Source: Malikia granosa
GTDB taxonomy: Bacteria > Pseudomonadota > Gammaproteobacteria > Burkholderiales > Burkholderiaceae_C
Direction: 5' to 3'
Assembly: GCF_002980595.1 (NCBI RefSeq)
Contig: NZ_PVLQ01000011.1
Coordinates: 62,001-126,000, forward strand
DNA length: 64,000 nt
The position numbers were made by a program, and so were the translations under genes. The notes beneath the pieces are model-generated. The model did no database searches, had not been told where the DNA came from, and was given only the letters and a program-made list of their open reading frames with translations. Below, one piece after another: positions 1 to 64,000 of the stretch (positions are counted from its first letter, which is position 1; every line of letters begins with the position of its first letter).

Positions 1-686
1 CCGGTGAAGGTCGAGGCGAAAGGCACGCCGCTGTCCTTGGTCATGCCGTCGCGCACCAGCTGCAGATACAGCTGCGGCGAGACCGGGGCCGCGCCCTGGT
101 TGATCACCTCATGCTTGACCGCGATGTCATAGCCACCACGCTTGAGCGTGTAGGTCTTGGCCAGCACCACGCCGCCGACCGGGGCCGACTCGAAGCGCAG
201 GCTCAGGCTGTCCTGCCCCTCGGCCAGGTCGCTGGCCTGGCCGACCAGACGCATCGCCACCTTGTGGTTGGGCAGCGCGGCGCTGCCGAGCAGTCCGGTC
301 TGCGCCACATAGGTGTGCTGGTCGTTCTGCTGCAGCAGGCGCACCGGATCGGACTGGCCGGTCGTGGTGTGGTGCTTGAGCAGATCGGCGCCGACCAGGG
401 AGCCGCCTTCGCTGTCGAAGCTCAGCTTGAGGACATCGGTGCTGACGACATGGGTCTGGCGCGGGATAGCGGGCGCGGCGTCGGCCACGACGGGCGCCGC
501 AGCCGCGGTACCCGGCAGGGCTGCGGCCGGCTGGGCACCGTTGGCCGGCGCGCTGGCGGCCGGCTTGTCCTGCGGTGCCGGGAAGAAGGTCTTGGGTCGG
601 CCGTTGTGCACCTGCCACGCATCCCAGAGCAGGACCAGCGAGAAGGCGAATATCACCCAGAGTATGGATCGGCGGATGTCACTCAT
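1..686 (-). CDS. yidC: YidC membrane insertase, N-terminal part (cut by window edge)
   Basis: Inserts and folds inner-membrane proteins, alone or with SecYEG. The reading frame begins at the ATG at 684-686 (MSDIRRSILWVIFAFSLVLL...) and stays open to base 1. The first residues are a basic start followed by one hydrophobic helix (about residues 8-22), as in Gram-negative YidC, then a linker rich in Ala and Pro and the start of the periplasmic beta domain. The catalytic five-helix core lies outside the window. Its start overlaps the end of yidD by 8 bases, and it follows rpmH-rnpA-yidD in the order usual for proteobacteria. The identification rests on the N-terminus and the neighbours. Confidence 0.93.
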   Translation of the reverse strand, partial: MSDIRRSILWVIFAFSLVLLWDAWQVHNGRPKTFFPAPQDKPAASAPANGAQPAAALPGTAAAAPVVADAAPAIPRQTHVVSTDVLKLSFDSEGGSLVGADLLKHHTTTGQSDPVRLLQQNDQHTYVAQTGLLGSAALPNHKVAMRLVGQASDLAEGQDSLSLRFESAPVGGVVLAKTYTLKRGGYDIAVKHEVINQGAAPVSPQLYLQLVRDGMTKDSGVPFASTFT

Positions 687-969
687 GACGGGTCGTTTCC
701 GTAGGGTCGGTAATGAGGCGGGAGAACAGGCGCGGCGCCTGCTCGGGCACGGGGTCGCAGCCGCCGGCACACCAGGGATGGCAACGGCCCAGGCGCCTGA
801 GCGTAAGCCAGGAGCCTAACACCGCGCCGTGACGCTCGAGCGCCTGCAGGGAATAAGCGGAACAAGTCGGTTCGAAGCGGCAGCCCGAGCCGACCCAGGG
901 GCTCAGCAGCAGCCGATAGGCCCTGACCAGGGCCAGCAGGCAATCCCGGGGCAGGTCAGGCAGGTGCAT
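679..969 (-). CDS. yidD: Membrane protein insertion efficiency factor YidD
   Basis: Small membrane-associated protein (96 aa) that helps YidC-dependent insertion. The family hallmarks are visible: an amphipathic N-terminus (LLALVRAYRLLLSPWVG), the Cys-rich core CRFEPTCSAYSLQALERHG, and the GRCHPWCAGGCDPVP motif. The start chosen is the ATG at 967-969, which gives the usual family length; an upstream in-frame ATG at 1113 would add 48 residues unlike YidD. The gene overlaps the end of rnpA by 14 bases and the start of yidC by 8, so translational coupling in an rpmH-rnpA-yidD-yidC operon is likely. Confidence 0.93.
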   Translation of the reverse strand: MHLPDLPRDCLLALVRAYRLLLSPWVGSGCRFEPTCSAYSLQALERHGAVLGSWLTLRRLGRCHPWCAGGCDPVPEQAPRLFSRLITDPTETTRHE

Positions 970-1432
970 CGTCAGCCTGGGGGGCAGGGGTCGCGGGCGA
1001 CACGACGGCCGGCGCGCGCTGGCGCCTGGCCAGCCGTTCGCCGAGCAGCTGCAGCAGTTCGGCGCGCGCCTCGCGCTTGAGCGCATCGGAGGTCGCGCTC
1101 GGAAAATCGCCACGCGAAAAACCGCTGCGCAGCCGCACCACCATGGGGAGTTGCGGCAAGCCAGCGGTCAGTTCCCGCGCCACGGCATAGATCTGCCGAC
1201 GCAGGGTATTTCGGGTCACGGCGCGACGCGCCCAGCGCTTGGGGACGAGCACGCCCAGCCAGGCGCCACCGCCCGGAAACAGGTCGGGGACACCGCCCGG
1301 CTCATGGCTCTTGGCCATGTGGAGCGCAAAGTGCACCGTCTTGGCCACGGGAGGGCCGGACGACATCACCGCGTCGAACTGGGCGCGCTGAAGGATGCGT
1401 TGCGTGGACACAGGGGTCGGCGGAACCGACAC
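956..1432 (-). CDS. rnpA: Ribonuclease P protein component
   Basis: Basic protein subunit of RNase P, which assists the catalytic RNA in trimming the 5' ends of pre-tRNAs. The family signature RRAVTRNTLRR is present around residues 68-80, with a basic, Arg-rich composition. At 158 aa it is longer than the usual ~120 because of an N-terminal stretch and an Ala/Pro-rich tail that overlaps the yidD start. It lies 21 bases after rpmH on the same strand, the normal rpmH-rnpA pairing. The tail sequence looks disordered and probably adds no function. Confidence 0.93.
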   Translation of the reverse strand: MSVPPTPVSTQRILQRAQFDAVMSSGPPVAKTVHFALHMAKSHEPGGVPDLFPGGGAWLGVLVPKRWARRAVTRNTLRRQIYAVARELTAGLPQLPMVVRLRSGFSRGDFPSATSDALKREARAELLQLLGERLARRQRAPAVVSPATPAPQADDAPA

Positions 1433-1453
1433 GGCGCGCCGGGACGCCGGAGC

Positions 1454-1588
1454 TTAGACGCCCAGGCGCTTGCGGCCCTTGGCGCGGCGTGCGTTCAGGA
1501 CGGCGCGGCCGCCCTTGGTGGCCATGCGAACCAGGAAGCCGTGGGTACGGGCGCGCTTGATCTTGGAGGGCTGATAGGTGCGTTTCAT
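1454..1588 (-). CDS. rpmH: 50S ribosomal protein L34
   Basis: Ribosomal protein bL34, 44 residues, full length and strongly conserved ([18 protein letters not shown]...GRKRLGV). It is first in the rpmH-rnpA-yidD-yidC operon and faces away from dnaA across a 250-bp gap. The ATG at 1586-1588 is preceded on the coding strand by a GGAACC-type purine stretch. An in-frame start further upstream (1687) would add residues not found in L34 and was rejected. Confidence 0.97.
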
Positions 1589-1838
1589 GATGGGTTCCTG
1601 TGGGCGCACCGCTGTCAGCACGCCGGGTTGAAATTTGACGGTGTCGGAAAAACCCATGATTATCACAAAAAATGGCCCGGAAGACAAACCTTGTTTCGCA
1701 AGGAATGCCCCGGGACAGCGGTCGGGACAGTTTTCCAGCTTGTGGATAACTCGCCGATCGCACTACAATCACTACCCCGGCGACCCGCGCGCCGCAGTTT
1801 TCCCGCGTTTTTCCACACCCTTCCCCCTCCCCTTGCCC
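1589..1838. promoter_or_regulatory. rpmH-dnaA intergenic region with two DnaA-box matches
   Basis: This 250-bp gap between the divergent genes rpmH and dnaA must hold both promoters and is the classical place for a bacterial origin. It contains one perfect DnaA box on the minus strand (TGTGGATAA at 1741-1749) and one relaxed match on the plus strand (TTTTCCACA at 1809-1817). There is no dense box array and no long AT-rich stretch next to the perfect box, which is sparse for an oriC. A DnaA autoregulatory site for dnaA is an equally good reading. See the origin-like segment at 21263-21500. Confidence 0.5.
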
Positions 1839-3242
1839 ATGAGCCAACCCAGCCTGTTGCCCGATGCGTCCGACCTGTGGCAAGCGTGCACCGAGCGGCT
1901 GGCACAGGACATCCCTGAGCAGCAGTTCAACACCTGGATTCGCCCGCTGCAGGCACGCGTCTCGGACAGCGGCGACCGGGTCACGCTGGCCGTGGCCAAC
2001 CGCTTCAAGATGGACTGGATCCGGGCCCAGTACGCCGGCAAGATCAGCGCCGCGCTGGAAGCCGCGGCCGGCCGCCAGGTGGCGCTCGAGCTCACGCTCG
2101 CGCCGCGCGAGCCGGCCCAGCGCACCAGCGCACCGACGCCGCGCAATCCCCAGACACAGCAAGGGCCGGTGTTCGCTGAACTGCCCGACAGCCCGGCACC
2201 GGAACCCAAGGTCGACACGCACAAGCACCGCCTGAACAACGCGCTGACCTTCGCAACCCTGGTCGAGGGCTCGGCCAACCGCATGGCGCGCGCCGCCGCG
2301 ATGCATGTGGCGCACAACCCGGGCCAGCTCTACAACCCGCTGTTCATCTATGGCGGCGTCGGCCTCGGCAAGACCCACCTGATGCACGCGATCGGCAACC
2401 AGCTGCTGGCCGACCGGCCCGGCGCCAAGGCGCTCTACATCCACGCCGAGCAGTTCGTCACCGACGTGGTCAAGTCCTACCAGAAGAAGACCTTCGACGA
2501 GTTCAAGGAACGCTACCACTCGCTCGACCTGCTGCTGATCGACGACGTGCAGTTCTTCGCCAACAAGGAACGCACGCAGGAGGAGTTCTTCAACGCCTTC
2601 GAGGCACTGCTGACCAAGAAGAGCCACATCGTGATGACCAGCGACACCTATCCCAAGGGCCTGGCCGACATCCACGAGCGGCTGGTGTCGCGCTTCGACT
2701 CGGGGCTCACGGTGGCGATCGAACCGCCCGAGCTCGAGATGCGGGTCGCGATCCTGATCAGCAAGGCCGAGTCCGAGGGCGCCTCGATGCCCGAGGATGT
2801 CGCCTTCTTCGTCGCCAAGAACGTGCGCTCGAACGTGCGCGAGCTCGAGGGCGCGCTGCGCAAGATCCTGGCCTACTCGCGCTTCAACCAGAAAGAAGTC
2901 TCGATCCAGCTCGCGCGCGACGCGCTGAAGGACCTGCTGTCGATCCAGAACCGCCAGATCAGCGTCGAGAACATCCAGAAGACCGTCGCCGACTTCTACA
3001 AGATCAAGATCGCCGACATGTACTCGAAGAAGCGGCCGGCCAACATCGCGCGGCCGCGCCAGATCGCGATGTTCCTGGCCAAGGAACTGACGCAGAAGAG
3101 CCTGCCCGAGATCGGCGAGCTGTTCGGCGGCCGCGACCACACCACGGTGCTGCACGCGGTGCGCAAGATCGCCGCCGAGCGCCAGACCGTCAGCGAGCTG
3201 AACCAGCAGCTGCACGTACTCGAACAGACCCTCAAGGGCTGA
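1839..3242 (+). CDS. dnaA: Chromosomal replication initiator DnaA
   Basis: AAA+ initiator that binds DnaA boxes and melts the origin. 467 aa. Domain I (residues ~8-85, with WIRPLQA) is followed by a Pro/Ala/Gln-rich linker (~90-125). The AAA+ core has Walker A GGVGLGKT at 172-179 and Walker [11 protein letters not shown]. Domain IV ends with the DnaA signature [14 protein letters not shown]. The start is the ATG at 1839 ([15 protein letters not shown]), which gives a normal N-terminus; a longer frame from 1635 would run through the intergenic region. dnaN follows 58 bases downstream. The relaxed DnaA box at 1809-1817, just before the start, fits autoregulation. Confidence 0.98.
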
Positions 3243-3257
3243 GCCTGGATCGCTTAA

Positions 3258-7129
<3,872 letters not shown>

Positions 7130-7130
<1 letters not shown>

Positions 7131-7152
7131 GGTTTCCGGAACCCGGAAACCT
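7130..7152. promoter_or_regulatory. Perfect palindrome upstream of the toxin gene, likely operator
   Basis: Inverted repeat AGGTTTCCGG (7130-7139), 3-nt spacer AAC, CCGGAAACCT (7143-7152): ten perfectly paired positions. It begins at the last base of the gyrB stop codon and ends 15 bases before the toxin start. It has AGGTT/AACCT half sites, the same pentamers used by E. coli MqsA operators but in the opposite order. No T run follows, so an intrinsic terminator is less likely than an antitoxin-binding operator. Confidence 0.65.
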
Positions 7153-7167
7153 TGCAAGGCTATTGGT

Positions 7168-7608
7168 ATGCCGCAAAATCAGGTTACCATGATGGTAAAA
7201 ACCATCGTGCTGTCGGAGTACAACCGTAATCCGCCACAAGTGCTGAGTACAGGCCGCGTCAAGATTGATGGCGGCCCGCTTTATGATCTTGAACGCATAC
7301 AAAACCTGGTGAACGATGAAGGTCAGCTGTTCGCCTGGACAGAGAAGTGTCGCAAGGACATACGTAAGCTTTTCGATGACGACTTGTCGCGTGTAGCCGA
7401 ACTGATCAGGTGCCTGAAAGCGACCGATTACATCGACTCCGAATGGTGCGAAAACGGCAGAGGTGCACTTGCTGCCTGCGACGCTTACAGCATCCGCAGG
7501 CTTGAGGTCATGCCGGCTACCGGCAAAACTATGCCGGTTGAATATTTCTTGAAATTTGCTGTAGGCAAGACGGGCAAGTTGGTACTCACAGTGTCTTGCC
7601 ATGTTTGA
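7168..7608 (+). CDS. mqsR: MqsR-family toxin (mRNA interferase) of a TAC module
   Basis: Predicted toxin of 146 aa. The C-terminal half follows the MqsR pattern: a KATDYIDSE segment (E. coli MqsR has SESDFYKSM), an acidic-aromatic [10 protein letters not shown] stretch, and a final [18 protein letters not shown] strand pair (compare YLKITVIHDVLIVSF). MqsR proteins have a RelE-like fold and cut mRNA, mostly at GCU, without the ribosome; this activity is inferred here. The order toxin first, antitoxin second matches mqsRA. An alternative start is the ATG at 7189. The stop overlaps possible antitoxin start codons, so translation is probably coupled. Confidence 0.75.
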
Positions 7609-7621
7609 GATGGATGATGGT

Positions 7622-8191
7622 ATGAGCACTCAGGAACCCTGCCCGCTGTGCGGTGAGGGTCACGTCACCGAGCAGGTGCAACAAGCGGAGACCGAATACA
7701 AGGGCCACAAGGCCATGCTTCCGCTGCATTACAAGTTCTGTGACCACTGCCTGTCCGACTTTGCGAGCGTGGAAGAAAGCCGGCGCAACAAGCGGGTATT
7801 GCTGGCTTTCCGCAAGCAGGTCGATGGCTTGCTGACCGGCCAGGAAATCGCCGCTCTGCGCCAGCAGTATGGGCTGACGCAGACCCAGGCGGCTCGTCTC
7901 TTCGGTGGCGGACCGGTCGCGTTCAGCAAATACGAAAACGACGATGTCGCTCAATCCGCAGCCATGGACACGCTGTTGCGTCTGGTCAGGCGCAGCACCA
8001 CGAGCTTCTGGGAACTGGTCGAGGAAAAAGGCATGAGCGCAGAATTCATGACCCGGAAACCGATGGTCTCCGCACATCCCAAGCCAGTACTCGTGCGCCT
8101 CGAAAAAACCGATGAAAACGCAGTGGCTGCGGTCTACAACCCTCGCGAGTTCCGGCAGTTTGCTCACGGAGAAGTTCAATGCAAGCCATGA
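7622..8191 (+). CDS. mqsA: MqsA-family antitoxin with C-terminal extension
   Basis: Predicted zinc-binding antitoxin and autorepressor, 189 aa from the ATG at 7622 (upstream in-frame ATGs at 7601 and 7610 are possible). The N-terminal zinc domain has C7-x2-C10 and C40-x2-C43. The HTH domain (~residues 78-120) carries LTQTQAARLFGGGPVAFSKYE, the hallmark MqsA motif. E. coli MqsA ends near residue 131. Here about 58 extra residues follow (EFMTRKPMV...EFRQFAHGEVQCKP), as in antitoxins that depend on a SecB-like chaperone through a C-terminal 'chaperone addiction' segment. The gene overlaps the chaperone gene by 13 bases. Confidence 0.82.
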   Translation: MSTQEPCPLCGEGHVTEQVQQAETEYKGHKAMLPLHYKFCDHCLSDFASVEESRRNKRVLLAFRKQVDGLLTGQEIAALRQQYGLTQTQAARLFGGGPVAFSKYENDDVAQSAAMDTLLRLVRRSTTSFWELVEEKGMSAEFMTRKPMVSAHPKPVLVRLEKTDENAVAAVYNPREFRQFAHGEVQCKP

Positions 8192-8601
8192 GCCCAAGGC
8201 CCACGCTGGTGGCCTTCCGCGTGCTGGCATTCCGGGGTGAGAACCCCGGCGAAATCAACGACTCCGCCCTGATGCTGGAGATGCAACAGGATATCCAGCT
8301 TGGCCTGGCCATACCCAATGTACCGGGGGCTGGGCTTCAGGTCAACGTGAAGATTCGTCTGGACGCCTTGTCACGAACGGAACCAGAAAGTGCTCCGGTG
8401 GCCTCCTTCTCGGGGGAATACGAGGCCAAGTTCCACTACTTGCCGGGAGTTCAGGAAGCCACCGTGACCACCCTGCTGGAGCAGGACGACTACCAATACC
8501 TGTTGGTAGCCCAAGCCTACCCCCTAACCATGACCCATTTCCGTCGTGAACTGCAGGCCATGGGACTCGACACCCGAAACCTGCCACTGGGGCTGGCGTG
8601 A
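8179..8601 (+). CDS. SecB-like chaperone of the toxin-antitoxin-chaperone module
   Basis: 140-aa protein with the size and strand pattern of SecB: an N-terminal beta strand (LVAFRVLAFRGENPG), Asn/Val-rich strands (LQVNVKIRLDAL), and the ASFSGEYEAKFHYLPGV strand that resembles SecB core strands, then a helix and a closing helix near residues 118-135. Third genes of this type follow MqsR-MqsA and HigB-HigA pairs in known TAC systems. There they stabilise the aggregation-prone antitoxin. The ATG at 8179 has a GGAGAAG ribosome site 4 bases upstream and overlaps the antitoxin end. The call is by resemblance plus context; a structure-based comparison would settle it. Confidence 0.72.
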   Translation: MQAMSPRPTLVAFRVLAFRGENPGEINDSALMLEMQQDIQLGLAIPNVPGAGLQVNVKIRLDALSRTEPESAPVASFSGEYEAKFHYLPGVQEATVTTLLEQDDYQYLLVAQAYPLTMTHFRRELQAMGLDTRNLPLGLA

Positions 8602-8615
8602 GCAAGGCTTGCATC

Positions 8616-8696
8616 ATGCCAATCGGCGACGAGGTGGAGCCGCGCCGCGACTTCATCGAGAGCAATGCGCTGAGGGCGGGGAATATCGACGTCTAA
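8616..8696 (+). repeat. Right copy of 81-bp repeat: gyrB C-terminal remnant
   Basis: Encodes [18 protein letters not shown]...GNIDV and ends in TAA, a 26-codon copy of the GyrB C-terminus. It differs from 7050-7130 at six bases. There is no full reading frame upstream, so this is a duplicated 3' end and not a gene. It bounds the insertion on the right. Confidence 0.9.
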
Positions 8697-8729
8697 TCGT
8701 CAAAAAACAAATAAATCTGCGAAACTGAT

Positions 8730-8762
8730 GCCCGTGAGCCTCAAGGCTCATGGGCGTTTTTC
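8730..8762 (+). terminator. Rho-independent terminator
   Basis: GCCCGTGAGCC (8730-8740), loop TCAA, GGCTCATGGGC (8745-8755), then GTTTTTC. An 11-bp stem with one G-T pair and a good T run. It lies 34 bases after the right gyrB-end copy, so it probably was the original gyrB terminator and now ends the TAC transcript. Confidence 0.85.
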
Positions 8763-8782
8763 TTGATTGAGGGGAACGAGGG

Positions 8783-9616
8783 ATGGACTGGTCACGCGAA
8801 GAAGTCGAGGCAATCGTGGCCGACTACCTGCACATGCTCGCTCTGGAATTGGCAGGTCAGTCCTACAACAAGACAGAACACAGACGAAGGCTACAGCTGC
8901 TGCTGAACCAGCGCAGCAATGGCTCGATCGAGTTCAAGCACGGCAACATCAGCGCAGTGATGATTAACCTGGGATACCCTTACATCCGGGGCTACCAGCC
9001 GCGTGGCAATTACCAGGCCTTGCTGGAAATCGTGGTCGAGGAGCAGCTTCGACTCAAGCCCATGCTAGACCAGGCAGCGCTGGCCGCCGTCCAGCAACCG
9101 GCCATTACCCCCGTTCAAACCGACTTTTCCAAGATACTGACCGACGCACCGATTAGACAACACCGCGTTGCCGAAACCGCTGGTACTCCCTACTTCAAGC
9201 CGGTCAAACGCGACTATCTGGAACGCGAAGCGCACAACCAGTCGCTGGGGCTGGCCGGTGAGCAGTTCGCACTGGGCTATGAGCACTGGCGCCTGGTACA
9301 GGCAGGGCAGCAACGGCTTGCCGACAGGGTGGAGCATGTCTCCAAAACCAAGGGAGACGGGCTGGGCTACGACATCCTGTCGTTCGATGCCAACGGCCGG
9401 GAACGATTCATCGAGGTCAAGACCACCTCGTTCGGCCGTGAAACGCCATTTTTCGTCACGAATGGCGAACTGAATCGCTCGAACGCTGCCAAGGAGCAGT
9501 TCCACCTCTACCGGCTGTTCGAGTTCCGGAAGGCCCCTCGGTTGTTCGACATGCAGGGCGCGATCGGGCAGCACTGCAGGCTTGATCCGGTCACCTATCG
9601 GGCCAGTTTCGGCTGA
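8783..9616 (+). CDS. DUF3883 domain protein, PD-(D/E)XK nuclease-like
   Basis: 277 aa. The N-terminal ~100 residues form a helical domain (DWSREEVEAIVADYLHMLA) common in proteins next to restriction genes. The C-terminal ~120 residues match DUF3883: GLAGEQFALGYEHWRL with E160, GDGLGYDILSF with D197, and FIEVKTTS with E211 and K213. This E...D...ExK arrangement fits a restriction-endonuclease-like active site. It starts 20 bases after the terminator at 8730-8762, so it has its own transcription. DUF3883 proteins occur in restriction and defence loci; its substrate is not known. The helicase or methylase partner seen in larger systems is absent. Confidence 0.75.
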   Translation: MDWSREEVEAIVADYLHMLALELAGQSYNKTEHRRRLQLLLNQRSNGSIEFKHGNISAVMINLGYPYIRGYQPRGNYQALLEIVVEEQLRLKPMLDQAALAAVQQPAITPVQTDFSKILTDAPIRQHRVAETAGTPYFKPVKRDYLEREAHNQSLGLAGEQFALGYEHWRLVQAGQQRLADRVEHVSKTKGDGLGYDILSFDANGRERFIEVKTTSFGRETPFFVTNGELNRSNAAKEQFHLYRLFEFRKAPRLFDMQGAIGQHCRLDPVTYRASFG

Positions 9617-9644
9617 CCTGAAGTCACCACGTTTACGTTGACAA

Positions 9645-10604
9645 ATGAGCCTTAAGTCGTACCAGGACAAATTCCGCCGCCTGAACGTCAATGTCCGCGC
9701 TGGCCGCGCCAGCCCGCACAAAATCTGCATGCTGCTCGCGCTGCTGGACCTGGCCCGCTCGGGCGGACTGGCTGAAAACCGCATCCTGTTCGCGCCGCCG
9801 CTGCTGGAGCGCTACCAGCGCTTCTTCGCCGCGGTACGCACTCCCAGCGACCACCCCAATCCCTATTTCCCCTTCTTCCACCTAGCGGGCAAGCTGCGCG
9901 GGGGCGCAGCCGGCTTCTGGCAGCTACAGCCGCTGCCGGGGCGAGACACGGCATTGGCCGCGCTGTCCACCGCGCGCAGCCTGCGCGACATCACGGACAA
10001 CATCGCCTGCGCCACGCTGGACCCGGAGCTGTTCGCCTTGCTGCAACAACCCGAATCGCTGGAGGCGCTGGCCGACACGCTCTCCACGCACTGGCTGGAC
10101 CGCGGCCTGCAAGACCTGCGCGCGGTCGCGGCCAGGGCCGGCGAGGTCAGCCGCTATGAACATCAACTGCGACAGGGCGTGGCACTGACCGCCGCCGAGG
10201 CCCCGCCGCCCGCCTATGTGCGCGATCCGGCCTTCCGCCGCGTGGTGATCGAGCTTTACGACTACCGCTGCGCCGCCAGTGGCGAACGCTTCCTGCTGCC
10301 CACCGGCGAGGCCATGGTCGAGGCCGCGCATATCCATCCCTTCAGCGCAGCCGGCGACGACGACCCGCGCAACGGCCTGGCGCTGACGCCCGACATGCAC
10401 TGGGCGATGGACCGGTATCTGATCGCGCCCGGGCCGGACCTGAAATGGCATGTCAGCCGCCTGCTCGACCGGCGCATCCCCGACTTCGCCCGCCTGACCC
10501 AGCTGCACGGCCAAGCCCTTTTCCTGCCGCGCGAGGCGCGCTTCACTCCCAAGCGCGAGTCGCTGGAATGGCGGCTGACCCAGCTGCGCCAGCACCGCGG
10601 CTGA
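9645..10604 (+). CDS. Sulfur-binding-domain HNH endonuclease (phosphorothioate-dependent type IV restriction candidate)
   Basis: 319 aa, two parts. The N-terminal ~150 residues (PHKICMLLALLDL... FPFFHLAGK...FWQL) resemble the sulfur-binding domain of ScoMcrA/SprMcrA-type proteins, which recognises phosphorothioate-modified DNA. The C-terminal part is an HNH nuclease: C209, the segment EAAHIHPFSAAGDDDPRNGL with H229 and N243, and H252. Proteins of this design cut phosphorothioated foreign DNA. No dnd modification genes are in the window, as expected for a type IV enzyme. It lies 28 bases after the DUF3883 gene and may be co-transcribed with it. The assignment of the N-terminal domain is by pattern only. 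Confidence 0.75.
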   Translation: MSLKSYQDKFRRLNVNVRAGRASPHKICMLLALLDLARSGGLAENRILFAPPLLERYQRFFAAVRTPSDHPNPYFPFFHLAGKLRGGAAGFWQLQPLPGRDTALAALSTARSLRDITDNIACATLDPELFALLQQPESLEALADTLSTHWLDRGLQDLRAVAARAGEVSRYEHQLRQGVALTAAEAPPPAYVRDPAFRRVVIELYDYRCAASGERFLLPTGEAMVEAAHIHPFSAAGDDDPRNGLALTPDMHWAMDRYLIAPGPDLKWHVSRLLDRRIPDFARLTQLHGQALFLPREARFTPKRESLEWRLTQLRQHRG

Positions 10605-10706
10605 ATCACGGTGGCAATATGGGCGCAGCGATCAATTTTCGATTGACTTCTGGCACCAGCCGCCTCAAAACTACCCTCCGGCAAGTTCCAGAACAGGGAG
10701 AACATC

Positions 10707-11180
10707 ATGCGTTTGTACACCGTCACCGGGCTGATCACGGTCCTGCTGGTTTCCGGCTGCGCCGTGACTCAACCCCCCAAGGCCGAGGAGGAGCATTCCG
10801 CCCACCAGCCAGAAGGCAATGCTCCCGCCGCCGCGGCCATCCAGGCCGCGCCGATGCCGACTCCCGCCACAGAAGCGTTCCATCGCCAGTTGCAGGCCAT
10901 GGAGGCGATGCACCAGAAGATGCAGGCCGCCAGGACCCCGGCCAGGCGTGCGGCACTGCTGGACGAGCAAATGAAGCTGATGCAGTCGGGCATGGCCATG
11001 ATGGCGCAGATGCGCAGTGCGGCTGCAGCCGGCGCCGAGGGCAGCCCTGCGATGGGCGACATGATGGGCATGCACCTGCAGATGGAGCGGCGCATGGCGA
11101 TGACGGAACAGATGATCCAGCTGATGCTGGACCGCATGTCCGCACCCGCAAGCGCCAAGCGCCCGAAAAGCTCGAAATGA
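10707..11180 (+). CDS. Small Met-rich lipoprotein, function unknown
   Basis: 157 aa. The signal peptide MRLYTVTGLITVLLVSGC ends in a lipobox (LVSGC), so the protein is likely lipid-anchored. After a Pro/Ala-rich linker, residues ~50-145 are predicted helical and unusually rich in Met, with repeated MxxM spacing (for example MKLMQSGMAMMAQM and GDMMGMHLQMERRMAMTEQM). Methionine-rich periplasmic proteins often bind Cu(I) or act as oxidant sinks, but neither is shown here. The SD GGGAGAA lies shortly before the ATG. No family was recognised. Confidence 0.65.
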   Translation: MRLYTVTGLITVLLVSGCAVTQPPKAEEEHSAHQPEGNAPAAAAIQAAPMPTPATEAFHRQLQAMEAMHQKMQAARTPARRAALLDEQMKLMQSGMAMMAQMRSAAAAGAEGSPAMGDMMGMHLQMERRMAMTEQMIQLMLDRMSAPASAKRPKSSK

Positions 11181-11321
11181 CATGCCGACCCGGGGTCGGA
11201 TCTGCCGATGCCGCCTGACCTCCCAAGCCCGCAGCTGTAAGACCCCGGCAATCCCCAAGGCATAGCATATAGCTCACTTCGCGCATCCAGACGCGGGGCA
11301 TTTCTTCAAAAAGAGGCAGAC

Positions 11322-12506
11322 ATGAATCAGCGTGACGTGGTGGTACTCAGTGCGGTGCGGTCGGCGGTTGGCACTTTTGGCGGTTCCCTGTCGGAGATCG
11401 AGCCGGCCGAACTCGCCGGCAGCGTGATGAAGGCGGCGGTCGAGCGCTCGGGCGTCGATCCGCTGGCGATCAACTACGTGACAGTGGGCAACACGATTCC
11501 GACCGAAAGCCGCTTTGCCTATGTGGCGCGCGTCGCCTCGATCCAGGCCGGCCTGCCGATGGATTCGGTCGCGATGTCGGTCAACCGCCTGTGCTCGTCC
11601 GGCCTGCAAGGCATCGTGACGACGGCGCAGAACATCCTGCTCGGCGACTGCGACTACGGCATCGGCGGCGGCGTCGAGGTCATGAGCCGCGGTGGCTACC
11701 TGTCGGCCGCGATGCGCAACGGCGCGCGCATGGGCAACACCCAGCTGATCGACACCATGGTCGCCACCCTGACCGACCCGTTCGGCGTCGGCCACATGGG
11801 CATCACGGCCGAGAACCTGGTCGCCAAGTGGGGCATCACGCGCGAGGAGCAGGACGCGGTCGCGGTCGAGTCGCACCGCCGCGCCGCCACGGCCATCGCC
11901 GAGGGCCGCTTCCAGTCGCAGATCGTGCCTATCGTCAGGCAGACGCGCAAGGGCGAGGTCGTGTTCGACACCGACGAGCATGTGAAGCCCGCCACTACGC
12001 TGGAGTCGCTGGCCAAGATGAAGCCGGCGTTCAAGAAGGATGGCTCGGTCACCGCCGGCAATGCCTCGGGCATCAACGACGGCGCGGCCTTCTTCGTGCT
12101 GGCTGATGCGGCGGTCGCCGCCGCCCATGGCCACCAGCCGATCGCGCGCCTGGCCTCCTACGCGGTCGCCGGCGTGCCGAACGACGTCATGGGCGAGGGC
12201 CCTATCCCGGCCACCCGGCTCGCGCTCAAGAAGGCCGGCCTGACGCTGGACCAGATCGACGTGATCGAGAGCAACGAGGCCTTCGCGGCGCAGGCGATCG
12301 CGGTCTCGCGCGGCCTGGGCCTCGATCCGGCCAAGACCAACGTCAACGGCGGCGCGATCGCGCTCGGCCACCCGATCGGTGCCTCCGGCGCGGTGATCGC
12401 GACCAAGGCACTGTACGAGCTGCAGCGCACTGGCGGCCGCTACGCGCTGGTGACGATGTGCATCGGCGGCGGCCAGGGCATCGCGGCCATCTTCGAGCGG
12501 CTCTGA
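11322..12506 (+). CDS. Acetyl-CoA C-acyltransferase (thiolase)
   Basis: 394-aa thiolase II. It condenses or cleaves acyl-CoA/acetoacetyl-CoA and probably serves PHA precursor formation or beta-oxidation. The catalytic residues are clear: nucleophile C91 in NRLCSSGLQ, H350 in GGAIALGHPIGASGA, and C380 in TMCIGGGQG. It resembles the BktB/PhaA group, but the chain-length preference cannot be read from sequence. It stands alone, followed by a hairpin and the convergent wrbA. A phasin at 22.1 kb shows that the organism makes PHA granules, which fits a ketothiolase. Confidence 0.9.
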   Translation: MNQRDVVVLSAVRSAVGTFGGSLSEIEPAELAGSVMKAAVERSGVDPLAINYVTVGNTIPTESRFAYVARVASIQAGLPMDSVAMSVNRLCSSGLQGIVTTAQNILLGDCDYGIGGGVEVMSRGGYLSAAMRNGARMGNTQLIDTMVATLTDPFGVGHMGITAENLVAKWGITREEQDAVAVESHRRAATAIAEGRFQSQIVPIVRQTRKGEVVFDTDEHVKPATTLESLAKMKPAFKKDGSVTAGNASGINDGAAFFVLADAAVAAAHGHQPIARLASYAVAGVPNDVMGEGPIPATRLALKKAGLTLDQIDVIESNEAFAAQAIAVSRGLGLDPAKTNVNGGAIALGHPIGASGAVIATKALYELQRTGGRYALVTMCIGGGQGIAAIFERL

Positions 12507-12519
12507 GCGACTGAGGCTT

Positions 12520-12546
12520 CAGGGGACGGCGTCCTGCCGCCCCCTG
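12520..12546. terminator. Hairpin between convergent thiolase and wrbA genes
   Basis: CAGGGG (12520-12525) pairs with CCCCTG (12541-12546), and an inner GGC/GCC pair extends the stem. There is no long T run. Its position between two convergent genes suggests a shared terminator. Confidence 0.45.
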
Positions 12547-12553
12547 CCCCGGC

Positions 12554-13156
12554 CTACTGGCCGAACAGCTTGTTGGCGGTCTCGGCGATCAGCTTGCCCT
12601 GGTAGCGGGCGCCATCGAGCTCGATCACGCTCGGCTGGCGTTGGCCCTGGCCGCCGGCAATGGTCGTTGCTCCATAAGGGCTGCCGCCGACGATCTCGTC
12701 CAGTGTCATCTGGCCCTGGAAGCTGTAGGGCAGGCCGACGATGACCATGCCGAAGTGCATCAGGTTGGTGATGATCGAGAACAGCGTGACCTCCTGGCCG
12801 CCATGCTGGGTCGCGGTCGAGGTGAAGGCGCCGCCAACCTTGCCGTTCAGCGCGCCGCGCGCCCAGAGGCCACCGGCCTGGTCCAGGAAGGCCGCCAGCT
12901 GCGAGGGCATGCGGCCGAAGCGGGTCGGTGCGCCGACGATGATGGCGTCATAGCCTTCGAGTTCGGCGACGGTCGCGACCGGAGCCACCTGGTCGAGCTT
13001 GAAATGGGCCGACTTCGCGATCTCGGCCGGCACGGTTTCCGGCACCCGCTTGACATCCACCTGGGCACCGGCGGCACGGGCGCCTTCGGCCACGGCCTGG
13101 GCCATGGTCTCGATATGGCCATAGGTCGAGTAATAGAGCACGAGAACTTTGGACAT
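12554..13156 (-). CDS. wrbA: NAD(P)H:quinone oxidoreductase WrbA
   Basis: Flavodoxin-like FMN enzyme that reduces quinones by two electrons and limits oxidative stress; cytoplasmic tetramer in the family. 200 aa. The N-terminal FMN phosphate loop is [16 protein letters not shown], followed by the WrbA signatures [19 protein letters not shown] and [12 protein letters not shown]. The C-terminal half has [18 protein letters not shown], typical of WrbA. The start is the ATG at 13154-13156 with GGAGAAACC upstream; the frame is open further 5' but without similarity. It is convergent with the thiolase. Confidence 0.95.
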
Positions 13157-13224
13157 GGGTTTCTCCTGAAGCGAGGACAGGGCAGCAAGGGCAGAACCGG
13201 ATGGGCCGCATGCCGGATCGCAAA

Positions 13225-13254
13225 CGGCCGCCTGCATCTTGGAGCAAGCGGCCG
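13225..13254 (-). terminator. Weak hairpin between chemoreceptor end and wrbA
   Basis: On the minus strand CGGCCGC and GCGGCCG pair across a 16-nt loop and are followed by TTT. This lies downstream of the chemoreceptor gene and upstream of wrbA on the same strand. The large loop and short T run make it a weak terminator. Confidence 0.35.
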
Positions 13255-13365
13255 CTTCTGTCTATCGGCCGGGAACAGCCTTCCGGAGCTCGCTCAGCGT
13301 CGCAGACCCGGGTCCAGGGCGGCTACTCAAGCCCGCGGGCTCGCCATGACCAATGCCGGCCCCGC

Positions 13366-14931
13366 TCAGTCGAAGCGGAAGGTCCTGACCACGTCAGTCA
13401 GCCGGGAAGCCTGCTGCTGCAAGCTGGCGGATGCCGCCGCGCTCTGCTCCACGAGCGCCGCGTTCTGCTGCGTGCTCTGGTCGAGCTGCATGACCGCTGC
13501 GCTGACCTGGCCGATGCCGGTGGTCTGTTCGTGCGTGGAAGCACTGATCTCGCTGATCAATTCCGAGACATGGTGCACCTGACGGACGATGTCTTCCATG
13601 GTGGTGCCGGCATCGCTGACCAGCCGGGTGCCCGCCTCGATCTTGTCCACGCTGGCACCAATCAGGCCCTTGATCTCCTTGGCTGCCTCGGCGCTGCGCT
13701 GCGCCAGGCTGCGGACCTCGCCAGCGACCACGGCAAAGCCGCGGCCCTGCTCGCTGGCGCGTGCTGCCTCCACCGAGGCATTGAGCGCCAGGATGTTGGT
13801 CTGGAAGGCAATGCCGTCGATCACGCCGATGATGTCGCTGATCTTGCGCGAACTCTGGGCAATGTCGTCCATGGTGGTGACCACCTGGCTGACCACCTCT
13901 CCGCCCTTCTGGGCCGCCGCGCTGGCCTGGGTAGCCAGCAGGGTGGCTTGGCGGGCGGTGTCGGCATTGCCCTGCACCGTCGTGTTCATCTGCACCATGG
14001 AGGACGCTGTCTGCTGCAGTTGCGAGGCCTGCAGCTCGGTACGGCGCGACAGGTCGGCATTGCCGCTGGCGATCTCGGCCGATCCGGCGGCAATGGAGTC
14101 CGAGGCCTGGCGCACCTGGCCCACCACATGGGCCAGGCCGGTCTGCATGGCGCCCAGCGAGGCCAGCACGCTACCCGCCGGTGCGCGATCGGCACCCGAG
14201 ACCGCGCCGAGGTCACCGGAGGCCACGCGTTGCGCCACCTCGCCCAGCTCGACGGGTTCGGCGCCCAGTTGACGCACGATGCTGCGCGGGATGGCCCAGG
14301 CCAGCGCCGTGCCGCTGAGCAAGGCCAGCACCAGGGCCGCCAGCATCACCGCCAGGAAGCTGCTCGCCTCGCCCATGGCAATCTTGTTCTGGGTCTGGAT
14401 GCGCGACTCCTCGAAATCAATCAGCTTGTTGATGGCGGCCAGCCAGGCCACGTACTGGGGCTTGGCCTCGGTCCACAACTGCGCCTGCGCCCCCTGCAGG
14501 TCACCCGCCTCGAGCTTGGCCAGGATGGCCTGGGTGGAGGCGACCGCCTGCTGCTCGCTGGCCTGGATCGCACGGTAAAGCACCCGCAGCTCGGTGGCAT
14601 CGGCCGAGGACTGCAGCAGTCTTTCCAGCGGGCCGACCGACTCGGCATAGAACTGTGCCAGCTGCTCGATGTCATGGCTCAGCTGCCGCCGCTCGGACGC
14701 CGAGCTGCTGAGCACCTCGTCACGTACCGCAATCGCCCGGTCATGGACCGAGCCACGGAAATTGATCGCGTAGCGCTGGATTGCCGCATGCTCGTCGTTG
14801 TTCGCCTTGAGCGATGCGTTGATCGCATTGACCTTGGAAATTGCCACCAGCGTGACCACCACCAGGATAGCCAGCACGGCACCAAAGCCGAGATAAAGGC
14901 GCTTGCCCACTGTCATCGCATTGAAGTTCAT
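13366..14931 (-). CDS. Methyl-accepting chemotaxis protein
   Basis: Inner-membrane chemoreceptor, 521 aa. TM1 (~residues 10-32), a four-helix-type periplasmic ligand domain (~35-190, Tar-like), TM2 (~190-213), a HAMP-like linker, then the cytoplasmic signalling domain. The hairpin tip has the strongly conserved IDGIAFQTNILALNASVEAA, followed by EQGRGFAVVAGEVRSLAQRS. No C-terminal CheR/CheB-docking pentapeptide is present (the protein ends VRTFRFD). It stands alone with no che genes nearby. The ligand cannot be inferred. Confidence 0.93.
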   Translation of the reverse strand: MNFNAMTVGKRLYLGFGAVLAILVVVTLVAISKVNAINASLKANNDEHAAIQRYAINFRGSVHDRAIAVRDEVLSSSASERRQLSHDIEQLAQFYAESVGPLERLLQSSADATELRVLYRAIQASEQQAVASTQAILAKLEAGDLQGAQAQLWTEAKPQYVAWLAAINKLIDFEESRIQTQNKIAMGEASSFLAVMLAALVLALLSGTALAWAIPRSIVRQLGAEPVELGEVAQRVASGDLGAVSGADRAPAGSVLASLGAMQTGLAHVVGQVRQASDSIAAGSAEIASGNADLSRRTELQASQLQQTASSMVQMNTTVQGNADTARQATLLATQASAAAQKGGEVVSQVVTTMDDIAQSSRKISDIIGVIDGIAFQTNILALNASVEAARASEQGRGFAVVAGEVRSLAQRSAEAAKEIKGLIGASVDKIEAGTRLVSDAGTTMEDIVRQVHHVSELISEISASTHEQTTGIGQVSAAVMQLDQSTQQNAALVEQSAAASASLQQQASRLTDVVRTFRFD

Positions 14932-15398
14932 CGTGTCAACGTTTTCTTGGGGAGTGATCGGCAGGAGCTCGACCGGTCGCGACCTGCCGCGTCATGCATG
15001 AATGAGCCCACCGGGTCATGGCAAGCGCTGCGATGCCAGTCCAGACCCGTAGGATGAACTTTAATGTTTCTTTTTTAACATATGAAATATTCTTAATTGA
15101 TATTTCATATCTGCAAAATAGAAAAATTTTGATCAATCAGCGGCGACCGCCGCAACTGGCTGTCGCTGGCCGGGCACACCACGCTGCCGCAGGGCGCCGT
15201 CGACGACTGACCGCTGCAGATGGCTTCGGCCAGTTCGGTCTTGACCTGCTTGCGGGCCTGCCGAGGTGGCCGACGCAGGCTTTACATTGCTAGCATCAAC
15301 TGTGAAATTTCCATTCAGATAGATAAATAACAATCTCGTCACATGGATGTTTCCAACGAAGAAACAATCCAGGACTTGAATGCCGAACCGGAGACAAG
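14932..15398. other. 467-bp non-coding gap between chemoreceptor and LysR genes
   Basis: It separates two divergently transcribed genes and must carry both promoters. Two unusually AT-rich stretches stand out (about 15056-15140 and 15290-15345) around a GC-rich middle with no recognisable gene. The first contains the palindrome listed at 15080-15110. No RNA gene was recognised. Confidence 0.6.
15080..15110. repeat. AT-rich palindrome, candidate operator
   Basis: ATATGAAATAT (15080-15090), 9-nt spacer, ATATTTCATAT (15100-15110): eleven perfectly paired bases made almost only of A and T. It lies about 150 bp upstream of the chemoreceptor start and 290 bp upstream of the LysR start. A regulator-binding site for the chemoreceptor promoter is the simplest reading. 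Confidence 0.5.
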
Positions 15399-16337
15399 AT
15401 GGACCGCTTGCTGTCGATGCGCGTGTTCGAGCGCGTGGTGGATGAGGGCAGCTTCGCCGCTGCTGCCCGGGCCATGGACATGTCGGCCCCGGTGGTGACC
15501 CGGCTGGTCGCGGACCTGGAGGAGCACCTGGGCACGCGCCTGCTGCAGCGCACGACCCGGCGCCTGTCGCTGACCGAAGCCGGACAGGCCTACCTGAGCC
15601 GGGTACGCAACATCCTGCAGGACATCGACGAGGCCCATGCCGTGACCAGCTCGCACACCACCGAGCTGGCCGGACTGCTGCGCCTGCATGCCCCGCCGGT
15701 GCTGGCCAGCTATGTGATTGCCCCGCTGCTGGCAGAGTTCCGCCGCCGCTACCCGAAGATCCTGATCGAAATCGAGGTCGAGTCGCTCAAGGAAGCGCCG
15801 ATCGAGGATTTCGACATCACCCTGCTGGGAGCCGACGAGCACTTCGATGCCGACATCGTGGCGCGCAAGGTGATGGAGTCCGAAGCCATCCTGGTGGCGT
15901 CACCGGACTATCTGCGGCGGCGCGGCATGCCCGAACGGCCACAGGACCTGATCGGGCATGAATGCCTGCGGCTCAAGCAGCCCAATGTCCGGACCCGGGT
16001 CTGGCGCATGTGGCAGCCGCAGCAACCGGAGCAGGTGGCCGAGGTCGCGATCGAACCCGTGCTGCAGGCCAACCACACCGATACGCTGCTGCGCGCGGCG
16101 CTCGATGGTGCCGGCATCACCTCGGTGTCGATGGATCTGGTGGCCCCCTACCTGAGCCGGGGCGAACTGGTGCGGCTGCTGTCGCCCTGGGTCACCGGCC
16201 GGCTGGCGATGTACGCAGCCCTGCCGAGCCGCAAGTTCATTCCGCAGCGGACCCGGGTCTTCCTCGACTATCTGGTCGAGGAAACCCGCCGGCAAGCCAG
16301 CCAGGCGCTCGAGGCCTGCAGCAGCTGCGGCCACTGA
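15399..16337 (+). CDS. LysR-family transcriptional regulator
   Basis: 312 aa. An N-terminal winged HTH (residues ~1-60, MRVFERVVDEGSFAAAARAMDMSAPVVTRLVADLEEHLGTRLLQRTTR) is followed by a periplasmic-binding-like effector domain (~90-295). The CrgA/AaeR-like subgroup usually begins MDRLLSMRVF. The gene is divergent from the chemoreceptor 467 bp away, and the convergent thioesterase gene ends 10 bases after it, so its target is not obvious from context. The effector is unknown. Confidence 0.92.
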   Translation: MDRLLSMRVFERVVDEGSFAAAARAMDMSAPVVTRLVADLEEHLGTRLLQRTTRRLSLTEAGQAYLSRVRNILQDIDEAHAVTSSHTTELAGLLRLHAPPVLASYVIAPLLAEFRRRYPKILIEIEVESLKEAPIEDFDITLLGADEHFDADIVARKVMESEAILVASPDYLRRRGMPERPQDLIGHECLRLKQPNVRTRVWRMWQPQQPEQVAEVAIEPVLQANHTDTLLRAALDGAGITSVSMDLVAPYLSRGELVRLLSPWVTGRLAMYAALPSRKFIPQRTRVFLDYLVEETRRQASQALEACSSCGH

Positions 16338-16347
16338 AGCGAGCTGT

Positions 16348-16779
16348 TCAGCCAGCGCAGGCCAGCGCTTGCCGGAACGCCTCGGGCATGGGGCCGGGCT
16401 TGCGGCTGGCCAGGTCGACGCAGACCAGTCCGATCTTGCCCAGGGCCACCTCGCGACCGGACTGCGACTCGCTGACCCGGAACAGCAGGTCGAAGCCCTT
16501 GGGATTGAGGTCGGCCGGCGTCATCTCGATGCGCAGCACCTCGCCGGGCTGGCCCTCGGAGCGGTACTGCACCGCCTGGTCGGCGACGAAGAAGGCATGG
16601 CCCGCGACATCCATCACGCTGTAGCCCAGCCAGCCGAAGAAGCGGGTGCGGGCCTCTGACACCAGGCCGAGCAGCTGGACATTGTCGAGATGGCCGCCCT
16701 CGTTGATCTGGCCGGGCTGGATCGGCATGTCGGTGGCGAAGGGGTAGTGCGCGGCGGGCTGGAACTGGAGGCGTGGCAT
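16348..16779 (-). CDS. Acyl-CoA thioesterase, hotdog fold
   Basis: 143 aa, the size of 4HBT-type hotdog thioesterases, which hydrolyse acyl-CoA to free acid and CoA. The segment INEGGHLDNVQLLGLVSEAR corresponds to the family's D/N-x-xG-H-x-N-N motif (with HLDN), and VADQAVQYRSEGQPGEVLRIEM to the central strands. The substrate is unknown. It is convergent with the LysR gene (10-bp gap) and divergent from the DctP gene. Confidence 0.82.
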   Translation of the reverse strand: MPRLQFQPAAHYPFATDMPIQPGQINEGGHLDNVQLLGLVSEARTRFFGWLGYSVMDVAGHAFFVADQAVQYRSEGQPGEVLRIEMTPADLNPKGFDLLFRVSESQSGREVALGKIGLVCVDLASRKPGPMPEAFRQALACAG

Positions 16780-16927
16780 GGTCGGACGGTCAAGAAGTAA
16801 CGAAGATCGGATCGCTACGGTATCACTTCGGGCCGGATCGACTCGACGGCAGGCGCAAGGATTACAGTAGAGCGGCTGGGATGGTCAATGGCCGTCCCTC
16901 AAACCTCATTTCACCGGAGACCCTTGC

Positions 16928-17962
16928 ATGAAACTGATCACTACACTGATTGCTGCCCTGCCCCTCGCGCTCGGCGCTACCGCCCTGCAGGCCCAGACGG
17001 TCACGCTCAAGGTCTCGCATTACCTGGGATCGAACCACAACTTCCACAGCAAGGTGCTCGAGCCCTGGTGCGCCGAGCTCGACAAGGACTCGGGCGGCAA
17101 GCTCAAGTGCCAGATTTACCCGGCGCTGCAGCTCGGCGGCACCGTGGCCCAGCTGCCCGACCAGGTCAAGAACGGCGTGGCCGACATCGCCTGGGTCTCG
17201 CCGAGCTTCTCGACCGGCCGCTTCCCGCGCTCCGAGGCGCTCGAGCTGCCGTTCACCATGCCGCGCAGCAGCCTGGGCGGCTCGCTCGCGATGTGGGACT
17301 ACACCCAGAAGTACGCCATGGACGACTTCAAGGACTTCAAGGTGCTGTCGATCTGGAGCGGCTCCAGCGTGGTCATCAGCACCGCGAGCAAGCCGGTCAT
17401 CGTGCCCGAGGACCTCAAGGGACTGAAGCTGCGCAGCCCCTCGCGCTATCCCTCGATGTTCCTGCAGGCGCTCGGCGGCGTGCCGGTCAACATGCCGCCG
17501 GCACAGATCACCGAGGGCATCTCCAAGGGCATCATCGACGGCGCCATGGCACCCTGGGAAGTGCTGCCAGCGGTCAAGGTCGACGAGGTGACCAAGTACC
17601 ACATCGAGGGTCCGGCCAAGCAGCCCGGCTTCACCCAGACCCCGTTCGCGCTGCTGATGAACAAGAAGAAGTACGACAGCCTGTCGCCCGAGCTCAAGGC
17701 CGTGCTGGACAAGCGCAGCGGCATGCCGCTGCTCGAGCGCACCGCCAAGGTCTGGGATGACGGCAACGAGGCCGCGCGCAAGGCCATGCTGGCGCACGGC
17801 AACAAGGTGCTGGTGATTAAGGAAGCCGACTACAAGGCGATGCAGAAGACTGCGGCTTCGGTCGAAGCCGACTGGATCAAGCAGGCAAATGCCAAGGGCC
17901 TGGACGGCGCCAAGCTGGCAGCCGAAGCGCATGCGATCGGCAACAAGTACCTGAACAAGTGA
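16928..17962 (+). CDS. TRAP transporter solute-binding protein, DctP family
   Basis: Periplasmic binding protein of tripartite ATP-independent (sodium-driven) uptake systems, 344 aa. The signal peptide MKLITTLIAALPLALGATALQAQ is cleaved near residue 22. The mature part shows the DctP pattern: LKVSHYLGSNHNFHSKV, GGTVAQLPDQVKNGVADIAW, and the LKGLKLRSPSR segment containing the Arg that usually binds the ligand carboxylate. Its DctQ and DctM membrane partners are not adjacent, so it is an orphan binding protein in this window. The ligand is probably a carboxylate. Confidence 0.93.
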   Translation: MKLITTLIAALPLALGATALQAQTVTLKVSHYLGSNHNFHSKVLEPWCAELDKDSGGKLKCQIYPALQLGGTVAQLPDQVKNGVADIAWVSPSFSTGRFPRSEALELPFTMPRSSLGGSLAMWDYTQKYAMDDFKDFKVLSIWSGSSVVISTASKPVIVPEDLKGLKLRSPSRYPSMFLQALGGVPVNMPPAQITEGISKGIIDGAMAPWEVLPAVKVDEVTKYHIEGPAKQPGFTQTPFALLMNKKKYDSLSPELKAVLDKRSGMPLLERTAKVWDDGNEAARKAMLAHGNKVLVIKEADYKAMQKTAASVEADWIKQANAKGLDGAKLAAEAHAIGNKYLNK

Positions 17963-17968
17963 GCCCGG

Positions 17969-17988
17969 GCGGGCGGCAGGCCGCCCGC
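17969..17988 (+). terminator. Hairpin after the DctP gene
   Basis: GCGGGCGG (17969-17976), loop CAGG, CCGCCCGC (17981-17988). A strong 8-bp GC stem without a T run, placed 7 bases after the stop codon. Confidence 0.5.
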
Positions 17989-18040
17989 ATCGCGACCGCT
18001 ATCGCGCTACAGTGTCTGCTCCAACGCACAGGAGCTAGAC

Positions 18041-18787
18041 ATGATCGTTTTCGTCACCGGCGCGTCCGCCGGTTTCGGTGCCGCCATCGCGCGCCGCTTC
18101 GTCCAGGCCGGACATCGCGTGGTCGCGACCGCGCGCCGGCTCGACCGCCTGCAGGCGCTGGCTGACGAGCTCGGCGAGGCATTGCTGCCGCTCGAGCTCG
18201 ACGTGCGCGACCGCGCCGCGGTCGAAGCCGTCCCGGGCGCGCTGCCGCCCGGCTTCGCCGAGATCGACCTGCTGGTCAACAATGCCGGCCTCGCGCTCGG
18301 GATGGAACCGGCACACCAGGCCAGCCTGGACGACTGGCAGGCCATGATAGACACCAACTGCACCGGCCTGGTCCAGGCCACGCGCGCCCTGCTGCCTGGC
18401 ATGGTGGAGCGCCGCCGCGGCCATGTGATCAACATCGGCTCGACCGCGGGCAACTGGCCCTATGCCGGCGGCAATGTCTACGGCGCGAGCAAGGCCTTCG
18501 TGCGCCAGTTCAGCCTGAACCTGCGCACCGACCTGCACGGCACCGGCGTGCGCGTCAGCAACATCGAACCCGGCCTGTGCGGCGGCACCGAGTTCTCGAA
18601 TGTGCGCTTCCATGGTGACGACGCGCGCGCGGCCAGCGTCTACGCGAATGTGCAGCCGCTCAGCGCCGAGGACATCGCCGAGTCGGTGCACTGGATCGCG
18701 ACCCTGCCGGCGCATGTCAACGTCAACGAGATCGAGCTGATGCCGGTGGCACAGTCCTTCGGCGGGCTGGTGGTGCAGCGGGGCTGA
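18041..18787 (+). CDS. ydfG: NADP-dependent short-chain dehydrogenase (3-hydroxy acid dehydrogenase, YdfG-like)
   Basis: Classical SDR, 248 aa. Cofactor motif VTGASAGFGAAIARRF with a following TARR basic patch that prefers NADP, NNAG at ~86, catalytic Ser in NIGSTAGNWPYAG and Tyr-x3-Lys in VYGASKAF. The ISNIEPG-like SNIEPGLCGGTEFSNVRFHGD tail is characteristic of YdfG, which oxidises serine, L-allo-threonine and 3-hydroxy acids and reduces malonic semialdehyde. It is monocistronic, between dctP and the convergent sodC. Confidence 0.88.
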   Translation: MIVFVTGASAGFGAAIARRFVQAGHRVVATARRLDRLQALADELGEALLPLELDVRDRAAVEAVPGALPPGFAEIDLLVNNAGLALGMEPAHQASLDDWQAMIDTNCTGLVQATRALLPGMVERRRGHVINIGSTAGNWPYAGGNVYGASKAFVRQFSLNLRTDLHGTGVRVSNIEPGLCGGTEFSNVRFHGDDARAASVYANVQPLSAEDIAESVHWIATLPAHVNVNEIELMPVAQSFGGLVVQRG

Positions 18788-18826
18788 GCCGCGCGCCCCG
18801 GCCACTACCCTGCTCAGCCCGGGCCA

Positions 18827-19375
18827 TCACTGCGCCTGGATGACCCCGCAGGCGATGCGCCGGCCCGAATTGCCGGCGGGCTGCGACTGGTAGTCGTCCG
18901 GATCGGCATGCACGACCACGCTGCGCCCGATCAGGCCATGCGCGCCGCGCTCCACCTTGAGGCCAGTGACCTCGGCCCGGTAATAGGCCTGTCCGCTGGC
19001 ATCGGCGACCAGATTCGGCAGGTCGCCGGCATGGCGCTGGCCCGGCTGCATCCGGTGGTGGTGGCCATGCGGCATGCCGGCCGGATTCAAGTGGCCACCC
19101 GCCCCGCTGGCGTCGGGGGCCGAGCAGTCGCCGCCCTCGTGCACATGGAAGCCATGCTCGCCGGGAGTCAGGCCGGTCACATGGGCCTCGACCAGCAGCT
19201 TGCCGCCAACCGGCGTGAAGCTGACCTTGCCGCTGACCTGGCTGCCCGAACGCGGTTCGAGCTTGGCCTTGGCCACCGGCTCGTTGCCCGGCAGGTGGGT
19301 CGGCAGATAGGAACAAGCGCTCAGCGTGGTCAGGGCGATAGCCCCGGAAAAGAAAGCCAACTTCTCATATTTCAC
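18827..19375 (-). CDS. sodC: Periplasmic Cu/Zn superoxide dismutase, lipoprotein-type
   Basis: Dismutates superoxide in the periplasm. 182 aa from the GTG at 19373-19375, which has AAGGGGG 8 bases upstream and yields a proper lipoprotein signal (KYEKLAFFSGAIALTTLSAC). An ATG at 19420 would add 15 residues. Metal ligands are visible in HGFHVHEGGDC, in the zinc loop GGHLNPAGMPHGHHH, and in VVVHADPDDY. The active-site Arg region GNSGRRIACGVI is present. The His-rich insert near the zinc loop resembles metal-scavenging forms. It is convergent with ydfG. Confidence 0.93.
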   Translation of the reverse strand: MKYEKLAFFSGAIALTTLSACSYLPTHLPGNEPVAKAKLEPRSGSQVSGKVSFTPVGGKLLVEAHVTGLTPGEHGFHVHEGGDCSAPDASGAGGHLNPAGMPHGHHHRMQPGQRHAGDLPNLVADASGQAYYRAEVTGLKVERGAHGLIGRSVVVHADPDDYQSQPAGNSGRRIACGVIQAQ

Positions 19376-19552
19376 AGCTTTATCCCCCTTGCTTCTAGAA
19401 AGACAACCTAGATATTCCATCAGATTCAGCTAATGTCTGCCATGACAATAGCAGCAAAGGGGATGAGCGGATAGGCAAAGATTTTGTGCCGTGGCGCTTT
19501 TTTGCGGGCATGATCGGAACCCGTCCCGTCCAGCGGGACCGACCTGCCGCAC

Positions 19553-21262
19553 ATGAAACCCGTCAACCGCCTACTCTGGCAGCGCTTTCTCGACATCGCA
19601 GCGCCCTACTGGCGCTCGGAAGAGCGCTGGCCGGCCCTGGGCCGGCTGATCCTGCTGCTGCTGCTGCTGCTGGGCCAGACCGCCTTTGCCGTGCTGCTCA
19701 ATGAGCAGACCGGCGAATTCACTTCGGCACTGGCGGCACGCGACAGCCACCGCTTCTGGCAGGCGATCCTGCTCTGCCTGGGCCTGCTGGTCGGCGCGGT
19801 GCCGACCTATGCCTGCTACTACTGGGTGCGCGACAACCTGGGCAACCACTGGCGGCGCTGGCTGACCCAGCGCTTCCTGCTGCGCTACTTCGGCGACCGC
19901 CACTATTACTCGCTCAACGGGCTGGCGGCGCTCGACAACCCCGACCAGCGCATCGCCGAGGACATCAACACCTTCACCCAGCGCTCGCTGTTTTTCCTGT
20001 TGATCCTGATCGGCGCGACCATGCAGCTGACCGCCTTCAGCCGGGTGCTGTGGGGCATCTCGCACACCCTGGTCTATTTCCTGGTGGTCTATGCGATCGC
20101 CGGCACGCTGATCACGCTGCGTGTCTACGGCAAGCCCTTGACCGGACTGAACTTCCGCCAGCTCAAGCGCGAGGCGGACCTGCGCTACAGCCTGGTGCGG
20201 GTGCGCGAGAAGGCCGAATCGATCGCGCTCTACCGCGGCGAACCGCAGGAGCTGCAGCAGATCCGGCGCCGTTTCGGCCTGGCCTACGACAACTACCGGC
20301 AGCTGATCCGGGGCCAGTTCTTCCTGAACCTGTTCCAGTATGGCTACAGCATGCTGACCATCGTGCTGCCGAGCATGCTGATCGCCGAGCGCGTGCTGTC
20401 GGGCGAGCTCGAGGTCGGCATGGCGGTGCGCGCCGCCGGTGCCTTCACCGCGGTGCTGAGCGCGGTGTCGGTGGTGATCGACAACTTCGAGAGCCTGAGC
20501 CGCTTCGCTGCCGGCATCGAGCGCCTCGATGCCTTCTCGCACCAGCTCGACAGCCCGGCCGGTAGCGGCGACAGGCAGGCATCCGGCCGCATCGAGTCGA
20601 TCGAGGGGGCGCGCCAGCTCGAGCTCGACGGCGTCACCTTGCAGACCCCAGGCGCCGAACGGGTGCTGGTGCAGGATCTGTCACTGGCAGTGGAACCGGG
20701 CCAGGGCCTGCTGGTCGTCGGCGCCAGCGGCTGCGGCAAGAGCTCGCTGCTGCGCGCCATCGTCGGCCTCTGGGACAGCGGCAGCGGCAAGATCCTGCGC
20801 CCGCATCCGGACGAGATCCTGTTCCTGCCCCAGCAGCCCTACATGCTGCTGGGCAGCCTGCGCAGCCAGCTGCTCTATCCCAGGCAGGAGCGCCAGATCG
20901 GCGACCAGGAACTGCTGCTGCTGCTCGAGCGCGTCAACCTGCCCGACCTGGCCGAGCGTTCGGGCGGCCTGGACGCCGAGCTCGACTGGGAAAAGACCCT
21001 GTCGATGGGCGAGCAGCAGCGGCTGGCATTTGCCCGTCTGCTGCTGACGCAGCCGCGCTACGCGATCCTGGACGAGGCGACCAGCGCGCTCGACCTGGCC
21101 AATGAACGCCGGCTTTATGAACAGCTGCTGGACAGCCAGACCACGCTGATCAGCGTTGGCCATCGCTCGACCCTGCTGGCCTATCATCAGCAGGTGCTCG
21201 AGCTCAGGGGCGACGGAGACTGGTGCGTTTGCCTGGCTCGGGACTACCAATTCCAGCATTGA
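19553..21262 (+). CDS. ABC transporter with fused membrane and ATPase domains, SbmA/YddA type
   Basis: 569 aa, inner membrane. The N-terminal ~340 residues form an SbmA/BacA-like membrane domain with long Leu-rich helices (LGRLILLLLLLLGQTAF) and the family's NPDQRIAEDI motif. The C-terminal ~200 residues are an ATPase: Walker A GASGCGKSS, Q-loop FLPQQPYMLLGSLR, signature LSMGEQQRLA, Walker B YAILDEATSALD. YddA-type transporters are half-size and act as homodimers; the substrate is unknown. The coding sequence ends directly against the AT-rich origin-like segment. Confidence 0.9.
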   Translation: MKPVNRLLWQRFLDIAAPYWRSEERWPALGRLILLLLLLLGQTAFAVLLNEQTGEFTSALAARDSHRFWQAILLCLGLLVGAVPTYACYYWVRDNLGNHWRRWLTQRFLLRYFGDRHYYSLNGLAALDNPDQRIAEDINTFTQRSLFFLLILIGATMQLTAFSRVLWGISHTLVYFLVVYAIAGTLITLRVYGKPLTGLNFRQLKREADLRYSLVRVREKAESIALYRGEPQELQQIRRRFGLAYDNYRQLIRGQFFLNLFQYGYSMLTIVLPSMLIAERVLSGELEVGMAVRAAGAFTAVLSAVSVVIDNFESLSRFAAGIERLDAFSHQLDSPAGSGDRQASGRIESIEGARQLELDGVTLQTPGAERVLVQDLSLAVEPGQGLLVVGASGCGKSSLLRAIVGLWDSGSGKILRPHPDEILFLPQQPYMLLGSLRSQLLYPRQERQIGDQELLLLLERVNLPDLAERSGGLDAELDWEKTLSMGEQQRLAFARLLLTQPRYAILDEATSALDLANERRLYEQLLDSQTTLISVGHRSTLLAYHQQVLELRGDGDWCVCLARDYQFQH

Positions 21263-21500
21263 TACTCAAATCTTTTCTCTTATTAACTCTTTTTAGATTA
21301 ATAAAAGAAATAGTCGTAGTAGTAGAGCCTCGCCAGTTTCCGTGGACAAGGCTTTTTTGCGCCATCGAATCAAATGACTGGACAGTGGACAAGCTTGTGG
21401 ACAAGGTTCGCGGTGGCGCGGGAGTCGATGCGAGCAAGCCTGCCGTCGTGACCAAGTCTGTGGATAAGCTGCTGATGCCTTCAATCTTGTACACAGCCTT
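21263..21500 (+). other. Origin-like segment: AT-rich stretch, DnaA-trio-like run and five DnaA boxes
   Basis: There is no gene here. In order: an AT-rich stretch (about 21263-21310) with a near-perfect 12-bp inverted repeat; a run of triplets in one register at 21299-21325 (TAA TAA AAG AAA TAG TCG TAG TAG TAG), eight of nine fitting the DnaA-trio pattern [T/A]A[G/A]; a 15-bp GC-rich spacer; then box-like 9-mers CGTGGACAA (21341-21349), AGTGGACAA (21384-21392), TGTGGACAA (21396-21404), TGTGGATAA (21459-21467, a perfect box) and TTGTACACA on the other strand (21487-21495). The order and strand match basal unwinding elements of bacterial origins. It could be the true oriC or a DnaA-titration or reactivation locus. 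Confidence 0.6.
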
Positions 21501-21543
21501 GTCAAGAAGCCGCACGCAGCCCTCGGCGCTGGAGGGCCGACCG

Positions 21544-21987
21544 TCAGGGTACAACGGCGACTGGCCTGGTCAACGCGGCTTGCTGCAGTTCCAGGCAGTC
21601 TTCCAGCAGGGCTTCCATGTCGCCCGGCTGTACGGCAGAGAAGCCGGTCATCTGGTACTGCTGGAAATAGGCGTTGCTCGAGAACATCAGCGGCCAGTTG
21701 GCACAACGGCGCTGCATCAGCGGAAAGCGCGCCAGCAGTTCGACGTCGTAATGCCTGGGGTCCTGCTTCAGGTTGTGCCACAAGGCATCGAGTGCCGCCG
21801 CTGGGCCCTCGAGGTATTCCATGAAGCTGTGATCGAGGTAGATCAGCTGGCCGGTGATCCCTTCAGCCTGGTTGGCAAGCCGCGCCCGCTCGACGAGCAG
21901 GAACATGTGCAGCGGTCCGATGCGATTCACGATCCGGGACCGGTACAGCAGGCCTTCAATGGCTGGTAGCAAGGGCTGGAGTTCCAT
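21544..21987 (-). CDS. BLUF-domain-like protein with Gln-to-Glu change at the photocycle site
   Basis: 147 aa, a single domain. It aligns with BLUF blue-light sensors across the core: Y15 (LLYRS), N39 (ANQAEGITG), FMEYLEG at 55-61, and W98 (RRCANWPLMF). Canonical BLUF proteins have Gln at the position of E57 (AppA Gln63), which contacts flavin N5 and drives the photocycle. Flavin binding is plausible, but normal photochemistry is doubtful. The start is the ATG at 21987, preceded by GGGAG; an ATG at 22023 lies inside the phasin terminator. It may be read partly from the phasin promoter. Confidence 0.72.
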   Translation of the reverse strand: MELQPLLPAIEGLLYRSRIVNRIGPLHMFLLVERARLANQAEGITGQLIYLDHSFMEYLEGPAAALDALWHNLKQDPRHYDVELLARFPLMQRRCANWPLMFSSNAYFQQYQMTGFSAVQPGDMEALLEDCLELQQAALTRPVAVVP

Positions 21988-22000
21988 GGACGCTCCCGTG

Positions 22001-22037
22001 AAAAAGCCCCGCAACCCGGTCAAGGGTGCGCGGGGCT
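22001..22037 (-). terminator. Rho-independent terminator after the phasin gene
   Basis: On the minus strand AGCCCCGC (22037-22030) pairs with GCGGGGCT (22012-22005), with an inner ACCC/GGGT pair, followed by a run of T. A textbook intrinsic terminator 20 bases after the phasin stop codon. Confidence 0.88.
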
Positions 22038-22056
22038 GGCTGAGCGAGCAGGACGA

Positions 22057-22611
22057 TCAGGCGGCCTTCTTGGCCTTGACGTCGGTCACGGTAGCCGTGT
22101 TCAGCGCGCTGTGGGTCATAGTGTCGATGCTGGCGGCAGCCTGCTCGGAAGCCTGCTTGACAGCCTTCTGGACCGATTCGAACGCGGTGCCGGCAGTGGC
22201 GACGGCGCTCTGCAGCGCGGCGACGGCCTGCTCGGTGCCCTTGGGAGCGTTCTTGACCGCGCTGTCGACGAAGGCGGTGAACTGCTTCTGGGCTTCGGCT
22301 GCGCGGGCTTCGGTGACCTTGGCGAATTCACCGCCGAAACCGGAGGCGATCTCGTACAGTTCGCGGCCGTAGGCGCTGGCCTTCTCGGCAGCAGCCTTGA
22401 GGTCGCTGTTCTGCAGTGCAATGATGCCTTGCACGTCCTTGATGCCGAACAGGGCTTCGGTCTGGGCGGCGCTGTCGGCCATGGTCGACTTCAGTGCCTT
22501 GAGGTTCAGATCGGTCAGGCGCTCGACGCCGGTGACAGCCTGGTTGGCCAGCGCGTAGAAGGCAGCGGCTTGGTCTTTCTGGGTCGAGACGATTTGTTCA
22601 ACGGTCAGCAT
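22057..22611 (-). CDS. phaP: Phasin (PHA granule-coating protein)
   Basis: 184 aa, mostly amphipathic helix. It coats polyhydroxyalkanoate granules and controls their size and number. The N-terminus MLTVEQIVSTQKDQAAAFYALANQAVTGVERLTDLNL and the SALNTA...KAKKAA tail are typical of betaproteobacterial phasins. Ala and Lys/Glu-rich heptads run through the middle. It has a good sigma-70 promoter at 22700-22728 enclosed by two copies of an inverted 12-mer, suggesting repression by a PhaR-like protein, and an intrinsic terminator downstream. Confidence 0.93.
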   Translation of the reverse strand: MLTVEQIVSTQKDQAAAFYALANQAVTGVERLTDLNLKALKSTMADSAAQTEALFGIKDVQGIIALQNSDLKAAAEKASAYGRELYEIASGFGGEFAKVTEARAAEAQKQFTAFVDSAVKNAPKGTEQAVAALQSAVATAGTAFESVQKAVKQASEQAAASIDTMTHSALNTATVTDVKAKKAA

Positions 22612-22678
22612 GGCAATCCTCCTGGATATGGATTAAATCTGCTGCGACGCCTGCCCCGGAAGACTCCCAAGACTTATA

Positions 22679-22748
22679 TTGCACCGCAACATGGAGTCCA
22701 TTCTAGGAGTGGGATCGGACTCGTGCAAGACTTTTTGTTGCGGTGCAA
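22679..22748 (-). promoter_or_regulatory. Phasin promoter framed by a 12-bp inverted operator pair
   Basis: On the minus strand the -35 TTGCAC (22728-22723) and -10 TAGAAT (22705-22700) are separated by 17 bp. Just upstream lies TTGCACCGCAAC (22748-22737), and just downstream, around the expected start site, its exact reverse complement GTTGCGGTGCAA (22690-22679). Two copies of the same site on either side of the promoter is the layout expected for repression, and PhaR is the known phasin repressor. The identity of the binder is inferred. Confidence 0.7.
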
Positions 22749-22757
22749 CAAAAAAAT

Positions 22758-24074
22758 TCAGGCGGCCTCTGGAAGCTCGTGCAAGGGGTCTGGCAGGCGG
22801 TCGGGCAAGGCGACGCAATTGCGTCCAGCGTCCTTGGCGCGGCTGGCAGCCAGCCCGGCACTGGCACTCAGTTCATCCTCGTCCATGCCATGCAGGGGGT
22901 AGAGCGCGACGCCAATGCGGCTCGTCAGCGCGAAGCGCTGGCCGCGCAACAGCATCGGTTCGCTCAGCTTGCGGCGGATCTTGTCCGCCACCTCGAGCGC
23001 CTCGCGCGTGCAGCCGACCGCGGGCAGCAGCACCATGAAATGGTCGCCCTCGCCGCGACCGACCGTGTCCGAGCGGCGCACGCAGGAGGCAATCCGGCTT
23101 GCCACTTCCTGCAGCAGCAGGTCGCCGATGGCATGGCCCCAGCGCGCATTGACGGGCCCGAAATGGTCGAGCTCGATCTGCAGCCAGGCGCTGCGCCCGC
23201 CATGACGCTCGGCCTGCAGCAAGGCCTGCTGTAGCCGGTCCAGGCACAGCAGACGACCCGGCAGCCCGGTCAGCGCATCGAAATGTGCCCGAGGATATGC
23301 GCCCGAGCGCAGGTCGGCTCCGAGCTCGCGCGCGACGCCGAGCAGGCCGACCCGGCGTCCGCCGGGGTCGAACAGGGGCGCGACCCGGGCTGCATGCCAG
23401 CGCCAGTCGCCCTCGGCGTGGCGAATCCGGTACTCGACTTCGCCCTGCCGGCGGCGGCTCGCCAGCGCCCGCTCGATGATGGCCTGGCAGGCCGGCAGGT
23501 CGTCGGCATGCACCAGCCAGGCATGGCTCTGGCCAAGCAGGCGCTCCGGGTCCACGCCGAGCGCCTCGCGCCAGTTGGCCGAGAGCTGCTGGATGCAGCC
23601 GTCGAGGTCGAGCGCGAACACCAGTTCGCTGGCGCATTCGAGCTGGCGCTGCAGCCTCTGCTGGCTGGCGAACAGGGCCTGCTCGAGCCGGTCGCGCTCG
23701 CCCGTGGCAGCCTGCGTGGCGCAGCCCGCCTGCTCGACGCTTGCCTGCCAGCGTGCCTCGGCCGCCTGCCCGTCCTGCTGCAGCGCGGCCAGGCTGAGCC
23801 GGCTGCGACGCAAGGCCTGGTCGGAGCGCCGCTTGCCCAGCCAGAGCCAGACCAGTCCGGCGGCCAGCATCAGTCCGGTCGCCGGCGCAGCGGCGGGCGG
23901 CACGGCCCAGCCGGCCCAGGCCGGCTGCGGCAAGGCGATCAGGGCGATGGGCCCGGCGGTCAGCAATGGGGCGGCGAATCGAGAGGCCGCGGTTCCTCTA
24001 GCACACATATCATTTGATGGTAGGGATTCATGCGGCATTGCAGCATAGTAATTACCATTAGGATGATCTACCAT
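22758..24074 (-). CDS. PAS-GGDEF protein with degenerate active site
   Basis: 438 aa. Two hydrophobic segments near residues 33-58 and 64-80, a coiled coil (~85-145), a PAS domain (~145-255) and a GGDEF domain (~262-425). The signature GGDEF is replaced by EGDHF (342-346), and the first metal-binding region reads IELDHFGPVNA where IDIDHFKxIND is usual. The catalytic acidic residue is therefore missing. The inhibitory-site RxxD is kept (R333-R-S-D336), five residues upstream. This suggests a c-di-GMP receptor and not a cyclase. Starts at 24038 or 24008 are also possible. No EAL domain. Confidence 0.85.
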   Translation of the reverse strand: MVDHPNGNYYAAMPHESLPSNDMCARGTAASRFAAPLLTAGPIALIALPQPAWAGWAVPPAAAPATGLMLAAGLVWLWLGKRRSDQALRRSRLSLAALQQDGQAAEARWQASVEQAGCATQAATGERDRLEQALFASQQRLQRQLECASELVFALDLDGCIQQLSANWREALGVDPERLLGQSHAWLVHADDLPACQAIIERALASRRRQGEVEYRIRHAEGDWRWHAARVAPLFDPGGRRVGLLGVARELGADLRSGAYPRAHFDALTGLPGRLLCLDRLQQALLQAERHGGRSAWLQIELDHFGPVNARWGHAIGDLLLQEVASRIASCVRRSDTVGRGEGDHFMVLLPAVGCTREALEVADKIRRKLSEPMLLRGQRFALTSRIGVALYPLHGMDEDELSASAGLAASRAKDAGRNCVALPDRLPDPLHELPEAA

Positions 24075-24118
24075 GGGTCATCCTGTCTCAACACCGGACT
24101 CCGGGCCGATCCGCCGCC

Positions 24119-24544
24119 ATGCCTTGCGAAATCATCTGGGAACACAAAGGGGTGCTCAAGCGCCTGTCGGGCCATGTGTCGGCTGACGAGTTCGTGCGCT
24201 CGGTCGAGGCGATACAGGCCGACCCGCGCTTCGACGACATCCGCTACGTGATCAATGATTTCAGCCATGTCAGCAGCCACGAGCTCGACGCCGACCTGCT
24301 GCAGGAGCTCGCCGCGATCCAGTACGGCGCGCAGGCCAGCAATCCGCAGGTGCGGGCGGTCTATGCCGGACTGAAGAACGATCCGGAGCTGGCCCAGCTG
24401 TTGCAGTCGATCCTGATCGGCTCGAAGCGCTCGGTCTATCGGGTGGCGCTGTTCGACACCTTGCCGCAGGCCCGCGACTGGCTGCAGGGCGAGATGCGGT
24501 CGGCCTGGCGCAGCGGACTCGGTACCCGCGCCAGCACGGGTTGA
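24119..24544 (+). CDS. Conserved hypothetical protein
   Basis: 141 aa, alpha/beta pattern, no signal peptide. The start MPCEIIWEHKGVLKRLSGHVSADEFVRSVEAIQADPRFDDIRYVINDFSHV resembles SpoIIAA-like/STAS-like proteins, in which short strands alternate with helices. No catalytic motif was recognised. It is divergent from the PAS-GGDEF gene with a 44-bp gap that includes a short GGATGA/TCATCC inverted repeat, so shared regulation with that signalling gene is possible. Confidence 0.6.
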   Translation: MPCEIIWEHKGVLKRLSGHVSADEFVRSVEAIQADPRFDDIRYVINDFSHVSSHELDADLLQELAAIQYGAQASNPQVRAVYAGLKNDPELAQLLQSILIGSKRSVYRVALFDTLPQARDWLQGEMRSAWRSGLGTRASTG

Positions 24545-24587
24545 GTCCACGGCCCGGCCCGCGCGCAGGGCTTAGACTAGCGCCACC

Positions 24588-25205
24588 ATGAGCGCGATTG
24601 CCATCATCGACTTTGAAACCAGCGGGCTGATGCCCGAAGCCGGCGGCCGTGCGACCGAGGTCGCGATCGTGCTGGTCGAACAGGATCGGGTGGTCGACCG
24701 CTTTGCCAGCCTGATGAATGCCGGGGTCTGGATTCCGCCCTTCATCACCGAGCTGACCGGCATCAGCAACGAGATGGTGCGTGCCGCGCCAGCCGCGGCG
24801 CAAGTGATGGCGCAGGCGGCGCAGTTCGTCGGCGACCGGCCGCTGGTCGCGCACAACGCCTCCTTCGACCGCAAGTTCTGGCAGGCCGAGCTGGCGCGGC
24901 TCGGCCTGGCCGCAAGCCAACCCTTTGCCTGCACCGTGCTGCTGTCGCGCCGGCTCTATCCGGACGCGCCGAACCACAAGCTCGGCACCCTGGCCGATTT
25001 CCACGCCCTGCCGCGCCATGGCCAGGCACACCGGGCGCTGTCCGATGCCGAGGTCACGGCCGAGCTGCTGCTGCGCATCCAGCGCGACCTGCGCCAGCGC
25101 CACGGCGTCGCTGCGCCCGGACATGATTTCTTGCAGGCCTTGCAGCAATGCTCCAAGGCCACCCTGCCGCGCTTCTGGCAACGCCAGGCCGGCGCCACCG
25201 CCTGA
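24588..25205 (+). CDS. 3'-5' exonuclease, DnaQ-like
   Basis: 205-aa DEDDh exonuclease. Exo I IIDFETSGL (Asp and Glu), Exo II LVAHNASFDRKFW, Exo III HRALSDAEVTAELL (His and Asp). It resembles stand-alone epsilon-like exonucleases that trim or proofread DNA or RNA. It lacks the C-terminal polymerase-binding domain of the true epsilon subunit, so it is probably not DnaQ itself. It precedes the DAHP synthase gene by 13 bp. Confidence 0.85.
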   Translation: MSAIAIIDFETSGLMPEAGGRATEVAIVLVEQDRVVDRFASLMNAGVWIPPFITELTGISNEMVRAAPAAAQVMAQAAQFVGDRPLVAHNASFDRKFWQAELARLGLAASQPFACTVLLSRRLYPDAPNHKLGTLADFHALPRHGQAHRALSDAEVTAELLLRIQRDLRQRHGVAAPGHDFLQALQQCSKATLPRFWQRQAGATA

Positions 25206-25218
25206 TTTTCCGCTTGCC

Positions 25219-26328
25219 ATGCATACCCCCAGCCAGACCCATACCCAGGACAAGACCCGCACCGACGACCTGCGCATCCGCGCCGTGCGCCCGCTGCTGA
25301 CCCCCGCGCTGCTGCAGGAATGGCTGCCGACGCCCGAGCCGGCGCAGGCCCTGGTCGAAGCCAGCCGGGCCGAGATCGCGCGCGTGCTGCACGGCCAGGA
25401 CGACCGGCTGCTGGTCGTGGTCGGCCCCTGCTCGATCCATGACCACGAGCAGGCGCTCGACTACGCGCGCCGGCTCAAGGAACAGGCCGATGCGCTGCGC
25501 GACGAGCTGCTGATCGTGATGCGGGTCTATTTCGAGAAGCCGCGCACCACGGTGGGCTGGAAGGGCTACATCAACGACCCGCACCTGGACGGCAGCTTCG
25601 CGATCAACGAGGGGCTGGAACGTGCGCGCGCGCTGCTGCTCGACGTGCTGGAAATCGGCCTGCCGGTCGGCACCGAGTTCCTCGATCTGCTGTCGCCGCA
25701 GTTCATCAGCGACCTGGTCAGCTGGGGCGCGATCGGCGCACGCACCACCGAAAGCCAGAGCCATCGCCAGCTCGCCAGCGGCCTGAGCTGCCCGATCGGC
25801 TTCAAGAACGGCACCGACGGCGGGGTCAAGGTGGCGGCCGACGCCATCGTCGCGGCGCAGTCCGAACACGCCTTCATGGGCATGACCAAGATGGGGCTGG
25901 CGGCGATCTTCGAGACCCGCGGCAACCAGGACTGCCACCTGATCCTGCGCGGCGGCAAGCAGCCCAACTACTCGGCCGCCGATGTCGAGGCCGCCTGCGC
26001 CGTGCTGCGCGCGTCCGGCCTGCGCGAGCAGGTGATGGTCGATTGCTCGCATGCCAACAGCAGCAAGCAGCACCGGCGCCAGCTCGAGGTCGGCGCCGAT
26101 GTCGCGGGCCAGATCGCGGGCGGCGAGCGCCGCATCACCGGCCTCATGGTCGAGAGCCACCTGCGCGAGGGCCGGCAGGACATCGTGCCGGGCCAGCCGC
26201 TGCAGCCCGGCGTGTCGGTGACCGACGCCTGCATCAGCTTCGAGCAGACGCTGCCGCTGCTGCAGCAACTCGCGCAGGCAGTGCGCGAGCGGCGCGCGCA
26301 GCAGCCGGCCGAGGGCGACGTGGACTGA
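25219..26328 (+). CDS. aroG: 3-deoxy-7-phosphoheptulonate synthase, class I
   Basis: First enzyme of the shikimate pathway: condenses phosphoenolpyruvate and erythrose 4-phosphate. 369 aa from the ATG at 25219 (MHTPSQTHTQDKTRTDDLRI). Family motifs: LLVVVGPCSIHD, RVYFEKPRTTVGWKGYINDP, GARTTESQSHRQLASGLS, GFKNGTDG, VMVDCSHANSSK. It belongs to the AroF/G/H type regulated by an aromatic amino acid; which one cannot be told from sequence. The frame is open further upstream through the exonuclease gene but shows no similarity there. Confidence 0.95.
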   Translation: MHTPSQTHTQDKTRTDDLRIRAVRPLLTPALLQEWLPTPEPAQALVEASRAEIARVLHGQDDRLLVVVGPCSIHDHEQALDYARRLKEQADALRDELLIVMRVYFEKPRTTVGWKGYINDPHLDGSFAINEGLERARALLLDVLEIGLPVGTEFLDLLSPQFISDLVSWGAIGARTTESQSHRQLASGLSCPIGFKNGTDGGVKVAADAIVAAQSEHAFMGMTKMGLAAIFETRGNQDCHLILRGGKQPNYSAADVEAACAVLRASGLREQVMVDCSHANSSKQHRRQLEVGADVAGQIAGGERRITGLMVESHLREGRQDIVPGQPLQPGVSVTDACISFEQTLPLLQQLAQAVRERRAQQPAEGDVD

Positions 26329-26401
26329 GCTTGCCCCGGGCCGGTCGCTGGGCGACAATGGCAGGATACCCCCCACCGTTCATCAGACAGGAGTCTCCCG
26401 C

Positions 26402-26782
26402 ATGAAAACCGCCATGGACCTGGTCGCCGCCGCCAAGGCGCAGGTTGCCGAAATCTCCGTCGCGCAAGCCGAGGCCGCGATCCGCGATGCCGATGTGCTG
26501 CTCGATGTGCGCGAGGCCGATGAGTTCGCGGCCGGCCATATTCCCGGCGCGGTCCATGCCTCGCGTGGCCTGCTGGAGTTCAAGCTCAGCGGCTCGCCGC
26601 AGCTGGCCAGCCGCGACCTGAGCTTCGTGATCTATTGCAAGACCAGCGGTCGCGCCGCGCTGGCCGCCGCCGCGATGCGGGAGATGGGCTACCTGAAGGT
26701 GCAGTCGATCGCTGGCGGCTTCGACGCCTGGGCCGCCGCCGGCAAGCCGGTGCACAAGCCCGAACTGCCGGCCTTCGAATGA
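26402..26782 (+). CDS. Rhodanese-like sulfurtransferase
   Basis: 126 aa, a single rhodanese domain. The active-site loop is YCKTSGRAAL with Cys near residue 80; CH2-type motifs LLDVREADEFAAGHIPGAVHA and GGFDAWAAAGKPV complete the fold. Single-domain rhodaneses transfer sulfane sulfur to cyanide or protein thiols; the partner is unknown. It follows aroG by 73 bp and is convergent with the p-cresol cluster. Confidence 0.9.
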   Translation: MKTAMDLVAAAKAQVAEISVAQAEAAIRDADVLLDVREADEFAAGHIPGAVHASRGLLEFKLSGSPQLASRDLSFVIYCKTSGRAALAAAAMREMGYLKVQSIAGGFDAWAAAGKPVHKPELPAFE

Positions 26783-26787
26783 AATGA

Positions 26788-26826
26788 AAAGGGCGGAGCC
26801 GGCCTGCGCCAGCTACGCCCCTTCAA
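26788..26826. terminator. Candidate terminator between rhodanese gene and p-cresol cluster
   Basis: AAGGGCGGAGC pairs imperfectly with GCTACGCCCCTT across a 12-nt loop, between convergent genes. Plausible shared terminator, imperfect stem. Confidence 0.45.
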
Positions 26827-26847
26827 TGGCAAGGCTGGTTGCCGGCG

Positions 26848-27732
26848 TCAGAACGGCTTGACCAGGCTCAGGCGGAACAGATTGCCCTTGGGCTCGGGGC
26901 CGCTGCCGCCGTGCACGCTGAATTCCTTGTAGGCGGCGCCCTTGAGGAACAGGCCCGCCGAGGCCACCGGGTAGACCAGCTCGAGGCCGGCGGCATGGCG
27001 CTCGGCCTTGCCGGCGACGGCAGCGGTGCCCTTGTCATGGCTCAGCTGCCACTGGCTGTAGCCGACCACGCCCAGCGAGTAGGCGCCGTAGTTCTTGCCG
27101 ACGCCCCATTCCAGCGACAGCTGCTCGCCCGGGCGCACGCCGTTGTCCTTCTTGCCGTTGTACTCGTAGCGGAACAGCGCCGAGCCGGAAATGGTCTTCG
27201 AGGGGTCGAAGTAGTAGGTCAGGCCGCCGGTCAGCATGGTGGACTTGTAGCCCTTGCCCGGCGAAGTCGGGTCGCCCAGGGTGTTGGACGCGGTGTCCAG
27301 CCACATGCCGGCCGCCGCGACGGCATCCCATTGCGGGCCATGCCAGCCCAGCACCAGCGGGCCGACGTAGACATCGCCCACGCCGCTGTCGCTGGCGTCG
27401 AGCGGGCCGACCTTCACCGAGGTGCGCAGCACCGGGATGATGGTCTCGAAACCGTAGTCGGCGCCGAACAGCTTGGTATCGGTGATCTTGACGATGCGGT
27501 TGGCCAGCGCGGTGACCTGGCCGGAACCGCCGATGCCGTCCTTGGAATCGGGGGCCTGGAAACCGTTGATGTCGTAGTTGACCAGATAGCCCAGGTAGTA
27601 GTTGCCGGCCGGCGGCACGCTCGAGCCCTGCAGGCCCTCGACGCCGGTGACGTAATGGCCTTCGGCCTGCGCAGCTCCGCCTGCCAGCGTGGCCACCAGG
27701 GCCAGCGCGGCACTCATCGTGTTGAATTTCAT
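26848..27732 (-). CDS. Outer-membrane channel, aromatic-degradation (MetA-type) family
   Basis: 294 aa with a signal peptide (MKFNTMSAALALVATLAGGAAQA). The rest alternates short amphipathic strands (YYLGYLVNYDINGF, GAYSLGVVGYSQWQL) and ends in a terminal Phe (LSLVKPF), as expected for a beta-barrel. It resembles the phenol_MetA_deg-type outer-membrane proteins found with aromatic catabolic genes. It is last in the pchACXF operon, 41 bases after pchF, so it probably admits p-cresol or a related phenol. Confidence 0.82.
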   Translation of the reverse strand: MKFNTMSAALALVATLAGGAAQAEGHYVTGVEGLQGSSVPPAGNYYLGYLVNYDINGFQAPDSKDGIGGSGQVTALANRIVKITDTKLFGADYGFETIIPVLRTSVKVGPLDASDSGVGDVYVGPLVLGWHGPQWDAVAAAGMWLDTASNTLGDPTSPGKGYKSTMLTGGLTYYFDPSKTISGSALFRYEYNGKKDNGVRPGEQLSLEWGVGKNYGAYSLGVVGYSQWQLSHDKGTAAVAGKAERHAAGLELVYPVASAGLFLKGAAYKEFSVHGGSGPEPKGNLFRLSLVKPF

Positions 27733-27773
27733 AAGTCTCCTCTGCCCCCCGCAGGGGGGACTCTCAAACCGGA

Positions 27774-29324
27774 TTAGATGTTGATGCCGCTCTTGCCCGG
27801 GGACAGGATGCCGTTCGGATCCAGCGCGCGCTTGATCTTGCGCTCGACCGAACGCTTGACCGGGCCGTAGCTCTGGGCGACGCGCTCCTGGAAGGCGGTG
27901 TTGACGCGGTAGACGGCATAGCCTTCCTTCTCGAACTCGTCGAGCAGCTCGTTGAAGCAGGCGTTGGCGCGCTGGGTTTCCTCCTCGCTGCTGCGGTCGT
28001 ACAGCACGTCGATCACGTGGTGCATGTCGCGCCAGCCGACGATGAACTCGCCGACATAGTCCAGGCCATGCTTGTTCAGGATCTTCTTGGCCAGCGCGAA
28101 CTGCTTGTCGCACTCGCTGCCGCGCGCCTGGCTGACCGGGGCGAACCACATCGAGCCACCGCCCCCACGCCAGTTGTAGAGACCGAATTCCTGCAGGTTC
28201 GGCACGCCCGACATCAGCTGGGCGCGGTACTTGAACGGCTGGGTGTCGCCGGCCTCTTCCTGGGTGACGATGCGGCCCTTGCCGGCGCGCTTGATGGTCT
28301 CGGTGACGATCTTCCAGTTGACCTCGACCTGCTCGGGCGAGCCGTAGAGCGCGCAGTACACGTTCCAGGCGCCCAGGTGCTTGTCCTTGCGGATCTGCGC
28401 CAGCACGGAATCCGGCGTCGCGCCCGGCTCGGTGATGTAGTCGGAGCGGCGCACGCCACAGGTGGCGGCTTCCCACAGCGTGCCGGCGATCACCACCGCG
28501 TTCGGGATGATGTTGGCGATGCGCAGCGGGCGCAGCATCTCGACGATCTCGTTGATGTCGGCCTCGTTGTCGAACTTGATCTCGAACGGCTTGAACACCG
28601 GCGGCTTGGGCATCAGCCAGAAACCCATCTTGGTGCAGATGCCGTAGTTGGACTGGGTGAACATGCCGTCCAGGGTCGGGCCGTAACCCCACTTGAACAC
28701 CTGCCAGGCCTTGTCGCCCTTGACGCCGCCCATGCCGGTACGCAGCACGTCGCCGTTGGCCAGCACCACTTCCATGCCGCACTGCATCAGGAAATGCTCG
28801 CCGTACGGGGTGTAGCCGACGCCGCGGTCCATCGTGTTGCCGACCGGGCCGGCAATCGCCGACGGCGCCGAGAACGACAGCATCAGCGGCAGCTTGTTCT
28901 CCTCGATGTAGTCGTAGAGCTGCTGGTAGGTCACGCCCGGCTCGACCAGAGCGGTGCACAGCTCGGGGTCGATGTGGATGATCTTGTTCATCTTCTTCAG
29001 ATCGAGCACGATCTGGCCGCGCTCGACCGGCGCTGCCGAGCCGTAGCCGAAGTTGCGGCCGGTGGAGATGGTCCAGACCGGGATCTTGTACTCGTTGCAG
29101 ATCTTGACGACGGCCTGCACCTGCTCGACGCTGGTCGCGGTGACGACGGCCGACGGCTGGTGCCGCGCATCGGGCACCGACATCATGACCTTGGTGTAGG
29201 GGCGCAGGTGTTCGGCCGAGGTCATCACCTGGTCGGCACCGAGGGCCGCCTGGAACTTCTTGATCGCGGCGTCGAAACGGTTTTCGCTAACGCCCTTGGG
29301 CAGGGCCTGGTATTTGCTTGTCAT
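27774..29324 (-). CDS. pchF: 4-cresol dehydrogenase (hydroxylating), flavoprotein subunit
   Basis: Oxidises p-cresol by way of a quinone methide to 4-hydroxybenzyl alcohol and then 4-hydroxybenzaldehyde, passing electrons to cytochrome PchC. 516 aa of the vanillyl-alcohol-oxidase family. The FAD domain has TISTGRNFGYGSAAPV and SAIAGPVGNTMDRGVGYTPYG. The block FGLYNWRGGGGSMWFAP contains Y383, matching the Tyr384 that binds FAD covalently in Pseudomonas putida PchF. No signal peptide is visible although the enzyme acts with a periplasmic cytochrome. It lies 16 bp after pchX. Confidence 0.94.
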   Translation of the reverse strand: MTSKYQALPKGVSENRFDAAIKKFQAALGADQVMTSAEHLRPYTKVMMSVPDARHQPSAVVTATSVEQVQAVVKICNEYKIPVWTISTGRNFGYGSAAPVERGQIVLDLKKMNKIIHIDPELCTALVEPGVTYQQLYDYIEENKLPLMLSFSAPSAIAGPVGNTMDRGVGYTPYGEHFLMQCGMEVVLANGDVLRTGMGGVKGDKAWQVFKWGYGPTLDGMFTQSNYGICTKMGFWLMPKPPVFKPFEIKFDNEADINEIVEMLRPLRIANIIPNAVVIAGTLWEAATCGVRRSDYITEPGATPDSVLAQIRKDKHLGAWNVYCALYGSPEQVEVNWKIVTETIKRAGKGRIVTQEEAGDTQPFKYRAQLMSGVPNLQEFGLYNWRGGGGSMWFAPVSQARGSECDKQFALAKKILNKHGLDYVGEFIVGWRDMHHVIDVLYDRSSEEETQRANACFNELLDEFEKEGYAVYRVNTAFQERVAQSYGPVKRSVERKIKRALDPNGILSPGKSGINI

Positions 29325-29340
29325 GGAATCTTGCTCCTGT

Positions 29341-29865
29341 TCAGATCACGCAGCGCAATGCCACATAGGCATTGCCGTTCTCTTGCCTGCGGCCGGCAGT
29401 GGCCGCACCAGCCACCAGGGCCTGGCCCAGCTCGCCAGCCCGCTGCTGGCCGATGCTGTCCTGGCCGATCCGGTGCGCCTCGGCCGACAGCACGCGGCCA
29501 CCGGCCGAGCGCACCAGGTCCAGCACCAGGGTGGCGGCGGCATCGTCGAGCAGGCCGACCAGCAGGGTCGGGGTATCGTCGTTCAGCAGCAGATTGAGCT
29601 GCTGGTAGGTCGCGGCCTCCAGGCCTTGCAGCGGCGGGTTGACCAGGGTGGCGGCCGGCTGGCCCAGGCCATTGCGCACGCCGGCCAGGAAGGCCGCGTC
29701 GAGCGCGCCACCGCTGACCAGCGGAGTCACGCGGGTCGCGGCATCGGCGACGCCGGCATCAGACAGCGGTGCTGCCGCGCGGGTGCTCGCCTGCGCCCAG
29801 GGCATGGCGGCCAGCAGGCCGGCCGCGGCCAGGCCTTTCAGGACAAAACGTCGGTCATTGCTCAT
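29341..29865 (-). CDS. pchX: Tat-signal protein PchX of the p-cresol cluster
   Basis: 174 aa, function unknown. The N-terminus MSNDRRFVLKGLAAAGLLAAMPWAQA is a twin-arginine signal (DRRFVLK). The mature part is Ala/Leu/Gly-rich and has no cofactor motif. It sits between pchC and pchF as in the known pchACXF arrangement. Because pchF lacks a signal peptide and is loaded with FAD before export, PchX might escort it through the Tat pathway; this is inference from context only. Confidence 0.75.
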   Translation of the reverse strand: MSNDRRFVLKGLAAAGLLAAMPWAQASTRAAAPLSDAGVADAATRVTPLVSGGALDAAFLAGVRNGLGQPAATLVNPPLQGLEAATYQQLNLLLNDDTPTLLVGLLDDAAATLVLDLVRSAGGRVLSAEAHRIGQDSIGQQRAGELGQALVAGAATAGRRQENGNAYVALRCVI

Positions 29866-29876
29866 GACGGCTCTCC

Positions 29877-30176
29877 TTACGGGTTCTTGACCGGGGTGCT
29901 GGCCAGGTAGTCGGCCAGCTGCTGCAGCGTCGCGTCGTCGATGTCGGTAACGCGGAAGGCCGGCATGGCACGGTTGCCGTTGCGCGCGATGCTGACATAG
30001 GTGATCGCGGGCAGGCCACGGCCCGTGATGACGGGGCCGGTGCCCACCTCATGGCATTTGGCGCAGATCTTCTGGTAATACTGCTGGCCCGCGTTGACGG
30101 ACTGTGCCGCCACCGGCTGGACCGAAGCCAGTGCCAGCAAGGCCAGGCCTAGGGTTGAAGTCATCTTGTTGATCAA
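29877..30176 (-). CDS. pchC: 4-cresol dehydrogenase cytochrome c subunit
   Basis: Small periplasmic c-type cytochrome that accepts electrons from PchF. A TTG at 30174-30176 has GGAGAAG just upstream; the ATG at 30164 is the alternative start. A Sec signal (LGLALLALASVQPVAAQ) is followed by about 78 mature residues with haem motif CAKCH and distal Met in NRAMPAFR. The size and motif spacing fit the PchC subunit. It lies 11 bp before pchX in the operon. Confidence 0.9.
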   Translation of the reverse strand: MINKMTSTLGLALLALASVQPVAAQSVNAGQQYYQKICAKCHEVGTGPVITGRGLPAITYVSIARNGNRAMPAFRVTDIDDATLQQLADYLASTPVKNP

Positions 30177-30217
30177 TTGCTTCTCCTCTGTGATGTATAG
30201 GCTCAGAATCGACCCGA

Positions 30218-31669
30218 TCAGAACGGGTAGTGACGCGGCTGGTTCTGGATCGTGATCCAACGCAGCTCGGTGAAGGAGTCAATGCCGGCCTGGCCGCCGA
30301 ACTTGCCGTAGCCAGAAGACTTGACGCCACCAAACGGCATCTGGGCCTCGTCGTGCACGGTCGGACCGTTGACATGGCAGATGCCGGACTCGATGCGGCC
30401 GGCGACGTTCCAGGCGCGCGAGACATCGCGGCCGAACACCGCGGCAGCCAGGCCGAACTCGTTGTCGTTGGCGCAGGCCACGGCCTCCTCGACGCCGTTG
30501 ACGCGCACGATGGCCTTGACCGGCGCGAAGGATTCCTCGCGGTAGATCTCCATCTCGGGCGTGACATGGTCGAGCAGCGTGGCCGGCATCAGGGTGTTGT
30601 CGGCCTTGCCGCCGCACAGCAGCTTGGCGCCCTTGGCTAGCGCGTCGTCGATCAGGGCGTTGCAGCGCTGGACGGTGGCCATGTCGACCACCGAGCCCAG
30701 CACCACCGGACCCTGGCGCGGATCGCCGAGCGGCAGGCTCTGCGCGCGCGCCGTCAGCTTGGCCACGAACTCGTCGGCCACGGCCTGGTCGACGATCAGG
30801 CGCTCGGTCGACATGCAGATCTGGCCCGAGTTGGCGAAGGCGCCGAAGGTCGCAGCCGCGACGGCAGCGTCGATGTCGGCATCGTCGAGCACCACGAACG
30901 GTGCCTTGCCGCCGAGCTCGAGCACGGCCGGCTTGAGGTACTTGGCGCAGGTCTGGGCGATCAGCTTGCCGACCTTGGTCGAGCCGGTGAAGTTGACGCG
31001 GCGCAGCGCCGGATGCGCCACGATGGCCTCCACCACCGCGCCGGCATCGGCCGGGGCGTTGGTGACGAAGTTGACCACGCCCGGCGGCAGGCCGGCTTCC
31101 TGCAGCGCCTCGATGATCAGGCCATGCGTGGCCGGGCAGAGCTCCGAGCCTTTCAGGATCACGGTATTGCCGCAGGCCAGCGGGGTCGAGATGGCGCGCA
31201 CGCCCAGGATGACCGGGGCATTCCAGGGCGCAATGCCCAGCACCACGCCGGCGGGCTGGCGCACCGCCATCGCGACGTTGCCCGGCACGTTGGACGGGAT
31301 GACCTGGCCGTCGATCTGGGTCGTCAGCGCCGCGGCTTCCAGCAGCATGTCGGCGGCGAGATGCACGTTGAAGCCGGCCCAGATGGCAGAGGCGCCGGTC
31401 TCGGTCGCCATCGCGGCGATGAAGGCATCGGCCTTGGCAGCCAGCGATTGCGAAGCCTTCATCAGCAGGCCGCGGCGCTCGCCCGGACCCATGGCGGCCC
31501 AGGCCGGGAAGGCCTTGGCCGCGGCCTCGACAGCCGCCTGGGCATCGGCGACCGTGGCAGCCGGCGCCCGCGTGGCCACGCTGTGGTCGAGCGGATTGCG
31601 CCGCTCGAAGCTGGCGCCGTTCGATGCAGCCTGCCGCTGGCCGCCGATCAGCATCTGGATTTCGTTCAT
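30218..31669 (-). CDS. pchA: Aldehyde dehydrogenase, 4-hydroxybenzaldehyde type
   Basis: 483 aa from the ATG at 31669, which has GGGGTG upstream (a GTG at 31678 adds 3 residues). NAD(P) aldehyde dehydrogenase fold: oxyanion Asn in GIAPWNAPVILG, general base in VLELGGKAPF, and catalytic Cys in NSGQICMSTERL. It is related to vanillin/benzaldehyde dehydrogenases. First gene of the pchACXF operon, so it probably converts 4-hydroxybenzaldehyde to 4-hydroxybenzoate. It is divergent from the AraC regulator. Confidence 0.9.
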   Translation of the reverse strand: MNEIQMLIGGQRQAASNGASFERRNPLDHSVATRAPAATVADAQAAVEAAAKAFPAWAAMGPGERRGLLMKASQSLAAKADAFIAAMATETGASAIWAGFNVHLAADMLLEAAALTTQIDGQVIPSNVPGNVAMAVRQPAGVVLGIAPWNAPVILGVRAISTPLACGNTVILKGSELCPATHGLIIEALQEAGLPPGVVNFVTNAPADAGAVVEAIVAHPALRRVNFTGSTKVGKLIAQTCAKYLKPAVLELGGKAPFVVLDDADIDAAVAAATFGAFANSGQICMSTERLIVDQAVADEFVAKLTARAQSLPLGDPRQGPVVLGSVVDMATVQRCNALIDDALAKGAKLLCGGKADNTLMPATLLDHVTPEMEIYREESFAPVKAIVRVNGVEEAVACANDNEFGLAAAVFGRDVSRAWNVAGRIESGICHVNGPTVHDEAQMPFGGVKSSGYGKFGGQAGIDSFTELRWITIQNQPRHYPF

Positions 31670-31738
31670 TTCGGTCACCCCGGAAAAATCTGAAGAGGGC
31701 CAGATGGTAGGAAACCGGAGCCCGGCGGGCTTGTCCCT

Positions 31739-31781
31739 GAGCGCACAAAAGTCTTGACTGAGAGCGCAAGGCCGCTAGGGA
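31739..31781. promoter_or_regulatory. Direct-repeat site and promoter between pchA and araC
   Basis: GAGCGCA occurs at 31739-31745 and again at 31762-31768, 23 bp apart in the same orientation, about two helical turns, which suits an AraC-type regulator. A candidate sigma-70 promoter for the AraC gene overlaps it: TTGACT (31754-31759), 16-bp spacer, TAGGGA (31776-31781). Confidence 0.45.
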
Positions 31782-31826
31782 ATGCACCGCCTTGTCGCTG
31801 CGGCGGGTCTGTCGGATAATTAAAAG

Positions 31827-32792
31827 ATGATGACTGGCTCCGTCTTCTCCACCGATGAACTCCCGTCGCAGGAGCGGGCCCAGGCCTGGCGTGACTGGAT
31901 GTCGACGCTGTTCTTCGGGCTGGAGTCCGACCTGTATGGCGCCGAGGTGTTCGAAGGCCATCTGAGCAATGCCTGCGCCGGTGACGTGATCATGACCCGG
32001 CTCGACGCCAACCGCCACCGCGTGATCCGCAGCCCCCGGCTGGCGCGTGCCAGCGAGGCCAGCTACATCAAGATCATCGCGCCCTGGGAAGGCAATGCCG
32101 CCGTCGAGCAGCATGGCCGGCAAGCCTGGGTCAGGCCCGGCGGCTGGGCCATCTACGACACCACCGGCAGCTACGAGGTCGCCAACCCCGAGCGCTCGCA
32201 TCACCTGATCGTGATGCTGCCGAAGGAACAGCTGACCGAGCGCGGCCTGCGGCTCGACTCGCTGATGGGCCGCCATGTCGGCGGCGCCAGCGGCATCTCG
32301 CGGGTGGCGCTCGAGGCCATGCGCCACACCTACCAGGAGCTGCCGAGCATGACGCCGGAGGCGGCGCGCGGCGCCGGCGACCTGATCCTGGAAATGGTGC
32401 GGCTGTCGCTGCAGGAGCTGGCCGGGCGGGGCAATGGCGCGACCCAGCGCGAGGCGTTCAAGGACCGCATCCGCGACTACATCGGCCAGCATCTACGCGA
32501 TCCGGCGCTGTCGCTGGATCGGATTGCCGAGGTGCTGCGCTGCAGCAAGCGCCACCTGCACCAAGCCTTCGCCGACGAGGAGGTCACGCTGGCCCAGTTC
32601 ATCCTGCAGCGGCGCTTGCAGGCCTGCATGCGCGACCTGCGCAATCCCCTGCACCAGCCGCGCACGATCACCGACATCGCGTTCTCCTGGGGCTTCAACA
32701 ACGGCGCGCATTTCAGCCGCGTGTTCCGCGAGCATGCCGGGCTGTCGCCGAGCGATTTCCGCGCTGCCTCGCTGGCAGCGAGCCAGCACTAG
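31827..32792 (+). CDS. AraC-family regulator, probable activator of the p-cresol genes
   Basis: 321 aa. The N-terminal ~200 residues match the AraC-binding-like domain found in FeaR-type regulators (LPSQERAQAWRDWMSTLFFGL; HHLIVMLPKEQL). The C-terminal ~100 residues hold two HTHs (LSLDRIAEVLRCSKRHLHQAF; ITDIAFSWGFNNGAHFSRVFREHAGLSPSDFR). It is divergent from pchA with 148 bp between, the usual place for a local activator. The effector, likely p-cresol or 4-hydroxybenzaldehyde, is inferred. Confidence 0.92.
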   Translation: MMTGSVFSTDELPSQERAQAWRDWMSTLFFGLESDLYGAEVFEGHLSNACAGDVIMTRLDANRHRVIRSPRLARASEASYIKIIAPWEGNAAVEQHGRQAWVRPGGWAIYDTTGSYEVANPERSHHLIVMLPKEQLTERGLRLDSLMGRHVGGASGISRVALEAMRHTYQELPSMTPEAARGAGDLILEMVRLSLQELAGRGNGATQREAFKDRIRDYIGQHLRDPALSLDRIAEVLRCSKRHLHQAFADEEVTLAQFILQRRLQACMRDLRNPLHQPRTITDIAFSWGFNNGAHFSRVFREHAGLSPSDFRAASLAASQH

Positions 32793-32820
32793 CCAGGCAG
32801 CGGAGCGCCCCGACCGGCGG

Positions 32821-33873
32821 CTAGCGCGCCGCGCAGCCGCGGCAGACCGCCAGCGCCAGCCGGTGCAGCGCCTGCCAAGGATCGGCCGGCCAGTCGGCAT
32901 CCTTGAGCCCCTTGACGATGCCGTCGACCTTGTGCGCGTCCTGCAGCCAGCCTGCCAGCTGGGCGGCCGACAGGCGCGGCAGCAGGCGCTCGAAGCGCTT
33001 TTCCTTCGCCCCCCAGACCCGCTGCTCGCGCAGCACCATCGGCAGCGGCCGGCCGTCGGCGACGGCGCGCTTGACGCGATTGAGCGCGCGGATGTCGTCG
33101 GCCAGCGCCCAGTGCACCAGCACCGCCGCCTCGCCCTCGGCCTGCAGGCCGTCGAGCATGCGCTGCACCCGCGCCGGCTGGCCATCGAGCACGGCCTCGG
33201 CCAGCTTGAAGGGGTCGTAGCGCGCGACATTGAGCACCGCGCTCTCGACCTGCTCGAAGCTGAGTTCGCCCTGCGGGTAGAGCAAGGCCAGCTTCTGGAT
33301 CTCCTGGTGCGCGGCGAGCAGATTGCCCTCGACCCGGTCGGCCATGAAGGCCAGGATGCGCTGGCCCGGCTCGCCGGCGGCGACGCGCTGGCCCTGCTGC
33401 TGCAGGCGCTGCGCGATCCAGCCCGGCAGCTGGGCGCGCTCGACCGGATCGATGCGCACCGTCACGCCATGGGCGTCGAGGGCGCCGAACCAGGCGCTCT
33501 TCTGGGTCGCGGCATCGAGGCGCGGCAACAGCACCAGGGTCAGCGTGCTGTCGCTGCCCGCCGCCGCGGCGGCGATCTGCTGCAGCGCGGCCGAGCCTTC
33601 CTTGCCCGGCTTGCCCGAAGGGATGCGGATCTCGACCAGTTGCTTGTCGGCGAACAGGCTCAAGGACCCGCCGGCGGCCATTACCGCGCTCCAGTCGAAA
33701 TGGGCGCCGGCGACGGTGAACACGCTGCGCTCGCCATGCCCCTGCGCACGCGCGGCGGCACGGATCGCGTCGGCCGCCTCCTGCTGCAGCAGCGGATCGT
33801 CACCGTGCAGGGTGTAGAGGCTTCTCAACCCGCGCTGCAGCTGCGCGGGCAATTGGGGGGCAGGGACTTGCAT
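32821..33873 (-). CDS. holA: DNA polymerase III delta subunit
   Basis: Clamp-loader subunit that opens the DnaN ring. 350 aa, normal length. The N-terminus LYTLHGDDPLLQQEAADAIRAAAR is the HolA signature; DRVEGNLLAAHQEIQKLALLYP is conserved in the middle domain. In related bacteria holA directly follows lptE; here 2.9 kb with three unrelated genes separate them. The ATG at 33871-33873 lies 46 bp from the divergent arginase gene. Confidence 0.93.
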   Translation of the reverse strand: MQVPAPQLPAQLQRGLRSLYTLHGDDPLLQQEAADAIRAAARAQGHGERSVFTVAGAHFDWSAVMAAGGSLSLFADKQLVEIRIPSGKPGKEGSAALQQIAAAAAGSDSTLTLVLLPRLDAATQKSAWFGALDAHGVTVRIDPVERAQLPGWIAQRLQQQGQRVAAGEPGQRILAFMADRVEGNLLAAHQEIQKLALLYPQGELSFEQVESAVLNVARYDPFKLAEAVLDGQPARVQRMLDGLQAEGEAAVLVHWALADDIRALNRVKRAVADGRPLPMVLREQRVWGAKEKRFERLLPRLSAAQLAGWLQDAHKVDGIVKGLKDADWPADPWQALHRLALAVCRGCAAR

Positions 33874-33918
33874 CGCGTTTGATTGTAGAGTGGGACCTCC
33901 AACCCCGAGGAGAACGGC

Positions 33919-34860
33919 ATGGACAGCTCAAGCACCGTCAGCCTGATCGGCGCGCCGACCGACATCGGCGCCAGCGTGCGCGGTGCCTCGATGGGGCCGG
34001 AGGCGATGCGGGTCGCCGGCCTGCAGGCGGCGCTCGAACAGCGCGGGCTGCGGGTGCTTGACCAGGGCAACCTGGCCGGACCGGCCAACCCCGACCAGCC
34101 GGCGCAAGGCGGCTACCGTCATCTGGGCCAGGTGATCGCCTGGAACCGGCGCCTGCACGAGGCCGTGCTGGCCGAGCTGCGGCAGGACCGGCTGCCACTG
34201 CTGCTGGGTGGCGACCATTGCCTGGCGATCGGCTCGATCAGCGCGGTGGCGCGCCATTGCCGGGAACAAGGCCGGCGCCTGCGCGTGCTCTGGCTCGATG
34301 CCCATGCCGACTGCAACACGAACGAGCTGACGCCTAGCGGCAACCTGCACGGCATGCCGGTGGCCTGCCTGTGTGGCCTCGGGCCGGCCGAACTGACAAG
34401 GCTCGGCGGCGGCGACGCGCCGGCGCTGCAGCCGCAACAGCTGCGCCAGCTCGGCATCCGCAGCGTCGACCCGGGCGAGAAGCGGCTGGTGCACGAGCTG
34501 GGGCTGGAGGTCTACGACATGCGCTACATCGACGAGCACGGCATGCGGCACGCGATGCAGCAGGCACTGCTCGGCGTCGATGCGGACACCCACCTGCATC
34601 TCAGCCTGGACCTGGACTTCCTCGATCCGGAGATCGCGCCCGGCGTCGGCACCCCGGTGCGCGGCGGCCCGAGCTACCGCGAGGCCCAGCTCTGCATGGA
34701 GATGATCGCCGACAGCGGCCGCCTGTCCAGCCTGGACCTGATGGAGCTCAATCCGGCGCTCGACGAACGTAACCGCAGCGCGCGGCTGGCGGTGGACCTG
34801 GTCGAGAGCCTGTTCGGCAAGAGCACGCTGATGCGGCCGAGGAGCGGGAGCACGGACTGA
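33919..34860 (+). CDS. rocF: Arginase
   Basis: Mn2+ enzyme that splits arginine to ornithine and urea. 313 aa. Metal ligands: His in LLLGGDHCLAIG, DAHADCNT, and SLDLDFLDPEIAPGVGTP. The substrate loop GNLHGMPVA is complete. Agmatinase and formimidoglutamase belong to the same superfamily, but the pattern GASVRGASMGPEAMRVAGL fits arginase. It sits between holA and a convergent MocR regulator, 20 bp apart. It interrupts the lptE-holA order. Confidence 0.92.
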   Translation: MDSSSTVSLIGAPTDIGASVRGASMGPEAMRVAGLQAALEQRGLRVLDQGNLAGPANPDQPAQGGYRHLGQVIAWNRRLHEAVLAELRQDRLPLLLGGDHCLAIGSISAVARHCREQGRRLRVLWLDAHADCNTNELTPSGNLHGMPVACLCGLGPAELTRLGGGDAPALQPQQLRQLGIRSVDPGEKRLVHELGLEVYDMRYIDEHGMRHAMQQALLGVDADTHLHLSLDLDFLDPEIAPGVGTPVRGGPSYREAQLCMEMIADSGRLSSLDLMELNPALDERNRSARLAVDLVESLFGKSTLMRPRSGSTD

Positions 34861-34880
34861 GCGCCCGTGGCGCCCCGGAC

Positions 34881-36356
34881 TCACGGCGCATCGCCCTGGC
34901 GCCTGGCCAGCTCCCCGATCCTGGCCAGCGCCCGCCGTTCCACGTCGGTCCAGGCACCGGCGAAGCTCAGTCGCAGGCAGTGGCGGAAGCGGTCGGTCGC
35001 GGTGAACAGCGCGCCCGGCCCGAAGGTGATGCCTTCGGCCACGCAGCGCTGGAACAGGGCCATGGCATCCAGCTGTCCGGGCAGCTCGACCCAGAGGGTA
35101 TAGCCCGCCGACGGATCGCTGACCCGGGTGCCGCGGGGGAAACTGTCGTTGATCAGTCCCCGGGCCTCCTGCAGCCGGTCCTTCATCAGCGCACCCAGAC
35201 GGCGCATGCGGGCCTCGTAACCGGCCTGCGACAGCAGATCGGCCAACGCCTGCTCGAGCACCACATTGGTCGGGCCGCCCTGCACCCGCTTCAGCATGCT
35301 CACGCTGTCCTTCCAGCGTCCGGCCTCGACCCAGCCGAGCCGCAGGCCGGGCGCCACGGTCTTGGAAAACGAGCCGCAGACCATCACGCCCCCGTCCTGG
35401 TCGAAGGCCTTGGCGGCCTTGCGCCGCTCGTCCGCCGCCAGCAGGTCGTTGAAGACCACGTCCTCGATCAGGGGAATCTGCCGGCTCGCCAGCATCTGCA
35501 CCAGGGCACGCTTGTCAGAGTGCTTCATGACCGCCCCGAGCGGATTGGACAGGGTGGGCACCGACAGCACGACCTTGATCGGCTGCGTGTCCAGCGCCAA
35601 TTGCAGGGCCGGCAGTGACAGGCCCTGCTTCGGATGGGTCGGCACTTCCAGCACCCGCAGGTTCAGTGACTCGAGCAGATCCAGGAAACCGAAATGGGTC
35701 GGCGACTCCAGCGCCACCACGTCGCCGGGCTTGGTGACGGCCCGCAGGCACAGCCCGACCGCATGGATGCAGCTCGACGTGATGATGAGGTCGTCGGCCA
35801 GCAGCTGGCAGCCCAGGTGCAGGGCACGCCGGGCCACCGCCTCGCGCAAGGCCTGCGTGCCCGGCGAGTCGCTGTATTCGATCAGGCTGTGGCGATGGAT
35901 GCGGGTGGCCCGCGCCAGCGCGACGCGGACGCGGTCGTCATCGAAGAACAGGGGATCCTTCGGACAGGCACCGCCAAAGCTGACCACCGGGTAGGCGGCG
36001 CCGAAGGTCACCTCCTGGCCCTGGGGCTGGAACACCGCGATCGTCTCGGTACGGCTCTTGCGCTGCAGCGCCAGGCTGTGCCGGGGCGGGCAGCTGACGG
36101 CGGGCAAGGCCGGCCGGCGGCTGCGCGGCGCCACGAAATAACCCGCTTTCGGCCTTGCCTCCACCAGGTGGCGCTCCTCGAGCCAATGGAAGGCTTGCAC
36201 CGCGGTGGAAACCGAGACCCCGTTCTGCGAGGCCAGGTCACGCAGCGATGGCAGGCGTTGCCCGACGCGGAAGACCTGGGCATCGATCATCTGCCCGATG
36301 CGCTGCCCGATCTGGGCGTACAGGGGAGTCTTGACCGATGGCGACGCGTTGCTCAT
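34881..36356 (-). CDS. MocR-type regulator: GntR HTH fused to aminotransferase domain
   Basis: 491 aa. GntR winged helix at ~10-80 (RVGQRLPSLRDLASQNGVSVSTAVQAFHWLEE), then a fold-type I aminotransferase domain (~110-480) with the PLP-binding Lys in GSFSKTVAPGLRLGW and the TLSNPLGAVM segment. MocR proteins sense an amino acid or PLP derivative and usually control a neighbouring gene. Its divergent neighbour is the DUF2917 gene, and arginase is convergent 20 bp away; either could be a target. Confidence 0.93.
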   Translation of the reverse strand: MSNASPSVKTPLYAQIGQRIGQMIDAQVFRVGQRLPSLRDLASQNGVSVSTAVQAFHWLEERHLVEARPKAGYFVAPRSRRPALPAVSCPPRHSLALQRKSRTETIAVFQPQGQEVTFGAAYPVVSFGGACPKDPLFFDDDRVRVALARATRIHRHSLIEYSDSPGTQALREAVARRALHLGCQLLADDLIITSSCIHAVGLCLRAVTKPGDVVALESPTHFGFLDLLESLNLRVLEVPTHPKQGLSLPALQLALDTQPIKVVLSVPTLSNPLGAVMKHSDKRALVQMLASRQIPLIEDVVFNDLLAADERRKAAKAFDQDGGVMVCGSFSKTVAPGLRLGWVEAGRWKDSVSMLKRVQGGPTNVVLEQALADLLSQAGYEARMRRLGALMKDRLQEARGLINDSFPRGTRVSDPSAGYTLWVELPGQLDAMALFQRCVAEGITFGPGALFTATDRFRHCLRLSFAGAWTDVERRALARIGELARRQGDAP

Positions 36357-36539
36357 GCGGGTTATTGTGCCGAATCCAGGCCTGGAACCGGACAGGTCGA
36401 GCAGTACAGATGGCCGCCAGACCGGGCCACACAGATCGGCGCGCCGTCACGACTGACAGGCGGCGAATCGGGACGCATTGTGGCTGTTCTACCGCCTGCA
36501 GTCCAAGCACAGTGGAGCGATACCGGAAGGAACCCGCTC

Positions 36540-36842
36540 ATGACCTCTTCATCATCCCCGATCGAACTTCGGCCCGGACAGGCCATCACCCTGGATGCCG
36601 CCCCCGGCCTGTGGCTGCGGGTCTGGAGCGGCCGGCTCTGGGTCACTGCCACGGGCGATCCGAACGACTATTTCGTCGCGGCCGGCCAGACCCTGACGCT
36701 GGGCCCGGGCCGGCTGGTGCTCGAGGCCGACGCCGGGCCGGCCCGCTACTCGCTGCTGCGCCCGGCTGCCGCTCAGTCAGGCTGGAGCGCCGCCAGCCGC
36801 CGCATCAGCTGGCGCACGATGTCGGACTGCATCTCGCGGTAG
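36540..36842 (+). CDS. DUF2917 domain protein
   Basis: 100 aa. The pattern IELRPGQAITLDAAPGLWLRVWSGRLWVTATGDPNDYFVAAGQTLTL is characteristic of DUF2917, a small beta-rich (cupin-like) family of unknown role common in Burkholderiales. The C-terminal ~23 codons overlap the 3' end of lptE on the other strand (36773-36842). It is divergent from the MocR gene, 183 bp away, which makes it a candidate target. Confidence 0.7.
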   Translation: MTSSSSPIELRPGQAITLDAAPGLWLRVWSGRLWVTATGDPNDYFVAAGQTLTLGPGRLVLEADAGPARYSLLRPAAAQSGWSAASRRISWRTMSDCISR

Positions 36843-37357
36843 AGCAGCTCCTCCTCGGCCTGCTTGCCGAGCACGAGCGCCTCGTCGTAGCTCAGGTCGC
36901 GCTCCTGCAGCAGTTCGAGGTCGTCGATCAGGTCGCGGCCCTTGCCGCTGCGCACGCGGAACTTGAAGCGCACGCGCAGCTGCAGCTCGCGCACCTGGCC
37001 GATCGAGGTGATGCCGACCACGGCGCGCTCGCGCTGCTCCTTGAGCACGGTCAGCTCGATGTCGGCCGGCGGCTGGGACTGGCCGGTCGTCGCCGGCTCG
37101 ACCAGCTGCACCCCGCTGGCTTGCAGCTGGGCCCGCAGCTCGCGCCCGATCTCGCTGCGCTCCGACAGGTTGCTGCGCAGGCTGGCAAACGGCAGCTTGA
37201 GCGCGCCGCGCAGGCGGAAGCCGCAGCCCGCCAGGCCCAGCGTCAAGGCGCCGGCAGCGGCAGCGCGCAGCCAGGCGCGGCGCTCGACCGGCAAGGCCGC
37301 AGGCTGGCCAGCCTGCGGCGAAGCGGATGACAAGGGCGAAGTCGGGACGGCGCGCAT
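36773..37357 (-). CDS. lptE: LPS assembly lipoprotein LptE
   Basis: Outer-membrane lipoprotein that plugs the LptD barrel and helps insert lipopolysaccharide. 194 aa from the ATG at 37357. The signal ends in the lipobox LGLAGC followed by GFRLRGALKLPF, the usual LptE motif. Residues ~30-190 form the two-layer fold with LELLQERDLSYDEALVLGKQAEEELLYREMQSDIVRQLMRRL. It lies 5 bp after leuS, so the two form an operon. lptD is at 56687 in the same window. Confidence 0.92.
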   Translation of the reverse strand: MRAVPTSPLSSASPQAGQPAALPVERRAWLRAAAAGALTLGLAGCGFRLRGALKLPFASLRSNLSERSEIGRELRAQLQASGVQLVEPATTGQSQPPADIELTVLKEQRERAVVGITSIGQVRELQLRVRFKFRVRSGKGRDLIDDLELLQERDLSYDEALVLGKQAEEELLYREMQSDIVRQLMRRLAALQPD

Positions 37358-37362
37358 GGGCC

Positions 37363-40143
37363 TTACAGCACCACGTTGACCAGGCGACCCGGCACCACGA
37401 TCACCTTCTTCGGTGCCGCGCCGTTGGCCTGCTTCTGCACCGGCTCGCTGGCGACCGCCGCCGCCTCGATCGCGGCCTTGTCGGCGCTGGCCGGCACCAG
37501 GATGGAGCCGCGCAGCTTGCCGTTGATCTGCAGCATCAGCTCGATCTCGTCCTGCACCAGCGCGACCGGATCGACCTTGGGCCAGGGCGCATCGAGCAGC
37601 TCGCCGAGCTCGCCGGCATAGCCGAGCCCGCTCCAGAGCTGGTGCGTGATGTGCGGCGTTGCCGGGTACAGGCAGCGCAGCAGGATGCCGAAGCCCTCGA
37701 TCAGTGCAACCTGGCCGCCGGCCGTGGCCTCGGCGTCGAAGCCCTCGAGCGCATTGAGCATCTTCATCGTGCCCGAGACCACGGTGTTGTACTGCATGCG
37801 CTGGTAGTCGTAGTCGACCTGCTTGAGCACGGTATGGATCTCGCGGCGCAGCGCCTTGGCTTCCTTGCCGAAGGCGACATCGTTGAGCTTGTGCGCCTGG
37901 GCCACGCTCTCGACGGCCTGGGCCCAGTCGGTGCGCGACAGCTTGTAGCCGAAGTTCCAGACCCGGCGCAGGAAGCGGTAGCTGCCCTCGACCGCGGCAT
38001 CGTTCCATTCCAGCGTCGCCTCGGGCGGCGCGGTGAACATGGTGTAGAGGCGGGCCGTGTCGGCGCCGTATTTCTCGATCAGGTCCTGCGGATCGACGCC
38101 GTTGTTCTTCGACTTGGACATGGTGCCCACGCCCTCGTAGTCGATCGCGCTGCCGACCGGCAGCAGGCCATCGGCGCTCTCGACCGCATTCTTGAGCTTG
38201 GCACCGACGATCTTGCCGCCTTCGTCGAGCACATGCTCGACATCATGCGGCCAGAAATATTCCTTGGCGCCCTTTTCGGTGCGGCGGGAATAGATGTGGT
38301 TCAGCACCATGCCCTGGGTCAGCAGCTTCCTGAACGGCTCGTCGACCTTGACCAGGCCCAGGTCGCGCATGACCTTGGTCCAGAAGCGCGCATACAGCAG
38401 GTGCAGGATCGCGTGCTCGATGCCGCCGATGTACTGGTCCATCGGCATCCAGTAGTCGGCGCCCTCGGCCACCATCGCGTCGGCGTTCTTCGGGTCGCAG
38501 TAGCGCATGAAGTACCAGGACGAATCCACGAAGGTGTCCATGGTGTCGGTCTCGCGCCGTGCCGCGGCGCCGCAGATCGGGCAGGTCACGCCGGCATGGA
38601 AGCCTTCGTGCTTGACCAGCGGGTTGCCGGAACCATCGGGCACGCAGTCCTCGGGCAGCACGACCGGCAGGTCCTTCTCGGGCACCGGCACCGAGCCGTG
38701 CTGGGCGCAGTGGATGATCGGGATCGGCGTGCCCCAGTAGCGCTGGCGGCTGATGCCCCAGTCGCGCAGGCGGAAGGTGGTCTTCTTCTCGCCCAGGCCC
38801 TTGGCGGCCAGCAGCTCGGCGACCTGGTCGACGGCAGCCGCATGGCCTAGGCCATCGAGCACGCCGGAGTTGACGCAGACGCCGTTGACCTTGTCGGCGT
38901 ACCAGTCCTGCCAGCGGGTGTTATCGAACACCAGGGAGGCGGTGGCGGTCGGTGCGGCGGGCGACGAATCGGAGCTTGTGACTGAGGAGCCCGCCGTACC
39001 GGCCGACGCCGCCGGAGCCCCCACCACCTGCTTGATCTCGATGCCGTACTTGAGCGCGAACGCGAAGTCGCGCTCGTCATGCGCCGGCACGCCCATCACG
39101 GCGCCGTCGCCGTAGCTCATCAGCACATAGTTGCCGACCCAGACCGGCACCTGTGCGCCGGTCAGCGGGTGCGTCACCAGCAGGCCGGTCGGCATGCCCT
39201 TCTTCTCCTGGGTCGCGAGTTCGGCCTCGGTGGTGCCGCCCTGCTTGCATTCCTCCAGGAAGGCTGCCAGCGCCGGATTGCCCTCGGCCGCGTGCAGGGC
39301 CAGCGGGTGCTCGGCCGCCACGGCGCAGAAGGTGACGCCCATGATGGTGTCGGCACGCGTCGTGAAGACGTAGAGATGGCCGTCCTGGATCAGGTTGCCG
39401 TCATGGCCGCGAATCTGGTGCGGGAAGGCGAAGCGCACGCCGCTGCTCTTGCCGATCCAGTTCTCCTGCATCAGGCGCACCTTGTCGGGCCAGCCGTCGA
39501 GCGTCGCGGCCTCGTTGCCGAGCTGCACATGCTGCAGCAGCTCCTCGGCATAGGCGGTGATGTTGAGGTAGTAGCCCGGGATCTCGCGCTTCTCGACCGG
39601 CGCGCCGGTGCGCCAGCCGCGGCCATCGATCACCTGCTCGTTGGCCAGCACGGTCTGGTCGACCGGGTCCCAGTTCACGACCTGGGTCTTGCGGTAGGCG
39701 ATGCCCTTCTCGAGCATCTTGAGGAACAGCCACTGGTTCCACTTGTAGTACTCGGGCTGGCAGGTCGCGACCTCGCGCGACCAGTCGATCGCCAGCCCCA
39801 TCGCCTGCATCTGCTGCTTCATGTAGGCGATGTTCGAGTAGGTCCACTGTGCCGGCGGCACCTTGTTCTTGAGCGCCGCGTTCTCGGCCGGCAGGCCGAA
39901 GGCGTCCCAGCCCATCGGCATCAGGACGTTGTAGCCCTGCATGCGCAGCTGGCGCGTCAGCATGTCGTTGATCGTGTAGTTGCGCACATGGCCCATGTGC
40001 AGCTTGCCGCTCGGGTAGGGCAGCATCGAGCAGGCGTAGTACTTGGGCTTGCTGCCGTCCTCGCTCACGCGGTAGGCATCGGCCGCGGTCCAGTGGGCCT
40101 GCGCGGCGCGTTCGATCTCTTGGTGCTGGTATTTGTCTTGCAT
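37363..40143 (-). CDS. leuS: Leucyl-tRNA synthetase
   Basis: Charges tRNA-Leu. 926 aa from the ATG at 40143 ([18 protein letters not shown]). HIGH-type motif in [17 protein letters not shown]-type motif in TMSKSKNNG, and the editing (CP1) domain with the [13 protein letters not shown] threonine-rich region. Between the editing domain and [13 protein letters not shown] there is an extra Ala/Ser/Thr-rich stretch of about 25 residues (encoded near 38940-39025) that related synthetases lack. It is in an operon with lptE. Confidence 0.97.
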
Positions 40144-40258
40144 GGCGATATTGGCAACAAAAACCGGGCCCATCTGGCCCGGCCAATGGATGGCATTTTA
40201 GGCCGTTGTGCCCGTGATACTGCCTAATCATCCGCTCGCCAGGCCGCGGAGCCGGGCC

Positions 40259-43200
40259 TCAGCCCGGCTGGGGCAGCCAGCGCAGCAAGACCGTGTGCAA
40301 GGCGTCGTAGAGGATGGGCTTGGCCAGGAAGTCGTTCATGCCCGCCGCCAGGGCCTGCTGGCGGTCGGCCTCATAGGCGTCGGCGGTCAGCGCGATGATG
40401 GGCAGGTGGGCGCGCTGCTGCTGGCGCTCCCATTCGCGGATCGCCTGGGTGGCGGAGCGGCCATCCATCACCGGCATCTGTATGTCCATCAGGACCAGGT
40501 CGAAGGACTGCTCGCCCTGCACCGCCCGCACGCCTTGCTGCCCATCCTCGGCCATCGCGACCTGCAACCCCATCTTGCTCAGCATGGAATGGATGACGAT
40601 GCGATTGGTGGCGTTGTCCTCGACCACCAGCACGCGACCGGCCAGCCTGGGGGCCTTGGCATCCTTGCCTTGGGCGATCCGCGCACCCGCTGGCGGCTCC
40701 TCGGCCTGGACGACCTGGTCGAGCCAGACCTGGAACCAGAAATGCGAGCCCTTGCCGGGTTCGCTCTCGACCCCGGCCGTACCGCCCATCAGCTTGGCCA
40801 GGCTGCTGACGATGGACAGGCCCAGGCCGGTGCCGCCATATTTGCGCGTCGTCGAACTGTCGGCCTGGCTGAAGGGCTTGAACAGCTGGGGCAGCCGGTC
40901 GGCCGGGATGCCTATGCCCGTGTCCGTGACGGCGAACTTCACCAGGGTCTTGCCATCCCGCGTGCCCTGTTCGCTGGCCTCGATCAGGACCGAGCCGCGG
41001 TCGGTGAACTTGATGGCATTCGAGATCAGGTTGGACGCCATCTGGCGGAAGCGATGCGGATCGCCCCGGTAGTGGCTGGCCTGGCCGAGCCAGCGGCAGT
41101 CGATCGCCAGTCCCTTGTCTTGCGCCGAGGCGACAAAGAGCGACAGCATCTCGTCGAGCATCTGCGCCGGCTCGAAGACGGTCGATTCGAGCACCAGCTT
41201 GCCCGCATCGACCTTGGCCACGTCGAGGATGTCGTTGAGCAGGGTCAGCAGGGTCTGGCCCGAATTGAGGATGGTGCGCGCGTAGTCGATGCGCTCGGCA
41301 TCCGGCAGCGTGGGCGGCAACAGGAGCTGCGCCATGCCGAGGATGCCGTTCAGCGGCGTGCGGATCTCGTGCGACATGGTGGCGAGGAACTGGCTCTTGG
41401 CGAGGTTGGCGGCCTCGGCGGTCTCCTTCGCGACCACCAGCACCGACTCCATGCGCTTGCGCTCGGTGATGTCGCGGCTCGAGGCATAGAGATAGGTCTT
41501 GCCATCGAGCTGTATGCCCTTGGCGCTGATCTCCACCTCCAGGCATGAGCCGTCCTTGCGGTAATGGCGGGTCTCGAAGATCGCCGGCTGCTCCATCAGG
41601 CGGCGGATGCCGGCCTGCAACTCGGCCTTGGGCTGGGAGCAGTCCCAGTCGGAAAGATTGAGGCTCAGGAGTTCCGACTCCTCGTAACCCAGCATGCGCG
41701 CGAAGGACGGACTGCACTGCACCAGATTGCCTTCGGCATCGACAATATGGATGCCGTCGATCGCCGTCTCCAGCAGGCACTCCATGCGTGTCAGGGCATT
41801 CTTCTGCGAGGTGATGTCGACCAGGGTCGTCAGATGCAGGTCGCGCCCCGGCAGCATGGCCGATTCGCCGAGCATGGTCTTGAAGCTGCCGTCCTTGCAG
41901 CGGATGCGTACCTCGATCGGTTCGAACGGGCTACTGTCGCACATGGAATTCTCACGCCTGCGCCGCCATTCCTCGCGCAGCTGCGTGCGATAGTCGGGAT
42001 CGGGATAGGCCTGGATGCGAAAGCCATCCATGTCCAGCATGTCGTCCAGGGTGTAGCCCAGCACCTTGACGAAAGCCCGGTTCACGTAGCTCACCTGCAG
42101 CCCGTTGCTGATGGCCATCGGGACCGGCGACGCATTGATGATCGCGCGCAGGCGGTGCTCGCTCTCGCGCAGGATCTGCTCGGTCTGCACCCGCTCGGTG
42201 ATGTCCTGCACGGTGCCCACGCCTTCGAGCGGCACACCGGTCGGGCCGCGCCGGATCTCGGCACGCTCCCTGACCCAGCGCATTTCGCCCGCCACGATGA
42301 TGCGGTGCTCGACGTCGTACTCGGCGCCCGCCAGCGCAGCCTCCCAGGCCGCCATGACCACGGGCAAGTCCTCCGGCGAGAGCCGGGACCAGAGCAAATC
42401 GAGGCTCATCGGCGTCCCCAGCGGGATGCCGAACAGGCGATAGGTCTCGTCCGACCAGGTCAGCCGATCGGTCGGGATGTCCAGGTACCAGCTGCCGAGA
42501 TGGGCAATGCTCTGTGCCTGCTTGAGCTGGTTGCTGGCCTCGAGCAGCTGGCGGTTGGTGTCGTGCAGATGCTGCTCCTTCGCCTTCAGCTCGGCCAGGA
42601 ACAGTTCGGCCGGTTGTCGCACGCCGACAAAGGCCAGCGCCAGGTAGACGAAGACGACCGAGAACAGACGGAAGTAATGCCCCGCCTCGTTCGCGAAGTC
42701 GTAGAAGTTCACATACTGGGTGAAGAAGAACTCGGTGATCATCGCCGCCAGCAGCGAGGCCATCAGCAGCCAGTAGACCCGCCGCGGGAAGGCCTCGCGC
42801 TCGCGCCAGAGCAGGAAGGCACCGACCAACGTCAGTCCGATGATCACGTACTCCATCACGACCTTGAAGGTGGTCAGGCCCACGCCTTCGACCAGGGTCG
42901 GCGGCAGCCAGCCATTGAGCGTCAGCAGCACGCCGACGCCGCCGACGAGGCCGAAACCCAGCGCCAGGCGCAGGAAATCGACCGGACGGCGCACGAACAG
43001 GCCCGCGAGCACGGTGCCGACGGCCTCGATCAGGCGTGCGATCAGCCACAGCTGGGACGGCTGGCTCGTGGTGACCCCCGGCAGCAGGGTCATGCCCTGG
43101 AAGGTCAGGGCATGGAAGACATCGACCAGCCCGATCGCCCCGTAGGACGACCCCAGCACGGCCAGATAGCTGTTGGACAGGTGATGGCGAGTGGCCCAGG

Positions 43201-43396
43201 CGAGCGAGAACACCGAGAAGCTGACCATGATGGCGATGATCTCGGCCATCGTGTGGAACAGCAGGTAATGCTCGGTGCGCGCCAGCGCCATGATGGCCAG
43301 CGCCAGCGAAAGAAAGACCCACAGACTCCAGGGATCGTATCGACTGCCTCTGTCTAGCTGGCTGGCATAGTGCCTACCGATGCCGAATATGCTCAT
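40259..43396 (-). CDS. Hybrid sensor histidine kinase, MASE3-PAS3-HK-REC
   Basis: 1045 aa. Seven to eight hydrophobic helices in the first ~260 residues match the MASE3 membrane sensor (WATRHHLSNSYLAVLGSSYGAIGLVDVFHAL). Then a short coiled coil, three PAS/PAC repeats (~300-410, 415-530, 535-650), a HisKA domain with the His in [13 protein letters not shown], an HATPase domain ([26 protein letters not shown]) and a C-terminal receiver with Asp in VLMDIQMPVMDG. Membrane-bound. No response regulator or phosphotransfer protein lies beside it. The signal is unknown. Confidence 0.95.
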   Translation of the reverse strand: MSIFGIGRHYASQLDRGSRYDPWSLWVFLSLALAIMALARTEHYLLFHTMAEIIAIMVSFSVFSLAWATRHHLSNSYLAVLGSSYGAIGLVDVFHALTFQGMTLLPGVTTSQPSQLWLIARLIEAVGTVLAGLFVRRPVDFLRLALGFGLVGGVGVLLTLNGWLPPTLVEGVGLTTFKVVMEYVIIGLTLVGAFLLWREREAFPRRVYWLLMASLLAAMITEFFFTQYVNFYDFANEAGHYFRLFSVVFVYLALAFVGVRQPAELFLAELKAKEQHLHDTNRQLLEASNQLKQAQSIAHLGSWYLDIPTDRLTWSDETYRLFGIPLGTPMSLDLLWSRLSPEDLPVVMAAWEAALAGAEYDVEHRIIVAGEMRWVRERAEIRRGPTGVPLEGVGTVQDITERVQTEQILRESEHRLRAIINASPVPMAISNGLQVSYVNRAFVKVLGYTLDDMLDMDGFRIQAYPDPDYRTQLREEWRRRRENSMCDSSPFEPIEVRIRCKDGSFKTMLGESAMLPGRDLHLTTLVDITSQKNALTRMECLLETAIDGIHIVDAEGNLVQCSPSFARMLGYEESELLSLNLSDWDCSQPKAELQAGIRRLMEQPAIFETRHYRKDGSCLEVEISAKGIQLDGKTYLYASSRDITERKRMESVLVVAKETAEAANLAKSQFLATMSHEIRTPLNGILGMAQLLLPPTLPDAERIDYARTILNSGQTLLTLLNDILDVAKVDAGKLVLESTVFEPAQMLDEMLSLFVASAQDKGLAIDCRWLGQASHYRGDPHRFRQMASNLISNAIKFTDRGSVLIEASEQGTRDGKTLVKFAVTDTGIGIPADRLPQLFKPFSQADSSTTRKYGGTGLGLSIVSSLAKLMGGTAGVESEPGKGSHFWFQVWLDQVVQAEEPPAGARIAQGKDAKAPRLAGRVLVVEDNATNRIVIHSMLSKMGLQVAMAEDGQQGVRAVQGEQSFDLVLMDIQMPVMDGRSATQAIREWERQQQRAHLPIIALTADAYEADRQQALAAGMNDFLAKPILYDALHTVLLRWLPQPG

Positions 43397-43535
43397 GCGA
43401 CGCTCTGCTGTTGAGTAAATTTTCTTGATTCCGACTCAAGAATGACATCACCCCACGGCATGGCGCATGCTGCATTTCAGCTTTGAGTCCCCTTAGTTGA
43501 CCGACGCTCCGACGGCCTGGAAGGCCGAGAGCCGA

Positions 43536-44345
43536 TCAACGCAGGCCAAGAACGTCGAACATATCGTACAGGCCATTGGGCTTGTCGGCCAGGAAGCGCG
43601 CGGCGCGCAGGCTGCCCTGGGCATAGGTGGCGCGGCTGCTCGACTTGTGCGTGATCTCGATCCGGTCGCCGATGCCGGCGAACAGCACGGTATGGTCGCC
43701 GACGATGTCGCCGCCGCGCACGGTCGCGAAGCCGATGCTCGACGGATCGCGCTCGCCGGTATGGCCGTAGCGCTCGTAGACCGCGCAGTCCTTCAGGTCG
43801 CGGCCCAGCGCGTCGGCGATCACCTCACCCATCTTGAGCGCGGTGCCGCTCGGCGCATCGACCTTGTGGCGGTGGTGCGCCTCGATGATCTCGATGTCGT
43901 AGCCGGTCGAGAGCGCCTTGGCCGCCATCTCGAGCAGCTTCAAGGTGACGTTGACGCCGACGCTCATGTTCGGCGCCATCACGATCGAGATGGTCTTGGC
44001 CGCCTCGGCGATCTCGGCCTTCTGCTCATCGCTGAAACCGGTGGTGCCGATGATCAGCTTGACGTCATGCTTGACGCAGGCGCGCAGGTGCTCCATCGTG
44101 CCCTCGGGGCGGGTGAAGTCGATCAGGTACTGGCTGCCGGCCATCGCGTCGAGGTCGGAGGCGATCGCCACGCCGCTGGCCTGGCCCATGAAGCCGCTGG
44201 CATCCAGGCCCAGCGCCGGGCTGCCGGCCCGGTCGAGCGCGGCGCTCAAGACACAGTCGTCGGCATTCTGGACGGCTTCGATCAGCATGCGGCCCATGCG
44301 GCCGCTGGCGCCTGCGATGCAGACGCGGTGAAGGGGGTTGCTCAT
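43536..44345 (-). CDS. dapB: 4-hydroxy-tetrahydrodipicolinate reductase
   Basis: Second step of the lysine/diaminopimelate branch. 269 aa. Nucleotide motif [16 protein letters not shown], catalytic [21 protein letters not shown] (His and Lys). Start MSNPLHRV at 44345. It follows bamE by 6 bp on the same strand, so they are probably co-transcribed, with bamE first. It is soluble and tetrameric in the family. Confidence 0.97.
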
Positions 44346-44351
44346 GGCGGA

Positions 44352-44921
44352 TTAACGGGATTCTAGGGGCGGGTAGCTGGCCGCAGGGGCGGCAGCCGGA
44401 ACGGTCTTCTCGGGCTCGGCAGCACGGTTCTTCTCGGCGAAGGCCTTGAGCTCGGCCTCGGTCGCCACCAGCGGCGGCACCTTGGCGCCCTTGCGCCGCA
44501 CGTCGAGCGAGGAGACGAACTCCTGCTCGGACGGCAGGTCGTCGGCCTGCACGCGCTCGAGCGCATCGCGCTTGAAGAACAGGGTCACCTTGCGCTGCTG
44601 CACGGGCTGGCCCTGGCGCCGGAAACTGAAGACATAGTCCCAGCGGTCGGCATGGAAGGCGCTGGCCAGCAGGGGCGTGCCCAAAATGTTGCGCACCTGC
44701 TCGCGCGGCATGCCGGTCTGCAGGGCCTGGACCTGCTCGCGGGTCACGACATTGCCCTGCAGCACATCGCTCTGATAGGGCGTCAGCATGCCGCCGAGCG
44801 AACTGACGGTCTCGCCGACCTTGCCTGCGCTGGAGCAGGCAGACAGGGCCAGCAGGGCCGAGACGGCAAGCACAGTGGCACCGACGGTGCGGGGGCGCAG
44901 CGGGGAAGGGATGAACATCAT
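44352..44921 (-). CDS. bamE: Outer-membrane assembly lipoprotein BamE
   Basis: Lipoprotein of the BAM complex, which folds outer-membrane proteins. 189 aa from the ATG at 44921. The signal ends in ALSAC, and the BamE/SmpA core is clear: YQSDVLQGNVVTREQVQALQTGMPREQVRNILGTPLL and DRWDYVFSFRR. The C-terminus has an extra Ala/Pro/Glu-rich tail of ~50 residues, common in betaproteobacteria. It is divergent from fur, the conserved bamE-fur arrangement, and upstream of dapB. Confidence 0.93.
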   Translation of the reverse strand: MMFIPSPLRPRTVGATVLAVSALLALSACSSAGKVGETVSSLGGMLTPYQSDVLQGNVVTREQVQALQTGMPREQVRNILGTPLLASAFHADRWDYVFSFRRQGQPVQQRKVTLFFKRDALERVQADDLPSEQEFVSSLDVRRKGAKVPPLVATEAELKAFAEKNRAAEPEKTVPAAAPAASYPPLESR

Positions 44922-45073
44922 GTCTCTGCGGTCAAAGGTGAAACCTATGCGCAGGCTGGAGCGCATGGCGATATGATCCGGGTCATTGTAGCCCTTGGGG
45001 CGTGACCAAGCCGGGCCCGGCCTGGGCCCCGCCGGGCCCGGGTCCGCCGGCGACCCCAGCCAGCCAGTCATCC

Positions 45074-45511
45074 ATGTCCAATATCGAAGAACTCAAAAGC
45101 ACCGGACTCAAAGCCACCCTGCCCAGGCTCAAGATCCTGGACGTGTTCCAGAACAGCCGGCAACGCCACATGACGGCCGAGGACGTGTTCCGCGTGCTGC
45201 TCGAAGGCCGCTCGGACATCGGCCTGGCCACCGTCTACCGGGTGCTGATGCAGTTCGAGCAGGCCGGCCTGCTGACGCGCAGCAGCTTCGAGTCGGGCAA
45301 GGCGGTTTACGAGCTCAACGAAGGCCAGCACCACGACCATCTGGTCTGCCTCGATTGCGGCCGGGTCGAGGAGTTCTACGACCCCGAGATCGAGCAGCGC
45401 CAGCACCAGATCGCGCAGGAGCGCGGCTTCAAGCTGCAGGAGCACGCGCTGTCGCTCTACGCCAGCTGCAGCAAGCCCGACTGCGAGCACCGCGCACGCG
45501 CGCGGCGCTGA
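45074..45511 (+). CDS. fur: Ferric uptake regulator Fur
   Basis: Iron-sensing repressor, 145 aa. Winged HTH ([34 protein letters not shown]) and metal-binding dimer domain with [11 protein letters not shown] and the Cys pair in CSKPDCEH. The start is the ATG at 45074 ([18 protein letters not shown]); upstream in-frame codons are Pro-rich and unlike Fur. Divergent from bamE. Confidence 0.97.
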
Positions 45512-45521
45512 GGCCGGGACT

Positions 45522-46475
45522 TCAGCGCGGCCCGCGCTCCATCGCCTCGCGCTGGCGCTGCGTGAACTCGGCATAGGTGTCGATGCCGCGCAGCTGCAGG
45601 ATGGTGTTGCGCACCGCGGCCTCGACCAGCACCGCGATGTTGCGTCCGGCCACGACCTGGATCACGGCCTTGCGCACCGGCACCCCGAGCACGTCCTGGT
45701 GCAGCGGCTCGGACGGCATGCGCTCGTAGTCGCGCTCCATCGTCTCCTTGCGCACCAGGTGCACGATCAGCTTGAGCCGCATCTTGCGCCGCACGGCGGT
45801 CTCGCCGAAGATCTGCTTGATGTCGAGCAGGCCGATGCCGCGCACCTCGAGCAGGTTCTGCAGCAGCTCGGGGCAGCGGCCCTCGATCGTGTTCTGGTTG
45901 ATCCGGTACAGATCAACCGCGTCGTCGGCGACCAGGCCGTTGCCGCGCGAGATCAGCTCGAGGCCGAGCTCGCTCTTGCCCAGGCCGGACTCGCCGGTGA
46001 TCAGCACGCCTATGCCCAGGATGTCCATGAACACGCCGTGCAGCGTGGCGCGCTCGGCGAAATGGCGTGCCAGGTAGGCGCGCAGCACGTCGATCACATG
46101 GGCCGCCGAGCCGGTGGTCGAGAACAGCGGAATATGCGCGCGCTCGCACATCGAGACCAGCGCATCGGGTGCCGGCTGGTCGTCGGCCACCACCAGCACC
46201 GGCGGCTCGAGCGTGACGATGCGCGAGACCCGGCGCCGGCAGTCGTCCTGGCCCGAATGGATCAGGTAGCGCACCTCGCGCTCGCCGAGCACCTGGATGC
46301 GGTAGGGATGGATGTAGTTGAGGTGGCCGACCAGGTCGGCGCTCGAACGCGCCTGCTGGATCGCGAGCTCGTCGAAGCGGCGCTCGGACGCCGACTGGCC
46401 CGCCAGCCACTGCCAGCCCAGGCTTTCGCGGTGGTCCTCGAACAGCGCATCGGCGCTGATGACCTTGGGTTTCAT
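45522..46475 (-). CDS. hprK: HPr kinase/phosphorylase
   Basis: Phosphorylates and dephosphorylates the PTS carrier HPr on a serine. 317 aa. P-loop [15 protein letters not shown] at ~155, and the K-loop region with [18 protein letters not shown]. Its presence with ptsN is typical of betaproteobacteria, where the PTS is mainly regulatory. It starts 11 bp after the end of ptsN and is probably co-transcribed with it. Confidence 0.96.
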
Positions 46476-46485
46476 GGCAGGGGCC

Positions 46486-46956
46486 TCAGGCGGCGCTGTG
46501 GGCCGATTGCCAGGCGGCGATCAGCTGGTGCAGCGCGCCCGCGTCGGTGCTGCCCTTCATGCGCTCGCGCAGCGAACTGTCGCTGAGCAGCTCGGCGATC
46601 TCGGACAGGATCTCGAGATGCTTCTGGGTCGAGGCCTCGGGCACCAGCAGGAAGATCAGCAGGCCGACCGGCTGCTCGTCGGGCGCATCGAAGCCGATCG
46701 GATGGGCGAGCTGGAACACCGCGGCCAGCGGCTGCTTGAGGCCCTTGATGCGGCCGTGCGGAATGGCCACGCCATGGCCCAGGCCGGTCGAGCCCAGCCG
46801 CTCGCGGGCGAACAGGCTGTCGGTGACCAGAGCCCGGTTGAGACCATGCAGGGATTCGAACAACAGGCCTGCTTCCTCGAACGCGCGTTTCTTGCTGGTG
46901 GCCTCAACGGCCACCAGAACTTGGTCAGCAGGCAATATGACGGAGAGTCGGTTCAT
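46486..46956 (-). CDS. ptsN: PTS nitrogen regulatory protein IIA-Ntr
   Basis: 156-aa EIIA(Ntr) of the regulatory phosphotransferase chain. The phospho-accepting His is in [14 protein letters not shown] (~residue 66); [22 protein letters not shown] is conserved. It lies between hpf and hprK. A strong bidirectional hairpin (47019-47050) separates it from hpf, so it likely has its own promoter. Confidence 0.96.
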
Positions 46957-47018
46957 GTGACAGCCTCGGGATGGGAGCGCAAATTATGCCTAACCACATC
47001 AGCTGACGCGGAAAAACG

Positions 47019-47050
47019 AAAAAGCCGCTTGAGGCGTCAAGCGGCTTTTT
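47019..47050. terminator. Bidirectional terminator between hpf and ptsN
   Basis: AAAAGCCGCTTGA, loop GGCG, TCAAGCGGCTTTT: a 13-bp perfect stem with A and T runs on both sides. It works on either strand; here it ends the hpf transcript on the minus strand. Confidence 0.9.
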
Positions 47051-47085
47051 GCGCTACAGGCATTGTGCCACAGCGGGCTCAGGGC

Positions 47086-47418
47086 TCACTGCAGGGTGCG
47101 CTTGGCGCTGTCGTGGTGATGCTCCTGCAGCTTGTCCTTGTGACGCAGGACCTGGCGGTCGAGCTTGTCGGCGAGCTCGTCGACGGCCGCATACAGGTCG
47201 GCATGCACGCTCTCGGCAAAGATGTCCTTGCCCTTGACGTGGATGTTGCACTCAGCCTTCTGGCGCAGATCCTTTTCCGTGAGCTTGTCCACGGACAGCA
47301 GAACCTTGATATCGACAACCTGATCGAAATGCCGGGTGATGCGATCGAGTTTTTCAGCGACGTAGCTGCGCAGGGCAGGCGTGACTTCGAGGTGGTGACC
47401 GCTGATCGTCAGGTTCAT
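47086..47418 (-). CDS. hpf: Ribosome hibernation promoting factor
   Basis: 110-aa protein that binds idle 30S subunits in stationary phase. The start is the ATG at 47418, directly after GGAGGCTCTTTT. The sequence [31 protein letters not shown] and [41 protein letters not shown] are typical short-form HPF. In many proteobacteria rpoN precedes hpf; no rpoN is present here and 394 non-coding bases separate hpf from corA. Confidence 0.95.
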
Positions 47419-47812
47419 AAAAGAGCCTCCTATGCTCGGATTGACCATGCCACTGCAACTTGCCAGTGGCGGAAATCGCTATTTCCGACTCCACTATGCC
47501 GTCATAAAGCGGGACTGGCAAGCGGGTCCGCCCGATTTTTCGATCGCCATTTTCATGACCGTTGATCCAGGTCGCAAACCCTGCACGACGTCGGCCCGGA
47601 AGCCGGAAAAGCGCGCCGGCGGATGCCATAATCCGGGTTGAACTCACCTCCGGAAATCACCATGGAAAGCAGCCCCAGTCGCATGCTTTCAGTGCCGGCG
47701 CTGCGCTCCTGACACCGGCTAGGGCTGGCGAGGGGGCCGGGCTGGCGGCTGAAAGCACCTCACCGCCCTCGCGAACCCGGTTCGCCCCCCAACTTGCCAC
47801 GGGAGCCCGCCC
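47419..47812. other. 394-bp non-coding gap between hpf and corA
   Basis: Divergent promoters for hpf and corA must lie here. The part near hpf has a short inverted repeat GGAAAT/ATTTCC around 47472-47487. The corA side has a 9-bp inverted repeat TGCTTTCAG (47684-47692)/CTGAAAGCA (47749-47757) and a possible 16-codon reading frame at 47662-47712 (MESSPSRML...). No known riboswitch was recognised. Confidence 0.5.
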
Positions 47813-48802
47813 ATGCTCAACGTCTTCACCCTGGCCAATGGCCGCCTGTTCCAGGAAGAAATCGAATCCCTCGAGGAGCTGACCCGCTTCAAGCCGATCT
47901 GGGTCGACCTCGAATCGCCCACGCCCGAGGAGCGGCGCTGGGTGCGCCAGCATTTCGGCCTTTCGATCCCCGAGGACGCGATGGACGAGGACATCGAGGA
48001 GTCGGCGCGCTTCTTCGAGGAGGACAACGGCGAGCTGCACATCCGCTCCGACTTCCTGATCGACGACGAGGACGAACCGCGCTCGGTGCGGGTGGCCTTC
48101 ATCCTGAACCAGCAGAACGCCGGGCTCAACAGCCACGGCGTGCTGTTCTCGATCCACGACGAGGACGTGCCGGTGTTCCGCCTGCTGCGGCTGCGCGCGC
48201 GCCGCATGCCGGGCCTGATCTCGGACGCCAAGGACGTGCTGCTGAGCCTGTACGACACCGATGCCGAGTACTGCGCCGACACGGTCGAGGAGATCTACGA
48301 CGAGCTCGACGAGGTCAGCAGCAAGGTACTGGCGGGGAATGTGAGCGACGAGATGGCCGGCGAGGCGCTGGCCGCGATCGCGCGCCACCAGGACATGGCC
48401 GGCCGCATCCGGCGCAACATGATGGACACCCGGCGCGCGGTCAGCTTCATGATGCGCACCCGCATGCTGGGCGCCGAGCAGTTCGAGGACGCGCGCCAGA
48501 TCCTGCGCGACATCGACTCGCTCGACAGCCACACCGCCTTCCTGTTCGACAAGATCAACTTCCTGATGGATGCCACCGTCGGCTTCATCAACATCAACCA
48601 GAACAAGATCATCAAGATCTTCTCGGTCGCCAGCGTCGCGCTGCTGCCGCCGACGCTGATCGCCAGCATCTATGGCATGAACCTGCAGTTCCCCGAGCTG
48701 CAGTTCCTGGGAGCGGCCAGCTACCCCTATGTCGTCAGCCTGATGGTGGCCAGCGCGCTGGGACCGATGTGGTATTTCCGCAAGCGCGGCTGGCTCAAGT
48801 GA
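47813..48802 (+). CDS. corA: Magnesium/cobalt transporter CorA
   Basis: Inner-membrane pentameric Mg2+ channel. 329 aa: a cytoplasmic alpha/beta domain (1-~260), a long stalk helix, then two TM helices at the C-terminus. The selectivity motif is present in SIYGMNLQFPEL, and the tail YFRKRGWLK is basic. It starts at the ATG at 47813 after GGGAG. The leader region has a possible hairpin and a short reading frame that could sense Mg2+. Confidence 0.95.
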   Translation: MLNVFTLANGRLFQEEIESLEELTRFKPIWVDLESPTPEERRWVRQHFGLSIPEDAMDEDIEESARFFEEDNGELHIRSDFLIDDEDEPRSVRVAFILNQQNAGLNSHGVLFSIHDEDVPVFRLLRLRARRMPGLISDAKDVLLSLYDTDAEYCADTVEEIYDELDEVSSKVLAGNVSDEMAGEALAAIARHQDMAGRIRRNMMDTRRAVSFMMRTRMLGAEQFEDARQILRDIDSLDSHTAFLFDKINFLMDATVGFININQNKIIKIFSVASVALLPPTLIASIYGMNLQFPELQFLGAASYPYVVSLMVASALGPMWYFRKRGWLK

Positions 48803-48844
48803 GCCGGGCGGACCGGGGCCCGCAGGCCAGTCGCGGGCGCCGAC

Positions 48845-49600
48845 TCAGAGCAGGCTGAGCGCCACTTCCAGCATGCGGCCGCTGTAGTGGCGCGCGACCT
48901 GCTGCAGGAAGGCCGGGAAATCGACATGGGCCTGGTCGTCGGCGCGGTCCGAGATGGTTCGCACGGCGCAGAAGGGCACGCCGTAGTCGTGGCAGACCTG
49001 GGCCACCGCCGCGCTCTCCATGTCGACCGCCAACGCCGCCGCCAGTTCGGCGCGCAAGGCATGGCTCTCGGCCGCGGTGGCGACGAAGCGGTCGCCGGTG
49101 ATGATCTTGCCGGCATGCACGCGCGGCGCATGCAGGCCGAAGGCGGAACGGGTGGCCGGGTCGAGCTGCTGCGGCAGCCAGGCGATGGCCTGTTCGGCCG
49201 CCTGCTGCAGCAGCGCCAGCAGGGCTGGGTCGGCCGCCAGGCGCGAGCGGCCGTAGCCCGGTAGCTCGTGGCGCGGGAACAGCGGCGAGGCATCCATGTC
49301 ATGCTGCAGGTAGCTGCTGCCGACGACGATGTCGCCGACCGCCACCCCGTCAGCTATGCCGCCCGCCACGCCGGTGAAGATCAGCTGCTGCGGCTGGAAG
49401 CGCTCCATCAGCACCGCCGTGGTGGTGGCCGCCGCCACCTTGCCGATGCCCGACAGCACCGCGATCACCTGGTGGCCGTGCAGCTGGCCGCGCCAGAACT
49501 CGCGCCCGGCCAGGCGCTCGGGCTGCTGCCCGGGCATGAGTGCCAGCAGGCCAGCCTGTTCCTGCTGCAAGGCGCTGATGATCGCGATGGTCTGTCCCAT
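48845..49600 (-). CDS. mtnN: 5'-methylthioadenosine/S-adenosylhomocysteine nucleosidase
   Basis: Cleaves adenine from MTA and SAH, recycling methyl-cycle by-products and affecting quorum-sensing precursors. 251 aa from the ATG at 49600. Conserved segments: IAIISALQQEQAGLLALM, LIFTGVAGGIADGVAVGDIVVGS, and the catalytic VDMESAAVAQVCHDYGVPF and RTISDRAD. It ends a fadD-mtnN pair on the minus strand (7-bp gap). A few bases upstream an ATG at 49624 would overlap fadD. Confidence 0.92.
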   Translation of the reverse strand: MGQTIAIISALQQEQAGLLALMPGQQPERLAGREFWRGQLHGHQVIAVLSGIGKVAAATTTAVLMERFQPQQLIFTGVAGGIADGVAVGDIVVGSSYLQHDMDASPLFPRHELPGYGRSRLAADPALLALLQQAAEQAIAWLPQQLDPATRSAFGLHAPRVHAGKIITGDRFVATAAESHALRAELAAALAVDMESAAVAQVCHDYGVPFCAVRTISDRADDQAHVDFPAFLQQVARHYSGRMLEVALSLL

Positions 49601-49607
49601 GGCGCGA

Positions 49608-51326
49608 TTATCGAGCCTGGGCATGGCGTGCGCGCTCGAGCTCGGCGTCGCGCAGCTGGCGGCGCAGCACCTTGCCGAGCGGGTTCTTCGGCAGCTCGGT
49701 GCAGAACTCGATCCGGCGCGGCCGCTTGTAGCCGGTCAGGCGGCTGCGGCAATGGTCGCGGATCAGCTGTTCGTCGAGCTGCGGGTCGCGCCTGACGACC
49801 CAGAGCTTGACTATCTCGCCCGAATGCGGATCGGGCATGCCGACGGCGGCGCAATCGAGCACGCCGGGCAGCTCGGCCACGACGGCCTCGACCTCGCTCG
49901 GATAGACCTTGAAGCCGCTGACCAGGATCAGGTCCTTCTTGCGGTCGAGCAGGCGGAAATAGCCGCGTTCGTCCATGCTGCCGATGTCGCCGGTGCGGAA
50001 CCAGCCACCCGGCAGCATGGCCTGCGCGGTCTCCTCGGGCCGCTGCCAGTAGCCCGCCATCAGCTGCGGACCGCGGATCGCGATCTCGCCCGGCTGGCCG
50101 ACGGCCACCTCGACGCCGGCCTCGTCGACGCACATCATCCCGGTGCCCGGCAGCGGCATGCCGATCGAGCCGTCGAAGGCAGCGCCGACGACCGGATTGC
50201 AGCTGACCGAAGGGCTGGCCTCGGACAGGCCATAGCCCTCGCAGATCGGGTTGCCGGTGCGTTCCAGCCAGCGCTGCGCGACCTCGGGCTGCACCGCCAT
50301 GCCGCCGCCGACCGAGACCAGCAGGTGGCTCCAGTCGACCCGGTCGAAATCGGGATGGGCCAGCAAGGCCTTGAACAGGGTGTTGACGGCCGGAAAGATG
50401 TGCACGCGGTGCCGCGCCAGCTCCCGGATCGTGGCCGGCAGGTCGCGCGGATTCGGGATCAGCACGAACTGGCCGCCATTGCGCAGGCACAGCAGCATCG
50501 ACACCGTGAAGGCGAAGATATGGTGCAGCGGCAGGGCGCAGGCATAGCAGACCGGCGCGCCGGGTGGCAGCCGGCGCAGCGCCGGGGCATTCCAGGCCTC
50601 GGACTGCAGCACGTTGGCGATCACGTTGCGGTGCAGCAGCAGCGCGCCCTTGGCGATGCCGGTAGTGCCACCGGTGTATTGCAGCAGCGCCGGGTCGTCC
50701 GGACCCAGCGCAGGCCGGATCAGCTCGGCCTTCCGGCCCAAGGCCAGCGCGGCCTGGAAGCGCAGCGCCTGCGGCAGTTCGTAGGCCGGCACCAGGCGGC
50801 GCACCCGACGCAGCACCTGGTTCACCAGCGCGCCGCGGAACAGCCCGAGCATGTCGCCCACGGCGCACAACAGGACCTGGCGCAAGCCGGTGCGCGCCAG
50901 GCAGGCCTGCAGCGTGGCTGCGAAGTTCTCGAGCACGACGATGGCGCTGGCGCCCGAGTCGTTGAGCTGGTGCTCGAGCTCGCGCGGCGTGTAGAGCGGG
51001 TTGACGTTGACCACCACGCAGCCGGCGCGCAGGATGGCCGCGACCGTGACCGGGTACTGCGGGACATTGGGCAGCATGACCGCGATGCGCTCGCCTGGCC
51101 GCAGACCCAGGCGCTGGAAGCAGGCCGCCAGGTCGCTTGAGCGGCGGTCGAGTTCGGCATAGCTGAAATCACGTCCCATGAAGCTGCAGGCCTTGCGGTC
51201 GGCGTAGCGGCTGAAGCTGCCCTCGAGCAGCTCGACCAGCGAACGGCACTGGCCGACATCGATGTCGGCTGGCATGCCGGGCGGATAGTGGCCCAGCCAG
51301 GGGCGGTCTGCTGCGGTGCTGGCCAT
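49608..51326 (-). CDS. fadD: Long-chain fatty acid-CoA ligase
   Basis: Activates fatty acids with ATP and CoA. 572 aa, full length. AMP-binding motifs: LLQYTGGTTGIAKGALLLHRN, ICEGYGLSEASPSVSCNP, GYWQRPEETAQAM, GWFRTGDIG and RKKDLILVSGFKVYPSEVE, plus the Lys in NPLGKVLRRQL. It precedes mtnN. The acyl length is inferred from family resemblance only. Confidence 0.92.
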   Translation of the reverse strand: MASTAADRPWLGHYPPGMPADIDVGQCRSLVELLEGSFSRYADRKACSFMGRDFSYAELDRRSSDLAACFQRLGLRPGERIAVMLPNVPQYPVTVAAILRAGCVVVNVNPLYTPRELEHQLNDSGASAIVVLENFAATLQACLARTGLRQVLLCAVGDMLGLFRGALVNQVLRRVRRLVPAYELPQALRFQAALALGRKAELIRPALGPDDPALLQYTGGTTGIAKGALLLHRNVIANVLQSEAWNAPALRRLPPGAPVCYACALPLHHIFAFTVSMLLCLRNGGQFVLIPNPRDLPATIRELARHRVHIFPAVNTLFKALLAHPDFDRVDWSHLLVSVGGGMAVQPEVAQRWLERTGNPICEGYGLSEASPSVSCNPVVGAAFDGSIGMPLPGTGMMCVDEAGVEVAVGQPGEIAIRGPQLMAGYWQRPEETAQAMLPGGWFRTGDIGSMDERGYFRLLDRKKDLILVSGFKVYPSEVEAVVAELPGVLDCAAVGMPDPHSGEIVKLWVVRRDPQLDEQLIRDHCRSRLTGYKRPRRIEFCTELPKNPLGKVLRRQLRDAELERARHAQAR

Positions 51327-51448
51327 GTCGTCTCCGGGTCATGTGCAGGCGGGACCCTGCCCCTCGAGGCAGGTCGACAAGCCATTATCGGGTCGGGAAT
51401 GGATCTGGACAGGATAGCCTTGCACCCCACTACAATTGATAAATACGC

Positions 51449-52855
<1,407 letters not shown>

Positions 52856-52990
52856 AAGCGGCGCCGCGGCCGGTCCCGACGCGCTGGCAAGGTCAGCGTT
52901 GCCCTGCCGCAACAATGATACAAAAGCACACACCATGGCCGGTGACACAGGACTAGACTGGCTCCGTTGTCAACAGCCGAAAGGGAGATC

Positions 52991-53506
52991 ATGAAACTCA
53001 TCAGCAAGACCGCCGCGATCGCCGCAATGGCCCTGGCCGCCGCGGGTGCACAAGCCCAGCTCTATGGCGAACTCGGCTATTCCGCCCTCGATGTCAAGGG
53101 CAGCGGGATCAGCGTCAACCTGGGCGCCTTGACCGGCACCGTAGGCTACGACCTGCACCCGAACCTGGCCGTCGAGGGCATGCTGGCCTTCGGCGTCAAC
53201 GACGACAAGGTCAACGGCGCCAAGGTCGAGCTCGAGCACAGCTATGGCCTGTTCGCCAAGCCGCGCATCATGCTGAGCCCGAACTTCGAGCTGTTCGGCC
53301 GCCTCGGCTATGTGGAGAGCAAGCTCAAGGCCTCGGCGCCGGGCTATGGCTCGCTGACCGACACCGACGGCGACTGGGCCTATGGCCTGGGTGGCAACTA
53401 CTATTTCGACCGCAACAGCTACCTGAGCGCCAACTACCTGCGCTTCTACGACAAGGACAATGTCAAGGGTGATGGCTTCACCATCGGCGTCGGCATGAGG
53501 TTCTGA
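52991..53506 (+). CDS. Small outer-membrane beta-barrel protein
   Basis: 171 aa with signal peptide MKLISKTAAIAAMALAAAGAQA. The rest shows eight amphipathic strands (AQLYGELGYSALDV; FELFGRLGYVESKL; SYLSANYLRFYD; GFTIGVGMRF) ending in Phe, as in OmpA/OmpW-like 8-strand barrels. The start is the ATG at 52991 after AGGGAGATC. It is followed by a strong terminator at 53547-53573. No partner is obvious. Confidence 0.85.
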   Translation: MKLISKTAAIAAMALAAAGAQAQLYGELGYSALDVKGSGISVNLGALTGTVGYDLHPNLAVEGMLAFGVNDDKVNGAKVELEHSYGLFAKPRIMLSPNFELFGRLGYVESKLKASAPGYGSLTDTDGDWAYGLGGNYYFDRNSYLSANYLRFYDKDNVKGDGFTIGVGMRF

Positions 53507-53546
53507 GCGCGGACCGCGGCCGGCAGCGGCTGCCGGCCCATTGCCC

Positions 53547-53573
53547 ACCCGGCCACTGGCCGGGTTTCTTTTT
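53547..53573 (+). terminator. Rho-independent terminator after the outer-membrane barrel gene
   Basis: CCCGGCCA (53548-53555) pairs with TGGCCGGG (53557-53564), followed by TTTCTTTTT. A compact GC stem with a strong T run. Confidence 0.88.
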
Positions 53574-53630
53574 GGCTGCGCGCCTGGCGCGCGATCCGGG
53601 CCACTGCCGCTCGCTGGCGATAATCGCGGC

Positions 53631-54107
53631 ATGAACACAAGATGGAAACCCAGCGTCACGGTGGCCGCGATCATCGAGCGCGACGGCCGCTACCTGCTGG
53701 TCGAAGAGCAGACCCCCGAGGGCCTGCGGCTGAACAATCCGGCCGGCCACCTCGATCCCGGCGAAAGCCCGGTCCAGGGCTGCCGGCGCGAGACGCTGGA
53801 GGAAACCACGCACCGCTTCGAGCCCGAGTCGCTGGTCGGCATCTACCTGTCGCGCTCGGTGCTGCCGGGCGATGCCGGCGATGTGACCTATATGCGCTTC
53901 GCCTTCTGCGGCCAGCTCGGCGAGCCGGTGCCTGGCGCCCAACTCGATACCGGCATCCTGCGCACGCTCTGGCTGACGCCCGACGAGCTGCGCGCCAGCC
54001 GCGAACGCCTGCGCAGCCCGCTGGTGTTGCAATGCATCGAGGACCACCTGGCCGGGCGCCGCTATCCGCTCGAGCTGATCCACACCGATCCGTCGGTCAC
54101 CGCATAA
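53631..54107 (+). CDS. nudJ: NUDIX hydrolase, NudJ-like
   Basis: 158 aa. The NUDIX box is complete: GHLDPGESPVQGCRRETLEET, with the REx2EE catalytic core. The start MNTRWKPSVTVAAIIERDGRYLLVEE and the TRxSV... tail resemble NudJ, which removes phosphates from thiamine pyrophosphate and other pyrophosphates. It is co-directional with yaeQ, 10 bp apart. Confidence 0.88.
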   Translation: MNTRWKPSVTVAAIIERDGRYLLVEEQTPEGLRLNNPAGHLDPGESPVQGCRRETLEETTHRFEPESLVGIYLSRSVLPGDAGDVTYMRFAFCGQLGEPVPGAQLDTGILRTLWLTPDELRASRERLRSPLVLQCIEDHLAGRRYPLELIHTDPSVTA

Positions 54108-54117
54108 AGGAAACCCG

Positions 54118-54678
54118 ATGGCCATCAAGTCCACCATCTTCAAGGCGAACCTGCAGATCGCCGACATCGACCACAACTACTACGCCGACCACAGCCTGAC
54201 GCTGGCGCGCCATCCGAGCGAGACCGATCAGCGCATGATGGTGCGTCTCGTCGCGCTGGCGCTCAACGCGCACGAGCTGCAGGATACCTGCGGCGGCGAC
54301 GGCACGCTGGCGTTTGGCGCCGGCCTGTCCGACGTGACCGACCCGGACGTGCACCTGACCGACTTCACCGGCCGCAAGCGGCTCTGGATCGAGGTCGGCC
54401 AGCCCGAGGACAAGCCGCTGCTGAAGGCCTGCAGCCAGGCCGATGCGGTGCGCGTCTATGCCTTCGCGCATGCCGCCGACATCTGGTGGAAGGGCATCGA
54501 GGGCAAGTTGAGCCGGCTCGACAAGCTGCAGGTCTGGCGCCTGCCGACCGAGGCGGCACAGGAACTCGAAGGCCTGGCCGAGCGCAGCATGCAGCTGCAG
54601 GCCACCATCCACGACCAGGTGCTGACGCTCAGCAGCGACAAGGGCAGCGTGAGCCTGGAAGCGACGCGCTGGAAGTGA
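54118..54678 (+). CDS. yaeQ: YaeQ family protein
   Basis: 186 aa, full length. The sequence MAIKSTIFKANLQIADIDHNYYADHSLTLARHPSETDQRMMVRLVALAL is the family hallmark; WIEVGQPEDKPLLKACSQA continues it. YaeQ has a restriction-endonuclease-like fold, but its role is not settled. It follows nudJ in a probable two-gene operon. Confidence 0.93.
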   Translation: MAIKSTIFKANLQIADIDHNYYADHSLTLARHPSETDQRMMVRLVALALNAHELQDTCGGDGTLAFGAGLSDVTDPDVHLTDFTGRKRLWIEVGQPEDKPLLKACSQADAVRVYAFAHAADIWWKGIEGKLSRLDKLQVWRLPTEAAQELEGLAERSMQLQATIHDQVLTLSSDKGSVSLEATRWK

Positions 54679-54717
54679 CCGCCGGCGCCTGACCCAGGTC
54701 CAGGCGTCAGAACCGGA

Positions 54718-55449
54718 TCAGGTCGACAGCGCGATCGCGGCCAGCGCGGCGATCGCTGCGGTCTCGGCGCGCAGCACGCGCGGGCCCAGCGTGACCGGCG
54801 CGAAGCCCTGGACCAGCAGCGCCTGCTCCTCCTGCGGCGACAGGCCGCCCTCGGGGCCATGGACCAGCAGCAGCGGTGCCGCCGGATCGGTGGCCGCCAC
54901 CTGCAGCAGCGGCCTGGAACCCGGCGCCAGCGACAGCACGCCGCGCAGCAGGCCCTCGGGCGCGGGCTGGCGCAGCCAGTCGTCCAAGCTGCGCACCGGA
55001 TGGATCAGCGGCACGCGGTTGCCGCCGCACTGCTCGCAGGCCGCGATGGCGACCGCCTGCCAGTGGGCCTGCTTCTTGTCGGCGCGCTCGCCCTTGAGGC
55101 GCAGCACGCTGCGCTCGGTCATCAGCGGCTGGAGGCTGGCGACACCGAGCTCGGTCGCCTTCTCGACCAGCCAGTCCATGCGCTCGTTGGCCGGCATGCC
55201 GACCGCCAGGTGCACGGCGCGCGCCGGCTCGCGCTCGACCGCATGATGGGCGCCGACCTCGACCTCGACGCTGCTGCGGCCCATCCTGAGCACGGTCGCG
55301 TCCCATTCGCCGCCGCAGACCGGATCGCCGAACAGGGTGATGCCGTCGCCGGGCTGCAGCCGCAGCACCTGGACATGGCGCGCGCCCTCGGGCGTGAGTT
55401 CAAGCTGCAGGCCGGCCTGCAGGGCATGGGGCTGGTAGATGCGCGGCAT
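54718..55449 (-). CDS. rsmE: 16S rRNA (uracil-1498-N3)-methyltransferase
   Basis: SPOUT methyltransferase, 243 aa. The N-terminus MPRIYQPHALQAGLQLEL and the C-terminal knot motifs LLLVHGPEGGLSPQEEQALL and LGPRVLRAETAAIAALA are diagnostic. It lies 3 bp after amgK on the same strand, so the two form an operon. It modifies U1498 in helix 44 of 16S rRNA. Confidence 0.95.
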   Translation of the reverse strand: MPRIYQPHALQAGLQLELTPEGARHVQVLRLQPGDGITLFGDPVCGGEWDATVLRMGRSSVEVEVGAHHAVEREPARAVHLAVGMPANERMDWLVEKATELGVASLQPLMTERSVLRLKGERADKKQAHWQAVAIAACEQCGGNRVPLIHPVRSLDDWLRQPAPEGLLRGVLSLAPGSRPLLQVAATDPAAPLLLVHGPEGGLSPQEEQALLVQGFAPVTLGPRVLRAETAAIAALAAIALST

Positions 55450-55452
55450 GGC

Positions 55453-56559
55453 TCAGGTCCTGCCGTAGGCAAAGCCGGTCGCGGCTTCCCAGCCCTCGAC
55501 CTTGTCGATCAGGCGCAGCAGGGGGGTGAGCTCGCGGTAGCGCAACGCGGTGCTGCGGATGTAGTGGATGAAGCGCGGCGCATCGGCCAGGTACTGCGGC
55601 TTGCCGTCGCGCAGCGTCAGGCGCGCGAAGATGCCGGCGACCTTGAGGTGGCGCTGCAGCGCCATCCAGTCGACCGCGCGGTAGAAGGCGCCGAAGTCGC
55701 TGCTCCAGCCATCGAAGTCGAGCAGGCCGGCCTTGCGCGCGCGCTCCCAGTAGCGGATCGTGACGTCGAGCACGAAATCCTCCTCCCAGCTCAGGAAGGC
55801 GTCGCGCGTCAGGCAGGCGATGTCGTAGGTGATCGGGCCCCAGACCGCGTCCTGGAAGTCGAGCACGCCCAGACGCCGGGCCGGATCGGTGGGATCGAAG
55901 CCTGCGCGCGGCAGCATCAGGTTGCGCGGCATGAAGTCGCGGTGCACCAGCACGGTCGGCGCGGCCAGGTTGCGCTCGACCAGCAGCGCGAAGGTCTTGT
56001 CCAGCGTCGCGCGCATCGCAGCGTCGATCGCCACGCCCTTGTGCTGCGCCAGGTACCAGTCGGGGAACAGCTGCAGCTCGCGCTGCAGCAGCGCGGCGTC
56101 ATAGGCCGGCAGCCAGTCCGGACGCGCGCTGCGCTGCAGCTCGAGCAAGGCCGTGGTGGCATCCTTGAAATAGGGCAGCGCCTCGTCTTGCCGCTTCGGG
56201 TCGAGCACGGTCAGCAAGGTCCGGTCGCCCAGGTCGTCGAGCAGCATGAAGCCGCCCGCCTGGTCCCAGTCCAGCACTTCGGGCACGCGCACGCCGGCCT
56301 CGCGCAGCAGCGCGGCGACCTGGACGAAGGGCTGGCAGTTTTCCTTCTCGGGCGGCGCGTCCATGATCACGCGCGTGCCAGCGGCCGCATCGATGCGGAA
56401 ATAGCGCCGGAAGCTCGCGTCGGCCGAGGCCAGGCGCAGGCTGGCGGGCAGCAGGCCATGCGCGGCAGCCGCCCGGGCCAGCCAGGCCTCGAAGGCGGAC
56501 TGGCGCTGCGGGTCGGTCCAGGCAATGGAGGACGGGTTGGCGGAAGGGTCTTGTGACAT
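55453..56559 (-). CDS. amgK: N-acetylmuramate/N-acetylglucosamine kinase AmgK
   Basis: 368-aa APH-like sugar kinase of the peptidoglycan-recycling route. It carries the kinase segments LVHRDFMPRNLMLP (catalytic HRDFMxxN) and RLGVLDFQDAVWGP (DFQD). The related MurU nucleotidyltransferase, often next in line, is not adjacent; rsmE follows. It is divergent from lptD, as is common in betaproteobacteria and pseudomonads. Confidence 0.93.
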   Translation of the reverse strand: MSQDPSANPSSIAWTDPQRQSAFEAWLARAAAAHGLLPASLRLASADASFRRYFRIDAAAGTRVIMDAPPEKENCQPFVQVAALLREAGVRVPEVLDWDQAGGFMLLDDLGDRTLLTVLDPKRQDEALPYFKDATTALLELQRSARPDWLPAYDAALLQRELQLFPDWYLAQHKGVAIDAAMRATLDKTFALLVERNLAAPTVLVHRDFMPRNLMLPRAGFDPTDPARRLGVLDFQDAVWGPITYDIACLTRDAFLSWEEDFVLDVTIRYWERARKAGLLDFDGWSSDFGAFYRAVDWMALQRHLKVAGIFARLTLRDGKPQYLADAPRFIHYIRSTALRYRELTPLLRLIDKVEGWEAATGFAYGRT

Positions 56560-56686
56560 GTATAAGCTGGATCTGGCGCACCACAGGTCTGGCCTGCAGC
56601 AGCGACCCGCGGCGCGGGCCTCGTGGATAATTGCCCAGCTATTCTACGAACGGCGCGTCCGCGCGCCACCAAGCCCTCATCAACCC

Positions 56687-59128
56687 GTGCCCTCCGAGCC
56701 CCACAACGCCGCCCCGCCGCGACTGCGCCTGCGCCCCGTCAGCGCTGCCTTGCGCGCTGCCTTCCTGCTTGCGGCCGGCAACGCGCTGCTGGGTCAGGCT
56801 GCCGCCCAGTCCAGTGACGTAGAGCCCGGGCTGGTCCTGCAGCCCAGCCTGCAATTGCAGGAACGCCTGGCCGGCGACTCGCGGCAGGCGGGGCCGACCT
56901 TCCTCTACGGCGACCAGATCGAGGGCCAGACCGATGTCCGGACCCTGGTCGAGGGCCATGCCGAACTGCGACGCCACGAGATGGTGCTCAAGGCGGGCCG
57001 GATCGAGCATGACGTGGCCGACGACACCGTGCGCGCCAGCGGCGGGGTCCGCATCAACCGGCTCGGCAACGTCTACGAGGGCCCCGAGCTGCAGCTCAAG
57101 CTCGACAGCAACGAGGGCTATTTCCTGCAGCCGCGCTTCACGCTGCTCAAGAACGGCGGCCAGGGCCAGGCGAGCCGGCTCGATTTCCTGGGGCCGGACC
57201 GCTCCAGCGCCGAGCAGGTGATCTATTCGACCTGCGCCCGCCCCGAATCGGGCCCCTGGAACCCCGACTGGTGGGTGTCGGCCAGCCGGATGGAGTTCGA
57301 CAGCGCGACCGATACCGGGACTGCGCACCAGGGGGTGCTGCATTTCCAGGGCCTGCCGGTGCTGGCGGCGCCCTATCTGCAGTTCCCGCTGTCCGACAAG
57401 CGACGCACCGGCTTGCTGCCGCCGAGCTTCAACATCGGCACCCAAAGCGGCATCGAGGTCTCGCTGCCCTACTACCTCAACCTCGCGCCCCAGCGTGACG
57501 CCACGCTGACCCCGACGCTGATGAGCAAGCGCGGCCTGGACCTGGCCGGCGAATTCCGCTATCTGGACAGCGACTACAGCGGCGAGTGGCGGGGTGCCTA
57601 CATGGGCAACGACCAGCTGCGCTCGGCCGACCGCTGGCAGGCCTCGATCCAGCACCGGCAGCGCCTGTCTGCGCCGACCGGGATCGACAACCTGGGCCTG
57701 CGGCTGAACCTGAACCAGGTCAGCGACGCCAACTACTGGCGCGACTTCCCGCAATCGAGCAAGGTGCTGACGCAGCGCCTGCTGCCGAGCGAGGCCGTGC
57801 TGTCCTGGGGCAGCGGCGACTGGTCGTTCTCGGCCGGCAGCTACAGCTGGCAGACGCTGCAGGACCCGGCGCCGGCAGCCCAGATCCTCGCGCCCTATGA
57901 CCGCGTGCCCTCGCTGGCGGCCCGACTGGCGCCGGCGCCATTCAGCCTGGCCGGCAATCCGGGCTGGCAGGGCTCGCTGCAGACCGAGCTGACCCAGTTC
58001 GCCACCGACCGCCAGGTCCAGATCGGCAACGGCCAGACCGCCACCGTGCTGGACGGCCAGCGGGCGCTGGCAGTGGCCCAGCTCAGCAAGAGCTGGCAGG
58101 CGCCGGGCTGGTTCGTCAAGCCCGGCATGCAGATGCACCTGCGCCAGTACCAGTTCGACCAGGCGCTCGGCAATGGCCGGTCGAGCCAGGGCCTGGCGGT
58201 GCCGACGCTCAGCCTGGACAGCGGCCTTTTCTTCGAGCGCGAGGCGCGCTATTTCGGCCGCGACCTGGTGCAGACGCTCGAGCCCCGGCTCTACTACTCG
58301 CACACCCCCTACCGCGAGCAGGGCTATCTGCCGAGCTACGACAGTGCGCCCTACGACTTCAACCTGAGCACCATCTACCTGTCCAACCCCTATGCCGGCC
58401 ATGACCGCATCGCCGACCTCGATGCGCTGACCGTCGGTGCGACGACCCGCCTGCTGCATCCCGACAACGGCGCCGAGCTGGTGAGCCTGGGCGTGGCGCA
58501 GCGCTACCGCTTCCGCGAGCAGCGCATCGGACTGCCAGGCGAGAGCGCGATGTCGGCCGGCCTGACCGACCTGCTGCTCGGCGCGCGGGTGCAATGGACG
58601 CCGCAGTGGTCGCTCGACAGCAGCCTGCAATACAACCCCGAGAGCGGCGAATCGACCCGCAACACGCTGAGCCTGCGCTACATGCCGGGGCCCTACCGCG
58701 TGCTGAGCACCGCCTACCGGGTCAAGCAGCAGACGGCGGTCGAAAGCAGCCGCCAGCTCGACCTGGGCTGGCAATGGCCGCTGCAGGGCCTGTTCGGCCA
58801 GGCGCCGGACGGCGTGGCGGGCCGCGGCCTGGGGCCGAACCAGTGGTACAGCGTCGGCCGCATCAACTACAGCCTGCCCGAGAACAAGATTGTCGATCTG
58901 CTGGTCGGCTTCGAATACGATGCCTGCTGCTGGATCGGCCGGGTCGTGCTGGAGCGGCTGCAGAACAGCCAGTCGGGCGCCAACCAGCGCATCATGTTCC
59001 AGCTCGAGTTCTCGGGTTTCACCCGCATCGGCTCCAGCCCGCTGCAGTCCTTGCGCAACAATGTGCCCCGCTATCAATCCCTGCGTGAAGAAATCAATCC
59101 GCCCAGCCGGTTCGAGCGTTATGAATAA
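56687..59128 (+). CDS. lptD: LPS-assembly protein LptD
   Basis: Large outer-membrane barrel that places LPS on the cell surface, with LptE as plug. 813 aa from the GTG at 56687. An ATG at 56525 would overlap amgK and give a longer, unlikely start. A signal peptide (LRAAFLLAAGNALLGQAAAQ) is followed by the OstA-like jellyroll domain (~40-200) and then the beta-barrel. Cys pairs occur near the N-terminal domain (YSTCARPES) and the C-terminus (YDACCWIGRVV), as needed for the LptD disulfides. It overlaps surA by 8 bp. Confidence 0.94.
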   Translation: MPSEPHNAAPPRLRLRPVSAALRAAFLLAAGNALLGQAAAQSSDVEPGLVLQPSLQLQERLAGDSRQAGPTFLYGDQIEGQTDVRTLVEGHAELRRHEMVLKAGRIEHDVADDTVRASGGVRINRLGNVYEGPELQLKLDSNEGYFLQPRFTLLKNGGQGQASRLDFLGPDRSSAEQVIYSTCARPESGPWNPDWWVSASRMEFDSATDTGTAHQGVLHFQGLPVLAAPYLQFPLSDKRRTGLLPPSFNIGTQSGIEVSLPYYLNLAPQRDATLTPTLMSKRGLDLAGEFRYLDSDYSGEWRGAYMGNDQLRSADRWQASIQHRQRLSAPTGIDNLGLRLNLNQVSDANYWRDFPQSSKVLTQRLLPSEAVLSWGSGDWSFSAGSYSWQTLQDPAPAAQILAPYDRVPSLAARLAPAPFSLAGNPGWQGSLQTELTQFATDRQVQIGNGQTATVLDGQRALAVAQLSKSWQAPGWFVKPGMQMHLRQYQFDQALGNGRSSQGLAVPTLSLDSGLFFEREARYFGRDLVQTLEPRLYYSHTPYREQGYLPSYDSAPYDFNLSTIYLSNPYAGHDRIADLDALTVGATTRLLHPDNGAELVSLGVAQRYRFREQRIGLPGESAMSAGLTDLLLGARVQWTPQWSLDSSLQYNPESGESTRNTLSLRYMPGPYRVLSTAYRVKQQTAVESSRQLDLGWQWPLQGLFGQAPDGVAGRGLGPNQWYSVGRINYSLPENKIVDLLVGFEYDACCWIGRVVLERLQNSQSGANQRIMFQLEFSGFTRIGSSPLQSLRNNVPRYQSLREEINPPSRFERYE

Positions 59129-60506
59129 ATCCCTTGTCCTGGCCAGCGCCTTGCTGCTGTCCGGCGGCCTGGCTACGGCACAGGCCCAGAAGCCCTCCAA
59201 GGCGGGTTCGCGGCCGGCTGCGAGCGCTGCCAAGCCCGCCGCGACCAGCGCCAGCACGGTCCCGCCGACCGCGGCGGCACCCGTCGCCCAGGTGCTGCCG
59301 GCCAACCATGTCGTGGCCCTGGTCAACTCGGAGCCGGTCACCAGCCACGAGGTGCTGGCGCGGCTGGCGCGCCTGCAGCCGCCGGCCGGCACCCAGCTGC
59401 CGCCGCGCGCCGAGCTGCTGCGCCAGCTCACCGAGCGGCTGATCCTCGAGCGGGTGCAACTGCAAGCCGCAGCCGAGCAGGGGCTCAAGATCGATGACGC
59501 GGCGCTGACCCAGGCCGAGGAGAACATCGCGCGCCAGAATGGCCTCAGCGTCGAGCAGCTGCGCGCGCGCCTGCAGGCCATGGGCGAGGACAGCGAGAGC
59601 CTGCGCGCCAACCTGCGCAACGAGCTGCTGCTGCAACGGGTGCGCGAGCGCGAGGTCGACAGCCGCATCAAGATCAGCGAGCAGGAGATCGATGCCTACC
59701 TGGCCGAGCACCAGAGCCCCGAGCTGGCCGAACTCAACCTGGCCCAGCTGCTGGTCCGGGTGCCCGAGGGCGCCGACGCGGCGACGGTAGAAAAGCTGGG
59801 CCAGCGCGCCGAGCAGCTGGCCCAGCGCGCCCGCGGCGGCGCCGACTTCACGGCGCTGGTGCGCGAGTTCTCCGACGCACCCGACAAGGCCAATGGCGGC
59901 CAGCTCGGCCTGCGCAGCGTCGAGCGCTACCCGTCCCTGTTCGTCGATGCCATCCGCTCGCTGCAGACCGGCCAGATCTCCGATGTGGTGCGCAGCGGCG
60001 CCGGCTTCCATGTGCTCAAGCTGGTCGAGAAACGCAACGCCGGCCTGCCCGACGCCAACTACACCCAGACCCGGGTGCGCCATATCCTGCTGCGCCCGGG
60101 CGCCCAGCTGAGCCAGGAAGCGGCGATCGCGCGCCTGCAGGAGCTGCGCCAGCGCATCGGCAACGGCTCGGCCCGCTTCGAGGAACTCGCGCGCCAGTAC
60201 AGCCAGGACGGCTCGGCCAGTGCCGGCGGCGAACTCGGCTGGGCCAACCCCGGCATGTTCGTGCCCGAGTTCGAGCAGGCGATGAACCGGCTCGCCCCGG
60301 GCCAGCTGTCCGAACCGCTGGTGTCGCGCTTCGGCGTGCACCTGATCCAGGTCCAGGAACGCCGCCAGGTGCCGCTGAGCGCGCGCGAGCAGCGCGAATG
60401 GGTACGCAACCTGCTGCGTGAACAGAAGGCCGAAGAGGCCTACGAGACCTGGGTGCGCGAGCTGCGCGCCCGGGCTTACATCGAATACCGCGAGCCCCCC
60501 CAGTGA
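59121..60506 (+). CDS. surA: Periplasmic chaperone and peptidyl-prolyl isomerase SurA
   Basis: Escorts outer-membrane proteins (including LptD) across the periplasm. 461 aa. Signal peptide [22 protein letters not shown], a low-complexity Ala/Pro/Lys segment, the SurA N domain (~55-200), and two parvulin domains ([38 protein letters not shown] and [22 protein letters not shown]). It is translationally coupled to lptD (8-bp overlap) and to rsmA (4-bp overlap). Confidence 0.95.
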
Positions 60507-61294
60507 ACGCCCCCCACAAGGCGCGCAAGCGCTTCGGCCAGCATTTCCTGTCCGACCAGTCCATCATCGAAGCCATCGTCAACGAGATCGCCCCCAAGCC
60601 CGGCCAGTTCGTGGTCGAGATCGGGCCCGGCCTCGCCGCGCTGACCCAGCCCCTGGTCGAACGCCTGGGCCAGCTGACCGTGGTCGAGCTCGACCGCGAC
60701 CTGGCCGTGCGCTTGCGCGCCCATCCGCAGCTGACCGTGATCGAGTCCGACGTGCTGAAGGTCGACTTCCGCGCGCTCGCGGCCAGCCGGCCGGAACCGA
60801 TGCGGGTGGTCGGCAACCTGCCCTACAACATCTCGACCCCGATCCTGTTCCACCTGCTCGGCGTCGCCGACGTGGTGCAGGACCAGCATTTCATGCTGCA
60901 GAAGGAGGTCATCGACCGGATGGTGGGTCGGCCCTGCACGGCCGACTACGGCCGCCTGAGCGTGATGCTGCAATGGCGCTACGAGATGGCCAACGTGCTG
61001 TTCGTGCCGCCCGAGAGCTTCGACCCGCCGCCGCGCGTCGACAGCGCGATCGTGCGCATGGTGCCGCTGGCGAACCCGCCGCAGCTCGATGCCAAGCTGC
61101 TCGAGGAACTGGTGCAGGTCGCGTTCTCGATGCGGCGCAAGCTGTTGCGCCACAGCCTGGGCCGCTGGCTCGAGGCGCGCGGCTTTGCCGGCGACTTCGA
61201 CCTGCAGCGCCGCGCCGAGGAGGTGCCGGTGGCCGAATACGTGGCGCTGGCCCAGGCCTGTAGTGCCGCCGGCCCGGGCGGCCAAGGGCATTGA
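60503..61294 (+). CDS. rsmA: 16S rRNA dimethyladenosine transferase KsgA
   Basis: Dimethylates A1518 and A1519 of 16S rRNA; a late ribosome-assembly checkpoint. 263 aa, GTG start at 60503 overlapping the surA stop. Methyltransferase motifs: [48 protein letters not shown]. In many proteobacteria pdxA lies between surA and rsmA; it is absent here. Confidence 0.96.
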
Positions 61295-61330
61295 TCCGGC
61301 TTGGGGAAACCGCAGGCTACAGACAAGCGA

Positions 61331-61353
61331 AAGGCCCGCTGCAAGCGGGCCTT
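61331..61353. terminator. Terminator after rsmA
   Basis: AAGGCCCGCT (61331-61340), loop GCA, AGCGGGCCTT (61344-61353). A 10-bp perfect stem between convergent rsmA and the barstar gene. Confidence 0.75.
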
Positions 61354-61424
61354 GGACTGGCCGGAACCGGCCTTGATGGTTCAAGCCAAGGACGACGGCA
61401 GCAAAGGCCTCGCCCGGGCCGGAC

Positions 61425-61961
61425 TCAGGCCGCGCTGAGCCAGTAGCCGGCGTTGAAGGGGCTGCTCATGCGCAGCGCCTGCGGGCTGACGTCGACCAGC
61501 TTGTCGGTCAGGGTCGGCTCGTCGCTGGCACCGAGTTCGGCGCCCTTGGTCGCGCGCGCCACCGAGAAGCTGTAGAAGCAGCGGAACGGCACCTTGCGGT
61601 CGTTCCAGTAGTCGGCGATGTCGCGGAAGATGTCGAGCAGCAGCTCGCGCGCTTCCTTGTCGAACTTCGGGCTGGTCGGGATATGCTCGAGCACGACGAT
61701 GAAGCCGGTCTGCTGGCCCGACTTGTGCACCACATCGGTCATGCAGTCGTAGAGGGCATCGAAGTTCTTGCCGAAGGTCGCGGGCAGCGTGTACTGCTGG
61801 GCGATCAGGTCGAGCACGTCCTGCTTGTTGGTGGCAGTCGCCAGGTTGGCATAGAGGAAGTGATGGCCGAGTTGCTCGGCGGCTGCCTGCAGGTCCTTGA
61901 CCGTGAAAGCCCGGATCGATTGAACGATATTGCTGCGCACGTTACGAAGTGGCTGGTCCAT
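61425..61961 (-). CDS. Barstar-family protein
   Basis: 178 aa from the ATG at 61961; a TTG at 61979 could add 6 residues. The barstar core is recognisable: FLYANLATATNKQDVLDLIAQQYTLPATFGKNFDALYDCMTDV, including the NFDALYD block that binds RNase in Bacillus barstar. It is longer than barstar (about 90 aa), with extra N- and C-terminal parts (SFSVARATKGAELG...). No barnase-like RNase gene is nearby. The target nuclease is unknown. Confidence 0.8.
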   Translation of the reverse strand: MDQPLRNVRSNIVQSIRAFTVKDLQAAAEQLGHHFLYANLATATNKQDVLDLIAQQYTLPATFGKNFDALYDCMTDVVHKSGQQTGFIVVLEHIPTSPKFDKEARELLLDIFRDIADYWNDRKVPFRCFYSFSVARATKGAELGASDEPTLTDKLVDVSPQALRMSSPFNAGYWLSAA

Positions 61962-62341
61962 CCCCAGGTCTCTTTCCAATTCAGTTGTCTATGATTCCGC
62001 TGCTGGCTGCGCGCGCCTGGATCGGCGTCCACGGTCAGCAGTAAGAGTAATTACAGGCTTCAGGTGTCGGATGCTGATGTCGCGGCAAGCCCCAGTGATG
62101 GCGCAGGACCCGCGGCGACACCGGGCTTCGATGCGGTATATTCAATCGTGCGGTCTTGTTGCCCAGTCATTACCTGGTGCAACCGACTTGCTTGCGGAAG
62201 CGGGTCTTCGGACCGGATCAGCAAGGCTGCAGGACGGTTTTTCTCGAACATCCAACCCCTGTCGCTCCAGGGTCAACCGCTACGACAACCGTAGGGGTTA
62301 ACCCGGAAATCCAAGGCCGTAAGTGTGCCTGATACCGCCCC
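61962..62341. other. 380-bp non-coding region between barstar and maeB genes
   Basis: Upstream region of the barstar gene. It contains an imperfect hairpin GGGTCAACC...GGTTAACCC with an inner CTACG/CGTAG stem at 62270-62304. No gene or known RNA was recognised. Confidence 0.5.
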
Positions 62342-62390
62342 AAAAAGCAAGAACCCTGGTGCGGCGCAACATGGCGCCCCACCAGGGTTC
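62342..62390 (-). terminator. Terminator after maeB
   Basis: On the minus strand GAACCCTGGTG (62390-62380) pairs with CACCAGGGTTC (62361-62351), followed by TTGCTTTTT. An 11-bp stem with a T run just downstream of the maeB stop codon. Confidence 0.88.
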
Positions 62391-62408
62391 AGGCCCGCGA
62401 GCGGGGGA

Positions 62409-64000
62409 TCAGCTCGACTGAACGGCGCGCGAGCCGATATTGGCCTCGGCCACGGTCAGCGCCGTCATGTTGACGATGCGGCGCACGGTCGCGCTCGCGG
62501 TCAGGATATGCACCGGCTTGGCCACGCCGAGCAGCATCGGGCCGATCGCGATGCCGCCGCCCGCGGCGGTCTTGAGCAGGTTGTAGGCGATGTTGGCGGC
62601 ATCGACGTTGGGGCAGACCAGCAGGTTGGCGTCACCCGCCAGCGTGCTGCCGGGCATGATGGCCGCGCGCGCCTGCGCATCGAGCGCCACGTCGCCATGC
62701 ATCTCGCCATCGACCTCGAGCCAGGGCGCCTGTTCGCGCAGCAGTTCGAGCGTCTGGCGCATCTTGACCGCCGACGGCTGGTCGGAGCTGCCGAAGTTGG
62801 AATGCGACAGCAGCGCCGCCTTGGGCGTGATGCCGAAGCGCATCACCTTGCGCGCCGCCATCATCGTGATCTCGGCCAGCTGCTCGGCGCTCGGGTCGTA
62901 GTTGACATGGGTGTCGACGATGAAGACCGCCCGGCCCGGCAGCATCAGCGCGTTCATGGCCGCATAGCAATGCGCGCCTTCGCGCTTGCCGATCACCTGG
63001 TCGATGTAGTTCAGGTGCAGCGGGTTGGTGCCCCAGGTGCCGCAGATCAGGCCGTCGACATCGCCCTTGCGCAGCAGCATGGCGCCGATCAGCGACAGGC
63101 GACGGCGCATCTCGATCTTGGCCAGCTGCTCGGTCACGCCCTTGCGCGCGGCCAGCTGGTGATAGGTCTGCCAGAAGTCGCGGTAGCGATGGTCCTGCTC
63201 GACGTTGACGACGTCATAGTCCAGGCCTTCCTTGAGGCGCAGGCCGAACTTCTGGACCCGCTGCTCGATGATGGCCGGACGGCCGATCAGGGTCGGACGC
63301 GCCAGGCCCTCGTCGACCACCACCTGGCAGGCGCGCAGCACGCGCTCTTCCTCGCCCTCGGCGTAGGCGATGCGCTTGTGCAGCGCCCGCTTGGCGATCG
63401 AGTAGACCGGCTTCATCATGGTGCCGGAAGCGAACACGAAGCTCTGCAGCTTGTCGCGGTAGGCGTCCATGTCCTGCACCGGGCGCAGCGCGACGCCGCT
63501 GTCGACCGCCGCCTGCGCCACCGCCGGCGCGATCTTCATCATCAGGCGCGGGTCGAAGGGCTTGGGGATCAGGTATTCGGGGCCGAAGGCCAGCGTCTCG
63601 CCCGAATAGGCCGCCGCCACCACATCGCTCTGCTCGGCCTGTGCGAGGTCGGCGATGGCATGCACCGCAGCCACTTCCATCTCGTCGGTGATGGTCGAGG
63701 CGCCAGCGTCGAGCGCACCGCGGAAGATGTAGGGGAAGCACAGGACATTGTTGACCTGGTTCGGGTAGTCGGTGCGGCCGGTCGCCATGATGGCATCGTC
63801 GCGCACCGCCTTGACGTCCTCGGGCAGGATCTCGGGGTTCGGGTTGGCCAGCGCGAAGATCAGCGGGCGCTCGGCCATGCTGACCACCATGTCGGGCTTG
63901 AGCACGCCGCCGGCCGACAGGCCGAGGAAGATGTCGGCGCCAACGATGACCTCGCGCAGCGTGCGCGCGTCGGTCGGCTGGGCATACTGAGCCTTGTCGG
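62409..64000 (-). CDS. maeB: NADP-dependent malic enzyme MaeB, partial at right edge
   Basis: Decarboxylates malate to pyruvate. The 3' 530 codons are present and the start lies beyond base 64000. The malic-enzyme part shows IVGADIFLGLSAGGVLKPDMV, IFALANPNPEILPEDVKAVRDDAIMATGRTDYPNQVNNVL and VLCFPYIFRGALDAGA. The last ~320 residues form the phosphotransacetylase-like domain typical of MaeB (LSHSNFGSSDQPSAVKMRQTLELL; VCPNVDAANIAYNLLKTAAGGGIAIGP). It is followed by a strong terminator. Confidence 0.95.
   Translation of the reverse strand, partial: DKAQYAQPTDARTLREVIVGADIFLGLSAGGVLKPDMVVSMAERPLIFALANPNPEILPEDVKAVRDDAIMATGRTDYPNQVNNVLCFPYIFRGALDAGASTITDEMEVAAVHAIADLAQAEQSDVVAAAYSGETLAFGPEYLIPKPFDPRLMMKIAPAVAQAAVDSGVALRPVQDMDAYRDKLQSFVFASGTMMKPVYSIAKRALHKRIAYAEGEEERVLRACQVVVDEGLARPTLIGRPAIIEQRVQKFGLRLKEGLDYDVVNVEQDHRYRDFWQTYHQLAARKGVTEQLAKIEMRRRLSLIGAMLLRKGDVDGLICGTWGTNPLHLNYIDQVIGKREGAHCYAAMNALMLPGRAVFIVDTHVNYDPSAEQLAEITMMAARKVMRFGITPKAALLSHSNFGSSDQPSAVKMRQTLELLREQAPWLEVDGEMHGDVALDAQARAAIMPGSTLAGDANLLVCPNVDAANIAYNLLKTAAGGGIAIGPMLLGVAKPVHILTASATVRRIVNMTALTVAEANIGSRAVQSS

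Follow-up and report, generated by a model that had tools for sequence, protein, structure and literature searches.

The oriC of E. coli combines a DUE, the box R1, an IHF site and further DnaA boxes, and it is not adjacent to dnaA. Other DnaA-binding loci are known in bacteria, such as datA and DARS, which are clusters of DnaA boxes without an unwinding element, and in a bipartite oriC a single origin can include two DnaA-binding regions. Bipartite origins have been named for B. subtilis and H. pylori (PMC4403523). The basal unwinding system (BUS) is the DnaA box together with the DnaA-trio of bacterial oriC (PMC6669920, PMC8287927, PMC10721633), and a box no more than 16 bp from the trios was the limit used in one of them (PMC8287927). 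Putative double origins in bacteria were tabulated by Gao in 2015, the table including Ralstonia pickettii 12D, and they were selected by boxes, Z-curves and the neighbouring genes dnaA, hemE and parB (PMC4403523). In the same article the natural use of more than one origin per bacterial chromosome stands as an open question in 2015 (PMC4403523), and a Vibrio cholerae strain has been described with a natural single chromosome carrying two functional elements, presumably origins (PMC10225481). Among the best 10-25 papers of each full-text search in an open-access library, none dealt with the Malikia oriC or with oriC modules scattered over the chromosome in Comamonadaceae.

Genomic setting

The window, i.e. 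the whole 64-kb stretch of DNA that was analysed, spans bases 62001-126000 of the 130,798-bp contig C13, which belongs to a Malikia genome of 3.83 Mb in 162 contigs. Its left part carries dnaA, dnaN and gyrB without recF between them, and genes for BktB and a phasin were also found. These features pointed to the Burkholderiales, and an initial assignment to Pseudomonas was rejected on their account. Four minus-strand ORFs near dnaA gave no match in a Pfam search. The GyrB ORF (4461-7130) encodes 889 aa and so exceeds the best family model (803) by about 86 aa, which may reflect an insert or a wrongly placed start. In addition, ORF 9645-10604 matches weakly a model for phosphorothioated-DNA-binding restriction endonucleases (78 bits; cut-off 180). 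The lowest G+C content of the window (0.15 per 60 bp) was found at 15071-15130 and 15280-15339, with a 618-aa ORF that lacks an NCBIfam match on one side and a LysR-type gene on the other, and this DNA has no match to the profile R1 described below.

A preliminary description had pointed to origin-like DNA at 21263-21500. This DNA belongs to a 281-bp gap, filled by what we call site A, between the gene of an SbmA/BacA-like ABC transporter (19553-21262, plus strand) and a convergent BLUF-domain gene (21544-22023, minus strand), both recognized with Pfam. In a plasmid search that gave 63 records, the best 20 all matched the ABC gene and none of them the site.

Structure of site A

The order of AT-rich DNA, trio, spacer and boxes that had been claimed here was recovered as a complete oriC module at 21275-21508 on the plus strand, covering positions 3-236 of the 239 positions of profile R1 (E 1.2e-33), represented in alignment A1 and found also by an HMM built without the genus (E 5.2e-27). 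The AT-rich stretch (21263-21309, plus strand), the putative DUE, is seen in alignment A1 and in the 60-bp window at 21255, whose GC content of 0.217 is the second lowest across the 64 kb. It is followed on the plus strand by a DnaA-trio run (21310-21325), conserved in A1 and formed by ATAGTCG and then the core TAGTAGTAG at 21317-21325, and by a 15-bp spacer (21326-21340), the spacing being nearly fixed across modules. Box 1, the trio-adjacent DnaA box TTGTCCACG (21341-21349, minus strand), is a putative binding site and appears weakened in its sequence and in A1. Among the 51 aligned modules its last base is confined to three A copies, those of G000, G003 and G004, the other 48 keeping the consensus T. 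Further on lies an IHF-like site (21368-21380, plus strand), where IHF may bind, with one mismatch to WATCAANNNNTTR, the sequence that we take to be the IHF consensus and used for scoring.

The remaining boxes are a weak one, TTGTCCACT (21384-21392, minus strand), the box TTGTCCACA at +79 (21396-21404, minus strand), box 2 at +142, which is the perfect DnaA box TTATCCACA in the box search and in A1 (21459-21467, minus strand), and an inverted weak box, TTGTACACA, at +170 (21487-21495, plus strand). Only the boxes at 21396-21404 and 21459-21467 are within one mismatch of TTATCCACA. The box list of the preliminary description holds for the perfect box TGTGGATAA at 21459-21467, perfect on the minus strand, for TGTGGACAA at 21396-21404 and for the inverted box, a 7/9 match, but has to be amended for its two 8/9 matches: CGTGGACAA (21341-21349) and AGTGGACAA (21384-21392) reach 8/9 against TGTGGACAA and 7/9 against the reverse complement of TTATCCACA. 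The same description was right in giving the rpmH-dnaA gap one perfect and one relaxed box, namely TTATCCACA at 1741 (minus strand) and TTTTCCACA at 1809 (plus strand). These two boxes (1741-1817), which the box search finds and where the R1 search gives no module up to E 1, probably serve the autoregulation of dnaA. Site A is about 18-20 kb from dnaA, so it is not within 1 kb of that gene.

From this layout a course of events can be proposed in which DnaA would bind the box array and IHF would bend the segment that separates box 1 from box 2. Starting at box 1, a DnaA oligomer would then grow along the trio strand and open the AT-rich stretch, after which the helicase would load. Site A is predicted to be able to unwind and may fire less because its trio-adjacent box is weakened.

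A module shared by the family

Among 60 relatives searched, three other genomes of Malikia (G001, G003 and G004) showed similarity to site A, and its trio-box core occurred also in other genera. The pattern TAGTAGTAGN{13,17}YGTGGRYAA matched 77 of the 399 genomes analysed from this GTDB family, whereas the reversed pattern, used as a control, matched none of the 399. Of 52 candidate modules one, L048 (G177:C21, near the contig start), was removed beforehand, its trio being extended into a long TAG repeat, well over the usual three; the other 51, site A included, make up alignment A1 and served for training profile R1. Common to the aligned modules are an AT-rich stretch, in most cases ATAGTNG followed by TAGTAGTAG, then box 1, located at +23 to +26 relative to the core start, an IHF-like site and box 2 at about +141 to +145, and many have an inverted box at about +170 or +182. 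The IHF-like site has 0-1 mismatch in 31 of 56 modules, a count made with the above consensus and without a random control.

At E up to 1e-4 profile R1 matched 380 of the 399 family genomes and 344 of the 350 good ones. A hand tally gave one match in 259 genomes, two in 106 and three in 15, numbers which are lower bounds, five candidates per genome having been scored. In genus g109 and in G007 (L033-L036, L010) two modules lie about 0.4-0.6 kb apart and cluster by position in the tree, and both look old and kept. In an order-level sample R1 was found in 25 of 100 genomes, three of them family members, and outside the family the matches were weaker (best E 4.7e-17).

Within the window R1 matched only site A, besides a weak reverse self-match inside it (E 0.17). 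Since 12 of the 51 training modules came from Malikia, the HMM was rebuilt with the 39 non-Malikia modules, and site A was still the top match among the Malikia copies, with 92.1 bits against 80.9 and 75.4 for the two other modules of the same genome, B and C. In 60 first-order Markov simulations of the 64-kb window the best HMM match had E 0.83.

The module as a marker of oriC

The module marks oriC in the relatives, often away from dnaA, and it is well supported that oriC can be displaced from this gene in the group. Fifty-seven genomes have module and dnaA on one contig; in 13 the module is within 1 kb of dnaA, by coordinates directly downstream of its end, and in 44 it is at 16-299 kb, a ratio of 44:13 that is no census, many genomes having been picked via the strict pattern and others added with one R1 match. 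Left out of the 57 were genomes with module and dnaA on different contigs, among them G001, G002, G168, G239 and G339, and those in which the distance crosses the record start (G100, G148, G279 and G282). The module L028 (G009:C31, 9344-9558) lies just downstream of dnaA and, judged by eye, before an apparent dnaN, which is close to the arrangement of the 13.

GC skew was followed in strips of 120-400 kb from eight relatives assembled in 1-3 contigs. The cumulative minimum was at most 7 kb from the module in five strips (G099, G308, G022, G141 and G008) and away from it in G287, G189 and G336, so the rule that the minimum of the strip is the module was rejected. In G287 and G189, whose strips both start at dnaA, the minimum lies 4-6 kb from this gene. 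The two-sided jump in 40-kb half-windows peaked at most 6.4 kb from the module in six of the eight (G308, G022, G141, G336, G008 and G287) and missed it in G099 and G189; in 20-kb half-windows the same distance was obtained in three (G141, G189 and G008), the best module being in the top 10% of positions in all but G287 (7/8). The Fisher-combined p was about 3.6e-5 (40 kb; corrected for module number, floor 0.01), a value qualified by the choice of the two-sided jump and of the 40-kb width after the cumulative-minimum result was in view. At dnaA the jump was unremarkable in the three testable relatives, 27-98% of positions being as high or higher.

Moreover, a pattern which we take to be the parS consensus was searched in 20 non-Malikia genomes, and among the matches listed the parS-pattern sites were closer to the module than to dnaA in nine of nine genomes (G287, G007, G320, G252, G008, G174, G022, G384 and G141), at about 3-55 kb from the module. 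The reversed pattern, used as a control, was found in none of 22 of 25 genomes and gave one match in G336, two in G394 and five in G384.

Three copies in Malikia

The genomes G000, G003 and G004 contain three modules each, none of them beside dnaA: A adjoins the ABC gene, B lies between an aminotransferase gene and a potF-like gene, and C between minC and copA. The offsets +24, +79, +142 and +170 recur in the copies, and no copy has boxes within one mismatch at all four. In a tree of 56 modules A, B and C group by locus (support 0.99, 0.76 and 1.00, respectively) and all twelve Malikia modules form one clade (0.94). These locus clusters inside a single Malikia clade therefore suggest a duplication within the lineage before its species split.

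B is intact in all five Malikia genomes compared and is the only copy of which this is true. A is present in four of them (G000, G001, G003 and G004), with the AT-rich stretch and trio kept in all four copies of alignment A1 and the trio-adjacent box altered in three. No A match was obtained in G002, and in Malikia sp. STC_66, which may coincide with G002, about 10 bp separate the ends of the ABC and BLUF genes and the module is absent. A scan of 72 ABC-gene loci showed a neighbouring module at three, each of them from the Malikia group. Intact copies of C occur in three of the five genomes, and remnants are found beside minC in G001 and G002.

C is probably the older site because the module of the related genus g138 sits at minC: it adjoins this gene in G141 and G422 and is about 1.1 kb off in G365. 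In G141, the genome with the best DnaA score outside Malikia, copA is 1.3 kb further on. In G189 the module is beside copA, and the 3-kb locus of G305 has neither minC nor copA. The direction of the module relative to minC is opposite in Malikia C and in g138. The order of the three copies was taken from synteny with G141, because the Malikia genome is in 162 contigs; in G141 minC is 100 kb and the aminotransferase gene 119 kb from dnaA, so that A, B and C would be spread over about 100 kb. Contig ends alone place A and B at least about 53 kb apart, and in G004 B and C lie inverted at a distance of 38 kb.

Which copy may be the working origin

On balance we lean towards reading site A as one of three homologous oriC modules that arose by duplication in Malikia, with B as the principal candidate, C at the probable older place and A as an auxiliary. 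In the genome under study all seven exact parS-pattern matches are on C72, the contig of B, 33-49 kb from it, and C13, the contig of A, has no exact match; abutting contigs would still leave at least about 64 kb between A and these sites. Because of these matches on its contig and its conservation in all five genomes, B is the best candidate for the principal origin today. Judging from the sequence, A is less likely to be the main origin than an auxiliary or alternative one, and it may be weightier than ranked here given its highest leave-genus-out score.

The GC-skew plot recommended in the preliminary description was run contig by contig and gave a weak and mixed picture in Malikia, with no jump at dnaA (93% and 53% of positions reached at least the same value). 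At A the jump falls among the highest 0.9% of positions for 20-kb half-windows and the highest 36% for 40 kb, in a genus of weak skew; at B it is unremarkable (46% and 86% in G004, 53% in G003), and C had too little flank. The strand-split skew at 4-fold sites was noisy and had no clean sign change at B or C. Altogether the contig skew of Malikia (raw, change-point and strand-split 4-fold sites) is too weak for choosing among A, B and C. A scheme of converging forks between B and C in G004 was dropped, the 4-fold-site analysis having contradicted the raw skew.

Alternatively, Malikia may initiate mainly or solely at site A, as an oriC displaced from dnaA by 18-20 kb, with B and C spare or decaying, which we regard as unlikely though far from negligible. 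This is close to what had first been proposed, and much of that proposal stands, the DNA being of origin type and oriC being displaceable from dnaA in this group, as the spread of R1, the skew and the distances indicate. The score of A, its 20-kb skew change next to none at dnaA and its intact state in four of five Malikia genomes would agree with such a role. That this very copy is the working oriC is less likely: there are two further complete modules, and it is B that has the parS matches on its contig and full conservation. Moreover, the trio-adjacent box is altered in three of the four A copies, and STC_66 lacks a module beside the ABC gene.

To the same limited extent it is conceivable that A is a relic or a DnaA-titration or reactivation site, datA- or DARS-like, that no longer initiates. 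A strong titration site was the other role first suggested, and the weakening of box 1 in three of four copies would fit a relic or such a site, as would the decay of related copies into the C remnants beside minC. However, pure titration is less likely because the AT-rich stretch and trio are kept in all four A copies, and titration should not need them; their presence sets A apart from datA and DARS as defined and lowers the probability of a titration role without removing it. The score of A, above those of B and C of the same genome, also speaks against this reading.

A slightly less probable extension of the three-module reading is that A, B and C all start replication, in a natural multi-origin chromosome, and that duplication of modules followed by loss moves origins off dnaA family-wide; two or three R1 matches were found in 121 of the 380 genomes with a match (hand tally, lower bound).

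We consider it very improbable that the rpmH-dnaA or dnaA-dnaN region holds the working origin, site A being unrelated to replication. The two boxes at 1741-1817, the 13 of 57 compared family genomes with a module at dnaA and the raw skew minima of G287 and G189 near this gene would be in its favour, but the dnaA of the window has no R1 match up to E 1 and neither Malikia nor the three relatives have a skew jump there. A chance resemblance or a promoter region, as AT-rich intergenic DNA can mimic a DUE, is hardly credible in view of the pattern, R1 and simulation results against their controls, and no promoter is expected because the gap lies between the convergent ABC and BLUF genes.

Comparison with known systems

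With three homologous complete modules conserved by locus, together with remnants and a module-free site, Malikia offers a natural series for the duplication, relocation and loss of origins, and lends itself to testing how origins change place and whether several can serve a single chromosome. In addition, profile R1 indicates the place of oriC for most genomes in a large family, in which counting coordinates from dnaA would often err by tens to hundreds of kilobases.

Site A resembles the BUS in having a DnaA box, a short spacer, a trinucleotide run on one strand and AT-rich DNA beyond, with a spacing within the limit used in PMC8287927. It differs in that box 1 departs from TTATCCACA at two positions (7/9) and that there are three module sites, all of them away from dnaA; unwinding at A is a prediction. 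The AT-rich DNA, box, IHF-like site and further boxes follow in the same order as in the E. coli oriC, likewise away from dnaA, whereas the clear trio run, the separation of box 1 from box 2 by about 118 bp, the other neighbouring genes and the presence of up to three copies per chromosome are unlike it. Unlike the two regions of a bipartite oriC, each Malikia copy has its own AT-rich stretch and trio, and 38 kb can lie between copies (B and C in G004). The situation in Malikia is similar to the putative double origins tabulated by Gao in 2015 in that a chromosome has more than one oriC-like region, and another member of the Burkholderiales is in that table (PMC4403523). As far as the table and its selection go, the Malikia regions differ from those double origins in being homologous modules with a shared geometry, conserved by locus and accompanied by decayed remnants (PMC4403523).
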